From contig NDWX01000010.1 in NCBI GenBank assembly GCA_002855745.1, positions 1-64,000 on the forward strand: 64,000 nt of DNA. Direction: 5' to 3'. This document shows, piece by piece, positions 1 to 64,000 of this stretch (position 1 is its first letter; the number at the start of each line of letters is the position of its first letter). Under the pieces are notes generated by a model. That model was not told where the DNA came from. It searched no databases and saw nothing but the letters and a program-made list of their open reading frames with translations. The position numbers and the translations under genes are program-made. Source of the stretch: Thermofilum sp. NZ13. Lineage in GTDB: Archaea > Thermoproteota > Thermoprotei > Thermofilales > Thermofilaceae.

Positions 1-6
1 GGAGCC

Positions 7-320
7 CTCACAGGAATTGAGGCTCTGAGCGGGCACGCCACGCTAAGCTCCGGGCTCCCTGAAAGGCTCACACCGCGCGCTCGGAAACAATGCACTCACC
101 CCCCGCGGGGCACGGGAGCCTCACACAACGTGAGACCCCGAGCCCCCATCCGCAGCGGCTACCGCGATCAGTAGCTCACACACCGTGAGGCCCAGCGGAG
201 CAAGCCGCTTCAGGTGCCTCTCAGGCGGAGGCGTCACACACTGTGAGAGCCACGGAAACCTACCAGCCACTCAGCCCCCGCGTGCCGGCGGAGAACGGCG
301 GAGAATTCACAAGCTGTGAG
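7..320. repeat. Six degenerate palindromes at 53-73 bp spacing
   Basis: Six copies of a short dyad built on CTCACA-N-GTGAG lie with their TCAC cores at positions 8, 68, 121, 176, 234 and 307. Copies 3 to 6 are clear inverted repeats: CTCACACAACGTGAG, CTCACACACCGTGAG, GTCACACACTGTGAG and TTCACAAGCTGTGAG. Copies 1 and 2 keep only the left half well. The sequence between copies is unique. Spacing of 53-73 bp resembles a CRISPR array, but the repeats differ from one another and only about 16 bp is shared, so this is either a decayed array or a row of binding sites for a dimeric DNA-binding protein. The window starts inside or at the edge of the array, so more copies may lie to the left. Confidence 0.5.
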
Positions 321-526
321 ACGCCGGGAACCTCACGGCCAGCGCGCTCGCAGCCGAGCAGGGCGTAGCGGGCGAAAAACTTTTTAGGAGGGGGAGAATG
401 TGAAATAATTGAAAGGTGACTTAGCCTTTCCCCTCTGGCGCGGATGATGAGGTCAACAGGAATCTCCAAGGTTTCTCGAAGCCTCAGGGGAGAAGAGGCG
501 CGGGGCTGGTGCAGTTAGAAACGGTT
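321..526. other. AT-richer non-coding flank of the palindromes
   Basis: No convincing gene is seen here. The stretch around 375-420 and 515-555 is distinctly richer in A and T than the palindrome region to its left and the pseudogene to its right. If the palindromes are a relic CRISPR array this would be the leader side, but no promoter-quality box or conserved element can be pointed to. The minus-strand open frame across 260-469 has unremarkable composition and no upstream TATA box, so it was not called. Confidence 0.3.
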
Positions 527-1804
527 ATGTACTGTTTTAGAAATAGTTCAAATCAGAGCAAGGGCTCATCGCCGGGCACAGAGGAGTTCGACCACGTCCT
601 CCTGCAATCCCCCGCGTCGAGCCTAGACCCGCTGTTCATCAGGCTCAGGGTGCGGGCGCGGCGCTCCTAGCTAGGTCCCTGAGGGCTGCTGGAGTACTAG
701 GAGCGGAGGAGGCCTGGCTACTCGAGTCTTTTCTGGTGGAAAGGGGGGAGGGCACGGTGCCGCTGGCGGCGGCGCTGGCGCCGCGGACTTGGAAGGGAGT
801 TGCTATACATTGCTGGCTTCTGCCAGGAGGCCGGGCTGGGGAGGGTTATGTTCCTGCCGCACCCCGCTTTGGCGCTACCTGCGATAGCCTCGCTGGAGCC
901 CGGGAAGAAAGTATTAGTGGAGGCTGAGGGGGGCTGAGCCGCAGCTGTTCCACCCCCTGGCGCAGCTTTACGACTTGACGCTGGCCTACCACTCGCCACC
1001 ACCTTTCTCCTTCGACTCCTTTTGGCTCAATAGGCGCCGCGCCCTCGCTTGGTTGCCGAGGGGGTGGGACGGCGTGCTGGTGATGTAGCGCTACTTCGAC
1101 TACGACCAGGCCGTGGTGGAGGCCCCATTCGCGCCCAGCAGGAAGCCTGGGCTTGTTGTGTGGCGGCAGAGGTGCGAGGATTTATTGAAGCTGGCCTTCC
1201 CGACCAAGCACGCACTCGTTAGGGGTTTCTTAAAGGAGTTCCAGACCGGGGCAGCGAAGGAGAGGGTTGTTCTGGAGTGGCTCCGGGCGGCGGAGCTGGA
1301 GCTGGGCGACTACCTGAGGCTGCTGGACTACGGATTCCTGAGGAGGAGCCCGCACCCGCCGGCATCACTGTCTCCCTCACGGAGAAAGCGCTGTGGGTGC
1401 TCTCGCTTGAGGGTGAAAGGGAGGAGAGCAGGCTGGCCTGGGCGCTGATGAGGTGTGCCCTCTATGGCCGCTGCAGCGATAGAATGATTGAGGAGCATGG
1501 TGATCTGCTCGACGCGCTGGGCGAGCTGCAAACCTCATTCCCCGATAAGCCGGCTGAGTGGTTCTACCGCGCCGTGTACAGGCTCCTCGCTGGGAGGGTG
1601 GAGAGGGTTGGCGCGGAGCACTGGCTCGTCAAGGGTCTGCCCGAGCTGGGGGACACCTACCCCTAGTACAACGTGTGGGTCCACGAGGGGAGGTACCGTT
1701 GCGACTGCTTCTTCAGGGCTTACGGCTACGTGAGGAAGGCGAGGATATGCAGCCACATCGCCACCGTCATGCTTTATCGGAGGCAGCTCCGGCTCCGCGC
1801 CTGA
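527..1804 (+). pseudogene. Broken SWIM zinc-finger protein gene
   Basis: Protein-like sequence runs across this interval but in shifting frames. An opening piece starts with ATG at 527 and stops at 668. A second frame (about 660-920) encodes the leucine-rich VLGAEEAWLLESFLVERGE. A third frame from about 926 to 1345 is interrupted by TAG at 1086-1088. The last frame runs from about 1340 to TGA at 1802-1804 with another TAG at 1664-1666. The final segment carries YRCDCFF...ICSHIATVML, the CxC-(n)-CxH signature of a SWIM zinc finger, a nucleic-acid or protein binding module. At least three frameshifts and two in-frame stops make a functional product very unlikely. Whether the first piece (527-670) belongs to the same ancestral gene is less certain. 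The decay fits the surrounding accessory, gene-poor region. Confidence 0.7.
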
Positions 1805-2025
1805 CCAGCCCACGCGGCTCTCAATTCCATGATGCCGAGCGGGAGTGGGGTGCAAGCCTGACGCTCGCTATGCGATGACACGCACAGCCTAGGCATCGTT
1901 GCCCGAGCCCCCCGCGCATCTGACAGAGCAAGGGGATGCTGGGGAGTTGAGGGGGTGGCGCTACGGTTACCGGCGCTTCCTCTAATCCGGGCCGCCTGAC
2001 CCGGTGGCCCGGCGCTTCACCGAAG

Positions 2026-2033
2026 ATTTATAG
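2026..2033 (+). promoter_or_regulatory. TATA box for the propeller-zinc ribbon gene
   Basis: ATTTATAG is centred about 26 nt before the GTG/ATG pair at 2054-2059. This is the spacing expected for an archaeal promoter driving a leaderless mRNA. The preceding 200 bp hold no other feature. Confidence 0.6.
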
Positions 2034-2053
2034 CCCTCCTTTCAGCCGTATAC

Positions 2054-4273
2054 GTGATGAGGGTTCGCGCTCTACCCCTAGCTCTTCTGACGACCCTACT
2101 ACTCGCGGCCGGGGCTGTAGCACAGCCCTACAACCTTGCATCCGTCAACTGGGTGAAGTACGTAAAGCTCTCCGGAGGCAGGGACTTTGTCTCAGGCACA
2201 TGCATCTTCGGCGACTATCTTGCTGTAGTTGGAGCAGCGGATATTTATCCAGCCTTAGTGCTACTCGACAGGAGCACTGGTGAGGTTGTAAGGAAGTGGG
2301 TGGGCAATTACTATGGCTTTTTCACTAGCTGCGTTTCGGTAGGAGATGCCCTTTATGTAGTAGGAGATGTTCTTTATCCAATAGATGGCTGGGAAAGGGG
2401 TGGTGTTATTTTAAAGTTCGACAAAAGCCTTAATCTTCTGAACAGAACCGGAATCCCCCCTGCTTTACGCCATTCTATCACCTACGATGGTGAGTACTTG
2501 TATTCCGGCGGTTATGCTTATGAAGACATCAACGGAGACGGTAATAACGAGGAGATATGGTACATTGAGAAGAGAACTAAGAGCCTGGAGCTCGTCAAAT
2601 CTAAGGAGCTCTACGCTGGAGGCTGGAGAAAGGGAGAGATATGGGATGTGGGCGTTAACCCAGTGACCGACGAGCTGTGGGCAGTGGGATTCTACAATGA
2701 CACCAGTAATAAATTTCACTCTTTAATCATCATCCTTGACAGAGAACTAAGGGAACTGAGGAGGATAGACTACCCCGAGGACCACGAGTACTACCTTGAG
2801 TTACTCCTTGGCGTATGCTTCGACAACGCCGGAAATGCGTATGTAGAGGGATGGCGGGGAATTGCAAAGTTCGATAAGAGTGGCAACGCTCTTAGAGTAA
2901 ATAAAGAGTGGGGTATTAGCGGAATTAAAATTATTTATGCCAATGGATTTATATATACATTTGACTTAAAATCTTTAAATAACTATGAAAGGCATGCTTT
3001 CCATGTTTTAGACAGTCAACTGAACGCAGTAGGAGAGTACGTTCTAGGCAGATCTGCTAATGCATCTGCAGGTATTGCGCTTAGTAGTGGAAAGCCATGC
3101 TTCGACGGCAGAAACATCTACTTCGCTGGAGATGATTATTTTGTGCTTAATAAAGAGAATTGGTGGGTGGTTTACTCTATTGCGGTTAAGCCCTTACCTC
3201 CCGTGACGGTTGCAGTAGAGGGCTTGCCGCCGTCCTGCAGCGTCCCTGTTTACGTGAACGGGGTCCTCTACGGCTACCTTCAGGGGGGAGGGAGCATGGT
3301 GCTCAACGTCAGCGATATGAGGGTGACTGTTAGGGTTGGGCAGCCGGATGTGGGAGTGAACGACACGGTCTACGAGGCCGTGAACGACACATTAACTGTG
3401 AGCCCGGGCGGAAAAGCCGTCTTCCGCTACACCGCAGCGAAGTTCTACGTGGCGGTTTTGAGCAGCCTAGCCCCGGCACTCGGCTCGGGCTGGTATAGGA
3501 GGGGTGATGAGGCGAGGGTGGGATTGGAGGGCCTCAAGGACGGCTACTACTACGCCTCCGATGGGAGTGTCAGGTGCAGGTTTGAGGGCTGGGAGGTCAG
3601 GAAGGGAAATTTCAGCGTGCCCGCGGCTCCGAGCTTCTCGTTCAGCGTCTCTGGACCCCTGGTCCTTGAGGCGAGGTTCGGGCCCCCAGAGTACAGGGTC
3701 TGCATCGACAGCGCCTGCGGCTACTATGAGCCGGGCCACGTGGTCCCGCCGAGGCAAGATATACCTGAGCTGGGAGGCCTGCTCGTTAGGAGGTTTGAGG
3801 GCTACATCGACCCCAGCGGCAACAGCCTCGGCAGGAGCTTCACCGTAGACGGGCCAGTGCAGGCCATCTCAACATATAGGGTGGAGGTGAACCTGCTGCT
3901 CCTAGCCGCTATACTTGTAGTGCTTGCGCTCCTTGTGATAGCGGTCGTGCTTAAATCGATGAGGAAAGCCGAGAGGGAGGTGGGAGCGGGCGGAGGAGAG
4001 GCAAAAGCAGGCGGGGCAGGTCGGGTTGCCGCTGGGGAGCTTGCACGGGTGGAGGGCTACCTAGCTAGGCTCGAGGAGCTACGCCGCGAGGGGAGGGTGA
4101 GCGAGGAGGCATACAGGAGGCTCAGGGAGGAGTACGAGCGTGAGAGGGAGAGGCTCAGAGAGCTAAAGCCAGCGCAACAGGCAGAGCACCCAACACTCCG
4201 CACATGCCCGAAGTGCGGGGCACCCGTGGAGCCGGAGGCAAAGTACTGCTGGAAGTGCGGGGCGAGGCTATAG
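2054..4273 (+). CDS. Membrane-anchored beta-propeller-like protein with cytosolic zinc ribbon
   Basis: The 739-residue product starts with a signal peptide (LPLALLTTLLLAAGAVA). About 350 residues rich in aromatic and Gly-Asp strand motifs follow and read like a beta-propeller (repeated 'LDRSTG', 'FDKSLN', 'LDREL' blade-like segments). After these come Ig-like or PEGA-like segments, one transmembrane helix near residues 615-637, a short helical segment of the SHOCT kind (EELRREGRVSEEAYRRL) and a C-terminal CPKCG...CWKCG zinc ribbon. Topology is therefore an outside sensor or binding domain joined to a small inside domain. GTG 2054 and ATG 2057 are equally supported as start. Base composition changes inside the gene: the propeller part (about 2230-3190) is clearly AT-richer than the signal peptide and the C-terminal half. 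Substrate is unknown; binding or scaffolding at the cell surface is an inference. The next gene has its own promoter. Confidence 0.75.
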   Translation: MMRVRALPLALLTTLLLAAGAVAQPYNLASVNWVKYVKLSGGRDFVSGTCIFGDYLAVVGAADIYPALVLLDRSTGEVVRKWVGNYYGFFTSCVSVGDALYVVGDVLYPIDGWERGGVILKFDKSLNLLNRTGIPPALRHSITYDGEYLYSGGYAYEDINGDGNNEEIWYIEKRTKSLELVKSKELYAGGWRKGEIWDVGVNPVTDELWAVGFYNDTSNKFHSLIIILDRELRELRRIDYPEDHEYYLELLLGVCFDNAGNAYVEGWRGIAKFDKSGNALRVNKEWGISGIKIIYANGFIYTFDLKSLNNYERHAFHVLDSQLNAVGEYVLGRSANASAGIALSSGKPCFDGRNIYFAGDDYFVLNKENWWVVYSIAVKPLPPVTVAVEGLPPSCSVPVYVNGVLYGYLQGGGSMVLNVSDMRVTVRVGQPDVGVNDTVYEAVNDTLTVSPGGKAVFRYTAAKFYVAVLSSLAPALGSGWYRRGDEARVGLEGLKDGYYYASDGSVRCRFEGWEVRKGNFSVPAAPSFSFSVSGPLVLEARFGPPEYRVCIDSACGYYEPGHVVPPRQDIPELGGLLVRRFEGYIDPSGNSLGRSFTVDGPVQAISTYRVEVNLLLLAAILVVLALLVIAVVLKSMRKAEREVGAGGGEAKAGGAGRVAAGELARVEGYLARLEELRREGRVSEEAYRRLREEYERERERLRELKPAQQAEHPTLRTCPKCGAPVEPEAKYCWKCGARL

Positions 4274-4382
4274 CGACACGGCGTAGCGGTGGAGCCAGAG
4301 GGGCGAGCCGCTCCCCGCTTCCAAGGGAGCACGCGGAGTTGCACTGCAGCGGCTGAGGCTCGGGTTTAGCTTACAAAGACAA

Positions 4383-4390
4383 ATTTATAT
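4383..4390 (+). promoter_or_regulatory. TATA box for the 1437-residue NTPase gene
   Basis: ATTTATAT ends 31 nt before the TTG at 4422. It predicts a transcript start about 4413 and a leader of roughly nine nucleotides, and it supports the otherwise weak TTG start codon. Confidence 0.55.
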
Positions 4391-4421
4391 AGCATTCGAG
4401 GCGCCACTTCTTAGAGCGTTC

Positions 4422-7400
4422 TTGAGCCTCGAGCACAGCTACGAGGATCTGGTGGAGCAGGCCGCCAAGAGAGTTGAAGAGATATTCAAGAAAGGCAGGG
4501 GTGTGGTTGTCCTCGCGGGGCCCGGCTCCTCCCGCCTAGAGGTAGCCAGGAGGGTTCCGGAGTCGAGGGTCGTGAGCTACAAGCTCCCGGGCCTTGAGGA
4601 GCTACAGGGGGAGGGCCGCGCCGAGCTCCTGAGGTTTGAGGGCGCAGAGCCGCTCGTAGGCGGCAAGACTCTCGCCGAGTACATCGAAAAGTTAAGCCCC
4701 GCGAGGGTGATCGTGGTCCCGGAGAGCACCATAGAGGCGATCAGAGCTTATCGCTCGCTAAGCGAGAGGCTCGAGGAGGATAAGGTCGCCTTAGTCTTCA
4801 CGCCCGGGGTCCACGAAGAGGAGTTGAAGAGGAGTGGCTTTAAGCCGCCCGGGGAGGCGGAGGTAGACTGCAGCGCGGCGTTCAAGGCCTTCAACGCTAA
4901 GCCTGAGGGCGGCGGCAAGGGCGTCTCGCTCAAGCTACTCCAGTACCACAGGACAGGGGAGTGGGAGAGGCTGAGGAGGGGCGCCGAGGCATTGAGGGCG
5001 CTGAGCCCCGGCCGCCTAGGCCTGAGGGGCGCGCTGGTAAATGCGGGCAGGAGGGCGCTTTCCTCGCTGGGGGAGAGGCTGGCCGAGGAGCTCTACGCCG
5101 TTGCTGGCGGCGCGGCGGTAGCCTCCGCGCTTGTAGCGCTGGCATCGCCGCTGGGATTGCCCGCGGTCGTGGCCCAGGCAGTTGGCTACAGCTTCCCCCC
5201 GAAGCTCCTCCTCGAGATCGCTAGGGAGCTGATCGGCGCAGGCGGCGGCAGGCCGGAGAGGGAGCACGTCAAGCGCTTGGCGGAGCTCATCCAGGCAGCC
5301 ATCATCGCCAGCGAGTTCGTGGGCGACGAGAGGCTCGAGGGGGTGGCGGACGAGGTTGCCAGCCGGTGGGGCCTGAGCCTCGAAGAGTTCCACAAGCTCG
5401 TCGAGAACCTCCGCAAGCTGGCCACGCAGGAGGTAGCCACCGAGGACGATCTCAAGAAGCTCAGGGAGGAGGTCAAAGACGACCTCGAGGCACTCGAGCA
5501 GAGGCTCAGAGAGCTCTTCGAGCAGAGGATAGAAATCCTTGAAGAGAAGCTCGAGGACAGGCTGGGACAGCTCGAAGGGAGGATCAAGAAGCTCGAGAAA
5601 AGGGTCGGCAGGATCGAGGATCAGCTCAGGCCTCTCCGAGCCCTAACTAGGGTGTATCAGGAGCCGGGGGATCTGGGCTTCGACCTCGAGCGGGGGAAAT
5701 TCTGGGTTGGGAAAGAGTACACCCTCGTCACCTCCGGTCGGTTCGTGGAGCACGCAGGCAAGCTGCTCGAGGCGCTGGAGCTCGGGGAGCTCGTGGTGGT
5801 CACGGGGCCTAGGGGCGTTGGCAAGTCGGTGCTGGCCAGGTACGCGCTCGCAAAGCTCCTCCAGAGCGGCCACTGGAGAGTGTACAGGGCGAAGACGCTC
5901 GACGAGGAGAGTGCGGCTGAGGTGGCCGATAGCCTGGCCAGAGTTGCGGACAACTCGCCCTGGAGGCTGGCGGTGCTCTACGACCCCTCGGCGCCGCTCT
6001 TCTACGAGCCGAAGCGCAAGGCCTCGCCGCGCCCAGACGTGGGCCCCACCGTGGGCGAGCTGGCGGGACTCCACAGGGCGCAGGGTGGTAGGGTGCCCGT
6101 GGTGGTCGTGCTACCCGAAGACCTCTACGAGCATGTGAAGGACGAGCTCGAGGGGGCCTACGTGCTCAGGGTCGATCTCAGGCAGGAGGATTTCCTAGCC
6201 GACATAGTCCGCGCCTACAGCAGGGGGGCTTGCGGCGAAAACGTGTACGAGAGCATCGCTGGGGAGATTACTGTAAAATATGAGGGCGGCTACACGCTCG
6301 TGGCTAGGTACGCTGGCGAGTGGCTTCGCGAGGCAGGGGGGTGCGACTGGGAGGCTGTTCGGGAGGCGCTCGGGACGGGGGCCGGGAGCGCCATGGCGTT
6401 CATAGCCCTCTTCATCTACAAGGCCGTGTTCAGGGGCAACCTCGACCTCTTCCAGAAGATGGCTGTGCCCTTCATAGCCCGCGCAGAGCTGGACCCGCTA
6501 CCGCCGAAGTGGCTGGAGCGCTTCCCAGTCCTGGAAGAAAGAGGAGACGGGGGCTACGTGGTCAACTGCCTCGAGAACCCGCTCGAGCATTTAACAGAAA
6601 AGGAGAAGGAGTTCATCAGGGAGTGGCTCTCCCAGCCTAAGGAGGACATCGTCGAGGACGTGATCTGGCGTATAGCCCGTGGCAAGCTCTCCGGGAGGCT
6701 CCAAGAGCTCGCGGAGAAGGGACTGGTCGGCAAAGGGGTCTTAGAGACAGCGAGAGGGATGGAGGGGGGAGTGAAGCTGGTTAGGGAGGCGCTAGGGAGT
6801 GCGAGCTTCGACGGCGAGTGCAGAGAGAAAGACCCCATCGGGGTGCTCTTCAAGGCACTGGCTAGCGATCCGAAGCTCAGAAAGCTTGCGGAGGAAAACA
6901 GCTACCACTTCGTAGCCCTAGTGGGTCTAGCCCACACACTTCTCCCGGTGAAACCCCTCTTAGAGGAGGCTGGCTTCCCCGAGGGTCTTAAAGGATGGTT
7001 CACCGTCAGGGGCGAGATGCCACCATCAGCCAGGCGGTTCCTGGTTGAGGCTGCCCCCGCCTTCAGGCTCGCCGTAGACCCCTGCGAGGTCCTGAAGAGC
7101 GTTCACCAGCAAGCCGAGGAGGAAAAGGGGTACAGACTCACCTCGTTGTTAGCGGCTCTCGGCGCACTGGCGATCTCAGAGGGGGAGCCTGAGGGGTGCT
7201 TAGACGAGGCAGTTCTCGCTACAGGATTTGCGCTCAGAATAATACCGCTGTCGTTGTTGGTGATCCCTTACTTGGCTCGCATTCCGAAAGCCCCCCAGGG
7301 GCTTGTGGGGAAGCTTATGAGGGAGGGTTTGTGGCTCGAGGCAGTAAGCGTAGCGTACAGCGCGTCGAGGTGGGAAGCTTGGCTGGCCTCCGACCTCCTG

Positions 7401-8735
7401 CAGACCGTGGAGCGGGGGGCTGGTAGCTTGGAGAGGCTCGACCCGCTCACGCGCACGCTTTACGAGGAAGCAGACTACCTTGCACGAAGTGCACAAGATG
7501 AGTGGCTCGGGAAGTGGGCTGGGAGGGTTGAAGCCTTCCTGAACGGGCTGAAGGAGGACGTAGTGGGCCTCCACGCGAGGGCCCTGCTGGGAGCGAGGCT
7601 GGCGAATGCTCTCAGGACAATAGACCCCGGGATGGCGCTAAAGTGGGCTGAGGAGGCGCGCAGAGCCCTCGAGCAACTGGAGCGGCTCGACGGGAAAGAG
7701 CTCGCGGATAGCTTGGAGCCGTTATTGAAGGTCAGGGCCCCCTTCGTGGAGCGGGAGGAGGCCGCCAAGTTGTGGCTGGCGGATTTGAAGCTTACTGTGC
7801 TTTACGTGAGGGCTCTCATCGAGCTGATGGTCGACGCTGAGGAGGCGCTGAGGCTCGCGGAGGAGCTTCACGTAATCACTGAGAAGCTAGGGCCCTCAGA
7901 GCTTGCGCTTTCGCGCTCGCTCCGCGCCAGGGCGATGCTGCTGGCCGGCCTAAAGAGGGAGGACGTCATCGGGGAGATCAGGGAGAGCTGGGAGCTCGCG
8001 CAGGGTGAGGGATTCATCAACATCTCCGAAGATATTGTTGAAGGGACCACCGCGGAGTACGCGGCGTCTTTCCTCCTGGAGGGCATGACCCGGGAGGCGC
8101 TCGAACAGTACCGGGAATACGGCTTCCGCATCCGAGATCCAGAGTTCCGTGCCGCGCTTTTAGCCCTCTTGCTGGCCTTCGGCGCTGAGGAGGTGAGAGA
8201 AGACGTGAAGGAAGTGAGAGAGGAGTTCGAGGAGTACAGGCGCAGAGCCCTCGCGTACAGCGCCCCAGACCCCCTGGCAGCCGCGCTCTTCGTCCTATAC
8301 GAAGAAATTTGGGAGGAAGAGGCTTGGTACAGCTTAGAGCCTCAGGAACACGAGGTCTTCGCGGACATCTTGGAGGTAGCTTGGAAAGGCGACGTGAACC
8401 TGCTGCTACAGCGGCTCAAGAAGCTACCCAGACTTGGCGAGCAGGTTCGCGAGCTTGAGCCCCACCTAGAGGGGCTTTCGGCGCTAGACGTTCTCGAAGC
8501 GATAGCCGCTCTGACAAATAGTAGAGCAACCTTCGTCGAGGTAGTGCGCCATGCCTGCCTGGAGGGGAGAGCTGGTCTAGCTAAGGCGCTCGCCGAGTAC
8601 TGGCAGGAGGAGATGAGGGTGAGGGGCTTCGCTCTTACTGCGAGGCTGTGGGCTGATCTAGCGAAATCACTGGAGGGCGGTTGCGGTGAGGGGTTCAGGG
8701 AGGCGCTGGTCAGGCTGTTCTACTTACTGGTGTAG
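4422..8735 (+). CDS. Giant P-loop NTPase with coiled coil and helical repeats (STAND-like)
   Basis: This 1437-residue protein is not assigned to a named family. Residues 1-140 resemble a degenerate P-loop domain: GPGSSR at 33-38 sits where a Walker A would be, without the lysine. Residues about 200-260 hold a Gly/Ala-rich hydrophobic stretch that might touch membranes. Residues about 330-410 form a long charged coiled coil. A good Walker A, GPRGVGKS, lies at 462-469, followed by AAA/STAND-like strands (LAVLYDPSAP, VPVVVVLPEDLY). The last 700 residues are Leu/Ala/Glu-rich helices like TPR repeats. This order (NTPase then superhelix) is typical of signal-transducing STAND ATPases, which in prokaryotes often act in defence or regulation; that role here is inference. 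It has its own promoter, TTG start, and sits in an accessory block beside a broken gene and a membrane sensor-like gene. No known effector (nuclease, protease, TIR) is visible. Confidence 0.75.
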   Translation: MSLEHSYEDLVEQAAKRVEEIFKKGRGVVVLAGPGSSRLEVARRVPESRVVSYKLPGLEELQGEGRAELLRFEGAEPLVGGKTLAEYIEKLSPARVIVVPESTIEAIRAYRSLSERLEEDKVALVFTPGVHEEELKRSGFKPPGEAEVDCSAAFKAFNAKPEGGGKGVSLKLLQYHRTGEWERLRRGAEALRALSPGRLGLRGALVNAGRRALSSLGERLAEELYAVAGGAAVASALVALASPLGLPAVVAQAVGYSFPPKLLLEIARELIGAGGGRPEREHVKRLAELIQAAIIASEFVGDERLEGVADEVASRWGLSLEEFHKLVENLRKLATQEVATEDDLKKLREEVKDDLEALEQRLRELFEQRIEILEEKLEDRLGQLEGRIKKLEKRVGRIEDQLRPLRALTRVYQEPGDLGFDLERGKFWVGKEYTLVTSGRFVEHAGKLLEALELGELVVVTGPRGVGKSVLARYALAKLLQSGHWRVYRAKTLDEESAAEVADSLARVADNSPWRLAVLYDPSAPLFYEPKRKASPRPDVGPTVGELAGLHRAQGGRVPVVVVLPEDLYEHVKDELEGAYVLRVDLRQEDFLADIVRAYSRGACGENVYESIAGEITVKYEGGYTLVARYAGEWLREAGGCDWEAVREALGTGAGSAMAFIALFIYKAVFRGNLDLFQKMAVPFIARAELDPLPPKWLERFPVLEERGDGGYVVNCLENPLEHLTEKEKEFIREWLSQPKEDIVEDVIWRIARGKLSGRLQELAEKGLVGKGVLETARGMEGGVKLVREALGSASFDGECREKDPIGVLFKALASDPKLRKLAEENSYHFVALVGLAHTLLPVKPLLEEAGFPEGLKGWFTVRGEMPPSARRFLVEAAPAFRLAVDPCEVLKSVHQQAEEEKGYRLTSLLAALGALAISEGEPEGCLDEAVLATGFALRIIPLSLLVIPYLARIPKAPQGLVGKLMREGLWLEAVSVAYSASRWEAWLASDLLQTVERGAGSLERLDPLTRTLYEEADYLARSAQDEWLGKWAGRVEAFLNGLKEDVVGLHARALLGARLANALRTIDPGMALKWAEEARRALEQLERLDGKELADSLEPLLKVRAPFVEREEAAKLWLADLKLTVLYVRALIELMVDAEEALRLAEELHVITEKLGPSELALSRSLRARAMLLAGLKREDVIGEIRESWELAQGEGFINISEDIVEGTTAEYAASFLLEGMTREALEQYREYGFRIRDPEFRAALLALLLAFGAEEVREDVKEVREEFEEYRRRALAYSAPDPLAAALFVLYEEIWEEEAWYSLEPQEHEVFADILEVAWKGDVNLLLQRLKKLPRLGEQVRELEPHLEGLSALDVLEAIAALTNSRATFVEVVRHACLEGRAGLAKALAEYWQEEMRVRGFALTARLWADLAKSLEGGCGEGFREALVRLFYLLV

Positions 8736-8886
8736 CGGCTCAGCGGCGTAGCCCACTCCTCGTGGTGGTGCTCGCGGGCTGGCAGAGCGTGCGCCGTTTG
8801 AAGCGCTCCCCGGCACTGAGGGGCTGTAGGCTTGACTGTGTTCAACCTCGGACTCAGGCGGGAGTGCGGGTCCCGGTCGCGGGTCA

Positions 8887-8894
8887 GGTTTAAG
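8887..8894 (+). promoter_or_regulatory. TATA-like box before the 74-codon ORF
   Basis: GGTTTAAG is centred 27 nt before the ATG at 8918, a spacing expected for leaderless initiation. It is the main reason to consider the short reading frame downstream real or recently real. Confidence 0.4.
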
Positions 8895-8917
8895 TGCCTG
8901 AATCACGCTATTCCCTC

Positions 8918-9142
8918 ATGCCCGGTCGCGCTTTTCTGTACGTGGGCGACGTGTTCAGGCCCCTCCATCTGAGCCTAGGTGAGGTGCTTGAAGCGTGGGA
9001 AAGGGACAGGCTCGGGCTCTTCGAGCTTGTGAGGGGTGAGGTTGAGAGGGAGCTCGGGGAGGTGAGGGGCAGCGTGGAGGCCAGGCTCAAGACCCCTGCA
9101 GGCGAGCTGGGGCTGAAGCGGGAGAAGCTCAGCCCAGGGTAG
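8918..9142 (+). CDS. Short helical protein, possibly the head of a truncated gene
   Basis: The 74 codons begin with ATG at the predicted transcript start. They encode an N-terminal FLYVGDVFRP segment followed by a charged helix (VRGEVERELGEVRGSVEARL). No family is recognised. Downstream, in other frames, there are further open helical scraps, for example codons from 9246 to 9329 encoding LSQLLETLKG. This suggests the original protein was a longer coiled-coil protein that has been truncated by frameshift. The frame could be opened further upstream to 8894, but the promoter spacing favours 8918. It may be a remnant rather than an active gene. Confidence 0.35.
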   Translation: MPGRAFLYVGDVFRPLHLSLGEVLEAWERDRLGLFELVRGEVERELGEVRGSVEARLKTPAGELGLKREKLSPG

Positions 9143-9636
9143 CGCGAGGCCGCCCGGGAGCCTCCGCGCCGGCCGCAGGCGGCTCGAGGCGCCGCGAGAA
9201 AGGGGTAAGGCTGGGGGAGCGCCTGGAGGCATGTGTCCACGCGCGCTGAGCCAGCTACTCGAGACGCTAAAGGGTCAAGGCGCCCGGCTGGGGCGCAGGC
9301 TGGGTGAGCCTCCTAGCGGGAGCAGGTGATTTAGTTACCCTCTCTCACTTCCTCCAGAGGTAGATTTCACTCCATCTGGGGCTCCGTTGGGATACCTCAT
9401 AGTCGGCATCTTTTTCAGCTCCACCTATGCAGGACATCAACCCCTACTCCATTACCGTGTCCTATCGCTATTCTCCCCAGCCTTTTTTATTTAGCAATTT
9501 ATCTATCACATCTCGCGGTATAAGGTCATGCGAGCTATCAATGCTGCAATAGAGACTATGGAGGTAGTGGAATAGGAGAGTGTGTCCCTGCTGACACTAG
9601 GTACTCTTCTGCTGTGCCTATCTATCTTTGCGTGGG
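9143..9636. other. Decayed gene-free stretch with a composition switch
   Basis: No intact gene is seen. The left part (9143-9330) is GC-rich and contains scraps of helical coding sequence in two frames, consistent with decay of the preceding gene. From about 9330 the DNA becomes AT-rich, matching the 3' half of the minus-strand gene that follows. On the plus strand ATG 9528 opens 15 codons to TAG 9573-9575; after the stop the same frame stays open to TAA 9705-9707 and encodes a hydrophobic helix (LLTLGTLLLCLSIFAW). This may be a broken one-helix membrane protein. Confidence 0.35.
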
Positions 9637-11763
9637 TTAACTTTTATAGTATACATATTCGCTTAAGTCTGGCAAAAATATGTCACAGTAAGGAACTTTA
9701 TCTTTAATCACTGCTGGTTTTCTAGTTGAAAGGAAGTTTAACGTGTATGTTTTATCGTTTAGCAGAAGCTCGTCTGGAGACCTTTGGTAGAGGAGAGAAA
9801 TGTCTGAAGGTAGAATGATGAAAGAAGGTTCTCCATGAACCCAATATGCTCTATCTGTACTTAAAGGATAGGCTGTATCTGAAATAAATTGAGGTAGACC
9901 TATAGAATAGGCGTTTAAAATTGATTGGTCGTTTCTCTGCTCCTCTGGCTTTGGTCTTTCATAAACTGGGCCAAGTACACGATCTGATAAAGATTTTCCA
10001 TATATGTAAAGATTTATTTTCGCTATATTGCTTCCCTTATCGAGCAAAAGAGTTATATCTTTCTCCCCTTCTGGAGAAGTATTAGGAAAATAATTAAATT
10101 TAGGATCCTCAGAAACTAAAAGCCTATGTCTATAATTTCTTATCCACTCCTTAGCAGACCATCCGTAAGCCAAAGGTTTATCAGGATTTTTTATTACATC
10201 TACAACACTATTGTGTCCTTGGTCAAAATAGTTTAAGTTATCCGTTGCGATTTTCAAAGCTATTTCTGGTCTATATACTTTAAAAGTTGGGGTGTAGGGT
10301 CCGTTGGTGTGAGGCATAAAATCTGGATATTTCTCCCATCCTAGCACAGACTCTTGCCAAACATTGTAAAACAGGCTTTGAGGTAAAACTTTTTGCCTCA
10401 TCCAATAGTCAGCTATAACGTATCTGCTTGGATGATCGCTTGGTATTAAAGCCAATAACTCTTCCGGCTTCAGCCCTAAAACCATCTTCCCCTTTCTCGT
10501 GTAGTTCGCCAAAGTTGAAAAATCCTTGTTTACTATCTCCCTCAAGCTATATTTTGTTCCGTTAACGGTTAGATATTGATTATAATCTACCTTCAACCAC
10601 TTTGCTATTGCTGAAGCCTGCTTGGTTAAAGCCCAAGCAGCATAAGGGAACTCCTTTGAGTCGTTCAAGTTGTCATTAACAATGTAAACGAGAATCGGTG
10701 TTTCTTCGTAAACTATAGGCTGTTGTTTGCTCAAGCCGGTAACTATTATCGGATTGCCTTCAGTGAGGTTTAACACGTTCCAGAGAGCCGGGCGGCCGAA
10801 AGCTGATACAGGGTTTCCTTCAACAGCTGTTAAGTTTCCCAGAAAGTTTAAGCTTGTATCGCTTAAGCTTCTTTCATTTAGATCGTACAAAGCTTTAGAA
10901 AGCTGTAGCAGAGTTACAGCTTTATCCGCCACGTTGGGATCGCTGTAAACTTTCTGCTTTGCTGCATCTAGCAAGGCAGAATTTCCGACGTATAAGTGAA
11001 GCATCGCCAGTATGCCGAGCTTGTTAACAGGATAGGATTTCTCTATCAGATCCTTATACTGGTTGAAAAACTGCCTCGTTTGAGAGAAAGAAAAACCGTT
11101 TTCTAAACCATAGAAGGTAAAAGCGTCTTCTAAAGACCAGTTTACGGCGATGCTTGCCGAGGCCGTGTTCCCGAAGGGGTCTGTGACGTATATCTTCGCT
11201 TGCAGGGTCTCCGGGCTGTCCCCCAGGCTCAAGTTGTAGGCATAGAGGCCGTTTTGGATCTTTACCATGGAGTGGTTGCTCGCTTTGTACTCGATCAGGG
11301 CTATAGCAATTCCCGAGGAGTCGCTCGCGTTCACAGTGACGGTTGCCAGGCCCAGCTCAGCCCTCTCCTCGACGCTCACCGAGTGTATCGCGGGCCTGTC
11401 GGAGAGCTCGAGGACCCTCGTGAGCAGCGCGCTGCCAGTCTCGGGGTCTAGGACGCTCACCCTGTAAGCACCCTCTCCCCTAAGCTCGAGCCTCGCAACC
11501 CAATAGCTACAGGCGTAGGCGGCGCTCAGCCTCTGGGCGTTGCCCGCGGGGGTCTCGACGACTAGGGGGATGTAGGGTGTGGGGGTTGCGTTACGCGCGT
11601 ACACCCTGAAGACGACGACACCGCTCCCCAGCTCGGCATCGACACCGATAACATCGAGCCCCCTTCTTGGCTCCGGGAGGCTGTGTTGGGTGAGGCGGAG
11701 CGCGAGCAACACCAGGGCGGCGAGGAGTAGCGCTAGGGCGGGTATGAGGGCTGTGCGGCGCAA
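9637..11763 (-). CDS. Large secreted or surface protein of unknown function
   Basis: The 708-residue product starts (TTG) with a classic signal or anchor sequence, RRTALIPALALLLAALVLLAL. About 180 residues of beta-sandwich character follow (two Ig/cadherin-like segments, including VTVNASDSSGIAIALIEYKA and a DPFGNTAS turn). The last 480 residues are mixed helical, rich in Asn, Tyr and Trp, with no family recognised. There is no C-terminal membrane helix, so the N-terminus may be the only anchor. A GGCTTTAAGCC box near 11794-11804 could be the promoter, giving a short leader. The codons for the N-terminal 200 residues (11140-11763) are GC-rich, and those for the rest are markedly AT-rich, an abrupt change that coincides with the domain boundary and suggests a mosaic origin. 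Confidence 0.7.
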   Translation of the reverse strand: MRRTALIPALALLLAALVLLALRLTQHSLPEPRRGLDVIGVDAELGSGVVVFRVYARNATPTPYIPLVVETPAGNAQRLSAAYACSYWVARLELRGEGAYRVSVLDPETGSALLTRVLELSDRPAIHSVSVEERAELGLATVTVNASDSSGIAIALIEYKASNHSMVKIQNGLYAYNLSLGDSPETLQAKIYVTDPFGNTASASIAVNWSLEDAFTFYGLENGFSFSQTRQFFNQYKDLIEKSYPVNKLGILAMLHLYVGNSALLDAAKQKVYSDPNVADKAVTLLQLSKALYDLNERSLSDTSLNFLGNLTAVEGNPVSAFGRPALWNVLNLTEGNPIIVTGLSKQQPIVYEETPILVYIVNDNLNDSKEFPYAAWALTKQASAIAKWLKVDYNQYLTVNGTKYSLREIVNKDFSTLANYTRKGKMVLGLKPEELLALIPSDHPSRYVIADYWMRQKVLPQSLFYNVWQESVLGWEKYPDFMPHTNGPYTPTFKVYRPEIALKIATDNLNYFDQGHNSVVDVIKNPDKPLAYGWSAKEWIRNYRHRLLVSEDPKFNYFPNTSPEGEKDITLLLDKGSNIAKINLYIYGKSLSDRVLGPVYERPKPEEQRNDQSILNAYSIGLPQFISDTAYPLSTDRAYWVHGEPSFIILPSDISLLYQRSPDELLLNDKTYTLNFLSTRKPAVIKDKVPYCDIFLPDLSEYVYYKS

Positions 11764-11855
11764 CCAGGAACCCGGTTAAGCCAGCGGAGGCGTGGGCTTT
11801 AAGCCTTACGCCGCCCAGCCCAGCCCACTCAGGGGCTCTGCTACGGTAGAGGGAG

Positions 11856-12179
11856 CTAAGCCGACACGCCACCGCGCCTCAGGAGCCTCAGGGCCGACTC
11901 GCCGAACGCCACTTCCTCGACGCTGTAGCCGAGCAACAAAAGGAGGCCGCAGGCACGCTCGGCGAGGTAGACGTACCTCACGTCGCCGACCGCCACCTCT
12001 TTCACGAAGCCAGCCGCGCGTAGCCTCTCGAGTGCGCCGGCTATGTACCTCGTGTTCCTCGTGCCGAAGGCCCTGCTGAGGGGCTTCGGCTGCCTGAGCC
12101 GCCAGAGCGTCTTCGCGAGGCCGGTGAGCTCGAGCCACCTCGCCACGCTCTCCCACACCTCCCTGTCTACCTCGACCAT
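11856..12179 (-). CDS. Small probable winged-helix DNA-binding regulator
   Basis: The 107-residue protein has a helix-rich N-terminus (WESVARWLELTGLAKTLWRL). It then shows a segment reading like a recognition helix and wing (NTRYIAGALERLRAAGFVKEV then DVRYVYLA), the layout of archaeal winged-helix regulators. The family was not named with certainty. The start is taken at ATG 12179 rather than TTG 12188 because a TTTATAAG box at 12201-12208 on this strand predicts transcript start at about 12179. It lies upstream of the large secreted protein gene on the same strand, 92 bp away, so it could regulate that gene or itself; this is inference. Confidence 0.5.
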   Translation of the reverse strand: MVEVDREVWESVARWLELTGLAKTLWRLRQPKPLSRAFGTRNTRYIAGALERLRAAGFVKEVAVGDVRYVYLAERACGLLLLLGYSVEEVAFGESALRLLRRGGVSA

Positions 12180-12200
12180 CACAGCCAAGCGCGTGTAGGA

Positions 12201-12208
12201 GTTTATAA
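12201..12208 (-). promoter_or_regulatory. TATA box for the winged-helix gene
   Basis: Read on the minus strand the box is GCTTATAAAC. Its centre is about 26 nt before ATG 12179, arguing for a leaderless transcript and against the longer TTG start at 12188. Confidence 0.5.
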
Positions 12209-12365
12209 GCGTTCACAGGTGCCGTGACCGCGATGAGCTGAGAGTCTTAAGGGGTTGCTCGAACACCCTCCCGCAACCCCTTCTCAAGTCTGCTGGAAGC
12301 GAGGGAAGACGCGGGTCGAACACGGAAGAAACAGGGAAAAGCTAAAAAGTAGCACTGCTACGTTG

Positions 12366-12725
12366 ATGGTTGTGCTCGGCACAATTGCGGGCATCGAATC
12401 GCTCAAGTATGCGGACGTTGTTCGCATAAAAATCGAGGCGGCAGAGGGCTTAGCCGTAGTAGAGTTGCCTGTGAAAATTTTGAGGGAAGCCGGTGTTGAA
12501 CCGGCCCAGGGTATGCGGGTTGAATTGAGAGTCGACGCTACGCCCTCTGACATCGAGAGCTGGGACATAGTGCTAGGTGCAGAAGTGTATTCTAGGCAAG
12601 AGTCGCAAAATGCTCTTCTCGCCTCCGCCGGCGGCTTACAAGTCGTTTTCCCAGAGAGTATCGCCAAAGATACAGCTGGCGTGGGTAGCAAAGTCTACAT
12701 CAAGCTAAGGTTTCCAAAGGGATAA
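12366..12725 (+). CDS. rpoG: Probable DNA-directed RNA polymerase subunit Rpo8/RpoG (Rpb8 homologue)
   Basis: The 119-residue product resembles the crenarchaeal RNA polymerase subunit G, the archaeal counterpart of eukaryotic Rpb8. Visible features are an N-terminal beta strand (VLGTIAGIESLKYADVVRIKIE), a strand pair (AVVELPVKIL), a central 'WDIVLGAEVYS' segment, then SAGGLQVVFPE and a last strand GSKVYIKLRF; these correspond in order to the OB-type fold strands of RpoG. The reading frame is open further upstream to 12255, but the upstream codons look non-coding; ATG 12366 (or TTG 12363) follows a weak AAAAAG box near 12343-12349. Length matches the family. Identification rests on pattern memory, not on a search. 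A short beta-barrel protein of other function is the main alternative. Confidence 0.6.
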   Translation: MVVLGTIAGIESLKYADVVRIKIEAAEGLAVVELPVKILREAGVEPAQGMRVELRVDATPSDIESWDIVLGAEVYSRQESQNALLASAGGLQVVFPESIAKDTAGVGSKVYIKLRFPKG

Positions 12726-12739
12726 AGGCAGCAGCTCTC

Positions 12740-12746
12740 TTTTTTT
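12740..12746 (+). terminator. Oligo-T terminator after the Rpo8 gene
   Basis: A run of seven T follows 15 nt after the TAA. Archaeal RNA polymerase terminates at such T runs without needing a hairpin. The next gene has its own promoter. Confidence 0.5.
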
Positions 12747-12831
12747 AAGTCTGAGCACAAGCTCATACAGGCTTCGTGCCTAGACAAGGCTTACCTGTAA
12801 ACTCTCAGCTCGATTGTTAACCGAGGAACAA

Positions 12832-12840
12832 TAAATATAA
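12832..12840 (+). promoter_or_regulatory. TATA box for the 100-residue hypothetical
   Basis: TAAATATAA is centred about 25 nt before ATG 12860. It supports that start over GTG 12842, which would lie upstream of the predicted transcript start. Confidence 0.55.
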
Positions 12841-12859
12841 GGTGGTGAAGCGGGAGCAT

Positions 12860-13162
12860 ATGGTGACGCGCTGCTCTATGGTTGACGTAAAGGTGCTTGA
12901 GGCACTATTAGAGTGGACCCGCTCGAATAACGCCGTGATAGATGTCTACTTTCAGGAAACCGGTTACAGGCTGAGGATAGACAGAATGTTTAGAGCCGTT
13001 GATCCCGGTGGAAACATAGTACCTTGGGCTAGAGCTTTCGGGACGAAAAAGCTCTCAGACCTCTTTGACACGTTCAAGGTTAAGCAAGTGAGCCTTAGAC
13101 GCGCGGATACCCAGCAGACCTTCCGAAGTTTAGAGGAGTTACTGAAAAACGTTCACGTCTAG
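12860..13162 (+). CDS. Conserved-looking hypothetical protein, 100 residues
   Basis: No family is recognised. The product is a soluble alpha/beta protein with an N-terminal helix (VKVLEALLEWTRSNNAVIDVYF) and alternating strands (GYRLRIDRMFRAV, KVKQVSLRRA), ending in an amphipathic helix (SLEELLKNVHV). It has no signal peptide or metal-binding cluster. The start at ATG 12860 fits leaderless initiation from the TATA box at 12832-12840; GTG 12842 and ATG 12878 are alternatives in the same frame. It precedes the secreted transglutaminase-like gene by 20 bp and could be co-transcribed with it. Confidence 0.6.
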   Translation: MVTRCSMVDVKVLEALLEWTRSNNAVIDVYFQETGYRLRIDRMFRAVDPGGNIVPWARAFGTKKLSDLFDTFKVKQVSLRRADTQQTFRSLEELLKNVHV

Positions 13163-13182
13163 CTCGGACACCTGAGGGTAGT

Positions 13183-14250
13183 ATGCACTTAAGGTACGCT
13201 CTGCTAGTAACACTGGTAGGGGCTCTGGCATCTTCCCAGCCTATTCTGAGTGTAAAGTACTTGCTCGTGACGAGCCTGTACGTTGAAGGGCAAGGTGTTG
13301 TGGATCGAGAAGTGTTCTCACGCGTCTTCCTTATTGCCCCGTCCATACCTGGATGGCAGAACCTATCGTCAGCTACGCTCTACGTCGACTCAAGGAAAAC
13401 CAGCTTCGCCCTCGAGCGGGACCCTCAGGGAAACATCTACGCGTACCCTGGCGACATCGAGTACTCAGGAAGCATAAACATAACACTCGTTCAAGAGGTA
13501 GAAGTCGCAAGCCCCCCTTTCCGCCGTATAGCAGATCTGCCAGAAGTTGTGGATGTTGCAGCTCCATCACTAAGCGAGATGGCTAAGTCGCAATTCTGGG
13601 GTTGCAACTCCTCATTGAAGAAATTCGCCGATGTAGTAAGCCTCGCCAAGAGCCTGGGCTCCTCTTCTGCTTCTGGCAGAGACTTCATCTTAAACGCGGC
13701 GGACTGGGTTCGCAGGAACGTAAAATATACTCGAGATACACGGGGAGGGGTTAAATGCCCAGCAGAAACTCTGTCGACCTTAGAGGGAGCGTGCGGCGAC
13801 GTACACGCTCTTTTCACGGCTTTACTCAGGATTAAAGGGATAAACTCTTACCTCGCTTACGCGCTTGTATACTCCCCACAAGCTAACTTAACAATAAGAG
13901 AAGGTAAGTGGTTTTATCAATTGAGAGGAGCCGAGCCGCACATTTTCAGCATGGTAGAATCTCGCGGAGAAAGCTTCCCGGTCGACTTAACTGCCAATAC
14001 AGAGAACGACCCCCGGAGGCTCGTGAGAGGCTCCGCGGTAAATCAGCTCGACTCGCTGATAGTTCTAGCTTGGATTAAGCGGGGAGATCCCAACGACTTC
14101 CTCGCGATACCGGCGCCGACGGGAGCAAGCAAGATAAGCTTAGCGTTCAGAGTAACACGCGAGAGCCTAAGCCTCGGAGATAACGTCTTGCTGCTCCTGG
14201 CAGTTTTGTTGGCGGTGGCACTGGCGCTGAGAAAAGAGAGGTCTACTTGA
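13183..14250 (+). CDS. Secreted transglutaminase-like (papain-fold) protein
   Basis: The 355-residue protein starts with a signal peptide (RYALLVTLVGALASS), has a beta-rich N-terminal domain, a transglutaminase-like core at about 165-275 and a C-terminal membrane helix (VLLLLAVLLAVALAL) followed by RKERST. The catalytic triad of the fold is visible: Cys204 in GACGDVHALF, His253 in AEPHIFSMV and Asp268 in FPVDLTA. Such domains act as cysteine proteases, amidases or crosslinking enzymes; here the active site would face outside. ATG 13183 is preceded by GAGGGT, a possible weak ribosome-binding site. It converges on the zinc-ribbon membrane gene, with an 8-bp overlap of the 3' ends. The neighbourhood suggests a role in processing surface proteins. 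Confidence 0.8.
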   Translation: MHLRYALLVTLVGALASSQPILSVKYLLVTSLYVEGQGVVDREVFSRVFLIAPSIPGWQNLSSATLYVDSRKTSFALERDPQGNIYAYPGDIEYSGSINITLVQEVEVASPPFRRIADLPEVVDVAAPSLSEMAKSQFWGCNSSLKKFADVVSLAKSLGSSSASGRDFILNAADWVRRNVKYTRDTRGGVKCPAETLSTLEGACGDVHALFTALLRIKGINSYLAYALVYSPQANLTIREGKWFYQLRGAEPHIFSMVESRGESFPVDLTANTENDPRRLVRGSAVNQLDSLIVLAWIKRGDPNDFLAIPAPTGASKISLAFRVTRESLSLGDNVLLLLAVLLAVALALRKERST

Positions 14251-14875
14251 GTGGGGTGCCGCAGAACGGACATATTATGTGCAGGTCGCCATAAGGTAGC
14301 TCACGGCCGCACTTGGGGCATCTTTTCACATCAGCCTGAGCGACGGGTGGCGTAGCTTGAAGCTCTACTGCTCGCGGCTGCGCGGCAGCGATCGGGACTG
14401 AAGCGGGTACCACTGCTCTAGGTTGCCGGGTCACAGGAGGAGCCTGGGCTCTCACAACCTGAGGTGGACGAAGGATTGGGGATGAGAGTTGAGCCTCCTG
14501 TACCTGGACGGGGCGGGTAGCTTTAGGCTGATACGCCTGTGCAACAGGGGCTTGGGGCTGAACGGCTCCAACCTGGGGAGTGGGTGGGCTCTGCCGTACC
14601 AAACCACTAAGTCTCATGTAGAGCTTAAACGCGTAAGCCTCCTCGAGAAAGCTGATAGCGAGGAACAGTCCTGCAGCTGAAGCAGAAGTAGAGAGCAAGA
14701 TAAAAACAGCCTGAACGTTATCCCCTCCTATTTTTAAGAACACCAAGGCTGCTGCGAGGAGTGGTGTCATTACTGCGAATACGCCCGCTATAAGAGCCAG
14801 CATCTTTTTCTTGCTGAACTCCGCGTCGACAGGGTCGACTGTTTTCTGTTTTACCTGCTTGCTCTGTTTCGGCAA
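14243..14875 (-). CDS. Two-helix membrane protein with Pro/Ala linker and C-terminal zinc ribbon
   Basis: The 210-residue product has a charged N-terminus rich in Lys and Gln (KQSKQVKQKT). Two membrane helices follow (MLALIAGVFAVMTPLLAAALVF and AVFILLSTSASAAGLFLAISF), then a long Pro/Ala/Gln/Val linker of about 90 residues, and a C-terminal zinc ribbon with CPKCG at the start and CPFCG at the end. Both termini should be cytosolic. It is the second membrane protein in the window that ends in such a ribbon, the other being encoded at 2054-4273. The zinc ribbon may bind nucleic acid or a partner protein; no specific function is known. It is upstream of no other gene on its strand within 300 bp and may be co-transcribed with the gene at 14908. 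Confidence 0.65.
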   Translation of the reverse strand: MPKQSKQVKQKTVDPVDAEFSKKKMLALIAGVFAVMTPLLAAALVFLKIGGDNVQAVFILLSTSASAAGLFLAISFLEEAYAFKLYMRLSGLVRQSPPTPQVGAVQPQAPVAQAYQPKATRPVQVQEAQLSSPILRPPQVVRAQAPPVTRQPRAVVPASVPIAAAQPRAVELQATPPVAQADVKRCPKCGRELPYGDLHIICPFCGTPLK

Positions 14876-14907
14876 GCTTGCTCACTGTGGAAGGGGTATT
14901 ACGGCTA

Positions 14908-15243
14908 TTAATGTTGTGCGGCTAAAAGTCTCTTTACGACTGCTTGCTCACCCTCGATCTCTATTTCAGCCATTGTGCTTTCGGCTATGGTTTTCAAGAT
15001 GTCCTCATCGTCTAATACTAACCTGGGGGAGGAGAGCTTCACCTCCAGCCCAAGTGCATCGGCAAGTTCTTGAAGCGTGTAGGCTATGTCCCGCACTTTG
15101 CTTTTAACATCGACCACCGAGTCTAAGGCGTCCAGCAGGTGTTTCTGAACCTGCAAGAGTGCTTTCTTCTGCCCATCGCTCAACTCGCTACTGCTGAGTA
15201 GGTCCTCCACAATCTCAAGGGCTTTTATGACGTGAGACCTCAT
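14908..15243 (-). CDS. Helical hypothetical protein, 111 residues
   Basis: No family is recognised. The first 75 residues form amphipathic helices with heptad-like leucines (ALEIVEDLLSSSELSDGQKKA, VQKHLLDALDSVVDVKSKV). The rest is a mixed segment (LEVKLSSPRLVLDDEDILKTI). It has no signal peptide or membrane helix, so it should be cytosolic. It ends 32 bp before the zinc-ribbon membrane protein gene on the same strand, which suggests a two-gene operon. It may be a coiled-coil partner of that protein; this is inference from position. Confidence 0.55.
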   Translation of the reverse strand: MRSHVIKALEIVEDLLSSSELSDGQKKALLQVQKHLLDALDSVVDVKSKVRDIAYTLQELADALGLEVKLSSPRLVLDDEDILKTIAESTMAEIEIEGEQAVVKRLLAAQH

Positions 15244-15386
15244 ACAGTATTATTCTCTCCAGCAGTGCTACAAAACGTGAAACCTAGCTCGGGAGATGAG
15301 CTTCGACTCTCATACGGAAATCACACCAGTGTATTACTTCCCCTAAGGAACCTAAGCGCTCCGAGGCGTTTACCGCAAACATGTAA

Positions 15387-16640
15387 CTAACGCCTCAGCT
15401 TGAGAAGATTGGTTATCCTATAGATGGCTGGGGGGTGTCTAGACGGCACTATCCTTAACGTCCTGTATTTGCCCGAGCTGGCCAGCTCGGGATATTCGAG
15501 TTTTACAAGTGCACTAATAACATCGTGAGCTGATGTGCAGTGCGCGGCCTCTACGTCTGCCGATAACTCGGCGTTTTGTGAAAGCTTTAAGAAAACAGCC
15601 GTAAAGAACGCGAGGTAGGCTAGCAGTACTCCAATTGGAAGTTGCACTACGGACAGCAAGTACGATCTGAAGATGTACTCTAAACTCGCTACCGTAAATA
15701 GCTTGAGAGAGTCTTTATGCTTTAGGTGAGCCAGCTCGTGGGCGAGCACCGCTTCAAGCTCGCGCTCGTTCAAGTCCAAAAGCAGTCCTGCGGTGACGTA
15801 GACTTTCGAGAAGGAGGGGAAGAAGCCTAGAGTGTAAGCGTTTCTGCTACCCGACGGGGTGATGCAGAGTTTAACCTTAAAGCCGTACTTTTTATGAAGG
15901 CGAGAGAGGATTGACCCCAGGTTGAGCTCCTTTAAGCTTATCCTCTTGAAATCTACGCCAACGTCGTGGAGGACGCGTTCAGCGGTGTCAACGGATAAGT
16001 CAGCGCTCTTCGTGAGAATATGCTTGGCTACCGCTATTGCCAGAAGATCTTCTTCTCTGATCTCTTCGACCACCACGCGTAGAAGCGTAACTCGCCGGCA
16101 ACACTTGGGGATTTCAAGGCGTCTAACCCGGAGGCTCAAAAGAGGAGCAAAAAGCAGCATCGTGAATGTAACCAGGGTGGTGATGAGGCTGACCTCAAAG
16201 AGGCTTTTAATTCCTAGAAGCATGAGGAAGAGAGGCGTGAGTGTAGTTATGAGTAGGTAAACTGCCAGAGCCCAGCCTCTCAGCCTTTGAAGTAATCCCT
16301 TGCCCAACGCATCCGGGCTAGTGGGGAGCTGCTCCCCGTCTGTGAGCAAAAGCACGATCTCTGGAACTGGATTACACTTCGAGGCGAAGTACCCGAGCAT
16401 TCTGTTCTTAAATTCCATTACGGCGTCAAGGCTCTCCGAGCAGGCCTTAACGGTGCCGCCATTGTACTCGATGAAAACCTCTATGGCAGCTTTCTCGGCG
16501 CGAAATCCATTTTCCCCTTCTCTTTCAACGCTGTAGCCTACCTGCTTGACAGCTGTTACAAAGTCAGCGACAGAAAAATCCTCATCAAGACAGATGAGAG
16601 GGATAAAGAATAGTATGCATTTATTCCCGTGCCGGCTCAT
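15387..16640 (-). CDS. M48-family membrane zinc metalloprotease
   Basis: The 417-residue protein carries the zinc-protease motif HELAH at 301-305 (in AVLAHELAHLKHKDS), as in HtpX/Ste24-type M48 peptidases. Two membrane helices lie near 122-143 and 148-170, and two more follow the active site (SYLLSVVQLPIGVLLAYLAFF). A third zinc ligand is probably Glu in the NAELSADVEA segment. The first 110 residues are an added soluble alpha/beta domain not standard for HtpX. Typical M48 enzymes degrade misfolded membrane proteins or process prenylated peptides. The ATG at 16640 lies 19 bp after the stop of the secreted-protein gene on the same strand, so the two are probably one transcript. This suggests a link to surface or membrane protein handling. 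Confidence 0.85.
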   Translation of the reverse strand: MSRHGNKCILFFIPLICLDEDFSVADFVTAVKQVGYSVEREGENGFRAEKAAIEVFIEYNGGTVKACSESLDAVMEFKNRMLGYFASKCNPVPEIVLLLTDGEQLPTSPDALGKGLLQRLRGWALAVYLLITTLTPLFLMLLGIKSLFEVSLITTLVTFTMLLFAPLLSLRVRRLEIPKCCRRVTLLRVVVEEIREEDLLAIAVAKHILTKSADLSVDTAERVLHDVGVDFKRISLKELNLGSILSRLHKKYGFKVKLCITPSGSRNAYTLGFFPSFSKVYVTAGLLLDLNERELEAVLAHELAHLKHKDSLKLFTVASLEYIFRSYLLSVVQLPIGVLLAYLAFFTAVFLKLSQNAELSADVEAAHCTSAHDVISALVKLEYPELASSGKYRTLRIVPSRHPPAIYRITNLLKLRR

Positions 16641-16659
16641 TATCTTCTCCGGGAAAGTC

Positions 16660-18558
16660 TTAGCCTATTTCTATTTCTGCCGTGTCTTTCTCCTTTCTAG
16701 GTCGGAAGAAGAGCGCGGCCGTCACTGCAGTTGCGGCAGACACTGCTGCTACCTCTGTTGCGGTCACAGGTCCGACGAATGGGAGGTCAAGCAGTATGCC
16801 AGTGTTGAGGTCCACTGCCTGGTCTCCGTCAAGGGTGACCTTTACTGTGCTGGTGATTCTCTTGTACTGTGCCGTTACCGTGTATGTGCCTCTTGGGAGC
16901 TGTGTGAATACCGCGCTTCCCGAAGCGTCACTCTCGAGGCTTTGCGAGTAGTTCCCGTTGCTCACCGTGACTACAGCTCCCGCGAGGGGACCTCCCAGGG
17001 CATTCTTAACGTTCACGGTCATTGTGTAGACTTTGCACTCGATGTTGAACTCTGTGTCCATTAGAGTTCCCAGAGTGAAGGTCGTAAGCGTCGCGCCCTT
17101 GAATGTAGCGGATACCGAGTACACTCCTGGGGCGTAGACGTTAAGCTGGGCTGAGCCGTCAGCCCCGCTCACAGCGTTGATGCTCAAGGGACCAGACATG
17201 GAGACCTGAACGCCTGGCACAGGGTTGCCCTTGGGATCCTTGAAGACCATCTTTATGGGCTTCCAAGCTATGGAGATGAAGTATTCACCCTCCTCAACGC
17301 TATCTCCGTTCTTCACCTGGACGGCAGCCTCGTTCTTCTCAAGCACGATGGTCCTCCATGTGCCGAGCCAGTCTGCTGTGTAGTTCTCGATATCCTCGAA
17401 CTTCTGACCGCTGGGGACCGTGACCGAGGTAATCGTGGTCATTGGGGGCACCTGGACCACCAGGTAAGCTGCGTAGGCATCTGCGATATCCTTCTTATTG
17501 ATGGTAGCAGTGAGACCTCTAGGTGTCCACGTCCCTACTTCCCGGTAGTAGACAGGAATTATCATAGCCTGGATGTCATGACCCTCGTTGTTGACTATCT
17601 TGGCGGTAGTTCCGTAGACGATGAAGGCTTTTATCCAGTAGTGCATCAGGAACGGCGGGATCAGCAGTGAGGCGCCTCGAACCTCGAACTCCTCGCTTCT
17701 CTCGAAAGCGAGGTCGACAAGATTTCCCTCAACGGTAGCGCTATTCGTGAGAGGACCAGGGGCAACGGAGTACAGCACAACTATGAAGCCGAGCGGATTC
17801 CACCCGGCCTTGCCCCTTATAGAGTAGCTCTTGAAGGTCTTTGCCGGGATAGTGGTCTCCGTGAAGCGGTCCTCTATGACTAGGAAGGCGTTGGGAAGCT
17901 TGTACTCCTCACCCTGCGAAAACTCGATCGTGTATTTGCCATACCCAATCGAAGAGACATCTATCTCAACATGCTTCGGGTCGACCTTGAAAGCCCCAGC
18001 GGGGACGGCTGCCTGAACGTCCATTCTGATCAAATCGTTCCCGAAGGGGTCGATCACGGTCTTAACTGCATACGGTGCGTAGTTGTCTATAGTTACCCTA
18101 ACCGAAACGCTGAGCCCGGTGTCCTTGAACTCGCTCGTATCCACGGTGACGTTGTCCTGTAAGGGCACCCACGTTGTTTTCCTAAAGACTGTGACGAGCC
18201 GAGCCTTCACCGTACCGTTAAAGCCGTTGGAGCCGAGGACTACTTCTCCGGAGTAGGAAGTCACGGACGTCAGTCTGCCCATGCTCTCGCTGACCTTATC
18301 GTACTTTACGGGAACTATCTGTGGGGGCGCCTTCCCCTCGAAAATCACGCTGAAGGACTCGAGGACGTAGCCTGGAGGAGTGGCGGTGCTTGAGAGCGTT
18401 ATAACGCTTTTGCTCCCGAAATCCAGCTCGGCGCTTTCTTCCGTCCTGAGTATGTAATCGAGCTTGACGTAGAAGACCTGACTACCTTTGTCTGCGAGTG
18501 CTACAAGTGCGACGTTAAGGGCCAGCAGTAGCAGTAACATGACCCCGACTATTCTCAT
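16660..18558 (-). CDS. Secreted membrane-anchored protein with two carboxypeptidase-regulatory-like domains
   Basis: The product of about 632 residues starts with a strong signal peptide (VGVMLLLLLALNVALVALA) and has about 380 residues of beta-rich extracellular sequence. Two consecutive Ig-like carboxypeptidase-regulatory-like modules follow (DPKGNPVPGVQVSMSG... and VKNALGGPLAGAVVTVSNG...), then a C-terminal membrane helix (TEVAAVSAATAVTAALFF) with RPRKEK inside the cell. Upstream frame is open to 18708, but a CTTAAATTTG box at 18591-18600 predicts transcript start near 18570, so ATG 18558 (or 18576) is preferred. It leads a probable operon with the M48 protease. Likely role: structural or ligand-binding surface protein; the ligand is unknown. 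Confidence 0.75.
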   Translation of the reverse strand: MRIVGVMLLLLLALNVALVALADKGSQVFYVKLDYILRTEESAELDFGSKSVITLSSTATPPGYVLESFSVIFEGKAPPQIVPVKYDKVSESMGRLTSVTSYSGEVVLGSNGFNGTVKARLVTVFRKTTWVPLQDNVTVDTSEFKDTGLSVSVRVTIDNYAPYAVKTVIDPFGNDLIRMDVQAAVPAGAFKVDPKHVEIDVSSIGYGKYTIEFSQGEEYKLPNAFLVIEDRFTETTIPAKTFKSYSIRGKAGWNPLGFIVVLYSVAPGPLTNSATVEGNLVDLAFERSEEFEVRGASLLIPPFLMHYWIKAFIVYGTTAKIVNNEGHDIQAMIIPVYYREVGTWTPRGLTATINKKDIADAYAAYLVVQVPPMTTITSVTVPSGQKFEDIENYTADWLGTWRTIVLEKNEAAVQVKNGDSVEEGEYFISIAWKPIKMVFKDPKGNPVPGVQVSMSGPLSINAVSGADGSAQLNVYAPGVYSVSATFKGATLTTFTLGTLMDTEFNIECKVYTMTVNVKNALGGPLAGAVVTVSNGNYSQSLESDASGSAVFTQLPRGTYTVTAQYKRITSTVKVTLDGDQAVDLNTGILLDLPFVGPVTATEVAAVSAATAVTAALFFRPRKEKDTAEIEIG

Positions 18559-18770
18559 GCTGTCTCGAACAAACATCCTACCATATCCTTCAAATTTAAG
18601 GTTCAGACAATCTTTAGCAGTAGAATTCCACAAAGACTTTTTTCTTACGTTTGTATTATCCACAGTGATCTTCACCTCTCTGGGCGGTGGCACGGTGCGA
18701 AGCAACAACTAGCGAGCTGAAACCAGCCCTTTATTTTAAATTGTCTCACAAATGTGGCCTAGGAGCGAAG

Positions 18771-18844
18771 CGCCGGGGCCGGGATTTGAACCCGGGACCG
18801 CCCGGTTAACAGCCGGGCGCTCCACCTGGCTGAGCTACCCCGGC
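18771..18844 (-). tRNA. tRNA-Asn (GTT)
   Basis: The cloverleaf folds on the minus strand. Acceptor stem GCCGGGG pairs with CCCCGGC, the D arm contains TAGCTCAGCCAGGTGGAGC, the anticodon stem CCCGG/CCGGG encloses loop CTGTTAA with anticodon GTT, and the T arm contains GGTTCAAATCC. Discriminator base G, no encoded CCA, no intron. A TATA-like AAATTTATTTAAATAG on the same strand (18868-18883) is at a suitable distance upstream. Confidence 0.95.
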
Positions 18845-19189
18845 TCAGACTATAGCTTCAACGACCTTCTATTTAAATAAATTTTCTCCGGGGAAGTCAG
18901 ATTCTCGAGAAACGCCTACCTGCGCAGGAGAATAGTCGCTCGTCTAACAGGTTATCGCAGATCATTCGTTCTGGAGGTTTGCGTTGCTGTTGCCTTCGGC
19001 TTTTCTTCAAGTTAGGGCTAACTGGGAAAGAGCCGCGGCTTAGACGCTGTTGATTGTAGGGCTCAGCGGGAATAGGGATTTCAAGCTGTTAAGATATAAT
19101 GAAGGCTTAGAACCCGAGATCGTATTGCTATTGAATTCTTGTGGGGGTGCGGAAGAGATATTAGTTAGTTTTTAAAAGAGGAAACAGGG
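18845..19189. other. Intergenic stretch with tRNA promoter and no firm gene
   Basis: The left end holds the AT-rich promoter of tRNA-Asn. A plus-strand frame from TTG 19050 to TAA near 19176 encodes about 42 plausible residues (VGLSGNRDFKLLRYNEG...) but has no promoter, start or family support; it may be a remnant. A TTTTTAAAAG box at 19169-19178 is close to the rpo4 start at 19190. Confidence 0.4.
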
Positions 19190-19528
19190 GTGAAGGCTTC
19201 AGTGCCGAGAGTGCTCTCTGAGAAGAACTTGACGCTCGCTGAGCTGCGGGAGCTGCTTGAGAAGGTTGAGCAGACGAGGGAGCTCACGGGCCTTGAGCGA
19301 TACACGGTGGAGTACGCTAGGAAATTCGCCAAAATCGAGGATCCTGCTAAATCGCGCCGGGTAGTGGAGGAGCTGATGAAGACCTTTGACTTTCCGGAGG
19401 ACATTGCAGTGCAGCTAGTGAATATCAAGCCCAGGGATCCGGGTGAGGTTCGTCTAGTGCTTTCCCCGCTTAATAAACTGTTCTCGGAGGAAGACTACAG
19501 GCGGATCATCGAGATGGTCAATGAGTAG
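19190..19528 (+). CDS. rpoF: RNA polymerase subunit Rpo4 (RpoF, Rpb4 homologue)
   Basis: The 112-residue helical protein matches the archaeal Rpb4 family, which pairs with Rpo7 to form the stalk of RNA polymerase. Features seen are the N-terminal VLSEKNLTLAELRELLEK, the central helix LTGLERYTVEYARKFAKI and the HRDC-like C-terminal part (PRDPGEVRLVLSPL, EEDYRRIIEMV). GTG 19190 is the start. The downstream genes DUF655 and, in many archaea, L21e accompany rpoF, and both are present here, which supports the call. It likely forms one transcript with the DUF655 and pus10 genes (gaps of 22 and 25 bp). Confidence 0.9.
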   Translation: MKASVPRVLSEKNLTLAELRELLEKVEQTRELTGLERYTVEYARKFAKIEDPAKSRRVVEELMKTFDFPEDIAVQLVNIKPRDPGEVRLVLSPLNKLFSEEDYRRIIEMVNE

Positions 19529-19550
19529 TTTAAGGCGTTTTTAAAGCGGT

Positions 19551-20189
19551 GTGAAGAACGTGTCTGGACGTGATTTTCGAAAACCCCTCAAACCACCGGA
19601 GAATCAGGTCTACATACTGGATGTCTTACCCTATGGGGATCCCGTACGGGGGATCTCCCACCCCCTGGTTCAGAGCATAGGGGATGAAAAGTTCCTGCTC
19701 ATTGAACTGAGACCGGAAATCGGCGTGCTTTCAAGTTTACGACCCGGTGAGAAGCTGGACCTGGCTACGGGTGTTGAGGCCAAGGTCGTTCACTTCCTTC
19801 GAGTAATAAGGTACGAGGACCTCACTGGTAATGCTAAGGCCATACTGAAGGACGTTGTCACAAGTATAGTGCTTAGCAAAGAAAAAGTCTTCGTAGAATT
19901 CTTTAACAGAGCTCAGCCGCTCTCGAAGAAAGCCCACGAGTTGGAGCTCTTGAAGGGTATCGGGAAGAAAACTCTCTGGAAGATACTCGAGGAGCGCAGC
20001 AGAAAGCCTTTCGACTCCTTTGCGGAAATCGAAAAGAGGGTTGGGATAAAACCCGTTGAACTGATCGTTAACAGGATCCTAGAGGAAATCAGCGAGCCCC
20101 AAACACACTATCTCTTTGTGAATCCGCCATATGGTCCCACCCGTGTCGGTGATGCGTTGCAAAGGCGGGAGCGTTACAAGCCTTTTTAA
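19551..20189 (+). CDS. DUF655 family protein with helix-hairpin-helix
   Basis: The 212-residue product matches the archaeal DUF655 family that follows rpoF in many genomes. An OB-like N-terminal part is seen (VYILDVLPYGDP...FLLIELRP...GEKLDL), then a helix-hairpin-helix ELLKGIGKKTLWKILEER at about residue 125-142. The fold suggests nucleic-acid binding. No biochemical role is established. GTG 19551 is the start, 22 bp after rpoF. Confidence 0.85.
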   Translation: MKNVSGRDFRKPLKPPENQVYILDVLPYGDPVRGISHPLVQSIGDEKFLLIELRPEIGVLSSLRPGEKLDLATGVEAKVVHFLRVIRYEDLTGNAKAILKDVVTSIVLSKEKVFVEFFNRAQPLSKKAHELELLKGIGKKTLWKILEERSRKPFDSFAEIEKRVGIKPVELIVNRILEEISEPQTHYLFVNPPYGPTRVGDALQRRERYKPF

Positions 20190-20214
20190 CTAACGTAGCA
20201 GGTAACGAAGAGTT

Positions 20215-21492
20215 ATGGTAATCGATAAAGCCCGCCAGATACTGGAGAATGGCTACGTCCTTTGCGACTGGTGCCTAGGGCGGCTTTTCGGGCTCAGGGG
20301 CTCCGGCATAAGCAATGCAGAGAGAGGCCGCGCAATAAAGACGCTACTATTCATGGAGGCTTACAAAAGCTCACCCCGTGAAGTAGACGTGAATCTTCTG
20401 AGGACACTTGCTGAAAGCGGGTACGAGCCGGCCCGCAACGCTCTCGTTAGCCTAGGGCTGGAGGCTCCTTCTCATTCGCGGTGTTATTTATGTGGAGGGA
20501 TCTCGTCCAGGTACGAAGAACTAGCGGAGCGCGCTTATAACGTAGCCAGCGAATACGAGTTCTCAACGTTTCTTGTGGGCGTCCGCCTGCCCTACCGGCT
20601 GATCAAAAAGGAAGAGGAACTGTGGCGGCGCTTCGAGCTAAGAGACGCCGAGTCCCTGAAAAACGAAATCAGTAGGGAAGTCGGAAAGATTTTTTCCAAA
20701 AAAACGGGGAAGCAATACGATCCGGAGAGACCCGACATCCTTCTAATCATAGACCTCGAGGGCGACGGAGTTGAAGTGCACCCCAGGCCGGTCTTTATAT
20801 GCGGAAAATACCGGAAGCTGGTGCGAGGGCTCCCTCAGAACCCCTGGCCATTCTCCGACGAAAGGATAAAATTCAACACATCGATAGAGGAGCTGATCGC
20901 GAAGCCCACGCTATCGCTATTTGAGGCTCATGACGCTAAGTTTCACGCAGCCGGTCGTGAGGACATCGATGTGAGGACGCTTGGCAAGGGTCGGCCCTTC
21001 GTTTTAGAGGTCCGCAAACCTAAAAAACGCTTCGTGGACCTCAGGAAGCTCGAGGAAATCATAAACTCCTCGGCACAATCCCTCATAGAAGTGCATGCCC
21101 TGAGCTACTGCGATAAGGACAGTGTCAAGAAGCTAAAAGGCCTCGCGGAGGTTGCCAGAAAAGTCTACAGGGCTATCGTCACCTTCATGGAACCCGTTAC
21201 GGATGAGGACATTGAGAGAATAAATGTAGCTTTCAAAGAAACAGTGGTTGAGCAGCGTACACCTCTCAGGGTGCTTCATAGGAGAGCGGATAGGCTGAGG
21301 AGGAAGGTAGTTTACAAGGTAGTAGCAAGAAAGCTTTCCGAACACGACGTGGAGATAATAATCGAGGCCCAAGGTGGCTTTTACATAAAAGAGTTTATTC
21401 ATGGTGATCAAGGGAGGACAAACCCGAGCATTGCGGGACTTATAGGCAAAAACGTTGAAAGGATCGAGCTTGACGTAATAGATATTGATTAA
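20215..21492 (+). CDS. pus10: tRNA pseudouridine synthase Pus10
   Basis: The 425-residue enzyme makes pseudouridine at tRNA positions 54 and 55 in archaea. The N-terminal zinc-binding and THUMP-related part shows CDWCLGRLFGL and CYLCGG. The catalytic domain contains the aspartate segment RLPYRLIKKEEELWRRF...AAGREDIDVRTLGKGRPFVLEV, where the conserved Asp of the DVR motif lies. The C-terminus has the usual EAQGGFYIKEFIHGDQGRTNPSIAG block. Length and order of motifs are normal for the family. It follows DUF655 by 25 bp and probably shares the rpo4 transcript. Confidence 0.92.
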   Translation: MVIDKARQILENGYVLCDWCLGRLFGLRGSGISNAERGRAIKTLLFMEAYKSSPREVDVNLLRTLAESGYEPARNALVSLGLEAPSHSRCYLCGGISSRYEELAERAYNVASEYEFSTFLVGVRLPYRLIKKEEELWRRFELRDAESLKNEISREVGKIFSKKTGKQYDPERPDILLIIDLEGDGVEVHPRPVFICGKYRKLVRGLPQNPWPFSDERIKFNTSIEELIAKPTLSLFEAHDAKFHAAGREDIDVRTLGKGRPFVLEVRKPKKRFVDLRKLEEIINSSAQSLIEVHALSYCDKDSVKKLKGLAEVARKVYRAIVTFMEPVTDEDIERINVAFKETVVEQRTPLRVLHRRADRLRRKVVYKVVARKLSEHDVEIIIEAQGGFYIKEFIHGDQGRTNPSIAGLIGKNVERIELDVIDID

Positions 21493-21518
21493 TATTGATT
21501 AATGGTGAATTATTCCCT

Positions 21519-21842
21519 TTAAGCGCTCCCGGTTTTTGCCTCCTCGGCTCTCCCTAAGAACGGCACAATGTGCTCTGGAGTCGTAATGATTTTCTTAGTC
21601 TTCCCGCCAACCTGCACTTCGATGACGTACGCTCTTCCCCTCTGCTCCACGACCTTACCAACTTTTCCCTGGTACCTACGGTGGGGCGCCGTCTCGATAA
21701 AGGTGGGATTAACGTCTATGACGACTAGTTCTCCTTGACTGTATTCGCGCATTAGCCGGCTCAGGCCCCTACAGCCCCTGGTTCTTGGCGTGTACCTGAA
21801 CACTTTCCTACTGCGTGTCCTATACCCGTGAGAGTGCCTCAT
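21519..21842 (-). CDS. rpl21e: 50S ribosomal protein L21e
   Basis: The 107-residue basic protein is a clear L21e: SHGYRTRSRKVFRY at the N-terminus, then SRLMREYSQGELVVIDVNPT and the signature PHRRYQGKVGKVVEQRGRAY. It stands convergent to pus10. In many archaea L21e is directly upstream of rpoF on the same strand; here it is inverted. A CGTTATAAATTG promoter lies at about 21873-21884 on the minus strand. Confidence 0.95.
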   Translation of the reverse strand: MRHSHGYRTRSRKVFRYTPRTRGCRGLSRLMREYSQGELVVIDVNPTFIETAPHRRYQGKVGKVVEQRGRAYVIEVQVGGKTKKIITTPEHIVPFLGRAEEAKTGSA

Positions 21843-21917
21843 ACATCAACCCCTTCTCACCAGCCACACTTCAATTTATAACGTTTTCTATAGGCAACCC
21901 TTAAGATAGTGAGAAGG

Positions 21918-22021
21918 TGCGGGGGCCGGGATTCGAACCCGGGCAGGCCGACGCCAGCGGAGGTCTTATCCTTTACGGGATCCTAAGTCCGCCCCCTTTG
22001 TCCTAGCTCGGGCACCCCCGC
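21918..22021 (-). tRNA. tRNA-Leu (TAG) with a 19-nt intron
   Basis: On the minus strand acceptor GCGGGGG pairs with CCCCCGC, discriminator A. The anticodon stem GCGGA/TCCGC encloses a 26-nt loop, which becomes a normal seven-base loop (CTTAGGC, anticodon TAG) when 19 nt between positions 37 and 38 are removed. The intron is 21963-21981. A long variable arm (GGCGTCGGCC) and the T arm GGTTCGAATCC agree with tRNA-Leu. The mature RNA would be 85 nt plus added CCA. The intron site is the canonical archaeal one and would be cut by the tRNA splicing endonuclease. Confidence 0.93.
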
Positions 22022-22080
22022 ACATCAAGCAACGATTCTTCAGAGGAAGTAAAATACTTTTCCACGCACCGGTCCTTAGG

Positions 22081-22350
22081 TCACATGCCCTCTATTTGCC
22101 TGATGTACTCCTCCTCGTCAGTCGTTGTTATCTCCTGCCTCAGACTGAGCTGGGCCTCAATCATCTTCTTGCGCTTTATCTGTCTCGTAACATAGCCTGC
22201 GATCTGGTTCCGTAGCTTCTTTGAAGGTACGTGAAGTAGTTCGGCCACTTTAGCCTTGTTGTACTCGAAGTCCGTTGTAAAGCTGTCACCGAATTTTTCC
22301 ACAAGCATTCGAGCTGTCCTCTTCACCAGTTTTATCCTGACGTTTCCCAT
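22081..22350 (-). CDS. rps17e: 30S ribosomal protein S17e
   Basis: The 89-residue product is a recognisable S17e: MGNVRIKLVKRTARMLVEKF at the start, then FTTDFEYNKAKVAEL and PSKKLRNQIAGYVTRQIKR. It is a small-subunit protein shared by archaea and eukaryotes. Divergent from the histone gene with 168 bp between them, which hold promoters for both. Confidence 0.95.
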   Translation of the reverse strand: MGNVRIKLVKRTARMLVEKFGDSFTTDFEYNKAKVAELLHVPSKKLRNQIAGYVTRQIKRKKMIEAQLSLRQEITTTDEEEYIRQIEGM

Positions 22351-22473
22351 CCAGCACCCTTTTTCGGATACCTTGAGGCGCGTTTAAATACATTTCCTTG
22401 CTAAGCATCCGCCCGGTAACAGCCTAAGAGGAACACTTTTGGTAAAATCTCTTTATGCTCTAAAAGTGAATAA

Positions 22474-22484
22474 ATTTTTAAATT
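22474..22484 (+). promoter_or_regulatory. TATA box for the histone gene
   Basis: ATTTTTAAATT lies about 40 nt before ATG 22519, predicting a leader of roughly 13 nt. The surrounding 60 bp are unusually AT-rich. Confidence 0.5.
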
Positions 22485-22518
22485 ACGTGCCAATGTAATT
22501 TATCAAAAGTGTTTCAGT

Positions 22519-22773
22519 ATGTCGGCAAAGAAGAAAGAGCATGAAATACCGCTAGCACCTATAGATAGGATTCTCCACCAGGAAGGAGCTGAGCGGGTAA
22601 GCGAAGAGGCTACCGTACTTCTGAGAGACTTCATCGAGAAACTGGCACGGGAGATCGCCCGTGAAGCTATAGATGCCTCAAAACACGCGGAGCGAAAAAC
22701 GGTAAATGAAGAAGACGTGAAGTTTGCTATAAGCAGGCTTCAAAGAATCCTCTGCTCCCACATTGTTGTTTAA
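22519..22773 (+). CDS. Archaeal histone
   Basis: The 84-residue protein has one histone fold preceded by a 10-residue charged tail (SAKKKEHEIP). Recognisable parts are LAPIDRILHQEGAERVSEEA (helix 1 and start of helix 2), LLRDFIEKLAREIAREAIDASKHAERKTVNEEDVKFAI (helix 2, loop, helix 3). It should dimerise and wrap DNA. Histones of this type occur in Thermofilum-like and Caldivirga-like Thermoproteota but not in Sulfolobales. The N-terminal extension with Lys residues is longer than in HMfB, whose histone fold begins almost at once. The gene has its own promoter. Confidence 0.92.
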   Translation: MSAKKKEHEIPLAPIDRILHQEGAERVSEEATVLLRDFIEKLAREIAREAIDASKHAERKTVNEEDVKFAISRLQRILCSHIVV

Positions 22774-22840
22774 AAACCTCAGCCATCCACTCGAAAACTT
22801 CTCGCATCTAGAATACGCGGAATGGTAAAACATTAATGCA

Positions 22841-22850
22841 ACATATTTAC
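22841..22850 (+). promoter_or_regulatory. TATA box of the ATP synthase A-B-D-C operon
   Basis: ACATATTTAC is centred about 31 nt before ATG 22877 of the A subunit and predicts a very short leader. No other promoter-like box is seen between the A, B, D and C genes, which overlap or nearly touch. Confidence 0.5.
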
Positions 22851-22876
22851 AAAACTTCACCGGTTGACAGAAAGCT

Positions 22877-24685
22877 ATGTCTGGTGACCGGAAAGGCTAC
22901 ATCGCGAAGATCTCGGGACCCGTTGTAATAGGAAAGGGTATCAGCGACATCAAGCTCGGCGAAGTCGTGTACGTGGGTAACGAGGGCCTCCTAGGCGAAG
23001 TCGTCAGGGTGGGTCAGGACTACTTCGCGGCACAGGTTTATGAGGACACAAGCGGGCTCCGCCCCCGCGAACCCATCACGGGTACAGGAAAGCTGTTGGT
23101 AGCGGAGCTCGGCCCAGGGCTCATGTCGAGCGTGTTCGACGGAGTCCAGAGGCCACTAGAGAGCATAAGGGAGCTCGTAGGGCCCTTCGTGAAGAGAGGT
23201 GTCAAGGTCAACCCCCTTCCTAGGAATAAGAAGTGGCACTTTGTACCAAGGGTCGAGAAAGGCGTCAATGTAGGCTCCGGGGACATCATCGGCACTGTAC
23301 AGGAAACGCCCCTCATAGAGCACAGGATAATGGTCCCTGTTGGTATTGAGGGCAGGCTGCGTGAAGTAGCTCCTGAGGGCGACTACACCGTCGAAGACGT
23401 CGTCGCCGTTGTCGAGTCAGACGGTAGGACATACGAGCTAACAATGAAGCAGGAGTGGCCTGTGAGGCAGGCGAGGCCGTACAAGGAGAGGTTGACGAGC
23501 GAGGTGCCCCTTTTGGTGGGGCAGCGAGTAATAGACACGTTTTTCCCGATAGCCAAGGGCGGCGCCGGCGCTATACCTGGGGGCTTCGGCACCGGGAAGA
23601 CGGTTACGCTTCACAAGGTCGCGATGTACAGCGACTCCCAAATAGTCATCTACATCGGTTGCGGTGAGCGTGGTAACGAGATCGCGGAGATGCTCATGGA
23701 GTTCCCGAGGCTCACTGACCCGAAGTCTGGTCGCCCAATCATTGAGAGATCGATAGTGATAGCTAACACCTCTAACATGCCCGTCTCCGCTAGGGAAGCC
23801 TCGATCTACATGGGCATCACGCTGGCGGAGTACTACCGGGATCAGGGATACGACGTAACGCTCATAGCGGACTCGACGAGCAGGTGGGCTGAAGCCTTGC
23901 GTGAGATAGCCGGGAGGCTAGGAGAGCTCCCTGTCGAGAGAGGGTATCCGGCCTACCTTCCCGATAAAATAGCGGAGTTCTACGAGCGAGGTGGTCGAGT
24001 AAAGCCCCTAGGCTCACCCGAGAGAAGCGGCTCTGTGACTGTGCTGGGGGCTGTGTCGCCGCCGGGAGGTGACTACAACGAACCAGTAACGATACACACT
24101 TTGAGGTTTGTCGGGGTCATGTGGGCTCTGGACACCGACTTGGCCTACAGGAGGCACTTCCCGGCTATAAACTGGCTGAGAAGCTTTAGCCAGTACGCGG
24201 ACATAGTTGAGCGGTGGTGGGTTAAAAACGTTTCACCTGAGTTCCCGCAGTACAGGCGGAGAGCCCTGCGGCTCATGACTGTTGCTAGCGAGATAGAAGC
24301 CATAGCTTCGGTGGTGGGAGAGGGGGCACTGCCGGACGACCAGAGGCTGATACTTCTGACGTCGGAGATAATAAAAGAGGGCTTCCTGCGGCAAACAGCT
24401 CTCTCGGGGGAAGACATCTTCTGCAAGCCTGAGAAGCAGTACTGGCTCCTCAAAATGATGATAGACTTCTTCGACAAAGCATATGAGCTGATTAAGAAGA
24501 GAGTATCGATAGAGGAGATAACGAAGCTCCCCGAAGTGTACGAGATGATGCGCGTGAAAGAAGACGAGAGAGGCCTGGAGGCCGTGAAAGAGCTATATAA
24601 CCGAGTAATGGCTAAACTAGACGAGATCGCACAACGGCACGGTGTTCAAATAACGGCTGAAAGCGGGGTGGTGGCCGGTGCCTGA
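22877..24685 (+). CDS. atpA: A-type ATP synthase catalytic subunit A
   Basis: The 602-residue catalytic subunit hydrolyses or makes ATP in the A1 headpiece. The P-loop is [11 protein letters not shown] in the expected place after [18 protein letters not shown]. The A-type insertion (non-homologous region) is present at about 110-190, and the [12 protein letters not shown] and GCGERGNE motifs are intact. No intein is present, and length is typical (about 590). It leads a plus-strand operon A-B-D-C; the next gene overlaps by 8 bp. Confidence 0.97.
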
Positions 24686-26093
24686 GGAGATCCTCACTAC
24701 CATTATCGAACGCTACCCCGGAAAAATCTACCGAGGCGTGCGAGAGATACGCGGCAGCCTGCTCATCGTGGACGGCATCGAGGACGCTGCTTACGACGAG
24801 GTCGTGAAAATATACGGTAGAGACCATAGAGAGAGGTTCGGAAGAGTCCTGGAAACGAGCATTGGTAACGCTGTGGTCCAGGTCCTCGGAGACAGGGAAG
24901 GCCTCGAGACAGACACTCTAGTGAAATTCACAGGATCCACGTTCAAGATCAGAGTCTCTGAAGACGTTCTAGGCAGAATCTTTAACGGTAGATTCGAGCC
25001 GATCGACGGGCTACCCCCCATCATGACGGGTGAGATGAGGGAGATAACCGGCGAACCGATAAACCCGGTCGCGAGGGAGTACCCCCACGACTTCATCCAG
25101 ACCGGCATCTCGGTTATCGACGGTCTCTTCAGCCTGGTGCGTGGTCAGAAGCTACCAATATTCAGCGTCTCAGGCCTGCCCCACAACCTACTCGCGGCGC
25201 AGGTTGCAAGACAGGCGACTGTTAGAGGCGAAGGCGAGCGCTTTGCCGTGGTTTTCGCCGGCATCGGTCTAAGGAAGACGGAAGCCGAGTTCTTCATGGA
25301 GCAGTTCCGTGAAACCGGGGCCATTGAGAGGCTAGTAGCTGTTCTCAACATGGCTGACGACCCAGCAGTAGAGCGCCTTATGACCCCGCGCATCGCCCTC
25401 ACGGTGGCGGAGTTCCTGGCCTTCGACCTCGACATGCACGTACTGGTAATAATGTCCGATATGACTAACTACTGCGAAGCCCTCCGGGAGGTAAGCTCCG
25501 CGAGGGGCGAGATCCCCGGCAGGATGGGTTACCCAGGATACATGTACAGCGACCTCGCGACGATCTACGAGAGAGCGGGCATAATAAAGGGCAAGAAAGG
25601 CAGCATCACGCTCTTCCCGATACTCACCATGCCGGGAGGGGATCTGAGACACCCCATCCCGGACCTTACCGGCTACATCACCGAGGGGCAGATCTTCCTA
25701 AGCCAGGAACTCTACGCCCAGGGCATATACCCACCAGTGAACGTTTTGCCGAGCCTCAGCAGGCTGATGAAGGCTGGGATAGGCGAGGGCAAGACCCGAG
25801 AGGACCACAGGTACCTCGCGGATCAGCTCTACGACGCGTACTCAAGAGGTGTGAGGGCTAGGGACCTAGCCAGGATAATCGGTGAAATCGGGCTCAGTGA
25901 GAGGATGAGAAGATTCCTGAAGTTCGCAGAGGAGTTCGAGAACTACTTCGTGAGCCAGTCCTTCAACGAGAACAGGAGCGTGGAAGAGACGCTGGACAGA
26001 GGGTGGAAGGTGCTTTCAGTGCTCCCGGAGGAGGAGCTCGTCAGGATCCCAAGAAGGCTCATCGAGAAATACCACCCAGCTTACAGGAGCTAA
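24678..26093 (+). CDS. atpB: A-type ATP synthase subunit B
   Basis: The 471-residue non-catalytic partner of subunit A alternates with it in the A3B3 ring. [18 protein letters not shown] stands in place of a P-loop, as is normal for subunit B. Other conserved blocks are the [23 protein letters not shown] region and [18 protein letters not shown] 24678 overlaps the A gene, suggesting translational coupling. Confidence 0.97.
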
Positions 26094-26104
26094 GGGTACC
26101 GGAA

Positions 26105-26704
26105 ATGCTGAGTGAGCTTGCTTTTCTACCTGCCTCCAGAGGAACCCTCCAGGTGCTGCGGCGGAGGCTGGAGCTAGTTAAAAGGGGTAAAGATGTTTTA
26201 CAGATGAGGAGAGACCAGCTCGCCAAAGAGTTACTGGGTATAATGGACGAGCTACAGAAAAGACCACAGGCAGAGGACGAGTTCATAGAGGCGTCCCGCC
26301 GAGCTGCCATTATGAGGATGGCCCGAGGCGAGTACGACTTCAGATCCACCGCGTCGCTTGTTCGACCGCCAAAGATAACAAGCATCATTGTCAGCTACCA
26401 GGGCATACCCGTGCCCCAGGCCAGGATCGCTGAGGACCCCGACTTCTCGCAAATAACCGACCCGGACTACCGGGAGGCTATCGAGCACCTGTGGAACGCC
26501 GTCAAGACGATGATCGATGTCGCCAACAAGGAGCTCGCCGTTGAGAAGATAAGCGACCAGCTCCTCTACATAAACAGGGTCGTGAACAGCCTCGAGAAGA
26601 ACCTCATTCCAGCCCTCACCGACGTCCTGAGAAGAATAGAGGAGCGGGTCATCGAAGAAGAGCTTGAAGACTTCGTCCGGGTAAAACTCCTAGGGGGTGG
26701 CTAG
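26105..26704 (+). CDS. atpD: A-type ATP synthase subunit D (central stalk)
   Basis: The 199-residue coiled-coil rotor protein has long N- and C-terminal helices (RGTLQVLRRRLELVKRGKDVL, YINRVVNSLEKNLIPALTDVLRRIEERVIEEE). The open frame extends upstream to 26003, but ATG 26105 lies 11 bp after the B stop and matches the family start (VPEMLSELAFLPASRGTL). The last residues are RVKLLGGG. It follows B and precedes C. Confidence 0.93.
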   Translation: MLSELAFLPASRGTLQVLRRRLELVKRGKDVLQMRRDQLAKELLGIMDELQKRPQAEDEFIEASRRAAIMRMARGEYDFRSTASLVRPPKITSIIVSYQGIPVPQARIAEDPDFSQITDPDYREAIEHLWNAVKTMIDVANKELAVEKISDQLLYINRVVNSLEKNLIPALTDVLRRIEERVIEEELEDFVRVKLLGGG

Positions 26705-26706
26705 GA

Positions 26707-27600
26707 GTGGAGTCGTACATAGCCGTCAGAGCTCACGGCTTGAAGTCAAGGCTACTCAAAAAACAGGACTATGAAGCCATCCTGAGCGGCGAGAAGAAGC
26801 TCTACGAGCTAAAGGACTACACCCTGATATCCGATCGGGACTCTCTGGAAGAAGTCCTCGAGAAGATATACAGGGTTTATGTCCTGAGGATTGCAACGCT
26901 CGCGAAGCCCGACAGGGTCCTGGGGCAGTTCGCCTACGCCCTCTTAGACCGGCTAGAGGTCGAGAACGCCAAGATCCACCTAAGGTACATACGAGGCGCC
27001 CAAAGGCCTGTCATATACTACCCGTACGGGCGGCACATAGGCCCTGCGAGGCTCTCCCAGATTAGAACAGAGGGGGGTCTATGGGAGGAGCTGTCGAAGA
27101 CACCCCTTCAAGCTCCAAGTGCTCCGAGCTTCTCAAGCGGCCTCGAGGCGGAGCGCGAGGCTTTGCTGGAACTGCTGCATTACAAGTACCTGCTAAACAC
27201 TCTCAAAGAACTCCCCGTAAGCAAGGAAGAGAAGGAAGACCTGGAAGCTCTCATAACAGAGGAAGTATCTCTAAAGATGGTCGTATGGTCCAGGACGCTT
27301 AGCCAAGGCATCGTTGAAAAGCTCGCTCAAGAGTACTTCACGGGTTACAGAATCGTGCCACCTCAACTCCCAGAGGATTGGAGCTCGATGAAGCTTACAG
27401 AGTTACTTCTTCAAATCCAGAGAACAGTCATCTCCAGAGCTGAGCAGATAGCCATGAAGCATTCAATAGACCTTGCGTATGTATACTACTTCAACCACTT
27501 GGCTCTTGCAGAGGCGAATAACCTCGAGCGAATTCTCCTGGGGAAAGAGATAAGACTCCCAGAGGAAGTAATTCAAAGAAACCTAGTCATTGTCGTTTAA
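26707..27600 (+). CDS. atpC: A-type ATP synthase subunit C
   Basis: This 297-residue helical protein corresponds to the conical C (eukaryotic d) subunit that couples the central stalk to the membrane ring. N-terminal IAVRAHGLKSRLLKKQDYEAI is typical of the family. GTG 26707 starts two bases after the D stop. The gene ends facing the minus-strand K gene, 10 bp away, so the operons converge. Confidence 0.88.
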   Translation: MESYIAVRAHGLKSRLLKKQDYEAILSGEKKLYELKDYTLISDRDSLEEVLEKIYRVYVLRIATLAKPDRVLGQFAYALLDRLEVENAKIHLRYIRGAQRPVIYYPYGRHIGPARLSQIRTEGGLWEELSKTPLQAPSAPSFSSGLEAEREALLELLHYKYLLNTLKELPVSKEEKEDLEALITEEVSLKMVVWSRTLSQGIVEKLAQEYFTGYRIVPPQLPEDWSSMKLTELLLQIQRTVISRAEQIAMKHSIDLAYVYYFNHLALAEANNLERILLGKEIRLPEEVIQRNLVIVV

Positions 27601-27609
27601 GTTCTATCC

Positions 27610-27963
27610 TTATATTTTTCCTAGAATCAGTATAGCTACTAGTAGACCATAGATCGCGATACCTTCAGCTAAGCCGCCCATGATAAGTATCCATGTTGAA
27701 AGCTCAGGTTTTTCAGCGGCCGCGGCGAAGCCAGCGGTAGCTACACTTCTCAGCGCTATACCCGAAGCTATTGTGGATCCTATTACAGCTAATGCACTTG
27801 CCAGCATGGCTAAAGCTGCTGGCAGGTCTAGTGGGCGTGCTTCCTGGGCTGGTAGACCTGGCTGAAGGATCTTAGTCGAAGCCGAGGCAAGCACGGATAT
27901 CGATGCTATCAGTACAGCCATGTTCACAGCGAGCAATACCAGAGCTATCTTCTTGCTCTTCAT
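27610..27963 (-). CDS. atpK: A-type ATP synthase proteolipid subunit K
   Basis: The product of about 117 residues has an N-terminal membrane helix (IALVLLAVNMAVLIASISVLA) followed by two helices forming a proteolipid hairpin (ALAMLASALAVIGSTIASGIAL and ELSTWILIMGGLAEGIAIYGLLVAILIL). The ion-binding glutamate is probably in the LAEGIAIYG motif. The N-terminal helix is probably a cleaved leader or an extra segment. ATG 27975 opens four codons earlier, but a CATATATAAA box (27984-27993) places the transcript start at about 27963, favouring the second ATG. It is likely transcribed alone because a promoter separates it from subunit I. Confidence 0.93.
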   Translation of the reverse strand: MKSKKIALVLLAVNMAVLIASISVLASASTKILQPGLPAQEARPLDLPAALAMLASALAVIGSTIASGIALRSVATAGFAAAAEKPELSTWILIMGGLAEGIAIYGLLVAILILGKI

Positions 27964-27982
27964 AACAAGCCCCATTTTTTAA

Positions 27983-27993
27983 TCATATATAAA
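27983..27993 (-). promoter_or_regulatory. TATA box between subunits K and I
   Basis: On the minus strand the sequence is TTTATATATGA, centred 26 nt before ATG 27963. It lies in the 22-bp gap between the end of subunit I and the start of subunit K, so K can be expressed independently at the high copy number the c-ring needs. Confidence 0.5.
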
Positions 27994-27997
27994 AATG

Positions 27998-30823
27998 TTA
28001 TTCCCTTACCATTTCTGCAGTTGCAGCTATTGGTTTAAACTTGATCCCTTCTCCTTTGAAGAACTTCGTGGAAAACTCGTAGTAGGTTAGCCTCATCGCC
28101 TGGATTCCGACCGCTAGGGCCTCGATTGCCAGCACAAGGAAGTTTGCCACAAGGAAGCTGACAGTCTCGCCTGCAAACGGCGCCATGTTTTCAGCCAGTA
28201 TCCCAAAGGCCTCGTGGGCCATCGCGAAGGCGGCTAGACGTATGTAGGAGAGTGAGTTAGCTGGAAACGCTATGAGCATCTCGATAACCTCTGACATCGC
28301 GTGCATCAGCCTCTCTTTATGTCCAGTGAATTTTGCCTCGTAAAAGCTGAGGCCTAAAACGCCGATTAAAGCTCCCACTACCAGCCAAAGGAGTACTACC
28401 ACATCGGGTGAGCTGAGGACAGCGAAGTTGAAGCCGCTTGAGGCTAGCTTGTAGGCTATCATGACGCCAGACGCGTAGAACAGTATGCCCATTCCCCCCA
28501 TTCCACTGAAAACTGCCCCAACTAAATCGCCGAACCTAACGAGGTTCACAACATTCAAAGTCATGGCGAGTAGCAGCTGTACTACGCCAAACCACAGCGC
28601 GATCGAGATAATCTCGTAGACATCGTGTATGGGGCTTATCAGCGGCGTCCCCAACTGCTTCAGGAAAAACATGAAGCCGTAAAGCACCCCGAAAACCATG
28701 CTCGAAGCCCCCGCGAGGGTAGCTAGGGCCCCCAGCGTGCCAGCGCTTTCCCGTTTAATCCCAAGCAGGGGGTACTTTGTTCTAATCAACCACAGGCCGA
28801 ATAGCACCAGTAGAAGCCCCTGTCCTACATCACCGAACATCATCCCGTACATTACCGTGAAGAGAGCCGTGAAGATCAGCGTTGGGTCTATCTCCCAGTA
28901 GGCAGGAGTGCCGCGCATGGAAGTAAGCTTGTAGAGAAGCCCTCGAAGACCCCTGGTCTCCACGTACGTAGGAGCGTTCTCCCTTCTCGGCACGTCTTCA
29001 AACTTCATGTAAAGTATCCTTGAGACTCGCCGGGACAGCTCCTCTCTTAAGGTGGCACTGAACTTGGCAGGCACGTAGCCCTCCACCACTGTGATCCTCC
29101 TGCTCCGGAACACCCTCACCTGGCTGAGCAGAGGCTGAGCGCGGTGCATTACTTCCAAGGCCTGCTCGTACGAGAGGTATTCCCTCACTTTTATCAGAAT
29201 GTCTTTCAGCACCACAAGCTGAGCACTAAGCTTAGCTGGCATCTCCTCGTAAGGTAGCTCTAAAATATTCTTCAAATTCTCGTTTAAATACTTGATTTCC
29301 TCCCCAATAGCGTCAACACTACTTATTAGGTCTCGGAGGAATGTGAATCTCTCTTCCTCCGGTAAAGGTCTGGGAGAAATCTCCGAGAAAGCGGCTTTAA
29401 GCAAACCGACAAGCTCCTTTAAATCGGCGTCGTTTAGATGCTCAGCCACTTTTTCTAGGCTCACTTTGTGGTGCTTTAAAGCTGTCATAATGGTCTTCGC
29501 CACTATTGAATTCCTCAAAGATTGTTCCCGCCGTTCGATGTCCTGCAGCATTTCTTTGATCTTCTCTGGACTGCACGCAGAGGTGTAAACGAGCGCTTTG
29601 TAGCGAGCTCGCAGAGCGCTGGCCAGGCTCTCGGAAACAGTGGTTGGTACTGCTAAGACGCACCCGAACCCCCAACCTATGCTTTCCGATGCTAGAATGC
29701 TGGCTCCGTAAACACTGCAGGCATCAGCCTTACAGAACTCTTGGAGCGCGTCTTCCCCGTAAGCGGCAAGAAGTGCATCACAACCCGCCTCGAGTTTGTC
29801 CAAAGCTTTTGCCAATAGAGCCTTAACTCCGAGGTATTTGTAAAACGCCTGGATCTCTTCCATAATCGTGCTAGCCTCTTTTTTCGCAGGAAGTGAAGAC
29901 AGTGCTTTTTCTAGATCGCGTTGTGACATTACGTTTTCCTTGAGTATATTCTTTACGAAGGAACAGTACTCTTTGCCCAGACCAATCTTAGATAGTTGGA
30001 GCGCGTCTTCTTTACATGCCTTGAGCGCTAGCTTAAGCGATGCGATCGTGTAAACCATGTCCTCTAGGAGCTCTCTCTTCTGGCGAAGCTCTCTAACAGC
30101 TCTATACGCGTTACCTATCACCTCCAGCCTGGAAGCCCTCTCGAACTCGACGGCGTCCCGAAGAACTCCCGCCACCTCGAGGAGCAAATCGTACAAATCT
30201 TTTCTGAGCCTCGCCTCCTCCTCCTCAATCTTCCTGAGGACAGTCTCTGGTTTATCGAAGAACCATTCCGGCAGATCGAACTTTATAGAGTACAATCTTT
30301 TTACCTCTTCAACCTTACTCTGAAGCTCTCTCCTGTAGATCAGCAGTAAAGCGTGCTCGAAGCTCGAGACTCTCCCTCTGCGGACGATGACCCCGAGGGC
30401 AAGAAGGGAGGATATCGCGTCGCTGAGATTTTCATCGGCAACGAAGATTAAGTCGGTTACAAGCCCCAGCTTTTCCTTACCTATATCCTCCGGCGAGACT
30501 CCTATCTCATACAGCCTCTCTGCAAGCCTTTTAAGTTTCTGGAGATTGTAGAGGCCTTCAACCTTCTCCTCGACTCGCCTTAGCAGAATATCGTCGCGCC
30601 TTAGCACTTTTCTCGCGACCTCGAGAGCCTCTTCAACGTTCAGGGTCTGCGGTGTGATCTTGCCCTCGAGAACGTCTACGAGGAGAGGGGGAAGCACGCC
30701 TCTAGCCTCGATAGTAGGTTCCAGGTGAACGCTTCCAACTGCCGCCAGAGCATCTAGAAGGTTAACCTCGTACTCTGAGGGGACAGCGATTCTGAACCTC
30801 TGCACAGCTTCTGGCACAATCAA
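27998..30823 (-). CDS. atpI: A-type ATP synthase subunit I, unusually long
   Basis: This is the membrane a-type subunit with a large soluble N-terminal part. The C-terminal half shows about eight membrane helices, including FTALFTVMYGMMFGDVGQGLLLVLFG, and the essential-region motifs YIRLAAFAMAHEAFG and LAIEALAVGIQAMRLTYYEF. The N-terminal 560 residues are long coiled coils. Total length, 941 residues, is well above the usual 620-700 of archaeal subunit I, owing to an enlarged coiled-coil domain. TTG 30823 or GTG 30817 is the start. A TATA box (AGTTTTATATTAC, about 30861) lies upstream. Peripheral-stalk E, H and F subunits are not in this window. Confidence 0.92.
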   Translation of the reverse strand: MIVPEAVQRFRIAVPSEYEVNLLDALAAVGSVHLEPTIEARGVLPPLLVDVLEGKITPQTLNVEEALEVARKVLRRDDILLRRVEEKVEGLYNLQKLKRLAERLYEIGVSPEDIGKEKLGLVTDLIFVADENLSDAISSLLALGVIVRRGRVSSFEHALLLIYRRELQSKVEEVKRLYSIKFDLPEWFFDKPETVLRKIEEEEARLRKDLYDLLLEVAGVLRDAVEFERASRLEVIGNAYRAVRELRQKRELLEDMVYTIASLKLALKACKEDALQLSKIGLGKEYCSFVKNILKENVMSQRDLEKALSSLPAKKEASTIMEEIQAFYKYLGVKALLAKALDKLEAGCDALLAAYGEDALQEFCKADACSVYGASILASESIGWGFGCVLAVPTTVSESLASALRARYKALVYTSACSPEKIKEMLQDIERREQSLRNSIVAKTIMTALKHHKVSLEKVAEHLNDADLKELVGLLKAAFSEISPRPLPEEERFTFLRDLISSVDAIGEEIKYLNENLKNILELPYEEMPAKLSAQLVVLKDILIKVREYLSYEQALEVMHRAQPLLSQVRVFRSRRITVVEGYVPAKFSATLREELSRRVSRILYMKFEDVPRRENAPTYVETRGLRGLLYKLTSMRGTPAYWEIDPTLIFTALFTVMYGMMFGDVGQGLLLVLFGLWLIRTKYPLLGIKRESAGTLGALATLAGASSMVFGVLYGFMFFLKQLGTPLISPIHDVYEIISIALWFGVVQLLLAMTLNVVNLVRFGDLVGAVFSGMGGMGILFYASGVMIAYKLASSGFNFAVLSSPDVVVLLWLVVGALIGVLGLSFYEAKFTGHKERLMHAMSEVIEMLIAFPANSLSYIRLAAFAMAHEAFGILAENMAPFAGETVSFLVANFLVLAIEALAVGIQAMRLTYYEFSTKFFKGEGIKFKPIAATAEMVRE

Positions 30824-30899
30824 GCTTCATCCCAGAACTAGTTTTGGATAGCTAGTAATATAAAACTATTCAGGGTATTATGTAAAAAGAATGAAATAT

Positions 30900-32387
30900 T
30901 CAGGCACTCCCTTTTGATCTCCTGCTCAGGAACTCGTCAACATACGCCTGATACTTGCCTTTTTTCCTCAAGAACTCCCCATACTTGTACAAGGCCCATA
31001 ACGCCTTCACAGCTCTCTCAGGAGTCGGGTAAGAGGGCACACCGCCTTTATCAAACTCTCTGCGCTCCAGGATAGCGGCCTCGCTCCAGCCGGTGTCAAC
31101 TGCTACGACAGGCTTCGAGAACCCGCTAGCGATCTTAGCCAGCTCGCGCGCCAGCTCGACGGGGTCAGGAATACCCGGGACCTGGTGGAGAGCTAGCACG
31201 GCTACCGCGTCAACCTCATCGCTCTCCAGGAGCACCCTCGTGGTAGCTATAAACATCTCGCTGGTAGCAGATCCGGTTATGTCTACGGGGTTCGAAACCT
31301 GTGAGAACTCAGGTAGAAGGCCTTTCTTCCTCATTTCTTCAAGCCTGGCTCGCGCGTCTCCAGTTAGTTCGGGGACCTGTAAGCCGAGGGTCTCAGCCAT
31401 GTCCGTGGCCATGACTCCGGCACCTCCCCCGTCGGTCACTATTGCGAGCCTCGGACCTGCTGGAGGTGGTTGGCTTACGAAGATTTTAGCAAAGTCGAAG
31501 AGCTCTTCAATATCGTAGGCCCGGATTACCCCAGCCCGCCTGAAGGCAGCCTCGTAGACCTCGTCTGTCCCGGCGAGCGAGGCGGTGTGAGATGCCGCGG
31601 CGCGCCTGCCAGCTTGGGTGCGGCCGGCCTTCAGCGCTATGCTAGGCTTCTTCTGGGCAACTTCCTCTGCGACTTTAATGAACTCTCTCCCTCTTTTAAT
31701 GCTCTCGAGGTAGAGGAGGATAACCCACGTGTTGTTTTCATCCTTGAGGGCTTGTAGAAGTTCGACCTCGTCGACGTCGGCTTTGTTTCCTACGCTGAAA
31801 AAGTACGAAAGCCCTATTCCCTCACCGTACATGTAGTCCAAGGCGGCGGTTCCGACGGCGCCACTCTGCGAGATCAAAGCCACGTGTCCACGTGCAGGTC
31901 TAGGAGCGCTCAGCACTTTTCGCCCATCACTCAGCTGCTTGTAGTATGGCAGGAATATCGTGTCAACACCGCTCCACGGCGAAAATATCCCCACGCAATT
32001 AGGCCCAAGTACTCTGATGCCGCTTTTCCTAGCTTCACGCTTGACTTCCTCCTCTAAGTCAAACCTACCAACCTCGCTGAAACCCGATGAGATTATCACC
32101 GCTGCATTTACCCCCTTTTCGCCTAGCTCCCTCATAACCTGCGGAACAAGCCTAGCCGGTACGACGATCACAGCGAGATCCACGTCGGAGGGTAATTCAC
32201 TAATGCTCTTGTAGACCTTTACTCCAAGAATCGTGTCGGCGTTCGGGTTCACGGGGTACACGGGGGCTTTAAGGACGCCTTTTGCGCGGCTCTCCAGTAG
32301 GAGCCTTAATATCACGTGCCCAGGCTTATCCTCCTCACGCGACGCACCGATCACGGCCACTCCACTGGGTTCAAAGAACGGTTTCAT
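30900..32387 (-). CDS. ADP-forming acyl-CoA (acetate-CoA) ligase alpha subunit
   Basis: The 495-residue product matches the alpha subunit of archaeal ADP-forming acyl-CoA synthetase, which converts acyl-CoA + ADP + phosphate to acid + ATP. It has a CoA-binding domain (FEPSGVAVIGASREEDKPGH), a ligase-CoA domain (ALISQSGAVGTAALDYMYG) and the phosphohistidine loop region with SHTASLAGTD. The beta (ATP-grasp) subunit is absent next door; in several archaea it is elsewhere. Start is taken at ATG 32387 because the earlier codons (to 32423) are not family-like. This enzyme would give substrate-level ATP in peptide or sugar fermentation. Confidence 0.9.
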   Translation of the reverse strand: MKPFFEPSGVAVIGASREEDKPGHVILRLLLESRAKGVLKAPVYPVNPNADTILGVKVYKSISELPSDVDLAVIVVPARLVPQVMRELGEKGVNAAVIISSGFSEVGRFDLEEEVKREARKSGIRVLGPNCVGIFSPWSGVDTIFLPYYKQLSDGRKVLSAPRPARGHVALISQSGAVGTAALDYMYGEGIGLSYFFSVGNKADVDEVELLQALKDENNTWVILLYLESIKRGREFIKVAEEVAQKKPSIALKAGRTQAGRRAAASHTASLAGTDEVYEAAFRRAGVIRAYDIEELFDFAKIFVSQPPPAGPRLAIVTDGGGAGVMATDMAETLGLQVPELTGDARARLEEMRKKGLLPEFSQVSNPVDITGSATSEMFIATTRVLLESDEVDAVAVLALHQVPGIPDPVELARELAKIASGFSKPVVAVDTGWSEAAILERREFDKGGVPSYPTPERAVKALWALYKYGEFLRKKGKYQAYVDEFLSRRSKGSA

Positions 32388-32669
32388 GTTGCTGATCATG
32401 CAATGCACGCTCAACACTTTCACCTGAAATTAAAAGATATTTATTTTGGCAAACGAAATAACTAAAACATTAGATATTTTTCAAAGTATCTCGGAGATAT
32501 GAAGATACTAAATAAAAATTCACATATGTGATTTACCTTAATTCTCGTAGGAAATGGTATTATTTTTTAGATTTAAAATAGATATTCGCAGTTTTTCAAA
32601 AGAATCACTTTCGGTGTACTCTATGGTTCAAATATAAATGCGCTTAGAGGAGCTGTGTACTGATACTTC
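32388..32669. other. AT-rich divergent promoter region
   Basis: No gene is seen. The stretch is by far the most AT-rich of the neighbourhood and separates the divergent acyl-CoA ligase and nrdD genes. A TCAAATATAAATG box at 32628-32640 is centred about 35 nt before the nrdD ATG. Several other A/T tracts here could be alternative boxes for either gene. Confidence 0.5.
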
Positions 32670-34583
32670 ATGGTTACTCCCGTATCTGCGAAACGTGTGA
32701 ACGAGGTAAGGAGGCTTGAGGAGAAGTACCTTGCAGACCTTGACTGGGAGAAGCACGAGAACGCCAACCACAACGTCAGCTACAGCAACTTCAGGAACTA
32801 CATCTTCGAGAAGCTCGTCGAGACTCCCGAGGTGCTGAGGGACTACCTGCCGCCGCGAGCCGTCGAGCAGCATTACCGGGGTGACATCCACATACACAAG
32901 CTACCTGACAGCCTCTGGATCCCCTACTGCGCCGGCTGGAGCTTCAAGAAGATACTCCAGCTCGGGCTCAAGACACCTACTATAGTCTCCGCGCCTGCCA
33001 AGCACCTCGACACGGCTGTGGCCCACCTGACAAACTTCTTCTTCATGGGTGCCCAGGAGTGGACCGGGGCCCAGGCCGTCAGCGCGTTCGACCTCTACGT
33101 CGCCCCCTTCGTGAGGCATGACGGAGCCGACTTCACCAGGGTGAAGCAGACCCTGCAGGGGATGCTCTTCGAGCTCAACTACCCCGCAAGGGCCGGCTAC
33201 CAGAGCCCCTTCACGAACATAACCCTCGTCTTGGACACGAGCAAAGACATGCTCGAGGGAGAGGCCCTCGTAGGCGGCAGGAAGGTCGGAAACCTGGGCG
33301 ACTACGTCGACGAGGCGATCGCAGTGGACAAGGCCCTCTTCCAGCTCTACTCCGAGGGCGACGCCCTGGGCCAGCCCTTCACATTCCCAATACCTACCCT
33401 CATGCTCACCAAGAACTTCGACTGGAACGGCAGGAGGTGGGGTGACCTCACGGACCTCATATTCGAGGCCCTTGCCAGGAAGGGGTCGGCGTACCTGCTC
33501 AACGGGTACGCGAGCAACGTTGAAGCACTGTACGCGATGTGCTGCAGGCTGACCATCGACGTGAACCACGTGGTCTCCAAGAGCAACGGAACCTTCACGC
33601 TCCGGCTCGACAAGGCGTCGCAGGAAGACGCCCTAGAGAGGTTCCTCAAATCCAGGGAGAACTCGAGGACGTACGGCATCTGGGCCCTGCCAGATGCGAC
33701 GGGCAGTATCGGCGTGGTCACCCTTAACATGCCCAGGCTCGCCTTCCTCAGCCGGGGCGAGTGGGGGGTCTTCGAGGAGCTCCTCGCGTCCCTCCTCGAG
33801 AGCTCCAGGAGCGTCCTCCTCACGTGGCGCAGGAGATACGCTCAGACGCTGAAGGCCGGGCTCATGCCGCTCACGAAGACCTACCTGGGGCACCTTGACC
33901 ACCACTTCAACACGATCGGGATAATAGGCCTCCCGGAGGCCGCCGCCAACTTCATGAGGAACCCCATGGTGTGGCTGGAGGGCTCCCAAAGGGAGATGGC
34001 CGAGGCCGTGGAGGTAGAGAAGAAGATGGTCTCGCTGGTCAGGAAGTATGCGGAGGAGTTCGAGGAGAAGGACGGCTATCTCTACAACGTCGAGGAGATC
34101 CCGGGCGAGAGCACGGGCTACAAGCTGGCTAAGCTGGACGCCGAGGCGTTCAAGGAGGAGTACAGGCGCGGCGAGCTCTTGATACCCTCAGACGGTCAGA
34201 GCCCGTTCTACAGCAACAGCATAGTGCCGTACTACGCTGACGTGCCCATATACCAGCGCGCGACCTGGGAGGGAGAGGTTCAGCAGGAGTTCACGGGCGG
34301 CGTGATGATGCACCTCTTCCTCCACGAGCAGCCCGATCCTAAGGCCCTCAGGAACCTCGTCCACCGCATTGCGACGAACACGAAGGTCGTGTACTTCAGC
34401 ATAACCCCGACAATCACCGTCTGCAAAAGGTGCGGGAGGAGCGTAACCGGCTACCTCGAGGCCTGCCCACACTGCGGGAGCAATGAGCTGGAGCACTGGA
34501 GCCGCATAGTCGGCTACTACCGCCCCGTCAGCAACTGGAACCCGGGCAAGAAGGCAGAGTTCAAGCTGAGGGTAACTTACTAA
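32670..34583 (+). CDS. nrdD: Anaerobic (class III) ribonucleoside-triphosphate reductase
   Basis: This 637-residue glycyl-radical enzyme reduces ribonucleotides under anoxic conditions. The C-terminal zinc site CKRCG...CPHCG is intact and is followed by RIVGYYRP, in which Gly615 is the expected radical glycine, and the tail NPGKKAEFKLRVTY. The N-terminal ATP-cone found in many NrdD proteins is missing: the protein starts directly with the catalytic domain. No activating radical-SAM gene (nrdG) is adjacent. Codons are strikingly GC-rich compared with the AT-rich region before it, as expected for a highly expressed gene in this genome. It converges on the phosphatase gene. Confidence 0.95.
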   Translation: MVTPVSAKRVNEVRRLEEKYLADLDWEKHENANHNVSYSNFRNYIFEKLVETPEVLRDYLPPRAVEQHYRGDIHIHKLPDSLWIPYCAGWSFKKILQLGLKTPTIVSAPAKHLDTAVAHLTNFFFMGAQEWTGAQAVSAFDLYVAPFVRHDGADFTRVKQTLQGMLFELNYPARAGYQSPFTNITLVLDTSKDMLEGEALVGGRKVGNLGDYVDEAIAVDKALFQLYSEGDALGQPFTFPIPTLMLTKNFDWNGRRWGDLTDLIFEALARKGSAYLLNGYASNVEALYAMCCRLTIDVNHVVSKSNGTFTLRLDKASQEDALERFLKSRENSRTYGIWALPDATGSIGVVTLNMPRLAFLSRGEWGVFEELLASLLESSRSVLLTWRRRYAQTLKAGLMPLTKTYLGHLDHHFNTIGIIGLPEAAANFMRNPMVWLEGSQREMAEAVEVEKKMVSLVRKYAEEFEEKDGYLYNVEEIPGESTGYKLAKLDAEAFKEEYRRGELLIPSDGQSPFYSNSIVPYYADVPIYQRATWEGEVQQEFTGGVMMHLFLHEQPDPKALRNLVHRIATNTKVVYFSITPTITVCKRCGRSVTGYLEACPHCGSNELEHWSRIVGYYRPVSNWNPGKKAEFKLRVTY

Positions 34584-34586
34584 TCT

Positions 34587-35417
34587 CTACAGGAGAGACT
34601 CTACTTCTATCCCTTTTCTCCTCATCCTCGCGCCTACAGGTTTCTCTACAGGGTAGAACCTACAGCTGAAGATGCTCAGTAGTTTCCCGTCGAAAAACCA
34701 TCGGTAGCCCTCTGGAAATGGCTCGTGAGCCCTAACTATTAGTCTGAGGCCGCTTTCCTGGAGGAAACGTTCAACGGGACCTCGGCCGAAAACATACACC
34801 CCCCATCCCCTGATGCTCGGAGCAAAGTCGTCTACATCTTCACTGGGGTCGTTCCATAGCATCTGAAACGCGACATCGTTTAATTGCCCTCTTGGTATGC
34901 TAAGCACCTGCGCAGGCGTCCTTAAGTCCTTTGCTATTCCGCCATGCACGGCAAAAACCTCACCGTTCACGACTGCGGCCAAGCTCAGATAAGAGAACAG
35001 TTCCTCGAAGTCCCTATAGGTAGCGTAACCATAGGTCATTGCTACTGCTGAGTAGAAGCCGTACTCCATGTTCATCTCCCTGGTCTCGTGATTTCCCCGA
35101 AGTAGGAAAACCCTGTCAGGAGTGGAGGCTTTGGCGAGTAAGAGTAGTTCGATGTTCTCGATCTGGTAAGGGCCTCTGTCCACGTAGTCTCCAAGGAACA
35201 CCTTCACTTTGGCGTCGCGCCTCAGAGCATTGACCGTGGATTCAACGTCGCCGTGAGTATCTCCCACAAAAAGCACGTCATCCTCTTCGACTACGAGTAG
35301 CTGGCTCTCAGACCTTAAAATACCCTTAACGTCGTCGATCAGCTCAAGCAGTAGACTCTCAGGAAGCACGCCAGGCTTTCGGATGAATTCCTCCAGAATC
35401 TTTCTGTAGTCAGGCAC
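34587..35417 (-). CDS. PPP-family serine/threonine protein phosphatase
   Basis: The 276-residue protein shows the three metal-binding signatures GDTHGD (residues 52-57), GDYVDRG and RGNHET, and a C-terminal RAHEPFPEGYRW. It should dephosphorylate Ser/Thr residues with a two-metal centre. GTG 35417 overlaps the upstream cysteine-containing gene by 8 bp, suggesting translational coupling in a two-gene operon. Confidence 0.93.
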   Translation of the reverse strand: MPDYRKILEEFIRKPGVLPESLLLELIDDVKGILRSESQLLVVEEDDVLFVGDTHGDVESTVNALRRDAKVKVFLGDYVDRGPYQIENIELLLLAKASTPDRVFLLRGNHETREMNMEYGFYSAVAMTYGYATYRDFEELFSYLSLAAVVNGEVFAVHGGIAKDLRTPAQVLSIPRGQLNDVAFQMLWNDPSEDVDDFAPSIRGWGVYVFGRGPVERFLQESGLRLIVRAHEPFPEGYRWFFDGKLLSIFSCRFYPVEKPVGARMRRKGIEVESLL

Positions 35418-35676
35418 CTTCGCTGCCTCCCTCTAGCACCAGCCCTCTACAGTACACCACTCCTCTAACCCTGCGGATAAAGTTTGGGCATGAGTAGCAC
35501 TGAAGGAAGGATACCCGTCTCTTGAGAACAGGGCAGTCTACAGCTTCCTTCTTCATCTCGCCCAGCATCTTCTTCGACACAGCTTTCTCAAGCTGTTCAA
35601 CGAGAGTTTTTTCAACACGCATAGCTTTCTCGAGCTTTACCACCGGAACCTCGTATCTATAGTCCTTTGAAGCCAT
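35410..35676 (-). CDS. Hypothetical protein with a four-cysteine cluster
   Basis: No family is recognised. The 88-residue product has an N-terminal helix-rich part (VVKLEKAMRVEKTLVEQLEKAVSKK) and a C-terminal CPVLKRRVSFLQCYSCPNF...VYC, with four cysteines spaced C-x10-C-x2-C-x11-C that could bind zinc or an iron-sulfur cluster. It starts at ATG 35676 (ATG GCT TCA) and not at the earlier GTG or ATG of the longer frame. It is coupled to the phosphatase gene by an 8-bp overlap and may act with it. Confidence 0.6.
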   Translation of the reverse strand: MASKDYRYEVPVVKLEKAMRVEKTLVEQLEKAVSKKMLGEMKKEAVDCPVLKRRVSFLQCYSCPNFIRRVRGVVYCRGLVLEGGSEGA

Positions 35677-35766
35677 ACGCACACCCTTACCAGGCAATCT
35701 AAATATTTCTGTCGTGCGCTTGCCCCTAAGGTTAACTATAAATCGAGGCCAATTACCAGACTAGCT

Positions 35767-36192
35767 GTGAGCGATATAGCGTGGCTTGTATACTCACTGC
35801 TCGACGCCCTCTTCGCAGCTTTAGCAACAATCTTCGCTAAAATGGGCTTGTCACGGGTCGATCCTGTGGTCGTCACAGGCCTCCGCTCGATAGTAATGAT
35901 GGCTTTCACGGTCTCTGTAATGCTGTTGATAAGAGATAAAGCCCTCATAACGAGCCTGACAACCCGCGAGACCCTATTCATAATTCTGAGCGGGGTGGCG
36001 GGCGCTCTCTCCTGGCTTCTCTACTTCGTTGCGCTGCAGTACGGTAAAGCAGTGAACGTCGCGGTGGTAGACAGATCCAGCATACTTTTCATCATTGTCC
36101 TCGCCGCTTTAGTTCTCGGCGAGGAAATCACCATTAAAAAGGCGGTCGCTGCAGGGCTTGTGCTCGTCGCGTTAGTGTTGATTTCCACGTGA
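35767..36192 (+). CDS. EamA/DMT-type small membrane transporter half
   Basis: The 141-residue protein has four to five membrane helices and one EamA domain: LLDALFAALATIFAKMGLSRVDP, then a second helix ending LRSIVMMAFTVSVMLL, AGALSWLLYFVALQYGKA and SSILFIIVLAALVLGEEIT. Full DMT exporters have two such domains, so a dimer of this half-size unit is expected. Substrate is unknown. Its 3' end overlaps the minus-strand small gene by about 20 bp. Confidence 0.8.
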   Translation: MSDIAWLVYSLLDALFAALATIFAKMGLSRVDPVVVTGLRSIVMMAFTVSVMLLIRDKALITSLTTRETLFIILSGVAGALSWLLYFVALQYGKAVNVAVVDRSSILFIIVLAALVLGEEITIKKAVAAGLVLVALVLIST

Positions 36193-36321
36193 CTCTACGG
36201 GTCTCACGATGATTTTCTTCAACTCCCGCCTCATCCGCCAGTAGTGATACTCGATAGCCAGGATCACTATCAACACTACTAGAGTTATCGCTCCGACAAC
36301 GATAGCTATGAAGTCCATCAT
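36172..36321 (-). CDS. Small single-helix membrane protein
   Basis: On the minus strand ATG 36321 opens 49 codons to TAA 36172-36174. The product starts with a hydrophobic helix (DFIAIVVGAITLVVLIVILA) and continues as a basic cytosolic tail (RMRRELKKIIVRP). GTG 36342 would add seven residues (MAEIVLG). The TTTAAA box at 36350-36355 is centred 31 nt before the ATG and fits a short-leader transcript. The frame is open, codon choice is gene-like and the tail is strongly amphipathic. No family was recognised. It overlaps the EamA gene end convergently. Confidence 0.5.
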   Translation of the reverse strand: MMDFIAIVVGAITLVVLIVILAIEYHYWRMRRELKKIIVRPVESRGNQH

Positions 36322-36348
36322 GCCTAATACTATTTCTGCCACATTTTC

Positions 36349-36356
36349 GTTTAAAC
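36349..36356. promoter_or_regulatory. Palindromic GTTTAAAC box serving two divergent genes
   Basis: The eight-base palindrome is centred 22-24 nt before the thiI ATG on the plus strand and about 31 nt before the ATG of the small membrane gene on the minus strand. One symmetric TATA element could therefore recruit TBP for both directions. Confidence 0.4.
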
Positions 36357-36374
36357 CAGGGGTGGTATAATTCC

Positions 36375-37853
36375 ATGTCTCTGAAAAACGTGGTACTCGT
36401 CCGGCCCGGCGAGCTCACTGTAAAGGGTCACGAGACGAGGAAGCGCTTTGAGTCGCTTCTCGTGAGGAACATGGAGGATGCACTTCACTCGGAGGGCCTC
36501 CAGGCGGAAGTAAGGAAAGGCTACGGGCGCTTTTACGTCTACGGTCCCCCAGAGTCGTTTAGTGTCCTGTGCAGGGTCTTCGGCGTAAAGTCCCTATCCC
36601 CAGCCGTAGAGGTCGAGTTCCGGGACATCGAGGATCTTATAAGCAAAGGCGAAGAGTACTTTAAGGAGAAAGTTCGCGGCAAAAGCTTTGCGGTCAGAGC
36701 AAGGCGGACCGGGGACCATCCATTTACCTCAATGGACGTTAACAAGCTCCTCGGAGAAAGGTTGCTGAAGTACGCGAGGAAAGTAGACCTCGAAACCCCA
36801 GAGGTTGAAGCCTACGTTGAGGTCAGGGACAAGAAAGCTTACTTCTTTACGGAAATCGTCAAGGCATACGGTGGCCTCCCCATAGGAAGCGAGGGGAAAG
36901 TGGTAGCCCTCGTCTCCGGGGGTTTCGACTCACTTGTAGCTGCGTGGATGGCCCTTAAGAGAGGTGCAGAAGTCGAGTTCTTGTACCTCAACATGGGCGG
37001 CCAGGTCTCGAAATACTACGTCACAAGAGCGGTGAAAACGCTAGCGGATAGGTGGTGCTACGGCTACTATCCCAGGCTGTTCATCGTGGACTTCTCGGGA
37101 TTCATCAGGGAACTGCGTTCAAAGGTAAACCCAGGGCTTCTAGGAGTCGTGCTTAAGAGGTACATGTACAGGGCGGCTAACATCTTTGCCAGGAAAGTGG
37201 GTGCCGGCGGCATAGTTACAGGGGAAAACCTAGGCCAGATCTCCTCTCAAACTCTCAGCAATCTAAACGTCATAGACAAGGCGTCAGAGCTCGTCGTCCT
37301 TCGACCCGTCCTCTGCTTGGACAAAGACGAGATCGTTAGCCTCGCAATGGAAATCGGGACCTACGAGGCTTCGAGCACCGTTAAGGAAATATGCGGTGTG
37401 TACTCGGTGCACCCTAAAACGGCCTCAGAGATAGAGGAGGTGCGACGGGAGGAGGAGAAGATCGAGGAGAGCGTGTTCAGGGAAACTCTTGAGCGGGTTG
37501 AAGTAATCGACGTCCGCCGAACCAGGATCGAGGACCTCTGGAGCGGAAACTTCGTCGACCTTGACATCGACCACATACCCGAGGGAGCCACAGTGTTGGA
37601 CGTGAGGCCAGCCGAGAAGTTCAAGCTAGAACACATTCCCGGAAGCATGAACGTGGATTACTGGAGTGTAGAGGAAGCGGTTAGTCGTATGGGGCGCGAC
37701 AAAACGTACATCATCGTATGTGACGAAGGGGGGTTAAGCAGGGAAGCGGCTTACCGCCTCCGAACCCTCGGGTACAATGCTTACAGCTTGAAAGGAGGTA
37801 TACGAGGCTTTAAGAGGAAGTCTCATCTTCGAGAAGCGCTAGGCGTTTCTTGA
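36375..37853 (+). CDS. thiI: tRNA 4-thiouridine synthase ThiI with rhodanese domain
   Basis: The 492-residue protein installs 4-thiouridine in tRNA and may supply sulfur for thiazole. It has an N-terminal ferredoxin-like and THUMP part (about 1-165), a PP-loop ATPase SGGFDS at 181-186 and a C-terminal rhodanese domain (about 400-480). Both cysteines needed by E. coli ThiI are present: Cys340 in EICGVYSV and the rhodanese Cys449 in IIVCDEGG. Archaeal ThiI proteins often lack the rhodanese domain, so the fused, Escherichia-like form is noteworthy. The 3' end overlaps the M28 peptidase gene by 44 bp on the other strand. Confidence 0.93.
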   Translation: MSLKNVVLVRPGELTVKGHETRKRFESLLVRNMEDALHSEGLQAEVRKGYGRFYVYGPPESFSVLCRVFGVKSLSPAVEVEFRDIEDLISKGEEYFKEKVRGKSFAVRARRTGDHPFTSMDVNKLLGERLLKYARKVDLETPEVEAYVEVRDKKAYFFTEIVKAYGGLPIGSEGKVVALVSGGFDSLVAAWMALKRGAEVEFLYLNMGGQVSKYYVTRAVKTLADRWCYGYYPRLFIVDFSGFIRELRSKVNPGLLGVVLKRYMYRAANIFARKVGAGGIVTGENLGQISSQTLSNLNVIDKASELVVLRPVLCLDKDEIVSLAMEIGTYEASSTVKEICGVYSVHPKTASEIEEVRREEEKIEESVFRETLERVEVIDVRRTRIEDLWSGNFVDLDIDHIPEGATVLDVRPAEKFKLEHIPGSMNVDYWSVEEAVSRMGRDKTYIIVCDEGGLSREAAYRLRTLGYNAYSLKGGIRGFKRKSHLREALGVS

Positions 37854-39063
37854 AGTACTCATCTGCTTTCTTCCATATATCATCCGGGACCGCTTTCTCG
37901 AAAGGAACCTCCTCGGAGTTTGCTAGGTCGAGCAGAAATCTGCATGTAAACTCGCCGATCAGCCTGAATGCGACTGGGTGGAGGTGCTCCACGCTATCTC
38001 TCACGGTGTGTATGTCGGAGCCACTACCGCTAGCGCGGAAAATGTTCACTGCAGGCACCTTCCACTTCCAGACAAAGGACGTGCTATCGCTACTCATGAC
38101 ATCCTCTGTGACGCTCAGGTTCACCCCCATCTCTTTCGCCTTCGATTCCACGTAGCTCCGCAGGGATTTCGAGCCGCTCACGATCGACGCAGACGAGCCC
38201 AGCGCGCCCCCGTGAACGTCTAGATTAACGACGAGGACCGTTTTCTTTTGCTCATCCTTGTGCTTCTCAACATAAGCCTGCGAACCTCTAAGTCCAAGTT
38301 CCTCGGCCCCGAAAAGCACAAACCTTACTGTCCTCTTTAGAGCCCGATCGGACAGGCTTTTAGCCAGCGCAACAGCGAGAGCTGCACCGCCCGCGTTATC
38401 GGTTGCGCCCGGGACGCCCAGAACGCTATCGTAGTGGGCTGTTACGAGAATGATCTCCTCAGGGTACTTGTAGCCGGTTTTCTCAGCTACGATGTTGTAG
38501 CTTAACGTATCCCTATACGTCTGCTCCAGAACTAGCCTAACTCTTTCGGCGGCCAGTAACTTTACGGCGTCCCTGTAGCTCACGTACACAGCGGGCAGAT
38601 TTCCGAACTTCTCTCTCCACTCCCACGGGACAGAAACCCGGCTCAGGTCACGGTACGGCGTGCCCTCGGAGACCACGAGACCAGAGGCCCTTTTCGCTAG
38701 GAGCCTCCAGCTCTCAGCTGAAGGTCTCCCAGTGGCCAGCCCAACCCATCCGCTGTCACTTGGTATCAGCGCTCTGTCTGAGTTCTCGATGTACACGAGC
38801 CTAGCCTCGACTCCCGTAGTCTCGCCGCTGAACCCAATAGGGCTCGCCTGTACTCCTTCCTCGAATGGGCTCAGGACGGATAGTTCTGCCCGGTGAACCT
38901 CGTAAACCTTCACGTTGAACTCCTCGAGCTTAGGCGCGTACCCGCTATGGGTAAGCTCCTCCAAGATCAAGCCCCTGGCCTCTGCCTCGCCCTCGGTACC
39001 GGTGAAGCGTGGGCTCTGCGATAAACGCACGGCCAGCCCGTAAGCGTAGTCGTAGTCGAACAT
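37810..39063 (-). CDS. M28-family aminopeptidase
   Basis: The 417-residue protein has the M28 zinc-peptidase motifs: HYDSVLGVPGATDNAGGAA (first zinc His and Asp), FGAEELGLRGS (catalytic Glu pair) and VVNLDVHGGALG. A later His is in SDIHTVRDS. An inserted PA-like segment lies between residues 75 and 190. No signal peptide, so an intracellular aminopeptidase is likely. ATG 39063 diverges from HypF, 43 bp away, so promoters must overlap. Confidence 0.88.
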   Translation of the reverse strand: MFDYDYAYGLAVRLSQSPRFTGTEGEAEARGLILEELTHSGYAPKLEEFNVKVYEVHRAELSVLSPFEEGVQASPIGFSGETTGVEARLVYIENSDRALIPSDSGWVGLATGRPSAESWRLLAKRASGLVVSEGTPYRDLSRVSVPWEWREKFGNLPAVYVSYRDAVKLLAAERVRLVLEQTYRDTLSYNIVAEKTGYKYPEEIILVTAHYDSVLGVPGATDNAGGAALAVALAKSLSDRALKRTVRFVLFGAEELGLRGSQAYVEKHKDEQKKTVLVVNLDVHGGALGSSASIVSGSKSLRSYVESKAKEMGVNLSVTEDVMSSDSTSFVWKWKVPAVNIFRASGSGSDIHTVRDSVEHLHPVAFRLIGEFTCRFLLDLANSEEVPFEKAVPDDIWKKADEYFKKRLALLEDETSS

Positions 39064-39106
39064 TGACTCATTAGTATTTAACCCCCTCTAATTAGCTTTC
39101 TGACAG

Positions 39107-41380
39107 ATGCCCAGAAAGGCCCTTAGACTGCGCGTGGCAGGCGTAGTGCAAGGGGTGGGATTCAGGCCACACGTGTTTAGATTAGCCAGGCGCCTAGGCC
39201 TTTCGGGGTACGTGGTTAACTTAGGCGGGTCTGAGGTTGAAATCTGGGTAGAGGGAGACGAGAAAGCTGTAAACCTTTTCCCAGAGGCCTTAAGGAGTGA
39301 GACTCCTCGATCAGCCGAGATCGAGGAGACCATCATTGAGGAGGTCATCCCTGCTGGATTCATGGACTTCGAGATCAGGAAAAGCGGGCGGGAACTCACG
39401 AAGATCTCGATGATTCCGCCGGATTTCGGTATGTGCGAGGACTGCAAGAGGGAGATCCTGGACCCGTCTTCAAGGTGGTACCGTTACCCCTTTCACAGCT
39501 GCGCGTGGTGCGGGCCACGCTTCACCATCATCAGGAGCATCCCCTACGACCGCGAAAACACATCAATGGCGGCCTTCCCCCTCTGCAAGAAGTGCAGGGA
39601 GGAGTACTCAGACCCCCACAACACAAGGCGTTTCCACATTCAAGGTATTTCATGCCCCGAGTGCGGCCCCCAGGTTTACCTTGTGGACTCAGATGGAAGC
39701 CCCCTTCGCGTAAAGGACCCCATACTGGAAGCCGCTAGGCTGATCGACGAGGGATTTATTGTAGCTGTAAAAGGCATAGGCGGCTTCCACCTTGCGGCCC
39801 GCGCTTCCGACGACCGCGCGCTCAGGGAGCTGAGGAGGAGAAAGAGGAGAGGCCGAAAACCCTTCGCGGTGATGGCTCTCGACATTGAAACGGCTAGAAG
39901 GGTAGCTGTCGTGGACAGCCAGGCGGAGCAAATCCTCCTGAGCCCGGCTAGACCCATACTCATACTCCCTAGGCGTGACGTGGTTTCACCCGAGGTCGCG
40001 CCCGGTCTTAAAACCGTCGGGGTCATGCTGGCTTATACACCTCTACACTACCTCCTACTAGCCGGGACGGAGGATCGCTTCGCAGTAATGACGAGCGGTA
40101 ATGAGAGCGGCGAGCCGATAATAAAGGACAACGAGGAAGCACTGGAGAAGCTAAGAGGTGTAGCCGACTATTTCCTGTTGCACAACCGCGAGATTGTGAA
40201 CAGGGTTGACGACAGCGTCTTGAGGTTCGCGGACGGTGAGCCAGTTTTCCTGCGGAGGTCAAGAGGCTACGCTCCCAGGTGGCTTAGAGCGCCTCGAGGC
40301 TTCAAGAGGCCGGTAGTAGCCTTGGGGGCAATGCTGAACAACACAGGGGCTGTTGGCCTGCGGGAGTACGTCATACCGACTCAGCACATAGGAGACTTAG
40401 AGAACATTGAGACGCTCAACTTTCTGAGAGAGGCGCTTTATTTCTTTATAAGGACGTACGCTATATCACTCCGCGATGCCGTCATTGTAGTAGATAAGCA
40501 CCCAGGCTTCTTGAACAGGGTGCTTGCTCGGGAGTTAGTGGAAGAGTATGGGGCGGAGCTCCTCGAATTTCAGCATCACGTGGCCCACGTGGGTGCTGCT
40601 CTTCTCGAGTACAAGGTGCGAGAGGGGTTCGGGATCGCGATAGACGGTGTAGGTTACGGCGATGACGGTGCAATTTGGGGGGGAGAAGTTATGCACCTGC
40701 AGGAGGGAGGCTATAGTCGCGTAGGGGGGCTTGAGTACCTTCCCATGCCCGGCGGGGACAGATCGACGATCTACCCGTCTCGGATCGTAATCGGGGTTTT
40801 AGCCGAGAAGCTGAGCGTGGAAGAGACGCTGAAACTAGCGGCTAAACTAGGGCTGGACAGGCAGCTCCCAGGTGGGGTGAGAGAAGCCTCGGTTGCTGCC
40901 GTTCAGTCAAGCAGAAGCATTAAGTGCTCTAGCGTTGGGCGATTCCTGGACGCCGTCTCCGCGCTGTTGCACGTCTCGTGGGAAAGGACCTACGAGGGAG
41001 AGCCAGCTATAACGCTTGAGGAGTTCAGCTGGGGCGGCAGACTGTTGAACTACAAGTTTGAGCGCGCCGGAAGCATTATCCATACAAAAGACTTCTTTTT
41101 CGACTACGTCCTCAACGGTCGCTTTAATGGGGAGAGAGCTCAGGATGTGGCGTACACTGTGCAATTCGAACTGGGAAGGTCTCTTGCGGAAGTCGCGCTC
41201 GAGGAGGGCGCGAGGACGGTCTACGTGACGGGTGGAGCCGCGGTTAATTCAATTTTGCTGAAAGGTATGAGGTCGGTTATGGGTAAGGAGAACGTTCTCT
41301 TGCAGAGAAAGCTCCCGCCTGGAGATGGAGGGGTTTCAGCGGGACAGGCATACTATGCGCAGCTTAAGGGGATAGCTTAA
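39107..41380 (+). CDS. hypF: Carbamoyltransferase HypF
   Basis: The 757-residue protein makes the carbamoyl group that becomes the cyanide ligand of [NiFe] hydrogenases. Its domains run acylphosphatase (KALRLRVAGVVQGVGFRPHV), paired zinc fingers (CEDC...CAWC, then CKKC...CPEC), YrdC-like (AVKGIGGFHLAARA) and Kae1-like (QHHVAHVGAALLE, VTGGAAVNSILL). All are intact. No other hyp gene or hydrogenase is next to it here, so it must serve a hydrogenase encoded elsewhere. Confidence 0.96.
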   Translation: MPRKALRLRVAGVVQGVGFRPHVFRLARRLGLSGYVVNLGGSEVEIWVEGDEKAVNLFPEALRSETPRSAEIEETIIEEVIPAGFMDFEIRKSGRELTKISMIPPDFGMCEDCKREILDPSSRWYRYPFHSCAWCGPRFTIIRSIPYDRENTSMAAFPLCKKCREEYSDPHNTRRFHIQGISCPECGPQVYLVDSDGSPLRVKDPILEAARLIDEGFIVAVKGIGGFHLAARASDDRALRELRRRKRRGRKPFAVMALDIETARRVAVVDSQAEQILLSPARPILILPRRDVVSPEVAPGLKTVGVMLAYTPLHYLLLAGTEDRFAVMTSGNESGEPIIKDNEEALEKLRGVADYFLLHNREIVNRVDDSVLRFADGEPVFLRRSRGYAPRWLRAPRGFKRPVVALGAMLNNTGAVGLREYVIPTQHIGDLENIETLNFLREALYFFIRTYAISLRDAVIVVDKHPGFLNRVLARELVEEYGAELLEFQHHVAHVGAALLEYKVREGFGIAIDGVGYGDDGAIWGGEVMHLQEGGYSRVGGLEYLPMPGGDRSTIYPSRIVIGVLAEKLSVEETLKLAAKLGLDRQLPGGVREASVAAVQSSRSIKCSSVGRFLDAVSALLHVSWERTYEGEPAITLEEFSWGGRLLNYKFERAGSIIHTKDFFFDYVLNGRFNGERAQDVAYTVQFELGRSLAEVALEEGARTVYVTGGAAVNSILLKGMRSVMGKENVLLQRKLPPGDGGVSAGQAYYAQLKGIA

Positions 41381-41407
41381 TTAGGCTTCGGCACTGTTTT
41401 CAGAAAC

Positions 41408-41468
41408 GCAATGATGACTTGAACCCGATTCGAGTTATCTAGTGACTGGGGCCGTCGCTGCTGAGCGC
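41408..41468 (+). ncRNA. Candidate C/D box sRNA
   Basis: Between hypF and L35Ae lies ATGATGA (41411-41417, box C) followed 43 nt later by CTGA (41461-41464, box D). The flanks CGC and GCG can form a short terminal stem. Upstream of box D by exactly 12 nt is TGACTG (41443-41448), a weak box C'. A box D' near 41430 (TCGA) is poor. C-to-D span of 54 nt is normal for archaeal C/D guide RNAs. The 12 nt before box D (GGGCCGTCGCTG) would be the guide. Targets were not identified. The weak internal boxes keep confidence low. Confidence 0.3.
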
Positions 41469-41469
41469 T

Positions 41470-41721
41470 CTATAGGATCGTTACCTCAGATCCGAGCGCG
41501 ATGCCGGGAAGATGCCGCCTAAAATATGCAATGAAGCTGTTGCCCCTAGCCCCGTGCTTTCGCACGATCTTTCCGATGAACTTCTTCCCATTTGGGTGCG
41601 TCCACACGACTTTCCTGCCGATCACTAGGTGGGTTGTCGTTTTTCCTTCAACCTCTATTATCACCTGCCTAGGATAGTAACGCTTCCTACCGAGCCTGAA
41701 AGACAGTATCCACCCTCTCAC
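41470..41721 (-). CDS. rpl35ae: 50S ribosomal protein L35Ae
   Basis: The 83-residue product matches archaeal L35Ae: RYYPRQVIIEVEGKTT, then LVIGRKVVWTHPNGKKFIGKIV, KHGARGNSFIAYFRRHLPG and the end LGSEVTIL. Length is normal. It is the last gene of a minus-strand row with the cysteine-rich protein and UxaE homologue upstream, but intergenic distances (52 and 28 bp) do not show whether they are one operon. Confidence 0.88.
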   Translation of the reverse strand: MRGWILSFRLGRKRYYPRQVIIEVEGKTTTHLVIGRKVVWTHPNGKKFIGKIVRKHGARGNSFIAYFRRHLPGIALGSEVTIL

Positions 41722-41773
41722 CGGGTTTCACCCGGTCTTTTAGTAGCAGACCGTGAGGAGAAAAACTTTACGC

Positions 41774-42007
41774 TCATTTTTTACTCAGATCTTCACATAA
41801 ATCATGGCATCTCGAATCAATAGCATTACATACCTGGCTGCATCCATCTCCGTATTTGTTGCAGAGTTCCTCGCATGTCTCCGTGCAACCTGTCTGCTCT
41901 TGGCCCTCGCACTCCTCTATACACTCGGCCAATAACCTTTCGCACCTACTGGTACACTCCTCAACCATCTCCTCACATGCCAGTAAGCAATCTTCACTTC
42001 GAGCCAT
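41774..42007 (-). CDS. Cysteine-rich CX3C repeat protein
   Basis: The 77-residue product has 13 cysteines at 7, 11, 18, 22, 29, 33, 41, 45, 49, 56, 60, 67 and 71. They alternate CX3C and CX6C, giving an 11-residue (three-turn) period that puts all cysteines on one face of successive helices. The spaces are acidic (ECTSRCERLLAECIEEC). This resembles helical-hairpin CX3C proteins or small copper-binding four-helix bundles; metal storage or disulfide exchange are possibilities. No family is recognised with certainty. No signal peptide, so it is cytosolic. It sits 28 bp after the UxaE-like gene. Confidence 0.65.
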   Translation of the reverse strand: MARSEDCLLACEEMVEECTSRCERLLAECIEECEGQEQTGCTETCEELCNKYGDGCSQVCNAIDSRCHDLCEDLSKK

Positions 42008-42035
42008 TGCTTACTCTTGACAGCGCATCATGCTT

Positions 42036-43469
42036 TTATACGTTCCTGCGCACCAGGGCGGCATTACCCGTGAAACCCAGGCTTTCCACCAGCATTGAAG
42101 TCAATCGACGAACTTCTCTATCAACGCTTGCTTTGAACTCGGGCTCTTCCTCGTAAAGTTGAACGATCCCCTCTCTAATAAACCGCTTACCGTCTCTTCG
42201 CAGGTTAAGGGCTACGAAGGAATAGTGCCGGAAAAGGGGTGTGTCCACAAGGTACCTACCCTGGATTCCGCTGAGCCTTACATGCTCTTCTAGGAGTCTC
42301 GCAAGAGTCTCGTCGTAAAGCTCTCCCCTGACGCGAACCTGCTCCTCAAGGAACGCGAGGACCTCATCGTAGATCTCCTCGAAGAACCTCCTGACACGGC
42401 TAGATTCGTGGCGGGCCATCAGGCGCATGAGGAGCTCGAAATACACGCCAGAGACCTTGTACTTGAAGAGACCCCCAGTCGCTCTTCTAATCGTATCGTG
42501 AACCCCAGGGCCTTTCATCGAGAACGGTGCGCGGCCGCTACCGCTGTGGAATGAAAGGAGCACGTTGAAGAGAGCTGAAATACTCGAGTAGACCTTGACC
42601 CTGTCGTAGAGTTCCTCTAAACTTCCTGTGTAATCCTCCCTTTTCTGGAAACCAACGTTAGGCGCAACGAAGTCCACAGGTACCCCACGCTCAGTTGTCT
42701 CTCTTAGAATGAAGTACAATTCTTTCGGGTCTGTGATGTTCGGCGTTTCGTCGAAGGCGACCTCGACTCCAAACTCCCAGGGAACCTCCTCTCGGATGAT
42801 CCTGTAAATGCGCTCAAGCACCTCCACGCTCCTGTAAAGCTTCAACGCAATCCGCTTAACCTCGAGCTGGTCAAACTTCAAGCGGAGACCTCCAAGACTC
42901 ACGTCTACTCCCAAGTATTTGTCGAGGAGGCTACTGTCACCCACCTGATCTTTAAAGAGGGTGCTCACCTCGTCATTGGTCACTTGATCAGCCGCGTGAT
43001 TTATCAACTCGCAGGTATCTATGGTGAAGAAGTAGATGTTGCGCGTGCTCGCAGCCTCTCGCACCTCATCCCGAATGTACTCCAAGACCTTCTCGACTTC
43101 CCTGTCCGAGAGCTTGGTCACCGCTCGTCCTCCTGTGATTCTCCTAACGGCGTCGGTAGCTGAGGCCGTCACGGAAACATGGTCGGCCTCGATCTCGACG
43201 GCAACCCCCTTCTCCTTAGCCTTAGCCGCGCTCAACTCTATGTACCTATGAATGGAGGTTCCAGTGTGGCCTCTCGTAATCTCGTAGGCCCCCGGCGGTG
43301 CGTTTATCACGTACTCCGGTGCGGTTTCACGGTGGTATGAAAGCATAACCCCGCCGGCGGTGCTCTTGTCCTTGAAACCATTGAGTATGCCATCCAGAAA
43401 CACTTCAGGTATTCTGACTCCAACGGCTAAGTGAGGTGTCTTCCCGAGGTAGAGGGGTGTCCGAAGCAT
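42036..43469 (-). CDS. uxaE: Tagaturonate epimerase (UxaE) family protein
   Basis: The 477-residue protein aligns by eye with the Thermotoga UxaE family that interconverts D-tagaturonate and D-fructuronate. Shared blocks are EIEADHVSV, YFFTIDTCELI, EVAFDETPNITDP, NVLLSFHSGSG and RRATGGLFKYKVSG, with metal-ligand His and Asp residues in conserved places. The match is clear in the second half and weaker at the ends, so the substrate in this organism may differ. No other hexuronate gene is near. It is upstream of the cysteine-rich gene on the same strand. Confidence 0.75.
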   Translation of the reverse strand: MLRTPLYLGKTPHLAVGVRIPEVFLDGILNGFKDKSTAGGVMLSYHRETAPEYVINAPPGAYEITRGHTGTSIHRYIELSAAKAKEKGVAVEIEADHVSVTASATDAVRRITGGRAVTKLSDREVEKVLEYIRDEVREAASTRNIYFFTIDTCELINHAADQVTNDEVSTLFKDQVGDSSLLDKYLGVDVSLGGLRLKFDQLEVKRIALKLYRSVEVLERIYRIIREEVPWEFGVEVAFDETPNITDPKELYFILRETTERGVPVDFVAPNVGFQKREDYTGSLEELYDRVKVYSSISALFNVLLSFHSGSGRAPFSMKGPGVHDTIRRATGGLFKYKVSGVYFELLMRLMARHESSRVRRFFEEIYDEVLAFLEEQVRVRGELYDETLARLLEEHVRLSGIQGRYLVDTPLFRHYSFVALNLRRDGKRFIREGIVQLYEEEPEFKASVDREVRRLTSMLVESLGFTGNAALVRRNV

Positions 43470-43558
43470 CTCAAACTACACTTCGAGCCTCCAAGCTTTA
43501 TATCTTCTTGCCCTTGTCTTCCGGCATGAGCGTTTTTAGAGAAGCGCGGGAGCACACG

Positions 43559-44140
43559 CTACTCTCGGCTCCCGTTCCTGGTCAGAAGGCCTCTCTCCTC
43601 GAGCATTTTTGCAGCTTGGCGCAGTACGCCTCGAACCACGTGCCTGAGCCTAATGTCGCCGAGCTTCATAGCGGCACGACGTATGCTCCCCTCCCTCGCG
43701 ACCAGGCTCAGTATTTTCCGCTGATCGCAGTCCAGGCTCAGGTGCTTCAGCGCGAGAACTGCAACCTCCTGCGGTGGCTCGCTGTAAGGCCATGCCTCCA
43801 AATGCTCATCAATAAAGTTTTCGTACTTTTCAATGAGCTCGAAAATGACGAGGTATACGGTATCGTGCGGCCCTAAATTCGGGTAGTGCTTGCGCAGAGC
43901 GGCTCTCAGCTCCTCTGAGCTGTTAAAACCATCCAAACGCGCAACCTCGTCGGTGATCTCGTCCAGCCTGAGCCTGCGCACCTCAAGTACCTTCGCCTTG
44001 CCGATAATTTTACCACCAGCGTGAATAATAACCTCTTCCCCTGGTTTAACCCCCGGATGTTTAGCCCTAATCGTGGCGGTCTTCTTCCCGTGTAAAAGCA
44101 GGGGGATATAAGACTTAGAGAACATTAGGTGCTTTATCAT
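43559..44140 (-). CDS. ASCH-domain protein with C-terminal helix-turn-helix
   Basis: Residues 1-115 form an ASCH domain (PUA-like, RNA- or nucleotide-binding): MFSKSYIPLLLHGKKTATIR and GEEVIIHAGGKIIGKAKVLEV are typical strands. The remaining 80 residues are helical, with a HTH-like segment (LSLVAREGSIRRAAMKLGDI). Such a fusion suggests a nucleic-acid sensing regulator or RNA-modification factor; the exact role is unknown. It starts 1 bp after the end of valS on the same strand, so the two are surely co-transcribed, which hints at a translation role. Confidence 0.75.
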   Translation of the reverse strand: MIKHLMFSKSYIPLLLHGKKTATIRAKHPGVKPGEEVIIHAGGKIIGKAKVLEVRRLRLDEITDEVARLDGFNSSEELRAALRKHYPNLGPHDTVYLVIFELIEKYENFIDEHLEAWPYSEPPQEVAVLALKHLSLDCDQRKILSLVAREGSIRRAAMKLGDIRLRHVVRGVLRQAAKMLEERGLLTRNGSRE

Positions 44141-44141
44141 T

Positions 44142-46571
44142 CTAGTTCTCGATATCTATCGATATGTCCGGGTACTCGGGAACTTTTCGGGCCCCCGAAG
44201 AGTCTCTGTGTATTATCACGTCGAGGGCTCTCAGCGTGCCTTTGACGTCTGCGACGAACAGAGGCAGTATTTCATAGTACTTCTCAGAGTGAAGGTGTAT
44301 TGCCTTTACGGGAGCGCCGAGGGCTATGCGGGCATCGTGCTTTGCTCTCCTCGCCTCCGCGATAGTGGCTACTATCATGTCGCCTAATCTTGCCTTCTCT
44401 TCGTCGAAATTGAACGCGGCGGGCCAGGGAGCTGTTGTTATGCTTTCGTACCCTTCGCGCGAGCTGTAGACTACACTGTAGATTTCCTCGCTTATGTGCG
44501 GAGCGAAAACCGAGAGAATGTTTAGAGAGCTCAGAAGAACCTTGTAGGAGGTGTAGAGGGCGCCGGGATCCCCCTGAGATAGACGGTACTTGATAGCCTC
44601 TAGGTAGTGGTCACAGAACTTATGCCACACTGTGTCTATGATCAGTTGTGCAGCTTTCTGGAAGTCGAAGCCCTCTAAGGCTTTCTCGGCTTCGTTGATC
44701 ATCTCCGAAGCCTCACGCATCATCCAGTGGTCGACGGGCGTCAATTTTTCGGCGTGGCTTTCCTCGGGCTTGTAGTTCCTCAAGTATGGGTGTAGAAGCC
44801 GGGACGCGTTCCACACCTTAACCAGGAAGCGGTGTGCGTAGTCGACGCCCTCCCACGAGAACCTGACATCTTGACCGGTTGAGGCAGCTGTTGCTACCCA
44901 CAGTCGGAAGCTGTCCGCACCGTACTTCTCCAGGACCTCACTGACCGCAACGTAGTTGCCGTAGCTTTTGTGCATCATCCTCCCGTCGGTGCCCCTGACC
45001 ATGCCGTTAATCAGCGCGGTCTTGAACTGAGCTTTGCCGAAGAGAGCTACACCGCGTAAAATCAGGTAGTAGTCCCACGTCCTTATAATATCATAGCCGT
45101 TAGGTTGCAGGTCTGCCGGGAAGAGTCTCTCGTCAAGGTTGTCCGGCCAACCAGCGTGAACGGCGGCGGTTATGCTTGAGTCCATCCACGTGTCCATCAC
45201 GTCTTTTTCACCGACCAGGTTGGTTGAGCCGCACCGGGGGCATTTCTCGATAGGCGGTTTATCGAACCTAGGGTCTATCGGAAGGTGCTCCGGGCCTACG
45301 ACGATCTCGTGGCCGCAGTCCTTGCAGTAGTAAACAGGTATCGGCGTCGCAAAAAGCCTTTGACGCGAAATAACCCAATCCCAGTCGAGGCTAAGCACCC
45401 AGTTCTCGAGCCGCTTGTACATGTGAGGTGGGACCCAGCGAATCTTGGAGCCTTCCTCTAAAACGGCCTTGTCGAGGGCGGTGGATTTCACGAACCACTG
45501 CTTCTTCGGTATTATCTCCACGGGGGTATGGCATCTCCAGCATGTCCCGACGCTGGTTCTGATACTCTCCACCTTTACGAGCAACCCCTGGCTTTTGAGG
45601 AGATCGACGATCCTCCTTCTTGCCTCTTCAACATGCAGCCCTTTAAGTGGCCCGGCATTCTCGCTCATCGTTCCGTTGTCTGATATGGAGATTATAACGG
45701 GGAGTGAGTACTTTTTCTGCCACTTAACATCCGTTTTGTCCCCATACGTGCAGATCATGACTGCTCCACTTCCGAAATTGGGGTCCACGGCCTCATCGGC
45801 AATTATGGGAACCTCCCTTTCGTAGATTGGCACGATTGCGTGCGAACCCACGAGCCTCGCGTATCGCTCGTCCTTCGGGTTCACCGCAACGGCCACGCAT
45901 GAGGCGAGAAGCTCCGGGCGGGTTGACGCGATAACCAGATCTTCCCCCGTCTCCTTGACCTTGAACTTGAAGAAGTAGAGGGGCCTGTCTTTCTCAACGT
46001 ACTCAACCTCAGCCTCCGCGATCGCCGTCTCGCATCGAGGGCACCATATGACCGGGTGCTCACCCCTGTAGATGAGGCCTTTCCTGTACATCTCGATGAA
46101 ACTCAGCTGGGTTCGGCGCCAGTAGTCCGGATCCATGGTCATGTACTCGGTGCTCCAATCTATGCTAAGTCCAAGACCTTTCAGCGCCTTCCTCATGGAG
46201 TCAATCCACTCTAAGGTGTACTTCTTGCATAGTGCAATGAACTGCTGAGGCTCGAATTCGCTCTTCCTCTTACCTGTTATTCTCTCAACCCTAACCTCAG
46301 TTGGCAACCCGTGGCAGTCCCACCCTTGGGGGAAGAAAACATTGTATCCACGCTTCCTTTTATATCTGGCAACGAAGTCAATGTAGGAGAAGTTAAGCGC
46401 GTTCCCTACATGGAGTTCACCGCTCGGGTAGGGTGGAGGCGTGTCAATGCTGTAAGTTTTTCGGCTCTTGTCGTTTCGGTCAAACCTATAGAGGCCCCTC
46501 TCTTCCCAGAGCCTTTGCCATTTACTCTCGATGGTTTTGAAATCGTATGTCTTAGGGAGAGTCTCGGCCAT
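44142..46571 (-). CDS. valS: Valyl-tRNA synthetase
   Basis: The 809-residue class I synthetase charges tRNA-Val. The first signature is PYPSGELHVGN (HIGH motif as HVGN). A zinc-ribbon pair (CPRC, then CWRC, and CKDC...CPRC) and the editing domain with ASTRPELL and GSGAVMICTYGD are present. The second signature is unusual: RMMHKSYGN replaces KMSKS. The anticodon-binding helical domain (SHAEKLTPVDHWMMREA) and the C-terminal part are complete. It is followed at 1 bp by the ASCH gene. Confidence 0.95.
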   Translation of the reverse strand: MAETLPKTYDFKTIESKWQRLWEERGLYRFDRNDKSRKTYSIDTPPPYPSGELHVGNALNFSYIDFVARYKRKRGYNVFFPQGWDCHGLPTEVRVERITGKRKSEFEPQQFIALCKKYTLEWIDSMRKALKGLGLSIDWSTEYMTMDPDYWRRTQLSFIEMYRKGLIYRGEHPVIWCPRCETAIAEAEVEYVEKDRPLYFFKFKVKETGEDLVIASTRPELLASCVAVAVNPKDERYARLVGSHAIVPIYEREVPIIADEAVDPNFGSGAVMICTYGDKTDVKWQKKYSLPVIISISDNGTMSENAGPLKGLHVEEARRRIVDLLKSQGLLVKVESIRTSVGTCWRCHTPVEIIPKKQWFVKSTALDKAVLEEGSKIRWVPPHMYKRLENWVLSLDWDWVISRQRLFATPIPVYYCKDCGHEIVVGPEHLPIDPRFDKPPIEKCPRCGSTNLVGEKDVMDTWMDSSITAAVHAGWPDNLDERLFPADLQPNGYDIIRTWDYYLILRGVALFGKAQFKTALINGMVRGTDGRMMHKSYGNYVAVSEVLEKYGADSFRLWVATAASTGQDVRFSWEGVDYAHRFLVKVWNASRLLHPYLRNYKPEESHAEKLTPVDHWMMREASEMINEAEKALEGFDFQKAAQLIIDTVWHKFCDHYLEAIKYRLSQGDPGALYTSYKVLLSSLNILSVFAPHISEEIYSVVYSSREGYESITTAPWPAAFNFDEEKARLGDMIVATIAEARRAKHDARIALGAPVKAIHLHSEKYYEILPLFVADVKGTLRALDVIIHRDSSGARKVPEYPDISIDIEN

Positions 46572-46641
46572 TGTATCGTAAACCCAAGAAACTAAGGAAT
46601 AAAAACTTAATCCTCCCTCTCGGATATCCGCAGATTTTTCC

Positions 46642-47400
46642 CTAGTGGTGGTGATGGTGATGATGCTCGTCCTCCACGTCTGTCAATGTCTCCTCTACAC
46701 CTATCCCGGCGATCGCCTCCCGAATATCCTGTGGGATTTCGGCGCCGTACGCCTCGAGTATCTTGGCCACGAAGTAGGGGTCTGGAGCCGCCCCCTCGAA
46801 CTCCACTCTGTCCTCGCCGTTAATCTGTATTACGTTTTTCGGAACAGCGTAGACACCGTAGCTGTCTGCTAAGTCGCTGAACTCCAAGGCCTCTATCATG
46901 TCGCCGTAAATGCTCTTATTGACCATAGCGAACCTGTGCGATGCCCTCACGGCGAGCGGGCAGTAGGGGCACGTCGGAGTTACGAAGACCATGATCCTAG
47001 TTGGCTTGGTAACGTACTTCTTCAGTAGATCGGCTAGCTTGGGGTCGATTTCCGGCTCACCCCTAGACGCGTCGAGTATATCCTCAACAAAGGCTCCAAA
47101 CTCGTAACCTGCAGGTATGCCGAAGTACCTTATGTTCCACTCATCAACCCCGTGTATCAGTATCGCTGGGAACATAGGGATGTTGTACTTCTTAACCTCA
47201 GGGTCTCTGCTCGAGTGCCTCTCGATCCTTACTTTCCCGCCGGAGGTTTTACTTATCAGTTCCAAAATCTGCTCCGTGTCATCGCAGTACATGCACTCAG
47301 CTTCAGGGTCTCTAAAGTACCTTATGATAACTGGGTTATCCAGCTTTGCGAACATCCTCGTGAGCTCGCCCACCAACTCCTCATCGTATTCAACAGGCAT
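46642..47400 (-). CDS. Protein disulfide oxidoreductase (PDO) with natural His tail
   Basis: The 252-residue protein has two thioredoxin folds with redox sites CMYC (36-39) and CPYC (144-147), the architecture of hyperthermophile PDO that makes or shuffles intracellular disulfides. Both pairs are intact. The tail ends with seven consecutive His (residues 246-252, encoded by mixed CAT and CAC codons, so not a slipped repeat of one codon) after acidic VEDE. Such a tail binds divalent metals. The protein fits an organism that uses disulfides to stabilise proteins. Confidence 0.92.
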   Translation of the reverse strand: MPVEYDEELVGELTRMFAKLDNPVIIRYFRDPEAECMYCDDTEQILELISKTSGGKVRIERHSSRDPEVKKYNIPMFPAILIHGVDEWNIRYFGIPAGYEFGAFVEDILDASRGEPEIDPKLADLLKKYVTKPTRIMVFVTPTCPYCPLAVRASHRFAMVNKSIYGDMIEALEFSDLADSYGVYAVPKNVIQINGEDRVEFEGAAPDPYFVAKILEAYGAEIPQDIREAIAGIGVEETLTDVEDEHHHHHHH

Positions 47401-47607
47401 AGTACCCCAACCTCTATCTAGGCGTGGTTTTTAAGCTTTTGTAGTGCTGGCCCCGCCTAAAATCACTCTTGTCCGCTGTTCGCCTGTAGTTACCTTTTTT
47501 CGTAAACGGTCAAATGTTTCTTAGACAGGTTGCAGCTACAGTAGAGAGAAGGATTCAAGGATAGAGGACATCAAGGAGAGTGAGGAAGCTACGTTTTCTG
47601 AAAAACC

Positions 47608-48297
47608 TTAAGGAATCACTTTAACTCCGCTCGAAGTGCCGATATAGATCTTAGATGGCTTTTTGATCGCGAAGATACCGTTCGCGACTACACCTGGGAG
47701 TGTCATAAGCTCTTTTTCTAGGCTTTCAGGATCGCTTATCTCCTGGAATGAGATGTCGATGAGGAAGTTGCCGTTATCAGACACCACAGGGCCCAGCTTA
47801 CCTTTCTCAGCAAGTCTAAGGGTTGTGGTCGTTACGCCCCTGAAGCTCTTAAGCTCTTCAATGACCTGATGGACGGCGAGCGGGTGCACCTCAACAGGAA
47901 CAACCTGGACCTTTTGTTTGCTGGCAAGCTTGCCTTCATCCACTATGATGATATACTCCTTGGAATAGTAGTCCACGATTTTCTCTCTGAACAGCGCGCC
48001 ACCAGCACCTTTTATAACCCACCTCTCTGGGAAAACGGCGTCGGCCCCGTCAAAAGATATATCGGGTCTCTCGTCGAGCAGGGGCCTCTCGATCAGACCA
48101 AGCTTTCCAGCTAGAAAACTCGTGTCGTAAGATGTTGAAACGAAATACACCTCCAGCCCCTCCCTCTTCACCTTTTCTGCCAGCCTCTCTATGAAAAGCC
48201 TGATGGTGCTACCGCTTCCAAGCCCTATAAGCATGCCGTCCTTAACGAGTTTTAGAGCTTCCTCTACCGCTATGAGCCTGAGCGTAGCCACCTCCAC
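47608..48297 (-). CDS. rpiA: Ribose-5-phosphate isomerase A
   Basis: The 229-residue enzyme converts ribulose 5-phosphate to ribose 5-phosphate. Diagnostic blocks are LIGLGSGSTIRLFIERL, the active-site DGADAVFPERWVIKGAGGALFREKIVD and IIIVDEGKLASK. Length is normal. The GTG at 48297 coincides with the leaderless start predicted by the ACTTAAACT box at 48322-48330. With PRPP synthase downstream in the window it supplies nucleotides. Confidence 0.95.
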   Translation of the reverse strand: MEVATLRLIAVEEALKLVKDGMLIGLGSGSTIRLFIERLAEKVKREGLEVYFVSTSYDTSFLAGKLGLIERPLLDERPDISFDGADAVFPERWVIKGAGGALFREKIVDYYSKEYIIIVDEGKLASKQKVQVVPVEVHPLAVHQVIEELKSFRGVTTTTLRLAEKGKLGPVVSDNGNFLIDISFQEISDPESLEKELMTLPGVVANGIFAIKKPSKIYIGTSSGVKVIP

Positions 48298-48321
48298 GGA
48301 TATGAGACAAGCGTGTTTCCT

Positions 48322-48330
48322 ACTTAAACT
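48322..48330. promoter_or_regulatory. Shared TATA-like box between rpiA and the divergent gene
   Basis: The minus-strand reading is AGTTTAAGT, centred about 26-29 nt before the GTG of rpiA. On the plus strand the same box (ACTTAAACT) lies about 55 nt before GTG 48383 and 97 nt before ATG 48425, so it could also serve the divergent gene with a longer leader. Confidence 0.45.
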
Positions 48331-48424
48331 TGGCTTTCTACAGCTGTGCTCGGCTTGTCTGCTTTCTTCGCATCGTCAGGGGGTGAGAATTTGGGTCTCC
48401 AAACTAACAGCAGAGGAAGGACAC

Positions 48425-48769
48425 ATGGGTGAGATTTCTAAACGTTTTTCAAATATCTCAACCTCGCACTTTTGGTCTAACGTGGAGGAAAATATCCCTA
48501 ACTGGCCTCTAATGGAGGAGGAAATACTCGTAGTGGAAGATGAAAGCCATGTTTACTTTAACTTCCCTCACTCTCTTTACAAGAAGACGATCGAGAAGTA
48601 TGTAGCCAAACTATCCCCCATCGTAAGGGTGAAGGACGATCCTCTCGGTGGTAGGAGAGTTGTGCTTACCCTGGACAAGCAGGGTGGTCTAGAAGTTAAG
48701 GCTTGGCTATCCCTGATGATGGACAAGCTTGGCAAAAAATACTTTATAACAGAGCTTGAGATAGTTTAG
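48425..48769 (+). CDS. Hypothetical alpha/beta protein, 114 residues
   Basis: No family is recognised. The product has a tryptophan-containing N-terminus (STSHFWSNVEENIPNWPLMEEE), then strands and helices (ESHVYFNFPHSLYKKTIEKYVAKL, GRRVVLTLDKQGGLEVKAWLSLMMDKL). ATG 48425 is preceded by GAGG, a possible ribosome-binding site. GTG 48383 is an alternative that adds 14 residues; the frame is open to 48191, but the codons there overlap the rpiA start region and are not gene-like. It is followed by the Sfm1-like gene on the same strand. Confidence 0.5.
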   Translation: MGEISKRFSNISTSHFWSNVEENIPNWPLMEEEILVVEDESHVYFNFPHSLYKKTIEKYVAKLSPIVRVKDDPLGGRRVVLTLDKQGGLEVKAWLSLMMDKLGKKYFITELEIV

Positions 48770-48829
48770 GCGGCAATGATGAACCTTGTAAGGGCAGACG
48801 CGTGAAGAGTCGAACCCTGCTGAGGAACT

Positions 48830-49471
48830 ATGCCCGAGACCGTCTTCGCCGTGGAGGTTTTGGAACCATTCATAAGCAAGTGGATGTTCATCGAGCTATC
48901 TCACGCGTCAAGGATCGTCGGGAGAGAGAAGTTCTGGGTATTCAACGTCGCGAAGGAGTGCGAGCGACAGCTACTCGGAGAAATCGCGTCACGTGTTGAG
49001 CGCGAAAGCATAGCAGCATTTATTGGAGAAGTCAGCCAAAGCTTCACTATAGTCGTGTTGGACCCCTCCGCCAAAGTGGACCTTAGCCCTCAGGACTTCA
49101 AGGGAAGAGTCCTCGTCGTTATTGGGGGTATAATGGGCGACCACCCTCCACGAGGCCGAACGAAGAGGGATTTAACTGACAGGTTAGGACAAGTGCCCTT
49201 GAAGCGGAGAATAGGTCCTGGACAGTTCACCATCGACGGTGCCATCTACGTCGCCTATAAAGTCTCAAAGGGGGTTCCGCTGGAATCGATAGCTGTTCAA
49301 AGAGGCCTTTACCTTTCAGATGGCGATGTTGAAGTACGCTTGCCCTATACTTATCCAGTGGAGAACGGTCGTGTAGTAGTGTCCGTAGAGGAGGTCAGGT
49401 ATCTATTAGGGGGGCTCGAAGAGGATGAGGCTAGAGCCATAAGAGATGGTGTGTTGCCATCTATCTGCTAG
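48830..49471 (+). CDS. Sfm1-like SPOUT methyltransferase
   Basis: The 213-residue protein aligns by eye with the PF04252 family that includes yeast Sfm1, a SPOUT-fold methyltransferase for ribosomal protein S3. The signature GGIMGDHPPRGRTKRDL is almost identical to the eukaryotic motif (GGILGDHPPRDRT). The companion QFTIDGAIYVAYKVSKG, RRIGPGQ and YPVENGRVVVSVEEV blocks are also conserved. The SPOUT knot lies in the second half. In archaea the substrate (protein or RNA) is not established. It lies 60 bp after the unknown alpha/beta gene. Confidence 0.82.
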   Translation: MPETVFAVEVLEPFISKWMFIELSHASRIVGREKFWVFNVAKECERQLLGEIASRVERESIAAFIGEVSQSFTIVVLDPSAKVDLSPQDFKGRVLVVIGGIMGDHPPRGRTKRDLTDRLGQVPLKRRIGPGQFTIDGAIYVAYKVSKGVPLESIAVQRGLYLSDGDVEVRLPYTYPVENGRVVVSVEEVRYLLGGLEEDEARAIRDGVLPSIC

Positions 49472-49724
49472 TCTGCATCCAGCCCCCTTGCTTGTCTAGA
49501 TCCCCAGGGTGTAGAGTTTCTGTGCTACGGCACCCCATGAACCCCCCCAACCGCCTGTTGCCTACCAGGAACACCTTTTTCACCAAGAATCACTCAAATA
49601 CTCCACTGTTGATGTTACCAACAACAGGTTGAAGAAGCACCTGCTGCCATCGCACTTGCTTCTCCGCCAAGCCCCTCACCGGCTCGAAGAACTCCAAGTC
49701 TGACCTCCTCTGTGTTTTGCGCAT
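49461..49724 (-). pseudogene. Possible broken ORF with in-frame TGA
   Basis: On the minus strand ATG 49724 opens 44 codons to TGA, and the same frame continues to TAG at 49461-49463 with a further 42 codons. The first part reads RRSDLEFFEPVRGLAEKQV and the second KKVFLVGNRRLGG, both plausible protein. A seven-G run at 49546-49552 may be a frameshift site, and shifting frame there gives WGAVAQKLYTLGI, reminiscent of a transposase helix. No family match is firm. It may be a decayed mobile-element gene or chance. Confidence 0.25.
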
Positions 49725-49883
49725 CTCTCATCTCAGTTCAGCTGAAATATTCGAACATGTCTCTCGCGTATGGTAAGGGTCATAGTGCTGGGCACGAAAG
49801 GGTGCACGTCCCTGCACTTAAACCTAAAAGGGAAAATGGTAAAGAGGCAGAGATTGCTGCAGGAAGAAGCGAGATAAAATTTG
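49472..49883. other. 412-bp intergenic stretch
   Basis: Apart from the possible broken minus-strand ORF there is a plus-strand frame, ATG 49757 to TAA 49907-49909, of 50 basic codons (SLAYGKGHSAGHERVHVPAL...). It has no promoter box and runs into the 3' end of the pyruvate kinase gene, so it is not called as a gene. Confidence 0.3.
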
Positions 49884-51266
49884 CTAAGTTCCCACGCGCT
49901 CAACGCTAATGAGATCTGTAGATTCTCTGCGCCTGCCAGCAGTGAATATAACTATATCGCCCACCGCCACGTAACCGTCTCGTGTCGCCTTGGTGAGTAG
50001 CTCTGAGAACAGGTTTGGAGAACCCTTATTGAGCGTGGGGTCGTAAACCGCCTTAATGCCTTTTAGAAGGTTGATGTAACGCGCAGTGTTTGGCGAGCTC
50101 GTATACACTATCACTTCCCGTGAGGGTCTGAACTTAGCCAGCCTGCGCGCTGTATTTCCTCTTTCAGAGAAGGCTAGGATCTTTCCTCCGATTATGTCTG
50201 AGAGGAGAGTTACACCCTTTGCTATCGCTTCGTAGTGGTCTTCGGGTTCATGGCGTTGAGGGTTAGTGTCTAACCTCTCTGCCTCGATTATTATTCTTTT
50301 CAACCACGATACGGCTTCGACAGGGTACTTTCCGGCTGCCGTCTCTCCTGCGAGCATTAGAGCATCGGCATCCATCTTAACTGCTGTGATAACGTCGACG
50401 ACCTCTGAACGGGTTGGGACGGGGTTGTTCACCATCGATTCCAGTAGCTGTGTGGCTATTATGCTCGGTTTGCCTCGGAGCCTAGCCTTCCTGAGTATTT
50501 CCTCCTGCACTCGGTATATCTCTTCAAGGTTGTAGAAGTTTGCAAGGTCCCCCCTAGCAACAAGCACCATGTCTGCTAGAGCAAGAAGCGAATCTAGCCT
50601 CTCAACTGCGCTCTTGGTTTCGATCTTCGCTATTATCTTCACCTCCTCGGCCTTGAGGTCGAAGAGCAGCTCCTTAAGCCTTCTGAGGTCATCCTCGCTC
50701 CGGACGAAGCTCAGCGCCACTGCGTCAAACCCGTTTTCAACTGCGAACTTCACGTCGCTTACGTCTTTCTCCGTTAGCGAGGGTAGAGGGTACTCTTTAC
50801 CCCTAACGGCTACCGTTTTCCGCGGCTTAAGTTCCCCGTCCATGAGGGCTACAGTGATTAAACGGTCGCCGAGGTTTTCCTCCACTCTGAACGCCAGCCT
50901 ACCTCCCTCAACATAGAGGACGTCCCCCAAGGAGGCGGTCTCAAAGAGGATGCGCATCGGAACAGGAATACCCTCTCCGGTCTCACCAAACGAGAACACC
51001 ACTTTATCTCCGGGCTTCACAGGCTTCGGCTCAAAGCTTCCGAGCCTGACGACCGGGCCTTGTAGGTCAGCGATGAGCGTAGCCGGGCGTCTAGGGGTCT
51101 CCAAAGCTCTGATTTTATGGACAAGCTCCTTGAAGACCGAATACTCTGCATGCGAGAAATTGAATCGAAATCCCTCAACGCCTTCCCAGAACAGCCTCTT
51201 CAGTGTGGTGTCATCCCATGAAGACGGTCCCAGCGTAACAATTATCTTAGTTTTTCTCGTCTGCAT
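49884..51266 (-). CDS. pyk: Pyruvate kinase
   Basis: The 460-residue enzyme converts phosphoenolpyruvate and ADP to pyruvate and ATP. KTKIIVTLGPSS at the N-terminus, the metal/phosphate segment VKIIAKIETKSAVERLDSLL and the catalytic KPSIIATQLLESMVNNPVPTRSEVVDVITAV block, with its MLAGETAAGKYPVEAV, are normal. The C-terminal allosteric domain is short, as in many archaea. ATG 51266 follows a GTTAAATAC box at about 51297-51305. Confidence 0.96.
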   Translation of the reverse strand: MQTRKTKIIVTLGPSSWDDTTLKRLFWEGVEGFRFNFSHAEYSVFKELVHKIRALETPRRPATLIADLQGPVVRLGSFEPKPVKPGDKVVFSFGETGEGIPVPMRILFETASLGDVLYVEGGRLAFRVEENLGDRLITVALMDGELKPRKTVAVRGKEYPLPSLTEKDVSDVKFAVENGFDAVALSFVRSEDDLRRLKELLFDLKAEEVKIIAKIETKSAVERLDSLLALADMVLVARGDLANFYNLEEIYRVQEEILRKARLRGKPSIIATQLLESMVNNPVPTRSEVVDVITAVKMDADALMLAGETAAGKYPVEAVSWLKRIIIEAERLDTNPQRHEPEDHYEAIAKGVTLLSDIIGGKILAFSERGNTARRLAKFRPSREVIVYTSSPNTARYINLLKGIKAVYDPTLNKGSPNLFSELLTKATRDGYVAVGDIVIFTAGRRRESTDLISVERVGT

Positions 51267-51576
51267 TGAACCTCGAAAACCTGTAACTTGCTTCAGTATT
51301 TAACAGTTGATCTCAGATCCGTCAAGCAGCCGGCACTACTACAGCTAATGTTCTCACCGTTGTATCTGAGCAATGCTGGGGCTGACCCCTTGCTTGCCGG
51401 CTTAGCGTAGCCTCACAAGTGCCTAGGCGGTATTCCATCCCTGGACTAGCATCGATGCCATCTGTAACTCTATACCGGCTGGACTTAGGGGCGCTCGAGC
51501 ACCCTGATGTCCTTCTCTAATTTGCGATGTTAAGGTGTATGTCGAGCATTGGAAGAAGCAGAGAAAGATATCATTG
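51267..51576. other. 310-bp gap holding the pyk promoter
   Basis: The right-hand side of the gap is unremarkable; the left end has the pyruvate kinase TATA box (GTTAAATAC read on the minus strand). No gene, tRNA or C/D box RNA was found in the rest. Confidence 0.4.
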
Positions 51577-54500
51577 TTAGGTCTGAAGAAGCCCGAGAAG
51601 GTAAACGAGCTTTACGCTATTCTCGACATATTTTCTAGCAACGTTATCAAGGAATCTTGTACCCTTCTCGTGATCGCGGTATATTCTGTCTCCAAGCCAG
51701 TTCCTACTGTTGACAAGCTCTCGCTCGACGTCTGCTAGGCTTATAGCGTTAAGTTGGAAGGTCTGCCGCGCCTCCTCCGAGAGGTTGCGCTGAAGCTCCT
51801 CTAGCCCTGTAACATCCATCCCTAGGAACTTCCTGATTCTCGGCTTCGCATCATCCACGAGGCCCATCTGAATTAACCCGCTGAGAAGCGCTGCGTGGTA
51901 GGTGAGCCCTAGCATGTGGAGCTCTTCGCGGACCCGGTTTACATCAAATACGATTAACTTGAAGTTGTTGTTAAGCAACTCTTCAAGCCTTTTCTGGGCC
52001 TCGCCTGTTGACTTAACCCTGTAGAACTCCTTGACGAACTTCTCTACTACAGTTTCCTCGCCATCGAATATCGCGATATAGCCATACACTAGATCCCCCC
52101 TGTCGTCTAGCGGTACTAGGAGGACATCGAGAGAGGCGAGTTTGAGATGGCGGCCCGGCTTTGGGACGTAAAGCTTCTTCCCCTGAAGGAGCAGTGCTAT
52201 CTTGTGGGATGAGAGGATGTATTCGACGACTCGCTTGGCCAAATCTCTCGCCAGATCCCATTTTCCTCCAAGGCCTATCCATTCGATGTGAGCTTCCTCG
52301 TCACGCGCGAGGAGCAGAACCTCTGCGACTATACTGGGGGTGTAAGCATCCAGCTCCCGGTAGATTTTCTCCCAATCCAGCTTCTCTATCAGGCCAGCGC
52401 ACTCCTCCTCCCAGAGAACCAGCGTCTTCCGTCCTCCAAGTGTTGACAGCGAGTAGGAGAAAGTAAAGAGGGGGAGCCTATATGCTTCTCGCAGGAAAAC
52501 CATGAGGAAGGCAAGTCCAAGCCTGATTCTCCTTAAATCCTCCTGGTAGTCGAGTTCGATTAAACTGCCGTACGTGTAGTCCTGGTACTTGCCAGCAGTA
52601 AGGGCTGGTATTTCCACGACTCGCCTGTCCCTAACGATTATAGTCCCACTCTCCGTCTCGACGGGGCGCCCCCGCTCCCGCTCAATTATCCATACCGTCT
52701 TGTAGGGGTACTTGTGATACAAACCGAAGCCCCCTGTTGGGGGTATAACGTTACTGATTGCCTCCGAAAGTAAGCGCCCTCGGAGGTAATCGTGCACAAT
52801 GCTCGCTCGCTCCCCCCACTTTGCCTTAATTTTCCTGTACTCTTCAAGAGCGAAGGCCAACGCATCGCTCCTCGAGAGCACGCTCTCGCTTAGTGGTTGC
52901 ACTATTACTCTCCTAACGGATCTCCCGGTTTCTCCTCCCTTTCGAATCGCGGTTACGATGCCATCTGACGAGTAATCTAAGCAGCCTACCTGAAATTTCT
53001 CTACGAGGTCTGAGAAAGATATGTCCTCTAGGTACTTCTCGCCACTGTCATCGACTAAGACACGTTTGATCCCGAAGGGGGGCGCGAACTCGTAGAAGTT
53101 GATGTTGTACCATGTGCTCTCGCCTCGGCGCGTGAGGGAGCCGTTGCTGTAGAGGCCCAGCTTCTCAAGAAACTCTGACTCCTGCCTTGAAAGTCTCTGC
53201 CCAGACTTGACTTTAAACAGTGTGTAGAAGAGTAGGCCGTACTTGTTGTCCTTGTTGATCAAAGTTACCTCGATTGGGCTTTCGACCCAAGCCTTCAGAA
53301 CCTCAGCACCTCTGCTTAGGAGCTCGCGGTCCCACCTAGCCCCCGGAAGGATCACGGTCTCGGTGTACGGGATAGTTTCCCTTCTCCCCTTTCTACCGTT
53401 TCGTTGCCAAAATTCACGAACATCATCCGGTAGGCCGATGTGCACAACTCTGGCCACAGCTCCTATATCAATGCCCTGAGTGAGAGTTCGAGGGGAGATG
53501 ACAACTTTCACCCTCCCCTCTCTCATGAGGTTCTCGATCTCCTTCCGCCTCTCCTTACTCACCAAGTGGTGATGGGAGGCCACGAGGCTTTTCTTCTCAT
53601 CCGGAAGCGAAGCCACGAGTTTCCTGTAGATCTCTTCAGCCCTGTTTATGCTCCGAGTGAAAACCAGCGTTGCATACTCGTCGTCGACGTACCCACGCAA
53701 GAGGTCGGTGGGGTCTAGGCGCCATGGAGAGACCTCGACCCCTAAAGCCTGGAGGGCCTCTACTACTTTGAAGTAGTTCTTCTTAAACGCGTCGAAATTC
53801 TCGAGCGCCTCAGCAACCTCCTTCCCCTCACTGAGCTTTTCAACGAGGCTTTTGTACTCCCTGAGCTTCAGCCACTCCTGTAGCAGATTCTTGCCGAGGG
53901 CTATGTACACCCTGTCCTCGCGCCTGAAAGGCTTACCGTCGATGATCGCGCAGTCCTTTCCCGTGTACTCTTTCAGCACGGAGCACATGTCCTCAGGATT
54001 GGAGAGGGTAGCCGTTAGAACAGCCACCTGCAAGCCGCCTCTCACTTCGGCGAGAATTCTGATGAGTGAGAGGAGTAGCGAGAGCCCCCGCGGGCTGTAG
54101 AAGTCGATCTCATCGACGACCAGGAGGTCCAGCTCGTTTATAAAGCCTAACAGAAGGCTGCTCGAAGGCTTTACGGCCAGCCTTTTAACGTCCATGAGAA
54201 GGAAAGCCGGGTTAGTCACGACGATATCGGCATTCCTGATTTCGCTCTTTAGCTGGCCGAAGGTTTTCCCAGAAGCGCTTGCCCTCGTAGTTGCATCCAC
54301 CGCGTAGACCTTTAAACCCGTAGCTGAGGAGTACTCTTCAAGTCGCGACAGCTGGTCGTAGGACAAAGCCAGTGTCGGGTAAACAGCGAGCGTCTTCTTC
54401 CGTTCTTTAGCCACGTAGAGCCACCATGCTTCCGTTTTACCGCTTCCTGTGCCCGACCTCAGTACTACGTTTTTTCCACGGACGAGCTCCTGGAAGGCCA

Positions 54501-54678
54501 CGTACTGGTGCTTGTAGAGCTTCCTTCCAGCCAGGTAGGAAAGCCTCGGTGAACTCGGGGGACACTCAATGATCTCACCAAAGGTGACGTTTACGGTCTC
54601 CGGCTCTACGCTAGGCTCAGTGAAGCTGTAGAAGTCCACTTCAAGCCTCTTGAACACCTCCTCCGTGCTTATCATCAC
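51577..54678 (-). CDS. SF2 DEAD/DEAH-type helicase with large C-terminal domain
   Basis: The 1033-residue protein has Q-motif YKHQYVAFQEL, Walker A GTGSGKT (76-82), Walker B VVDEIDFYS, motif III LTATLS, and motif VI FWQRNGRKGRR. The two helicase domains cover about 1-480, like Hrq1/MrfA or Ski2-like enzymes. The 550-residue remainder has no known domain but contains conserved-looking helices. Unwinding of DNA or RNA is likely; repair or RNA turnover cannot be told apart. It stands alone, divergent from the VTT gene, with 76 bp between them. Confidence 0.85.
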   Translation of the reverse strand: MMISTEEVFKRLEVDFYSFTEPSVEPETVNVTFGEIIECPPSSPRLSYLAGRKLYKHQYVAFQELVRGKNVVLRSGTGSGKTEAWWLYVAKERKKTLAVYPTLALSYDQLSRLEEYSSATGLKVYAVDATTRASASGKTFGQLKSEIRNADIVVTNPAFLLMDVKRLAVKPSSSLLLGFINELDLLVVDEIDFYSPRGLSLLLSLIRILAEVRGGLQVAVLTATLSNPEDMCSVLKEYTGKDCAIIDGKPFRREDRVYIALGKNLLQEWLKLREYKSLVEKLSEGKEVAEALENFDAFKKNYFKVVEALQALGVEVSPWRLDPTDLLRGYVDDEYATLVFTRSINRAEEIYRKLVASLPDEKKSLVASHHHLVSKERRKEIENLMREGRVKVVISPRTLTQGIDIGAVARVVHIGLPDDVREFWQRNGRKGRRETIPYTETVILPGARWDRELLSRGAEVLKAWVESPIEVTLINKDNKYGLLFYTLFKVKSGQRLSRQESEFLEKLGLYSNGSLTRRGESTWYNINFYEFAPPFGIKRVLVDDSGEKYLEDISFSDLVEKFQVGCLDYSSDGIVTAIRKGGETGRSVRRVIVQPLSESVLSRSDALAFALEEYRKIKAKWGERASIVHDYLRGRLLSEAISNVIPPTGGFGLYHKYPYKTVWIIERERGRPVETESGTIIVRDRRVVEIPALTAGKYQDYTYGSLIELDYQEDLRRIRLGLAFLMVFLREAYRLPLFTFSYSLSTLGGRKTLVLWEEECAGLIEKLDWEKIYRELDAYTPSIVAEVLLLARDEEAHIEWIGLGGKWDLARDLAKRVVEYILSSHKIALLLQGKKLYVPKPGRHLKLASLDVLLVPLDDRGDLVYGYIAIFDGEETVVEKFVKEFYRVKSTGEAQKRLEELLNNNFKLIVFDVNRVREELHMLGLTYHAALLSGLIQMGLVDDAKPRIRKFLGMDVTGLEELQRNLSEEARQTFQLNAISLADVERELVNSRNWLGDRIYRDHEKGTRFLDNVARKYVENSVKLVYLLGLLQT

Positions 54679-54754
54679 GAACTCTTCCCAATGAGGGAGT
54701 GACTAATCCTGACCAGGACGAGAACGTTAATAAAGCGTTTGGTCATACGCTCAT

Positions 54755-55426
54755 GTGCATCCATTACTCGACTGGCTACTACGGATAGCTAGCGGAGTTG
54801 GCGGGTATCTTGGCATCTTTGTCATCTCGATAATCGGCAATTTAATTCCGTTTATCCCTATACCGTACCTAGTCGCCGTGTACCTCTACTCAGCGCTCAT
54901 CCCAGGGTCAAACCCTCTCCTAGTCGGCGTGGTGAGCGGAGTTGGAGCAGGCTTGGGCAAGCTCCTAGTTTATTTGGCCAGCCGGGGGGCCTCACACTTT
55001 ATAATAAGTAAGGAAACCCGTGAGAGGTACACCCGAATCTCTTCCATGTTGGGGAAATGGGGTGCGGTAGCAGTCTTTCTTTTCGCGGCTACACCGAGCC
55101 CTGATGATGCAATAATAATACCCCTAGGGCTAATGGGGTATGATCCACTTAAGTTCTTCCTTGGAGTAGCTTCAGGCAAGATCATCATTAGCGTTCTGGT
55201 AGCCTACACGGGGGTTGCTGTCGCCAGGATCACCGGAGGAGAGTTCTTCATGGGGCTCCTAACATCGATTATTTTATTCGTGATTGTTATGCTGATAATC
55301 TCTCTGATTAATTGGGAAAACATTTTAACAGTTCTCGCAGAGAGAGGTGTTAAAGGCCTGCTTGAGGAGGTCAAAAACAAAGGCCTCGAAGCGGTTTTCT
55401 ACCCGAGAAAAACAAATAAAGAATAG
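54755..55426 (+). CDS. VTT/DedA-like membrane protein
   Basis: The 223-residue product has five to six hydrophobic segments and the VTT signatures: IIGNLIPFIPIPYLVA (with the reentrant Pro-rich loop), VSGVGAGLGKLLVYLASRG and FLFAATPSPDDAIIIPLGLMGY. DedA/VTT proteins are thought to be membrane scramblases or transporters. GTG 54755 is the start. It lies 18 bp before prs on the same strand. Confidence 0.8.
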   Translation: MHPLLDWLLRIASGVGGYLGIFVISIIGNLIPFIPIPYLVAVYLYSALIPGSNPLLVGVVSGVGAGLGKLLVYLASRGASHFIISKETRERYTRISSMLGKWGAVAVFLFAATPSPDDAIIIPLGLMGYDPLKFFLGVASGKIIISVLVAYTGVAVARITGGEFFMGLLTSIILFVIVMLIISLINWENILTVLAERGVKGLLEEVKNKGLEAVFYPRKTNKE

Positions 55427-55443
55427 CTAGGCAAAAGTAGAAC

Positions 55444-56331
55444 GTGACCGTCTACGCTCTCGAAAATTCTTACGGCATAGCCGCTGGGATAGCAAAGTCT
55501 ATTGGAGACAAGCTTGTCCAGGTAGAGTACAAGCTCTTCCCAGACGGTGAAAGCTACATAAGAGTACAGCAGAGGCCAGAAGGCCCTGCAGTGCTTGTTG
55601 CTTCCCTGTACCCCAACCCCGACAAGAGGATCTTCGAGCTCTTCATGGCGGTTGAAGCTCTAAGGGCCATCACGCAGGATGTGGTAATAGGAGTAGTGCC
55701 CTACATGGCTTACGCGAGACAGGATAGGAGGTTTCTGGATGGTGAGCCGATCAGCGTGAAGGTGGTGCTTAAAACTCTCGAAGCGCTCGGTCTCGACGCC
55801 CTAATCGTTGTCGACATACACAAGCCCGCAGTCCTCGATGAGTACTGGGGAAAGCCTTACCGCAACGTCTTAGTTGACAAGCAGGTAGCAGACTACTTCA
55901 AAGGCAAGCTTTCGAACCCGCTGGTTCTAGCACCTGACGCCGGGGCGTTAGAGCGGGCTAAAAGAGTTGCAGAACAACTAAATGCAGATTACGATCACTT
56001 GGTGAAGGAGCGGGACAGAGTAACCGGGGAGGTCAGGGTCTCCACAAAGGAGATTAGCGTCACTGGGAGGGACATCCTCATCGTGGACGACATCATAAGC
56101 ACTGGCGGTACTATGGCGTTAGCGGCCAAGACGGTCCTCGCGCAAGGAGCCAGGAGCGTTTACGCCTCATGCACGCACGCCGTCATGGTTAAGGGAGCGT
56201 TGGACCTTCTCCTGTCCTCCGGTATACAAGAGGTTGTTGCCACGGACACCGTGCCCTCCCCGGTATCAAAGATTTCCGTTACACCCGCAGCCGTTGAGGC
56301 ACTTAAAGACCTATTGGAAGAAGTTCTCTAG
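55444..56331 (+). CDS. prs: Ribose-phosphate pyrophosphokinase (PRPP synthase)
   Basis: The 295-residue enzyme makes PRPP from ribose 5-phosphate and ATP. Diagnostic parts are FPDGESYIRVQ, YMAYARQDRRFLDGEPISVKVV, DIHKPAVLDEYWG and the PRPP-binding loop DILIVDDIISTGGTMA. It has the compact archaeal class III length. The 3' end overlaps the HerA-like gene by 21 bp on the opposite strand. Confidence 0.95.
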   Translation: MTVYALENSYGIAAGIAKSIGDKLVQVEYKLFPDGESYIRVQQRPEGPAVLVASLYPNPDKRIFELFMAVEALRAITQDVVIGVVPYMAYARQDRRFLDGEPISVKVVLKTLEALGLDALIVVDIHKPAVLDEYWGKPYRNVLVDKQVADYFKGKLSNPLVLAPDAGALERAKRVAEQLNADYDHLVKERDRVTGEVRVSTKEISVTGRDILIVDDIISTGGTMALAAKTVLAQGARSVYASCTHAVMVKGALDLLLSSGIQEVVATDTVPSPVSKISVTPAAVEALKDLLEEVL

Positions 56332-58002
56332 TTTTGCTGTTTTGTCGGGCTTCTTCTGATTACTTCCTAGCGAGTTAGCCTTAGCTTCGCGATGGGAGAA
56401 TAATAGTTTTGAAATGTCGAGGAACTCCTGTCTTCCGCTCCACGCTTTGGACCAATCAACGTCCTTCCCGCCGAGCTCCACTGCATAAAGTTCACTGAAG
56501 CTATGGATGTTCACGATGGCAGGGAGTGGAGCCGCGGCTCCAGACACCAGGGCCTGCCCGACCGTCAGGCTGGAGAGACTCTGAACAAGCTCGGCTGTAA
56601 TGTCCTCTACACTCAGCATTATGTGGCGTTGATCTTCGGGGTTTGTGGTCCTCATTGCTATGAGTGTACCGCACTGAGCCAGCAAGGTCTGGCTTAGCTC
56701 TCTAGGCCTCTGGCTGACGATACCTAACCCTACTCCGAACTTTCTGCCTTCTTTAGCTATTTTCTCGAGGATCTGGCGGGAGGGGGTCTCACGGTCTTTA
56801 GGAGCGTAGATGTGCGCTTCCTCAACTATCACGAGTACCGGTAGCGAGGCACCTGCCTGAACGTGGGCTGACACGACCCTCCACAAGGCGCGTAAAATAG
56901 TCGCTGTAGTCGTGATCTGAACCTCGCTGGGTAAGCCTCCAAGGGCTACTATTGTCAACCCCTCGTCGAAGAGCCTCCTGTAAACCTGCGCGTAGGCCTG
57001 CCCGCTCTTCTCTGGTTCCGGTGCCAATACCCTCTCGTAAATCTCCTTGCTTGCAGAAGGGGAGGTGATGAAAGAGAGTTCTGGGTCATCTAGCAAGCTT
57101 GCCAGCTTAAGCCTAAGGTCTGTAGCCGAATCATCGCGGCCTCTAATTTCCTCAAGAAGTTTGCCTGGCTCGAAGTATATTGGGTCATCCGGAGTGGCCT
57201 CTCCCCACTTCTCACGGCGAACGGCTAGTAGGGCCTCGCGTAGGTGGAGGAGTTGCTTCGTTGCGCGGCTATCAAGCCTGAGAAGCTCCGCAATCTCCTC
57301 AAAGCCTAAGCTCCACAATGGTACTTCGAGAGACTGCGGGTCAATGCCGTACCTCCTTCTGAGCATCTCCTGGAGAACCCCACTGGGAGAGAATACCCTG
57401 ACTCTGCCCTGAAACAGTTTCGCGAGGGGGACGTACTCGCTATGAGTGTCTATAAGCAAGATGCGGGGTGAAGTGTACCTTTCGAGGATTCTAGATACGA
57501 TCACTGCAACCGTGTTCGATTTCCCGGAGCCAGTCATAGCTAGAACCGCGAAATGCCTAGAGGCGAGCATGTTTAAGTCGAGCGTGAAGTTGACGCCTGG
57601 AGCCGCAACTAGGGTGCCTACATCGATATCGTAGGAAGACAGGAGTGGTTTAAGCTGGTCTACACCAGCTAGGAAAACCCTCTCGCCAGGAGCTGGAAGG
57701 CTTTCCACGCCTCTAACGACCTTCCCGTCACGCACGTAGCCTACCACAACGGCCGTTATCTCGTTCCTTGTGACGATTACGTCTTCATACCCTTCGAGTT
57801 CCTCGAGGACGCGCCCGCGCTTGTAGAGCTCGTCCGTGAGAAGATAGCCGGCGATAAGCGCCAAGTGCTTGGTTCCACTGCTCGAACGGAAGGTCACGTA
57901 CGTCCCAGGCCTGGACACTAGCCTGAAAGCTTCGTCGGGAACAGCTATTCTAAGCAAGTTTCGTCCAAAGACGTTCACTATCTTGCCAACTTCGCCACTC
58001 AA
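56311..58002 (-). CDS. herA: HerA-type hexameric DNA translocase
   Basis: The 563-residue ATPase pairs with NurA in DNA end resection. It has an N-terminal HAS-barrel (1-125), Walker A MTGSGKSN (156-163), Walker B IVEEAHIYAPK and the sensor-like SQRPREL, arginine-finger region ISVxx TNPEDQRHIML. Length is slightly above Sulfolobus HerA (about 500). It follows nurA by 58 bp on the same strand. Mre11 and Rad50, which often flank this pair, are not here. Confidence 0.92.
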   Translation of the reverse strand: MSGEVGKIVNVFGRNLLRIAVPDEAFRLVSRPGTYVTFRSSSGTKHLALIAGYLLTDELYKRGRVLEELEGYEDVIVTRNEITAVVVGYVRDGKVVRGVESLPAPGERVFLAGVDQLKPLLSSYDIDVGTLVAAPGVNFTLDLNMLASRHFAVLAMTGSGKSNTVAVIVSRILERYTSPRILLIDTHSEYVPLAKLFQGRVRVFSPSGVLQEMLRRRYGIDPQSLEVPLWSLGFEEIAELLRLDSRATKQLLHLREALLAVRREKWGEATPDDPIYFEPGKLLEEIRGRDDSATDLRLKLASLLDDPELSFITSPSASKEIYERVLAPEPEKSGQAYAQVYRRLFDEGLTIVALGGLPSEVQITTTATILRALWRVVSAHVQAGASLPVLVIVEEAHIYAPKDRETPSRQILEKIAKEGRKFGVGLGIVSQRPRELSQTLLAQCGTLIAMRTTNPEDQRHIMLSVEDITAELVQSLSSLTVGQALVSGAAAPLPAIVNIHSFSELYAVELGGKDVDWSKAWSGRQEFLDISKLLFSHREAKANSLGSNQKKPDKTAKLENFFQ

Positions 58003-58060
58003 GGCGTACTCACAACATGCATGGGGTTTACGTAAATAAATCGATCACTGGCGATCAACC

Positions 58061-59317
58061 TTAAAGAGCGATTTCCCGACCGATAGGCGAGAGGATACTC
58101 TTTAAAGCTCCGCTGGAGTCCCGCCAGAGCCTTGTGGCAAAAGCCTCGGCAAGCTCTTGCGAAAGCACTGCTTTGTGGTGTACAACCGCAAGAGGGCGCG
58201 GGTACCCGCTTCTTTCATCGGCGAGCTCCGAGAGCGTTGCCATCACGTCCTCCAAGCGATCCATAGGCACTAGCTCGCTGGGAAAGGATGCCTGAAGAAC
58301 GGGACCAGCCCTCGAGATCTTAAAGTACACAACGGTGAACCTGTTGAACCTATACGCGCGTTTAATCGTATCCGAGGACGCTATTGGGTCTCGTGGAGGA
58401 GAAACGGGTTTGAGCGACCTTGCTTTCATGTCCTCCCGTAAAACAAGATACAAGCGCTCCTTTGCATGCCAGATGATACTAAGCAGAACCGCATCGCTGA
58501 TCCACCCCTGCACGCCGAGCACCTCAGATAAAAAGCGGCTTGTGGTCTCCTTCGCCACCCATATAGGCATGATCCCACTTTCCTTGGCCCGTGAGAGTAA
58601 CTCGCCCAGTAGCCTCAAGTAGAAGTTAACCTCGGTGTACGCTACGCTGAAATCTATGAGGATCTGCTTGCTGAGACCTTCTTCAATTCCTAGATCTGAC
58701 AGCGGCTCGTACAAAGACTCGGCGTGATCGTAGATTGTCGCCAAGAATCGGGCAACAGCCTTCAGGAACCTCGCCGCGTCCTCCTCCTTACCGGCCTCCT
58801 CAATCAACCCATCGATAGCTCTGTTCACTTCATCCTCTACATCTTTTAGCACGGTCTGTAGAGGCACCCCCCGAGCTCTAAGAGCAGAGTGCACCTGTGT
58901 GACAGCCTCATAAGATGAACCGTACCCAGCGAGGAGCGATGCCAAGCAGCTTCCGTCAAACACTACCAGCTCGACACCCCTCCTGACAGCCCTTATACCC
59001 TCTAATAGCTCGAGCGAGCCCATGATTAGCGAAGCCCTCGTCTCCCCAAGGAACTTAGGAATGAGTATGTGAGGTAACGGGTGCCGCGCCCCCGGCATGC
59101 CGTCTACGAGCCTCCTGGAGACAACTCCGACAGAAGCCAGCGAAAGCAGGGAAACGAAAGACCCCTGCCTTTCGCTCAACGCGTAGCTCCCATCGATAAA
59201 CCACGAGCTGCTTAACGGCCGGCTTTTTATTTCATCAGCCTCTTCAAGCTCGCTCTTTGCCCTGGACACGATTTCCTCGATTTCCCAAATCAGCTTTGAT
59301 TTATCCAGTCTGTGCAT
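58061..59317 (-). CDS. nurA: NurA-domain 5'-3' nuclease
   Basis: The 418-residue protein has the NurA signature SSWFIDGSYALSERQGSF with Asp42 as a metal ligand, VVFDGSCLASLLAGY carrying a second catalytic Asp, and IDFSVAYTEVNFY. It trims DNA ends with HerA. It is first in the nurA-herA operon and diverges from the M20 peptidase gene. Its promoter must lie in the 67 bp between. Confidence 0.88.
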   Translation of the reverse strand: MHRLDKSKLIWEIEEIVSRAKSELEEADEIKSRPLSSSWFIDGSYALSERQGSFVSLLSLASVGVVSRRLVDGMPGARHPLPHILIPKFLGETRASLIMGSLELLEGIRAVRRGVELVVFDGSCLASLLAGYGSSYEAVTQVHSALRARGVPLQTVLKDVEDEVNRAIDGLIEEAGKEEDAARFLKAVARFLATIYDHAESLYEPLSDLGIEEGLSKQILIDFSVAYTEVNFYLRLLGELLSRAKESGIMPIWVAKETTSRFLSEVLGVQGWISDAVLLSIIWHAKERLYLVLREDMKARSLKPVSPPRDPIASSDTIKRAYRFNRFTVVYFKISRAGPVLQASFPSELVPMDRLEDVMATLSELADERSGYPRPLAVVHHKAVLSQELAEAFATRLWRDSSGALKSILSPIGREIAL

Positions 59318-59357
59318 AATGAGACTTCAACAACTTTTCGGCCCTTAAGGGCTAAAA

Positions 59358-59365
59358 GTATATTT
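59358..59365 (+). promoter_or_regulatory. TATA box of the M20 peptidase - MoaDE operon
   Basis: GTATATTT is centred about 26 nt before GTG/ATG at 59385-59390, consistent with leaderless initiation and with transcription of both the peptidase and the overlapping MoaD-MoaE gene. Confidence 0.5.
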
Positions 59366-59384
59366 TCCCCCTCGCCTGAAAAAT

Positions 59385-60623
59385 GTGATGCCTGAAGGCT
59401 TTGACATGGTAAGCTTCCTGCTCGAGCTCGTGAGAATTCCTAGTGAGTCGGGGTACCAAGGAAACACCATCGTGAGGCGTAACTACAGGGAGATTGTCGC
59501 GCTCATCGAAAAAACAGCCGTTGAGAACGGGCTAACAGTTGAGCGCTTGGAGCTCCTTAACGGAGACATACCATCTCTCGTGATAGGGCTCCCTGATGCT
59601 CCTAGGAACAAACCATCGATGGCGTTTGTCACACACTATGACGTGGTTCCAGCTAAAGGCCCCTGGGTTGTGGACGGGCAGCAGATGGATCCTTACGAGC
59701 CGATAGTGAGAGACGGTAAAGTGTACGGTAGAGGGGCTGCGGACGACAAATCGGCTATCGCAGCTGTCATGGCGGGGCTTGTCTCTCTTAAAGGTGCAGG
59801 GGAGAAGTTGCGCTATGCTCCGTTTCTGGTGATTACTGGGGACGAAGAAGTAGGCGGCACCGGGGTTAAAGCCCTGCTGGAACAGGGTTACAGGTGGGAC
59901 CGCGTTGTGATCGTTGATTCGGGCTCCGAGTACGTTTCAGTTGGGGCAAGCGGCGTTGTTCACGGATGGATTAAGGTGAGGGGAAAATCCGGTCACGCAG
60001 GCTATCCTCACGAGACACGCAACGCAGTAGAGGACTTATTGAAGCTATTGTGGGAGCTATGGGAGTACAAGGCTCTCAGACATGGGAAGCTGTCGAAGCT
60101 CCCCTCTCCTCCAGGTAGCCCGGTGCCCCAGGTCTGGGGACGCTTTACAGTAACTGTGGTTAAACTCCCGGAAACAGAACCCGAGAAACACAACAGAGTA
60201 CCTGGAGAGGCGTGGGCGGGATTTGACATGAGGCTAATACCGGAGGAAAGGGTAGAAGACGCTCTGCATGAGTTCTACGCATACTTCTCGTCAGCCGTAT
60301 CCAAACTAGGTATTAGCGCGAAAGTTGAGGTAATCACAAGTCAGCCGGGTTGGTACGCGAAGAACGAGCTCTTCGTCAGAGAGGTTGTAGAGGCCGCGAA
60401 GAAAGCTTACAGAGATGTGGGCTTCCTTGGTGAGCCTTCTGTTGCCGCCGAGCTGGGAGGGAACGATGGAACTTACTTTGACCTCTACGGCATGGACGTC
60501 GTGGCGTTCGGAACCATACGCGAGGGGACGAACATTCACTCCGAAGGTGAGTTCGTCTACATTGAAGACCTAGAGATGTTTAAGCGCTTTATGGTAAACA
60601 TTCTTTTAGGGGATTCTCGTTGA
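59385..60623 (+). CDS. M20-family metallopeptidase
   Basis: The 412-residue protein shows the M20 zinc motifs: FVTHYDVVP (first His), GRGAADDKSAIAAVM (bridging Asp), ITGDEEVGGTG (catalytic and metal Glu), and a later GTIREGTNIHSEGE (last His). The dimerisation domain (about 185-300) with GKSGHAGYPHETRN is normal. Likely substrates are short peptides or N-acylated amino acids. GTG 59385 or ATG 59388 starts it. The stop overlaps the TTG of the MoaD-MoaE gene by 3 bp. Confidence 0.88.
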   Translation: MMPEGFDMVSFLLELVRIPSESGYQGNTIVRRNYREIVALIEKTAVENGLTVERLELLNGDIPSLVIGLPDAPRNKPSMAFVTHYDVVPAKGPWVVDGQQMDPYEPIVRDGKVYGRGAADDKSAIAAVMAGLVSLKGAGEKLRYAPFLVITGDEEVGGTGVKALLEQGYRWDRVVIVDSGSEYVSVGASGVVHGWIKVRGKSGHAGYPHETRNAVEDLLKLLWELWEYKALRHGKLSKLPSPPGSPVPQVWGRFTVTVVKLPETEPEKHNRVPGEAWAGFDMRLIPEERVEDALHEFYAYFSSAVSKLGISAKVEVITSQPGWYAKNELFVREVVEAAKKAYRDVGFLGEPSVAAELGGNDGTYFDLYGMDVVAFGTIREGTNIHSEGEFVYIEDLEMFKRFMVNILLGDSR

Positions 60624-61309
60624 AAGTTAAGGTTAGGTACTTGGCCTTCTTCAGAGATTTAACGAAATGCAGCGAGGAGATCTTTGAAATCCCTGAGAGC
60701 GAAGCTAAGGTGGCTGACATCTTAACAACTGTTTCCGAAAAATATCCGCGTATGAAAGACTACGTAAACAGCGGGGAATTCGTTGTCCTCCTAAACAACA
60801 AAAGCGCGAGGCTCGGCGACACCGTAGTTGAAGGGGATGAGGTCATCCTCATGCCCCCAATTTCTGGGGGCTCACACTATGCATTCGTCGACTCTGTGGA
60901 TCCGGTCGTGCTGCTTGAAGCTATGCTCAAAGCCCTCGATGACAGCGCAGGAGCCGTGGCCGTCTTCATTGGAAGAGTGAAGGGCTCAATCGACGGGAAA
61001 AAGGTAAGCGAGCTTTACTACGAGACCTTTGAGCCGATGTCGACGTCCACACTCGCGAAGATAGGTGAGGAGGAATCGCTGAATCACGGGCTCCTCTACG
61101 CGACAATCTACCACAAGAAGGGCTCTGCCAAGCCCGGGGAGCCAGTGCTGTTCATAGGAGTAGCCTCAGAGAGTCGAGAAAACGCTCTAGGCGCCTTGGG
61201 AGCGATCCTAGAGCGCGTAAAGCACGAAGCCTACGTTTGGAAGCTTGAAAAACGAGAAGACGGTGAGTTCTGGATACTGGGAGACAGAAAAAGGGTGCCA
61301 AGAGGCTAG
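60620..61309 (+). CDS. MoaD-MoaE fusion, molybdopterin synthase
   Basis: Residues 1-84 are a MoaD-type ubiquitin fold ending in PPISGG (Gly83-Gly84). Residues 86-229 are MoaE (HYAFVDSVDPVV, GAVAVFIGRVKG, YHKKGSAKPGEPVLFIGVAS, and YVWKLEKREDGEFWILG with the active lysines). In the usual enzyme the MoaD C-terminal glycine must be free to carry the thiocarboxylate. Here it is followed directly by SHYAFV, so cleavage after Gly84 is expected, as found for other MoaD-MoaE fusions that are cut by a JAMM protease. TTG start, coupled to the M20 gene. Confidence 0.93.
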   Translation: MKVKVRYLAFFRDLTKCSEEIFEIPESEAKVADILTTVSEKYPRMKDYVNSGEFVVLLNNKSARLGDTVVEGDEVILMPPISGGSHYAFVDSVDPVVLLEAMLKALDDSAGAVAVFIGRVKGSIDGKKVSELYYETFEPMSTSTLAKIGEEESLNHGLLYATIYHKKGSAKPGEPVLFIGVASESRENALGALGAILERVKHEAYVWKLEKREDGEFWILGDRKRVPRG

Positions 61310-61371
61310 GGGTTAACGAAGTGCTCCTGAAATCGCGTGAACTGATTTGTAGAGGTGAATCAGCCACTAGG

Positions 61372-61845
61372 TCAGATAGGTTTATCGTCCTTTGAGGCCT
61401 GTTTAACTTTCTCCAACACGCGTACTTCTCTTATCAAGGTGTAAGGATACTGGCCTCTACCGTCTTTCTCCAGGGATTTTACCATATCCCACACCGTCAA
61501 GAGCGCCACGGTAACGCCCGTCAAAGCCTCCATTTCGACTCCCGTCTTTGAGGTGGTTTTAACAGTGACCGTTGCCTCCACACCATCCTCTGTTAAATCG
61601 AAGTCGACCTCCACGCCGGTTATTGGAATTGGGTGACAGAGCGGGAGTATCTCCCAAGTCTTCTTCACTGCAAGTATCGCTGCCACGCGCGCCACGTTCA
61701 GCACGTCGCCTTTTGGAACCTTCCCCTCCAGTATAGCTTTTACCGTTTCTTTCTTCAGTTGAATGAAACCGCTAGCAGTAGCCTCTCTGTAGACTTCAGG
61801 TTTCTCCGTTATGTCCACCATCTTCACTCCTATTTTGCCGCTCAT
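61372..61845 (-). CDS. moaC: Cyclic pyranopterin monophosphate synthase MoaC
   Basis: The 157-residue enzyme works at the first stage of molybdenum/tungsten cofactor synthesis. Conserved parts are MVDITEKPEVYREATASG, KGDVLNVARVAAILAVKKT, LPLCHPIPITGVEVDF and GVEMEALTGVTVALLTVWDMVKSLEK. It overlaps moaB by 4 bp on the same strand and converges on the MoaD-MoaE gene. Confidence 0.95.
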   Translation of the reverse strand: MSGKIGVKMVDITEKPEVYREATASGFIQLKKETVKAILEGKVPKGDVLNVARVAAILAVKKTWEILPLCHPIPITGVEVDFDLTEDGVEATVTVKTTSKTGVEMEALTGVTVALLTVWDMVKSLEKDGRGQYPYTLIREVRVLEKVKQASKDDKPI

Positions 61846-62375
61846 ACGGCTCGCCTCGCTAGGCTTAAGACGTGGCCAGCCTCTGGGACGATGAGTTCCC
61901 TTAAAGCGGTCTCGACAGCCCCCGGCGACCCAGGAATACAGAAGATAATTTTACCGCGTACAATCCCGGCGGTGGAGTTAGAGAGGAAACTGGATGAGCC
62001 GGCTTCCTTAAAGCTCACAAACCTGAATAGGTCCCCAAACCCTTCTAGCTCTTTTTCAAACAAAGGTCTCACAGTTTGAACAGTTAGATCGTCTGGCGTG
62101 GGTCCTGTGCCCCCGCTTACGATGATCTCATCAACGTCCGGCTCATTCAATAGAGTATCTATTGCTAAGAGAATAAGACGAGGGTTGTCAGGGACGAGAA
62201 CATAACGCGTCAACTTATGACCACTCCTTTCAATTATCTCCCTCGCTTTCATGAAGGAAACATCTTCCACGCTCCCTCCCATCCGCGAGGCGAGATACCT
62301 AGATGTGCTCACAGTTACAAATGCAAATCTTACAGTGGTTGGAGCCTCCTTTTTATGTACCTCGATCGTAGTCAT
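61842..62375 (-). CDS. moaB: Molybdopterin adenylyltransferase MoaB
   Basis: The 177-residue protein is an archaeal MoaB, which adenylates molybdopterin. Signature blocks are RFAFVTVSTSRYLAS, the metal-binding VDEIIVSGGTGPTPDDLTVQTVRPL, FRFVSFKEAGSSSFLSNSTAGIVRGKIIFCIPGSPGAVETALRELIVPE. It leads the moaB-moaC operon, with a 4-bp overlap to moaC. Confidence 0.93.
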   Translation of the reverse strand: MTTIEVHKKEAPTTVRFAFVTVSTSRYLASRMGGSVEDVSFMKAREIIERSGHKLTRYVLVPDNPRLILLAIDTLLNEPDVDEIIVSGGTGPTPDDLTVQTVRPLFEKELEGFGDLFRFVSFKEAGSSSFLSNSTAGIVRGKIIFCIPGSPGAVETALRELIVPEAGHVLSLARRAV

Positions 62376-62454
62376 TGTAGGAGCTTTCTCAAGGGTGTCT
62401 AAAATAATTTAGCCTTAGAGAAACGTTTTATATCATTCACTATCGAGTACGCAT

Positions 62455-63057
62455 GTGGAGCAAGAGAGGGGCGCTGAAAGAGAACCCTTTAGAGGAAAAT
62501 TAGCAGGGGGCTATGTAGTTGTATGCGGCGAGGAGGCGGTCTCCTTTCTGGCTGAGAGAGGTTATGGTCTACGAGAGGCTGAGTGTCTTAAGTTGTCGCT
62601 CCTAGAGGCTGCTTACCTTACGTATAGAGGGTTGCTACTGGCTGTTGATGATTCGGGTGAAGAGCTCCACTTTGACTCCATAGTAACTTTGGGGGGCAAG
62701 GCCGATCCTGACTTTTGGACGAAGCTCAACGTGTATTCGGATCTAAGAAACCGTGCTCTTATGGTTTTTCCTGGTGTTGCTCCCTTGGAATTTCTTATTG
62801 ACTGGAAGAAGAAGGATAAGGTGCGAAGATACCTTGTGAGGGTCGTGAAGGAAGGAGCTAGGCTTAGTTTTAAGGAGTTTGAGGAAATGTTTCGAAGAGC
62901 GCTTGAGAGCGATCGGGAACTCGTATTGGCAATAGTTGATAAAGAGGGGGTTATCTCATACTATACCGTAGAGGGTGTGTTGCGTGGCAAGCTCCCAGAA
63001 GTTGAAGATCGTGACAAGGTACAAACTGAGCAAGAAGGACAAGAAAGCGCTTTTTGA
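62455..63057 (+). CDS. tRNA-splicing endonuclease, probably non-catalytic subunit
   Basis: The 200-residue protein has the EndA fold order: N-terminal domain, then NVYSDLRNRALMVFPG, RRYLVRVVKEGARLSFKEFEEMF and the closing strand LVLAIVDKEGVISYYTV. In active EndA the central motif is HSxYLV with a catalytic His, and a Lys precedes LAIVD. Here the His position reads RR in KVRRYLV and the Lys position reads DREL in SDRELVLAIVD, so the catalytic triad is missing. This fits the structural beta subunit of the crenarchaeal (alpha-beta)2 enzyme, whose catalytic partner lies elsewhere. GTG 62455 follows a CGTTTTATATC box. The last 24 codons overlap the PUA gene. Confidence 0.72.
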   Translation: MEQERGAEREPFRGKLAGGYVVVCGEEAVSFLAERGYGLREAECLKLSLLEAAYLTYRGLLLAVDDSGEELHFDSIVTLGGKADPDFWTKLNVYSDLRNRALMVFPGVAPLEFLIDWKKKDKVRRYLVRVVKEGARLSFKEFEEMFRRALESDRELVLAIVDKEGVISYYTVEGVLRGKLPEVEDRDKVQTEQEGQESAF

Positions 63058-63514
63058 GGAAGCCATGAGGGAAGTTGGCGCTGAAGTAGCAGGCTTGATC
63101 AATTCGAGTGAGAACGTGGAAGTGGCCAAGCTAAAGCATGCAAGTCTAACTGAACTTTATTTCGTTGACGGGATGGTCACCTTAGCCAGGTTCGAAAAGG
63201 CGGGTCTGATCCCAAGCCTCTACCTTATATACCGGAAGGGTATTACTCCCAGCTATCCGTCAGTCTACGTTGACCAAGGGGCCATACCACACATTCTCAA
63301 CGGAGCTGACGTCATGGTTCCGGGCATCAAGATGATCGAGGGCGAATTCGACGCAGGGTCAAAGATCCTCGTGAGGGATCACGATAAAGGTAGGGTAATC
63401 GCAATAGGAGTCAGCTTGATGTCGTCACAAGAGTTGAGAGCTGTGCATAAGGGTAAAGCCATTAAAAACCTGCACTACCTCAATGACGATATATGGCAGC
63501 TTTCCCTGTCTTAA
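62984..63514 (+). CDS. PUA-domain RNA-binding protein (MCT-1-like)
   Basis: The protein of about 176 residues has a pre-PUA N-terminal part (VTRYKLSKKDKKALFEE, SENVEVAKLKHASLTELYF) and a C-terminal PUA domain (YPSVYVDQGAIPHILNGADVMVPGI, GSKILVRDHDKGRVIAIGVSLMSSQE). It resembles archaeal and eukaryotic MCT-1/density-regulated-type translation factors. GTG 62984 is preferred; GTG 62975 adds three residues. Its start lies 74 bp inside the upstream EndA-like gene in another frame, so translation is coupled. The 3' end overlaps the beta-CASP gene by 4 bp. Confidence 0.83.
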   Translation: MASSQKLKIVTRYKLSKKDKKALFEEAMREVGAEVAGLINSSENVEVAKLKHASLTELYFVDGMVTLARFEKAGLIPSLYLIYRKGITPSYPSVYVDQGAIPHILNGADVMVPGIKMIEGEFDAGSKILVRDHDKGRVIAIGVSLMSSQELRAVHKGKAIKNLHYLNDDIWQLSLS

Positions 63515-64000
63515 ACTACCCGAACACTCTCCGCATTCTGCGGGGCCAACACATTGAAGTTCAAGTGGGTTTTCTTCCTGAACCAGTCGCTGAGAAGATA
63601 GGATCGAAACTCTTCAATCTTGCTTCTCTCGCCGTGATTCAGTATCACTGTTCGCGGGGTAGGCTCAACTCTTCTTAGGTAGGCCTCTAGCTGCCTTCTG
63701 TCGCTGTGGCCTGAGAAACCTTCAACTCTGTACACGCCCATCTTCAACTCCTTTGTGACAACCCTGCCTCCCTCATCAAGGAACGTCAATTTCCGCAGTC
63801 CCTGAAGTATCTTTCTTCCAAGCGTACCCTCAACTTGGTAGCTCACAAATACCAAGCTACTATTGGCGTCGTCTGAAAGTATCTTCAGGTATTCGAGCAC
63901 AGGACCACCCGTGAGCATACCGGAAGTTGCTAGGATTACCGCTGGTCTTGTGCTGGCCACCTCTTCCTTGTTTTCACCGCGGTAGATGTGTATGTTTTCG
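63511..64000 (-). CDS. Beta-CASP metallo-beta-lactamase nuclease, 3' part only
   Basis: The gene runs off the right edge; only the C-terminal 163 codons are in view. They include the beta-CASP motif ILATSGMLTGGPVLEYLK, then VEGFSGHSDRRQLEAYL (motif C region, GHSD in place of the more common AHAD) and the LNHGE motif. This is the archaeal CPSF73-like/RNase J-like group that cleaves or degrades RNA and can terminate transcription. aCPSF1 and aCPSF2 cannot be separated without the N-terminus, where KH domains may or may not be present. The frame is open through 64000, so the GTG near 63960 is internal. Confidence 0.85.
   Translation of the reverse strand, partial: ENIHIYRGENKEEVASTRPAVILATSGMLTGGPVLEYLKILSDDANSSLVFVSYQVEGTLGRKILQGLRKLTFLDEGGRVVTKELKMGVYRVEGFSGHSDRRQLEAYLRRVEPTPRTVILNHGERSKIEEFRSYLLSDWFRKKTHLNFNVLAPQNAESVRVV

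Follow-up and report, generated by a model that had tools for sequence, protein, structure and literature searches.

A genus-restricted archaeal protein with mirrored cysteines on a predicted triple twin-CX3C helical hairpin

The window (the whole 64,000-nucleotide stretch of Thermofilum sp. NZ13 DNA analysed here, from a genome of 1.88 Mb) contains an open reading frame, present on the minus strand only and running from 42007 to 41774, whose product is predicted to fold into a helical hairpin in which every cysteine of the first helix is paired with a cysteine of the second. According to our analysis, this is the layout of a disulfide-stapled or Zn-bound twin-CX3C hairpin. The architecture, a helical hairpin with CX3C motifs, is already known; it is the tripled and very regular form that is unusual. 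As far as the searches reach, sequence comparison places the protein in an undescribed family restricted to its genus.

Table 1. Features of the hairpin gene, its product and its surroundings, with positions in the window.
Feature	Coordinates	Strand	Basis
Cysteine-ladder hairpin protein, 77 aa, 13 Cys (12 invariant)	41774..42007	-	ORF, orthologues, AlphaFold2 hairpin
Helix 1, residues 2-34 (C7, C11, C18, C22, C29, C33)	41906..42004	-	AlphaFold2, invariant Cys
Turn, residues 35-38	41894..41905	-	AlphaFold2, alignment
Helix 2, residues 39-76 (C45, C49, C56, C60, C67, C71), mirroring helix 1	41780..41893	-	AlphaFold2, mirror sums
TATAAAA box, 33 bp upstream of the hairpin-gene ATG	42034..42040	-	Upstream sequences, read by eye
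Ribosomal protein L35ae, downstream of the hairpin gene	41470..41721	-	Profile matches, upstream sequences
Protein disulfide oxidoreductase (PDO, TIGR02187), proposed partner	46642..47400	-	Profile match; partnership suggested by proximity

The cysteines occupy positions 7, 11, 18, 22, 29, 33, 41, 45, 49, 56, 60, 67 and 71 of the 77-residue protein, with successive steps of 4,7,4,7,4,8,4,4,7,4,7,4 residues. An earlier note on this DNA had described thirteen cysteines in 77 residues, alternating between CX3C and CX6C and forming a ladder with a period of 11 residues. The reading frame and the cysteine count both hold, and the orthologues keep exactly twelve of these residues. Strict alternation is found inside each half, which reads C-X3-C-X6-C-X3-C-X6-C-X3-C (steps 4,7,4,7,4), but it is broken once at the loop, where C41 is an extra residue. 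Likewise, the 11-residue period is real and does correspond to three helix turns, but the mirror sums and the structure prediction indicate two mirrored ladders on a hairpin instead of a single one. The symmetry extends to all six cysteine pairs, the positions of which add up to the same number (7+71 = 11+67 = 18+60 = 22+56 = 29+49 = 33+45 = 78), and it is preserved in an orthologue whose loop is one residue shorter, the alignment showing a one-residue length difference between orthologues in the segment around the turn. When 13 cysteines were placed at random 200,000 times, the observed number of i,i+4 cysteines was matched in 62 placements, the mirror count of 12 was reached in five, and the i,i+11 count was reached in none.

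AlphaFold2 modelled the protein as a helical hairpin (pLDDT 92; helices at residues 2-34 and 39-76) and returned the same fold for the orthologue of genome G003 (pLDDT 86). The structure prediction that the earlier note had proposed as a check thus gave a confident two-helix hairpin, and the thiols, as that note had anticipated, line one face of the predicted helices. A Foldseek comparison with the PDB retrieved generic hairpins and saposins only (best E 0.09). Taken together, the confident hairpin and the mirrored spacing would place the cysteines in six opposed pairs, grouped into three stacked twin-CX3C modules. The geometry was derived from an idealised hairpin of straight helices (11/3 residues per turn), in which the cysteine face is assumed to point inward. 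In this model the Cβ-Cβ distance of all six mirror pairs is 3.2-4.7 Å at a helix spacing of 9-10.5 Å, while the next closest mirror pairs are ~7 Å apart at a spacing of 9.5 Å; the mirror cysteines would accordingly lie within disulfide reach, provided that they face inward. The modules repeat every 16.5 Å along the hairpin (11 residues x 1.5 Å). Hydrophobic residues between the two idealised helices are scarce, which suggests that, near 80-90 °C, the hairpin would need cross-links, metal or oligomerisation.

Given the twin-CX3C module layout, the cytosolic disulfides of Crenarchaea and the presence of a nearby protein disulfide oxidoreductase (PDO), we tentatively favour, at somewhat under an even chance, a disulfide ladder or thiol/disulfide reservoir that is made or used by PDO. 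The protein would be a small, cytosolic, alpha-helical hairpin of three stacked modules, in which helix-1 cysteines 7, 11, 18, 22, 29 and 33 face helix-2 cysteines 71, 67, 60, 56, 49 and 45, respectively. Within the cell, inter-helix disulfides are the most likely state of the six facing pairs for at least part of the time; every module would then hold one outer and one inner bond, the arrangement of small Tims and alpha-hairpinins. PDO could introduce or reduce these bonds, and the protein would then be both a disulfide-stapled hairpin and a thiol/disulfide reservoir of up to 12 electrons. The earlier note had suggested a metal store or a thiol reservoir; both functions are still plausible, and its interpretation is supported in part.

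Strict cysteine conservation is expected under both disulfide and metal models, and four-thiol clusters of this layout also suit metal ions, two points that count against the disulfide reading. The hairpin might, for instance, contain three tetra-cysteine sites (7,11,67,71; 18,22,56,60; 29,33,45,49), ~16.5 Å apart, each occupied by one Zn2+ or one Fe-S cluster. The twelve invariant cysteines split exactly into three such sets of four, the layer spacing follows from the 11-residue period at 1.5 Å per residue, and reduced twin-CX3C Tim9/Tim10 proteins bind Zn2+ 1:1 through all four cysteines (PMC3759932). However, a cubane would be a tight fit at the Cβ-Cβ distances of the ideal hairpin, Pfam and NCBIfam gave no match to a known iron-sulfur family of helical CX3C hairpins, and no gene for a redox enzyme or carrier is directly adjacent; we consider this arrangement improbable.

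The protein is strongly acidic (net charge ~-13, pI 4.2, as computed from the sequence) and contains one histidine, with no conserved histidine or methionine besides the start methionine. The codon preceding its ATG is GCA, itself preceded by a stop, which leaves no room for a signal peptide; the protein is therefore predicted to be cytosolic and to have no export signal, in agreement with its earlier description as acidic and cytosolic. A within-species dN/dS comparison of the gene counted four non-synonymous and two synonymous changes. The TATAAAA box overlaps the upstream gene's stop codon, and a TATA-like box ~30 bp before the start was read by eye in all five genomes that carry the hairpin gene, for which an own, nearly leaderless transcript is predicted.

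Crenarchaea are reported to be universally rich in cytosolic disulfides, for which PDO, the partner proposed in the disulfide reading, is the presumed catalyst (PMC3177088); the earlier note had missed this context and the nearby PDO gene. All seven genus genomes encode the enzyme. Its gene lies 4.7 kb from the hairpin gene in the window and ~1-6 kb away in each of the five genomes with a hairpin gene. The hairpin gene, with a TATA-like box of its own, does not clearly share an operon with PDO. The same neighbourhood, PDO-ValRS-L35ae, is found in G001, and partially in G002, in the absence of the hairpin gene; genomes lacking that gene also conserve a block consisting of a UxaE-like gene, ASCH, ValRS and PDO. 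The hairpin gene probably either entered this pre-existing neighbourhood or was lost from it. Judged from these gene orders, the PDO-ValRS-L35ae neighbourhood is the older element, so that proximity to PDO argues only weakly for a partnership. In the window, PDO ends in a natural poly-histidine C-terminus (HHHHHHH), and similar tails occur in the four other genomes with a hairpin gene. Within the genus, the tail is thus present in 5/5 genomes with the gene and in 0/2 without it (G001 and G002); it was dropped as a co-occurring trait because a family member outside this set (G007, locus L320) has the tail and no hairpin gene.

The gene for L35ae is the downstream neighbour of the hairpin gene in four of the five genomes; no L35ae gene was found in G004, which does have the hairpin gene. 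L35ae appears to have its own promoter. A functional link between the two genes was rejected, since each has a TATA-like box and G004 keeps the hairpin gene without L35ae. The GTG start codon of rpl35ae is overlapped by a perfect inverted repeat at 41716-41740 (ACCGGGT-GAA-ACCCGGT type), of which the same-species genome retains a part; in G005 and G003 the repeat is not evident.

Orthologues of the hairpin protein were identified in G061 (same species), G005, G004 and G003, all of the same genus, with identities of 35-55% (54% for G005 and 38% for both G004 and G003); the gene is thus present in five of the seven genus genomes and was not found in G001 and G002. Across the orthologues of these four species, one of them with a second strain, 12 of the 13 cysteines are invariant, an even number that amounts to six complete pairs although identity falls to 38%. 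The variable cysteines are the extras: C41 is lost in one orthologue, and G005 has an additional C48. HMM searches of 398 genomes of the phylum Thermoproteota and 81 of the class revealed no relative beyond the genus, the weak matches in the phylum (E 0.002-0.09) being short and partial. No relative was found beyond the genus by related-locus scans of genomic and viral contig collections, among plasmids (tblastn) and PHROGs, or by sequence searches of Pfam, NCBIfam and the PDB. Among the matches listed for a 12-cysteine DNA pattern in genomic and viral contigs, none from outside the genus was a comparable small, charged protein, and a 6-cysteine pattern matched mostly off-frame alanine or repeat sequence. 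Relatives elsewhere are possible. In other Thermoproteota genomes, the complementary strands of two loci (L026 and L027) encode proteins of 460-600 residues with dense cysteine repeats unlike the ladder, at 22-23 cysteines per 80 residues in a mix of CX3C and CX2C.

A close competitor of the disulfide reading is metal storage: in reduced form, the protein could act as a metal-thiolate store or buffer for soft metals such as Cu(I) or Zn, Csp-like though outside the Csp family, with the hairpin working alone or as a dimer that forms a thiolate-lined four-helix bundle; both versions strike us as possible if somewhat doubtful. In Csp3, helical CX3C pairs serve as bidentate sites for Cu(I) (PMC5171941), Csp1 monomers likewise have 13 cysteines, and the acidic, cytosolic character of the protein is compatible with such a function. 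In general, Csp/DUF326 proteins share with the hairpin protein the CX3C motifs along helices, the placement of cysteines on one face, a content of 13-19 cysteines per chain and the existence of a cytosolic class. They differ in that their monomers are four-helix bundles with a thiol core, whereas the single chain studied here is predicted as two helices, and the spacing of an archaeal example is irregular (7,4,7,19,4,18,3,4,3,4,11,4,3,4) compared with the strict 4,7,4,7,4 of the hairpin. A clear match to DUF326-type copper binders, which according to the earlier note would have assigned the protein to a described class, was not obtained: PF03860 gave no Pfam match to the protein at E<=10 and none anywhere in the genome, and hhalign detected a partial, one-helix likeness to archaeal DUF326 (24 columns, probability 41%), alongside weak matches to PA2107-like chains in a PDB profile search.

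The metal-storage reading is further weakened by the single histidine, by the absence of conserved histidine or methionine apart from the start, and by the genomic context, where HypF is the sole adjacent metal gene and does not keep this position in every species. Of the seven genus genomes, a Cu-type P-ATPase above the curated TIGR01511 cut-off was recognised in G005, G001 and G002 only, and not in G000 (this genome), G061, G003 or G004; it is therefore present in one of five genomes with the hairpin gene, as opposed to both genomes without it. That four of the five carriers have no recognised Cu-ATPase weakens copper storage in particular, although sequestration replacing efflux could give the same picture.

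Consistent with the earlier note, no model of ferredoxins, rubredoxins or metallothioneins was matched: CX2C is absent from the sequence and no Pfam ferredoxin or rubredoxin model was hit, and the predicted all-helical fold differs from the non-helical chain with short cysteine motifs of metallothioneins, for which there was no match in Pfam or NCBIfam. The protein could also be a precursor peptide into which a radical SAM enzyme targeting Cys-X-X-X repeats would introduce thioether bridges, and it does share with TIGR04117 targets a cysteine every four residues. Yet the TIGR04117 match, extending over 35 residues, is weak (E 0.26; 11.4 bits against a curated cut-off of 50), the neighbouring genes examined in this genome included none recognised as radical SAM, and instead of a leader/core layout the cysteines are equally conserved on both helices, all of which makes this origin very improbable.

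Crenarchaea are thought to stabilise their cytosolic proteins by disulfides, and little is known of their thiol buffering. With six geometrically matched cysteine pairs and a gene near that of a disulfide-forming enzyme, this tiny protein is a directly testable candidate for a thiol buffer. More speculatively, and in our view rather unlikely, the family might be a genus-specific buffer that, with PDO, constitutes an intracellular thiol/disulfide pool (a protein counterpart of glutathione) or, when reduced, holds three metal or Fe-S centres in line 16.5 Å apart. Should the protein bind metal and not act as a thiol buffer, it would be a minimal thiolate-cluster scaffold of a new sort. Whichever chemistry holds, the geometry is very regular and design-like.

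Two known types of helical hairpin come closest to this arrangement. Alpha-hairpinins combine two CX3C motifs with two inter-helix disulfides. They are plant antimicrobial peptides with a helix-turn-helix fold (PMC7191063), and resemble the archaeal protein in having CX3C motifs on both helices; they differ in being secreted, in containing four cysteines as opposed to twelve, and in showing no sequence match to it. The small Tim proteins Tim9 and Tim10 are likewise helical hairpins with facing CX3C motifs and mirror pairing, and their twin CX3C is closed by two disulfides, one outer and one inner, or, when reduced, binds one Zn per four cysteines (PMC3759932). Neither the small Tim family (zf-Tim10_DDP) nor CHCH gave a Pfam match at E<=10, and small Tims are eukaryotic proteins of the mitochondrial intermembrane space. 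The structural hallmark of the small Tim and CHCH proteins, a helical hairpin with facing twin CX3C motifs, is nevertheless recovered by the AlphaFold2 model and the mirror sums, in three copies where a small Tim has a single module.

Follow-up and report, generated by a model that had tools for sequence, protein, structure and literature searches.

Molybdopterin synthase of Thermofilum sp. NZ13 is encoded as one polypeptide, in which the small sulfur carrier MoaD is joined to the catalytic subunit MoaE through its own C-terminal diglycine. The gene most probably specifies a pro-form of the enzyme that is cut after Gly84 by the JAMM peptidase of the same genome and then thiocarboxylated, a reading to which we assign a probability of roughly 0.88. 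It lies near the end of the window, the 64,000-nucleotide stretch of DNA that was analyzed, and its principal features and those of its neighbors are collected in Table 1.

Table 1. Coordinates, in the window, of the MoaD-MoaE fusion gene, its parts and the adjacent genes.
Feature	Position	Strand	Basis
Fusion open reading frame	60620-61309	+	MoaD then MoaE in one open frame
MoaD half (beta-grasp sulfur carrier), residues 1-84, C-terminal end ILMPPISGG	60620..60871	+	Pfam ThiS 5-84
Codons of the internal diglycine Gly83-Gly84; cut expected directly behind	60866..60871	+	Residue numbering, conservation, low pLDDT
MoaE half (the catalytic molybdopterin synthase subunit), residues 85-229 plus stop codon	60872..61309	+	Pfam MoaE
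Presumed active-site lysines of MoaE, Lys201 and Lys208, at a spacing of seven (KHEAYVWK)	61220..61243	+	
M20 peptidase (DapE/ArgE-type deacylase) gene	59385..60623	+	Profile matches
moaC, convergent with the fusion	61372..61845	-	Pfam MoaC; NCBIfam MoaC equivalog over cut-off
moaB/mogA-type MoCF_biosynth gene (4-nt overlap with moaC)	61842..62375	-	

The fusion is a single open reading frame of 229 amino acids that begins with a TTG codon, and its start overlaps the stop of the M20 peptidase gene by four nucleotides (TTGA). Directly upstream of this pair, genes for a HerA-type helicase and NurA are arranged in tandem on the opposite strand (56311-59317). Both domains of the fusion protein score over the curated Pfam cut-offs, ThiS/MoaD at residues 5-84 (E 1.3e-9) and MoaE at residues 102-203 (E 1.5e-22), while the score of the MoaD half against the NCBIfam moaD_arch model, 48.4 bits, falls slightly below the cut-off of 49.5. 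Gly83-Gly84 is the sole Gly-Gly of the chain, and the MoaE sequence (SHYAFVDSVDP...) begins right after Gly84 with no linker at all; open reading frame, Pfam domains and sole diglycine thus agree with the original prediction that the PPISGG end of MoaD runs straight into MoaE. Since 22 other genomes of the class share this fusion, diglycine junction included, it is neither an assembly frameshift nor a product of chance, and an architecture of MoaD followed by a full MoaE in one genuine open reading frame is confirmed. Lys201 and Lys208, which we take to be the equivalents of the active-site lysines of E. coli MoaE, are invariant in alignments of the fused relatives. Two lysines of identical spacing, K240 and K247, are termed active-site analogues in a passage of PMC4443979.

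The predicted structure is that of two folded domains. AlphaFold, supplied with a seven-row alignment of the window protein and six relatives, returned a model of the fusion with a mean pLDDT of 79.7 and a pTM of 0.57, in which residues 81-89, around the diglycine, form a low-confidence joining stretch with pLDDT below 50. In Foldseek searches this model matches structures of MoaE, among them 1fm0_E, and of MoaD/SAMP1, among them 1vjk and 3po0.

The genome assembly (1.88 Mb in 33 contigs, 98.94% complete) contains all of the parts that the processing model needs. A JAMM peptidase encoded elsewhere in the genome had been anticipated in the original prediction, and a single recognized one is present on a contig other than that of the fusion (C32:60000-60422; Prok-JAB 41.1-41.2 bits against a Pfam cut-off of 25), where its neighbors are genes for an aldehyde:ferredoxin oxidoreductase and a MobA-like protein. 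Its signature, E...HxH-x7-S-x2-D, is intact (Glu34, His91, His93, Ser101, and Asp104), and the signature residues are invariant across a 16-row alignment of JAMM sequences. The best solved match of the resulting profile is JAMM1 of P. furiosus (5lda/5ld9, E about 5e-40). Against the haloarchaeal desampylase equivalog NF041370 of NCBIfam the protein reaches 28.9 bits, below the cut-off of 130, and it is therefore not filed under that family. The pairing of this JAMM with a MobA-like gene is not claimed to be the Jab-cytidylyltransferase pair of PMC2948915, for which the passage concerned names arCOG01222 as the partner. The genome also encodes a single E1, MoeB/UbaA-like in type, and four proteins with MoaD/ThiS matches, namely the fused one and three free paralogues, the latter brought to light by the genome search that had been proposed for them. 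All three free proteins end in Gly-Gly; two of their genes adjoin aldehyde:ferredoxin oxidoreductase genes and one adjoins a TtuA-type gene. The opposite arrangement to that predicted, a functional MoaD and a functional MoaE encoded apart, is absent from this genome, where the fused MoaE is the only one (a single PF02391 match) and a stand-alone MoaE that might serve as a substitute was not found.

Translation of the gene would yield an inactive pro-form of the molybdopterin (tungsten/molybdenum cofactor) synthase, because a peptide bond occupies the C-terminal glycine with which MoaD carries sulfur. The JAMM would then recognize and bind the MoaD fold and cut behind Gly84 in the flexible stretch, the freed MoaD glycine would be adenylated by the single E1, sulfur would be loaded onto MoaD as a thiocarboxylate, and MoaD and MoaE would assemble and pass the sulfur to cPMP. 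Adenylation, thiocarboxylation, assembly, and cPMP conversion are established molybdopterin-synthase chemistry. The cut, its position and this JAMM as the cutter are what we infer, on the strength of the comparative evidence that follows and of published work on HvJAMM1, MoaX, and DR0402.

The closest comparisons come from the genus itself, for which seven genomes were searched. Fusion and JAMM are both present in five of these (G000, G030, G032, G034, and G035). In the other two, G031 (99% complete) and G033 (81% complete), moaD stops directly after the diglycine (PPVSGG-stop and PPISGG-stop, respectively) and is followed by a separate moaE, 2 and 54 nt behind; no JAMM was found in either genome by Pfam, with the JAMM of the Thermofilum sp. 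NZ13 genome as query, or with the 16-row JAMM profile, though one may be hidden where sequence of G031, or of the less complete G033, is masked or missing. The slot that holds the JAMM gene has the order AOR, M42 peptidase, JAMM, MobA-like in G034 and G035, and AOR, JAMM, MobA-like, with no M42 gene there, in G000, G032, and G030; in G031 and G033 the same slot reads AOR, M42 peptidase, MobA-like, so that JAMM is absent from a stretch that is free of N. An exact test of the association of fusion with JAMM across the seven genomes gives a p of only 0.048, and the strength of the comparison therefore lies in the anatomy of the locus and not in the number.

Two other peptidases were considered and rejected, one as the processor and the other as a replacement for JAMM. 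The M20 gene product, which the original prediction had already judged an unlikely processor, is rejected, being a deacylase of the DapE/ArgE type whose gene still stands directly before the split moaD in G031 and G033, where JAMM was not found. A swap, in which the M42 peptidase would have replaced JAMM in these two genomes, is likewise rejected, as M42 and JAMM stand side by side in G034 and G035. The M42 aminopeptidase and JAMM genes are adjacent on one strand between the AOR and MobA-like genes at 5250-6702 of locus L098, where they overlap, and at 6695-8215 of locus L099.

Trees of up to five proteins group the split G033 with the fused, JAMM-bearing G034, with UFBoot values of 100 for the concatenated proteins, 89 for the three operon proteins, 95 for AOR, and 84 for the MobA-like protein, and leave G031 outside this pair at a place that is weakly held (83 and 68). 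Because G033 pairs with G034, G031 falls outside the pair, and the spacings of the two splits differ (2 vs 54 nt), the sequences are most simply read as recording two separate losses of JAMM, each with its own split of the fusion; a single loss followed by a later regain of both fusion and JAMM in G034 is a possible alternative history. The pair formed by G034, fused and with JAMM, and G033, split and with JAMM not found, can be regarded as a natural experiment within one genus, one that would link a protease of the ubiquitin type with a metabolic task and would indicate how a peptidase could become committed to a single substrate through gene fusion.

Across the class, 47 of the 81 genomes sampled encode MoaE, and their fusion status was assigned by open frame and sequence. 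Diglycine fusions occur in 23 genomes, 22 of which encode JAMM; the one without, G024, is an assembly that is 57% complete. JAMM is present in 14 of the 24 other MoaE genomes (with G012 below the cut-off), a group that includes three MoaB-MoaE fusions (G010, G022, and G036), and in 8 of the 34 genomes without MoaE. The difference between fused (22/23) and unfused (14/24) genomes has a Fisher p of 0.004, with kinship ignored. In the three MoaB-MoaE fusions, a divergent MoaE lies behind a domain of MoaB/MogA type that was recognized by eye, in frames of 300, 291, and 296 aa for G010, G036, and G022 (L078, L079, and L080). Within family f13 (G037-G061), no MoaE was found in 21 of the 25 genomes and only a short, divergent one in four, with frames of 121-126 aa, and Prok-JAB matches are found in none of the 25. 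The 13 JAMM sequences that were read from family f14 (L044, L045, L047, L048, L051-L053, L056, L057, L060, L061, L065, and L067) have the signature HxH-x6-S-x2-D, one residue fewer than the x7 of the Thermofilum sp. NZ13 JAMM, as do those of f9 (L063 and L066) and f51 (L172-L175).

MoaE is present in 214 of the 300 genomes of the phylum sample, and 30 of these genomes were chosen, among the matches listed, for a long frame or for kinship to a genome with such a frame. They comprise 15 diglycine fusions (JAMM in 13), 12 unfused MoaE genomes (JAMM in 10), and three fusions without the diglycine (G098, G257, and G272), all three lacking a JAMM over the cut-off, although a Prok-JAB fragment below it (21.1 bits) occurs in G098. 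The front half of these last three proteins (L151, L153, and L155) is a degenerate MoaD-like domain from which the diglycine has been lost (APPPGV), and free MoaD-type matches occur elsewhere in their genomes. Over both samples, JAMM accompanies 35 of the 38 diglycine fusions and none of the three fusions without diglycine (Fisher p 0.002, kinship ignored). Of the 41 fused genomes examined for JAMM, 38 retain Gly-Gly, and in all of these 38, which had been chosen by frame and profile before a junction pattern containing Gly-Gly was applied, the Pro-Pro and Gly-Gly of the junction are identical and the residues behind them vary. Four further loci that are fused with Gly-Gly (L114, L116, L117, and L118) stand outside these counts, and L111 and L113, which are the proteins of G025 and G024, were counted once.

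JAMM is common in unfused genomes as well (24 of 36 with an unfused MoaE over both samples) and must therefore have other work; in G330, where moaE stands without moaD, it is retained. This frequency of JAMM without fusion lends some weight to the view, partly compatible with the other readings, that fusion and JAMM are linked by shared ancestry only and that JAMM removes ubiquitin-like modifiers in general, but we consider that account unlikely, as it sits poorly with the coupled changes within a single genus, of which there are most simply two, and with loss of the diglycine together with absence of JAMM in another family. It is also at odds with two single genomes. In G069 the MoaD-MoaE is decayed, and searches with Pfam and the JAMM profile gave no JAMM, while in G145 JAMM, MoaD-MoaE, and E1 are overlapping genes on the same strand (taken as longest open reading frames), so that protease, substrate, and activating enzyme apparently share one operon.

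A protease other than JAMM, for instance a proteasome-like, M42, or other peptidase, could also make the cut after Gly84, although we hold this to be distinctly improbable. It is favored by G163 and G198, two single-contig, 99% complete genomes of one genus that keep the diglycine fusion and in which there are zero Prok-JAB matches and no firm match with the JAMM profile. The G198 scan covered all stop-to-stop frames of at least 70 codons in 1,297,538 bases with the JAMM profile and the motif, and the frame reading of G163 covered 400 kb of 1.39 Mb, partly N. Two weak leads emerged in G198, neither with a Pfam match: a 276-aa frame with HxH-x7-S-x2-D that adjoins an E1 gene (E 0.005 against the JAMM profile), and a frame of 162 aa that carries HKH-x6-SIRD (hhalign E 0.007, at a probability of 5%). 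Either may be the missing JAMM, but neither is accepted as such. The first of these frames is part of a gene run (L186, 540-2813) with a protein that by eye looks ubiquitin-like plus E2-like and lacks a Pfam match, and a ThiF/E1 over the Pfam cut-off. This run resembles the bacterial ubiquitin-like conjugation (Bil-type) operons. Either a very divergent JAMM or another protease serves in G163 and G198, which makes them the places to look for both. That the M42 gene adjoins JAMM in G034 and G035, and that the protease acting on mycobacterial MoaX was unidentified in 2015 according to a passage of PMC4326299, would also suit a different cutter; within the genus, however, it is JAMM that is missing where the genes are split, M42 and M20 both staying in place, and G000, G032, and G030 have no M42 at the JAMM slot yet are fused.

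Very unlikely, finally, is a fusion that is never cut, with a structural fused MoaD and a MoaE half that uses the thiocarboxylate of a free paralogue, for although the genome offers three free MoaD/ThiS proteins ending in Gly-Gly and the pseudo-MoaD fusions of G098, G257, and G272, which lack the diglycine and coexist with free MoaD-type matches, show that such a state is possible, the diglycine should then drift as it has in those three, yet it is kept in nearly all fused genomes, with variable residues following it, and the joint absence of fusion and JAMM would be left unexplained.

Cleavage of the pro-form by JAMM after Gly84, the preferred reading, invites a broader proposal, which we advance tentatively and at somewhat less than even odds. 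The fused synthase may make JAMM indispensable in these archaea, with JAMM acting in the fused lineages foremost as a dedicated maturase of the synthase and the uncut chain as a zymogen by which supply of the tungsten/molybdenum cofactor could be switched. Lineages may have escaped this dependence by a split behind the diglycine, most simply twice in one genus, jamm disappearing from its conserved slot on both occasions, or by loss of the diglycine.

The principle of such processing is already published for Haloferax (with an engineered fusion), Mycobacterium, and Deinococcus. In Mycobacterium tuberculosis, MoaX (Rv3323c) is a MoaD-MoaE chain in which a cut between Gly82 and Ser83 is needed for activity, as passages of PMC4326299 state, and the genome also has moaD1, moaD2, moaE1, and moaE2. 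The junction is Gly-Ser both there (82-83) and in the Thermofilum fusion (84-85), and the MoaE part of MoaX (9jbd) is the best PDB sequence match of the latter, although MoaX is bacterial. For the corresponding pair of Deinococcus radiodurans, DR2607 and DRJAMM, PMC8832034 and PMC11237513 cite Yang 2018. There the JAMM DR0402 (DRJAMM) cuts the natural fusion DR2607 and leaves a C-terminal Gly, and DR2607 is, like the Thermofilum protein, the only MoaD-MoaE pair of its genome (passages of PMC8832034); this system too is bacterial, whereas in Thermofilum the role of JAMM rests on comparative evidence.

Among archaea, MoaD-MoaE fusions are listed for 18 of 35 Thermoproteales and 5 of 30 Desulfurococcales in PMC11237513, a passage of which says that cleavage is needed, and fusions are also recorded in parts of PMC1779556, PMC2948915, and PMC4443979. 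These are fusions of the same kind as the one described here, and the survey passages do not relate fusion or fission to the presence of JAMM; nor was a published link between the two found in the openly licensed PMC literature, supplementary tables (e.g. S1 Table of PMC4443979) aside. The apparent joint loss of fusion and JAMM in one genus, and the loss of the diglycine with absence of JAMM in another family, both as judged from genome sequences, were likewise not found in that literature. JAMM1 of P. furiosus (5ld9, 5lda) aligns with the JAMM profile along almost all of its length, and the Thermofilum sp. NZ13 JAMM is itself divergent.

A functional precedent is HvJAMM1 of Haloferax volcanii. 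According to passages of PMC4443979, this enzyme cuts linear SAMP1-MoaE exactly behind the final glycine of the diglycine and thereby makes the synthase active in cells. That fusion was engineered, as H. volcanii encodes samp1 and moaE apart, whereas the Thermofilum fusion is natural. Archaeal fusions had been listed earlier, with a cut predicted to be necessary, and an artificial fusion was used for the archaeal test in the passages of PMC4443979; the genome of Thermofilum sp. NZ13 encodes both a natural archaeal fusion and its likely cutter.
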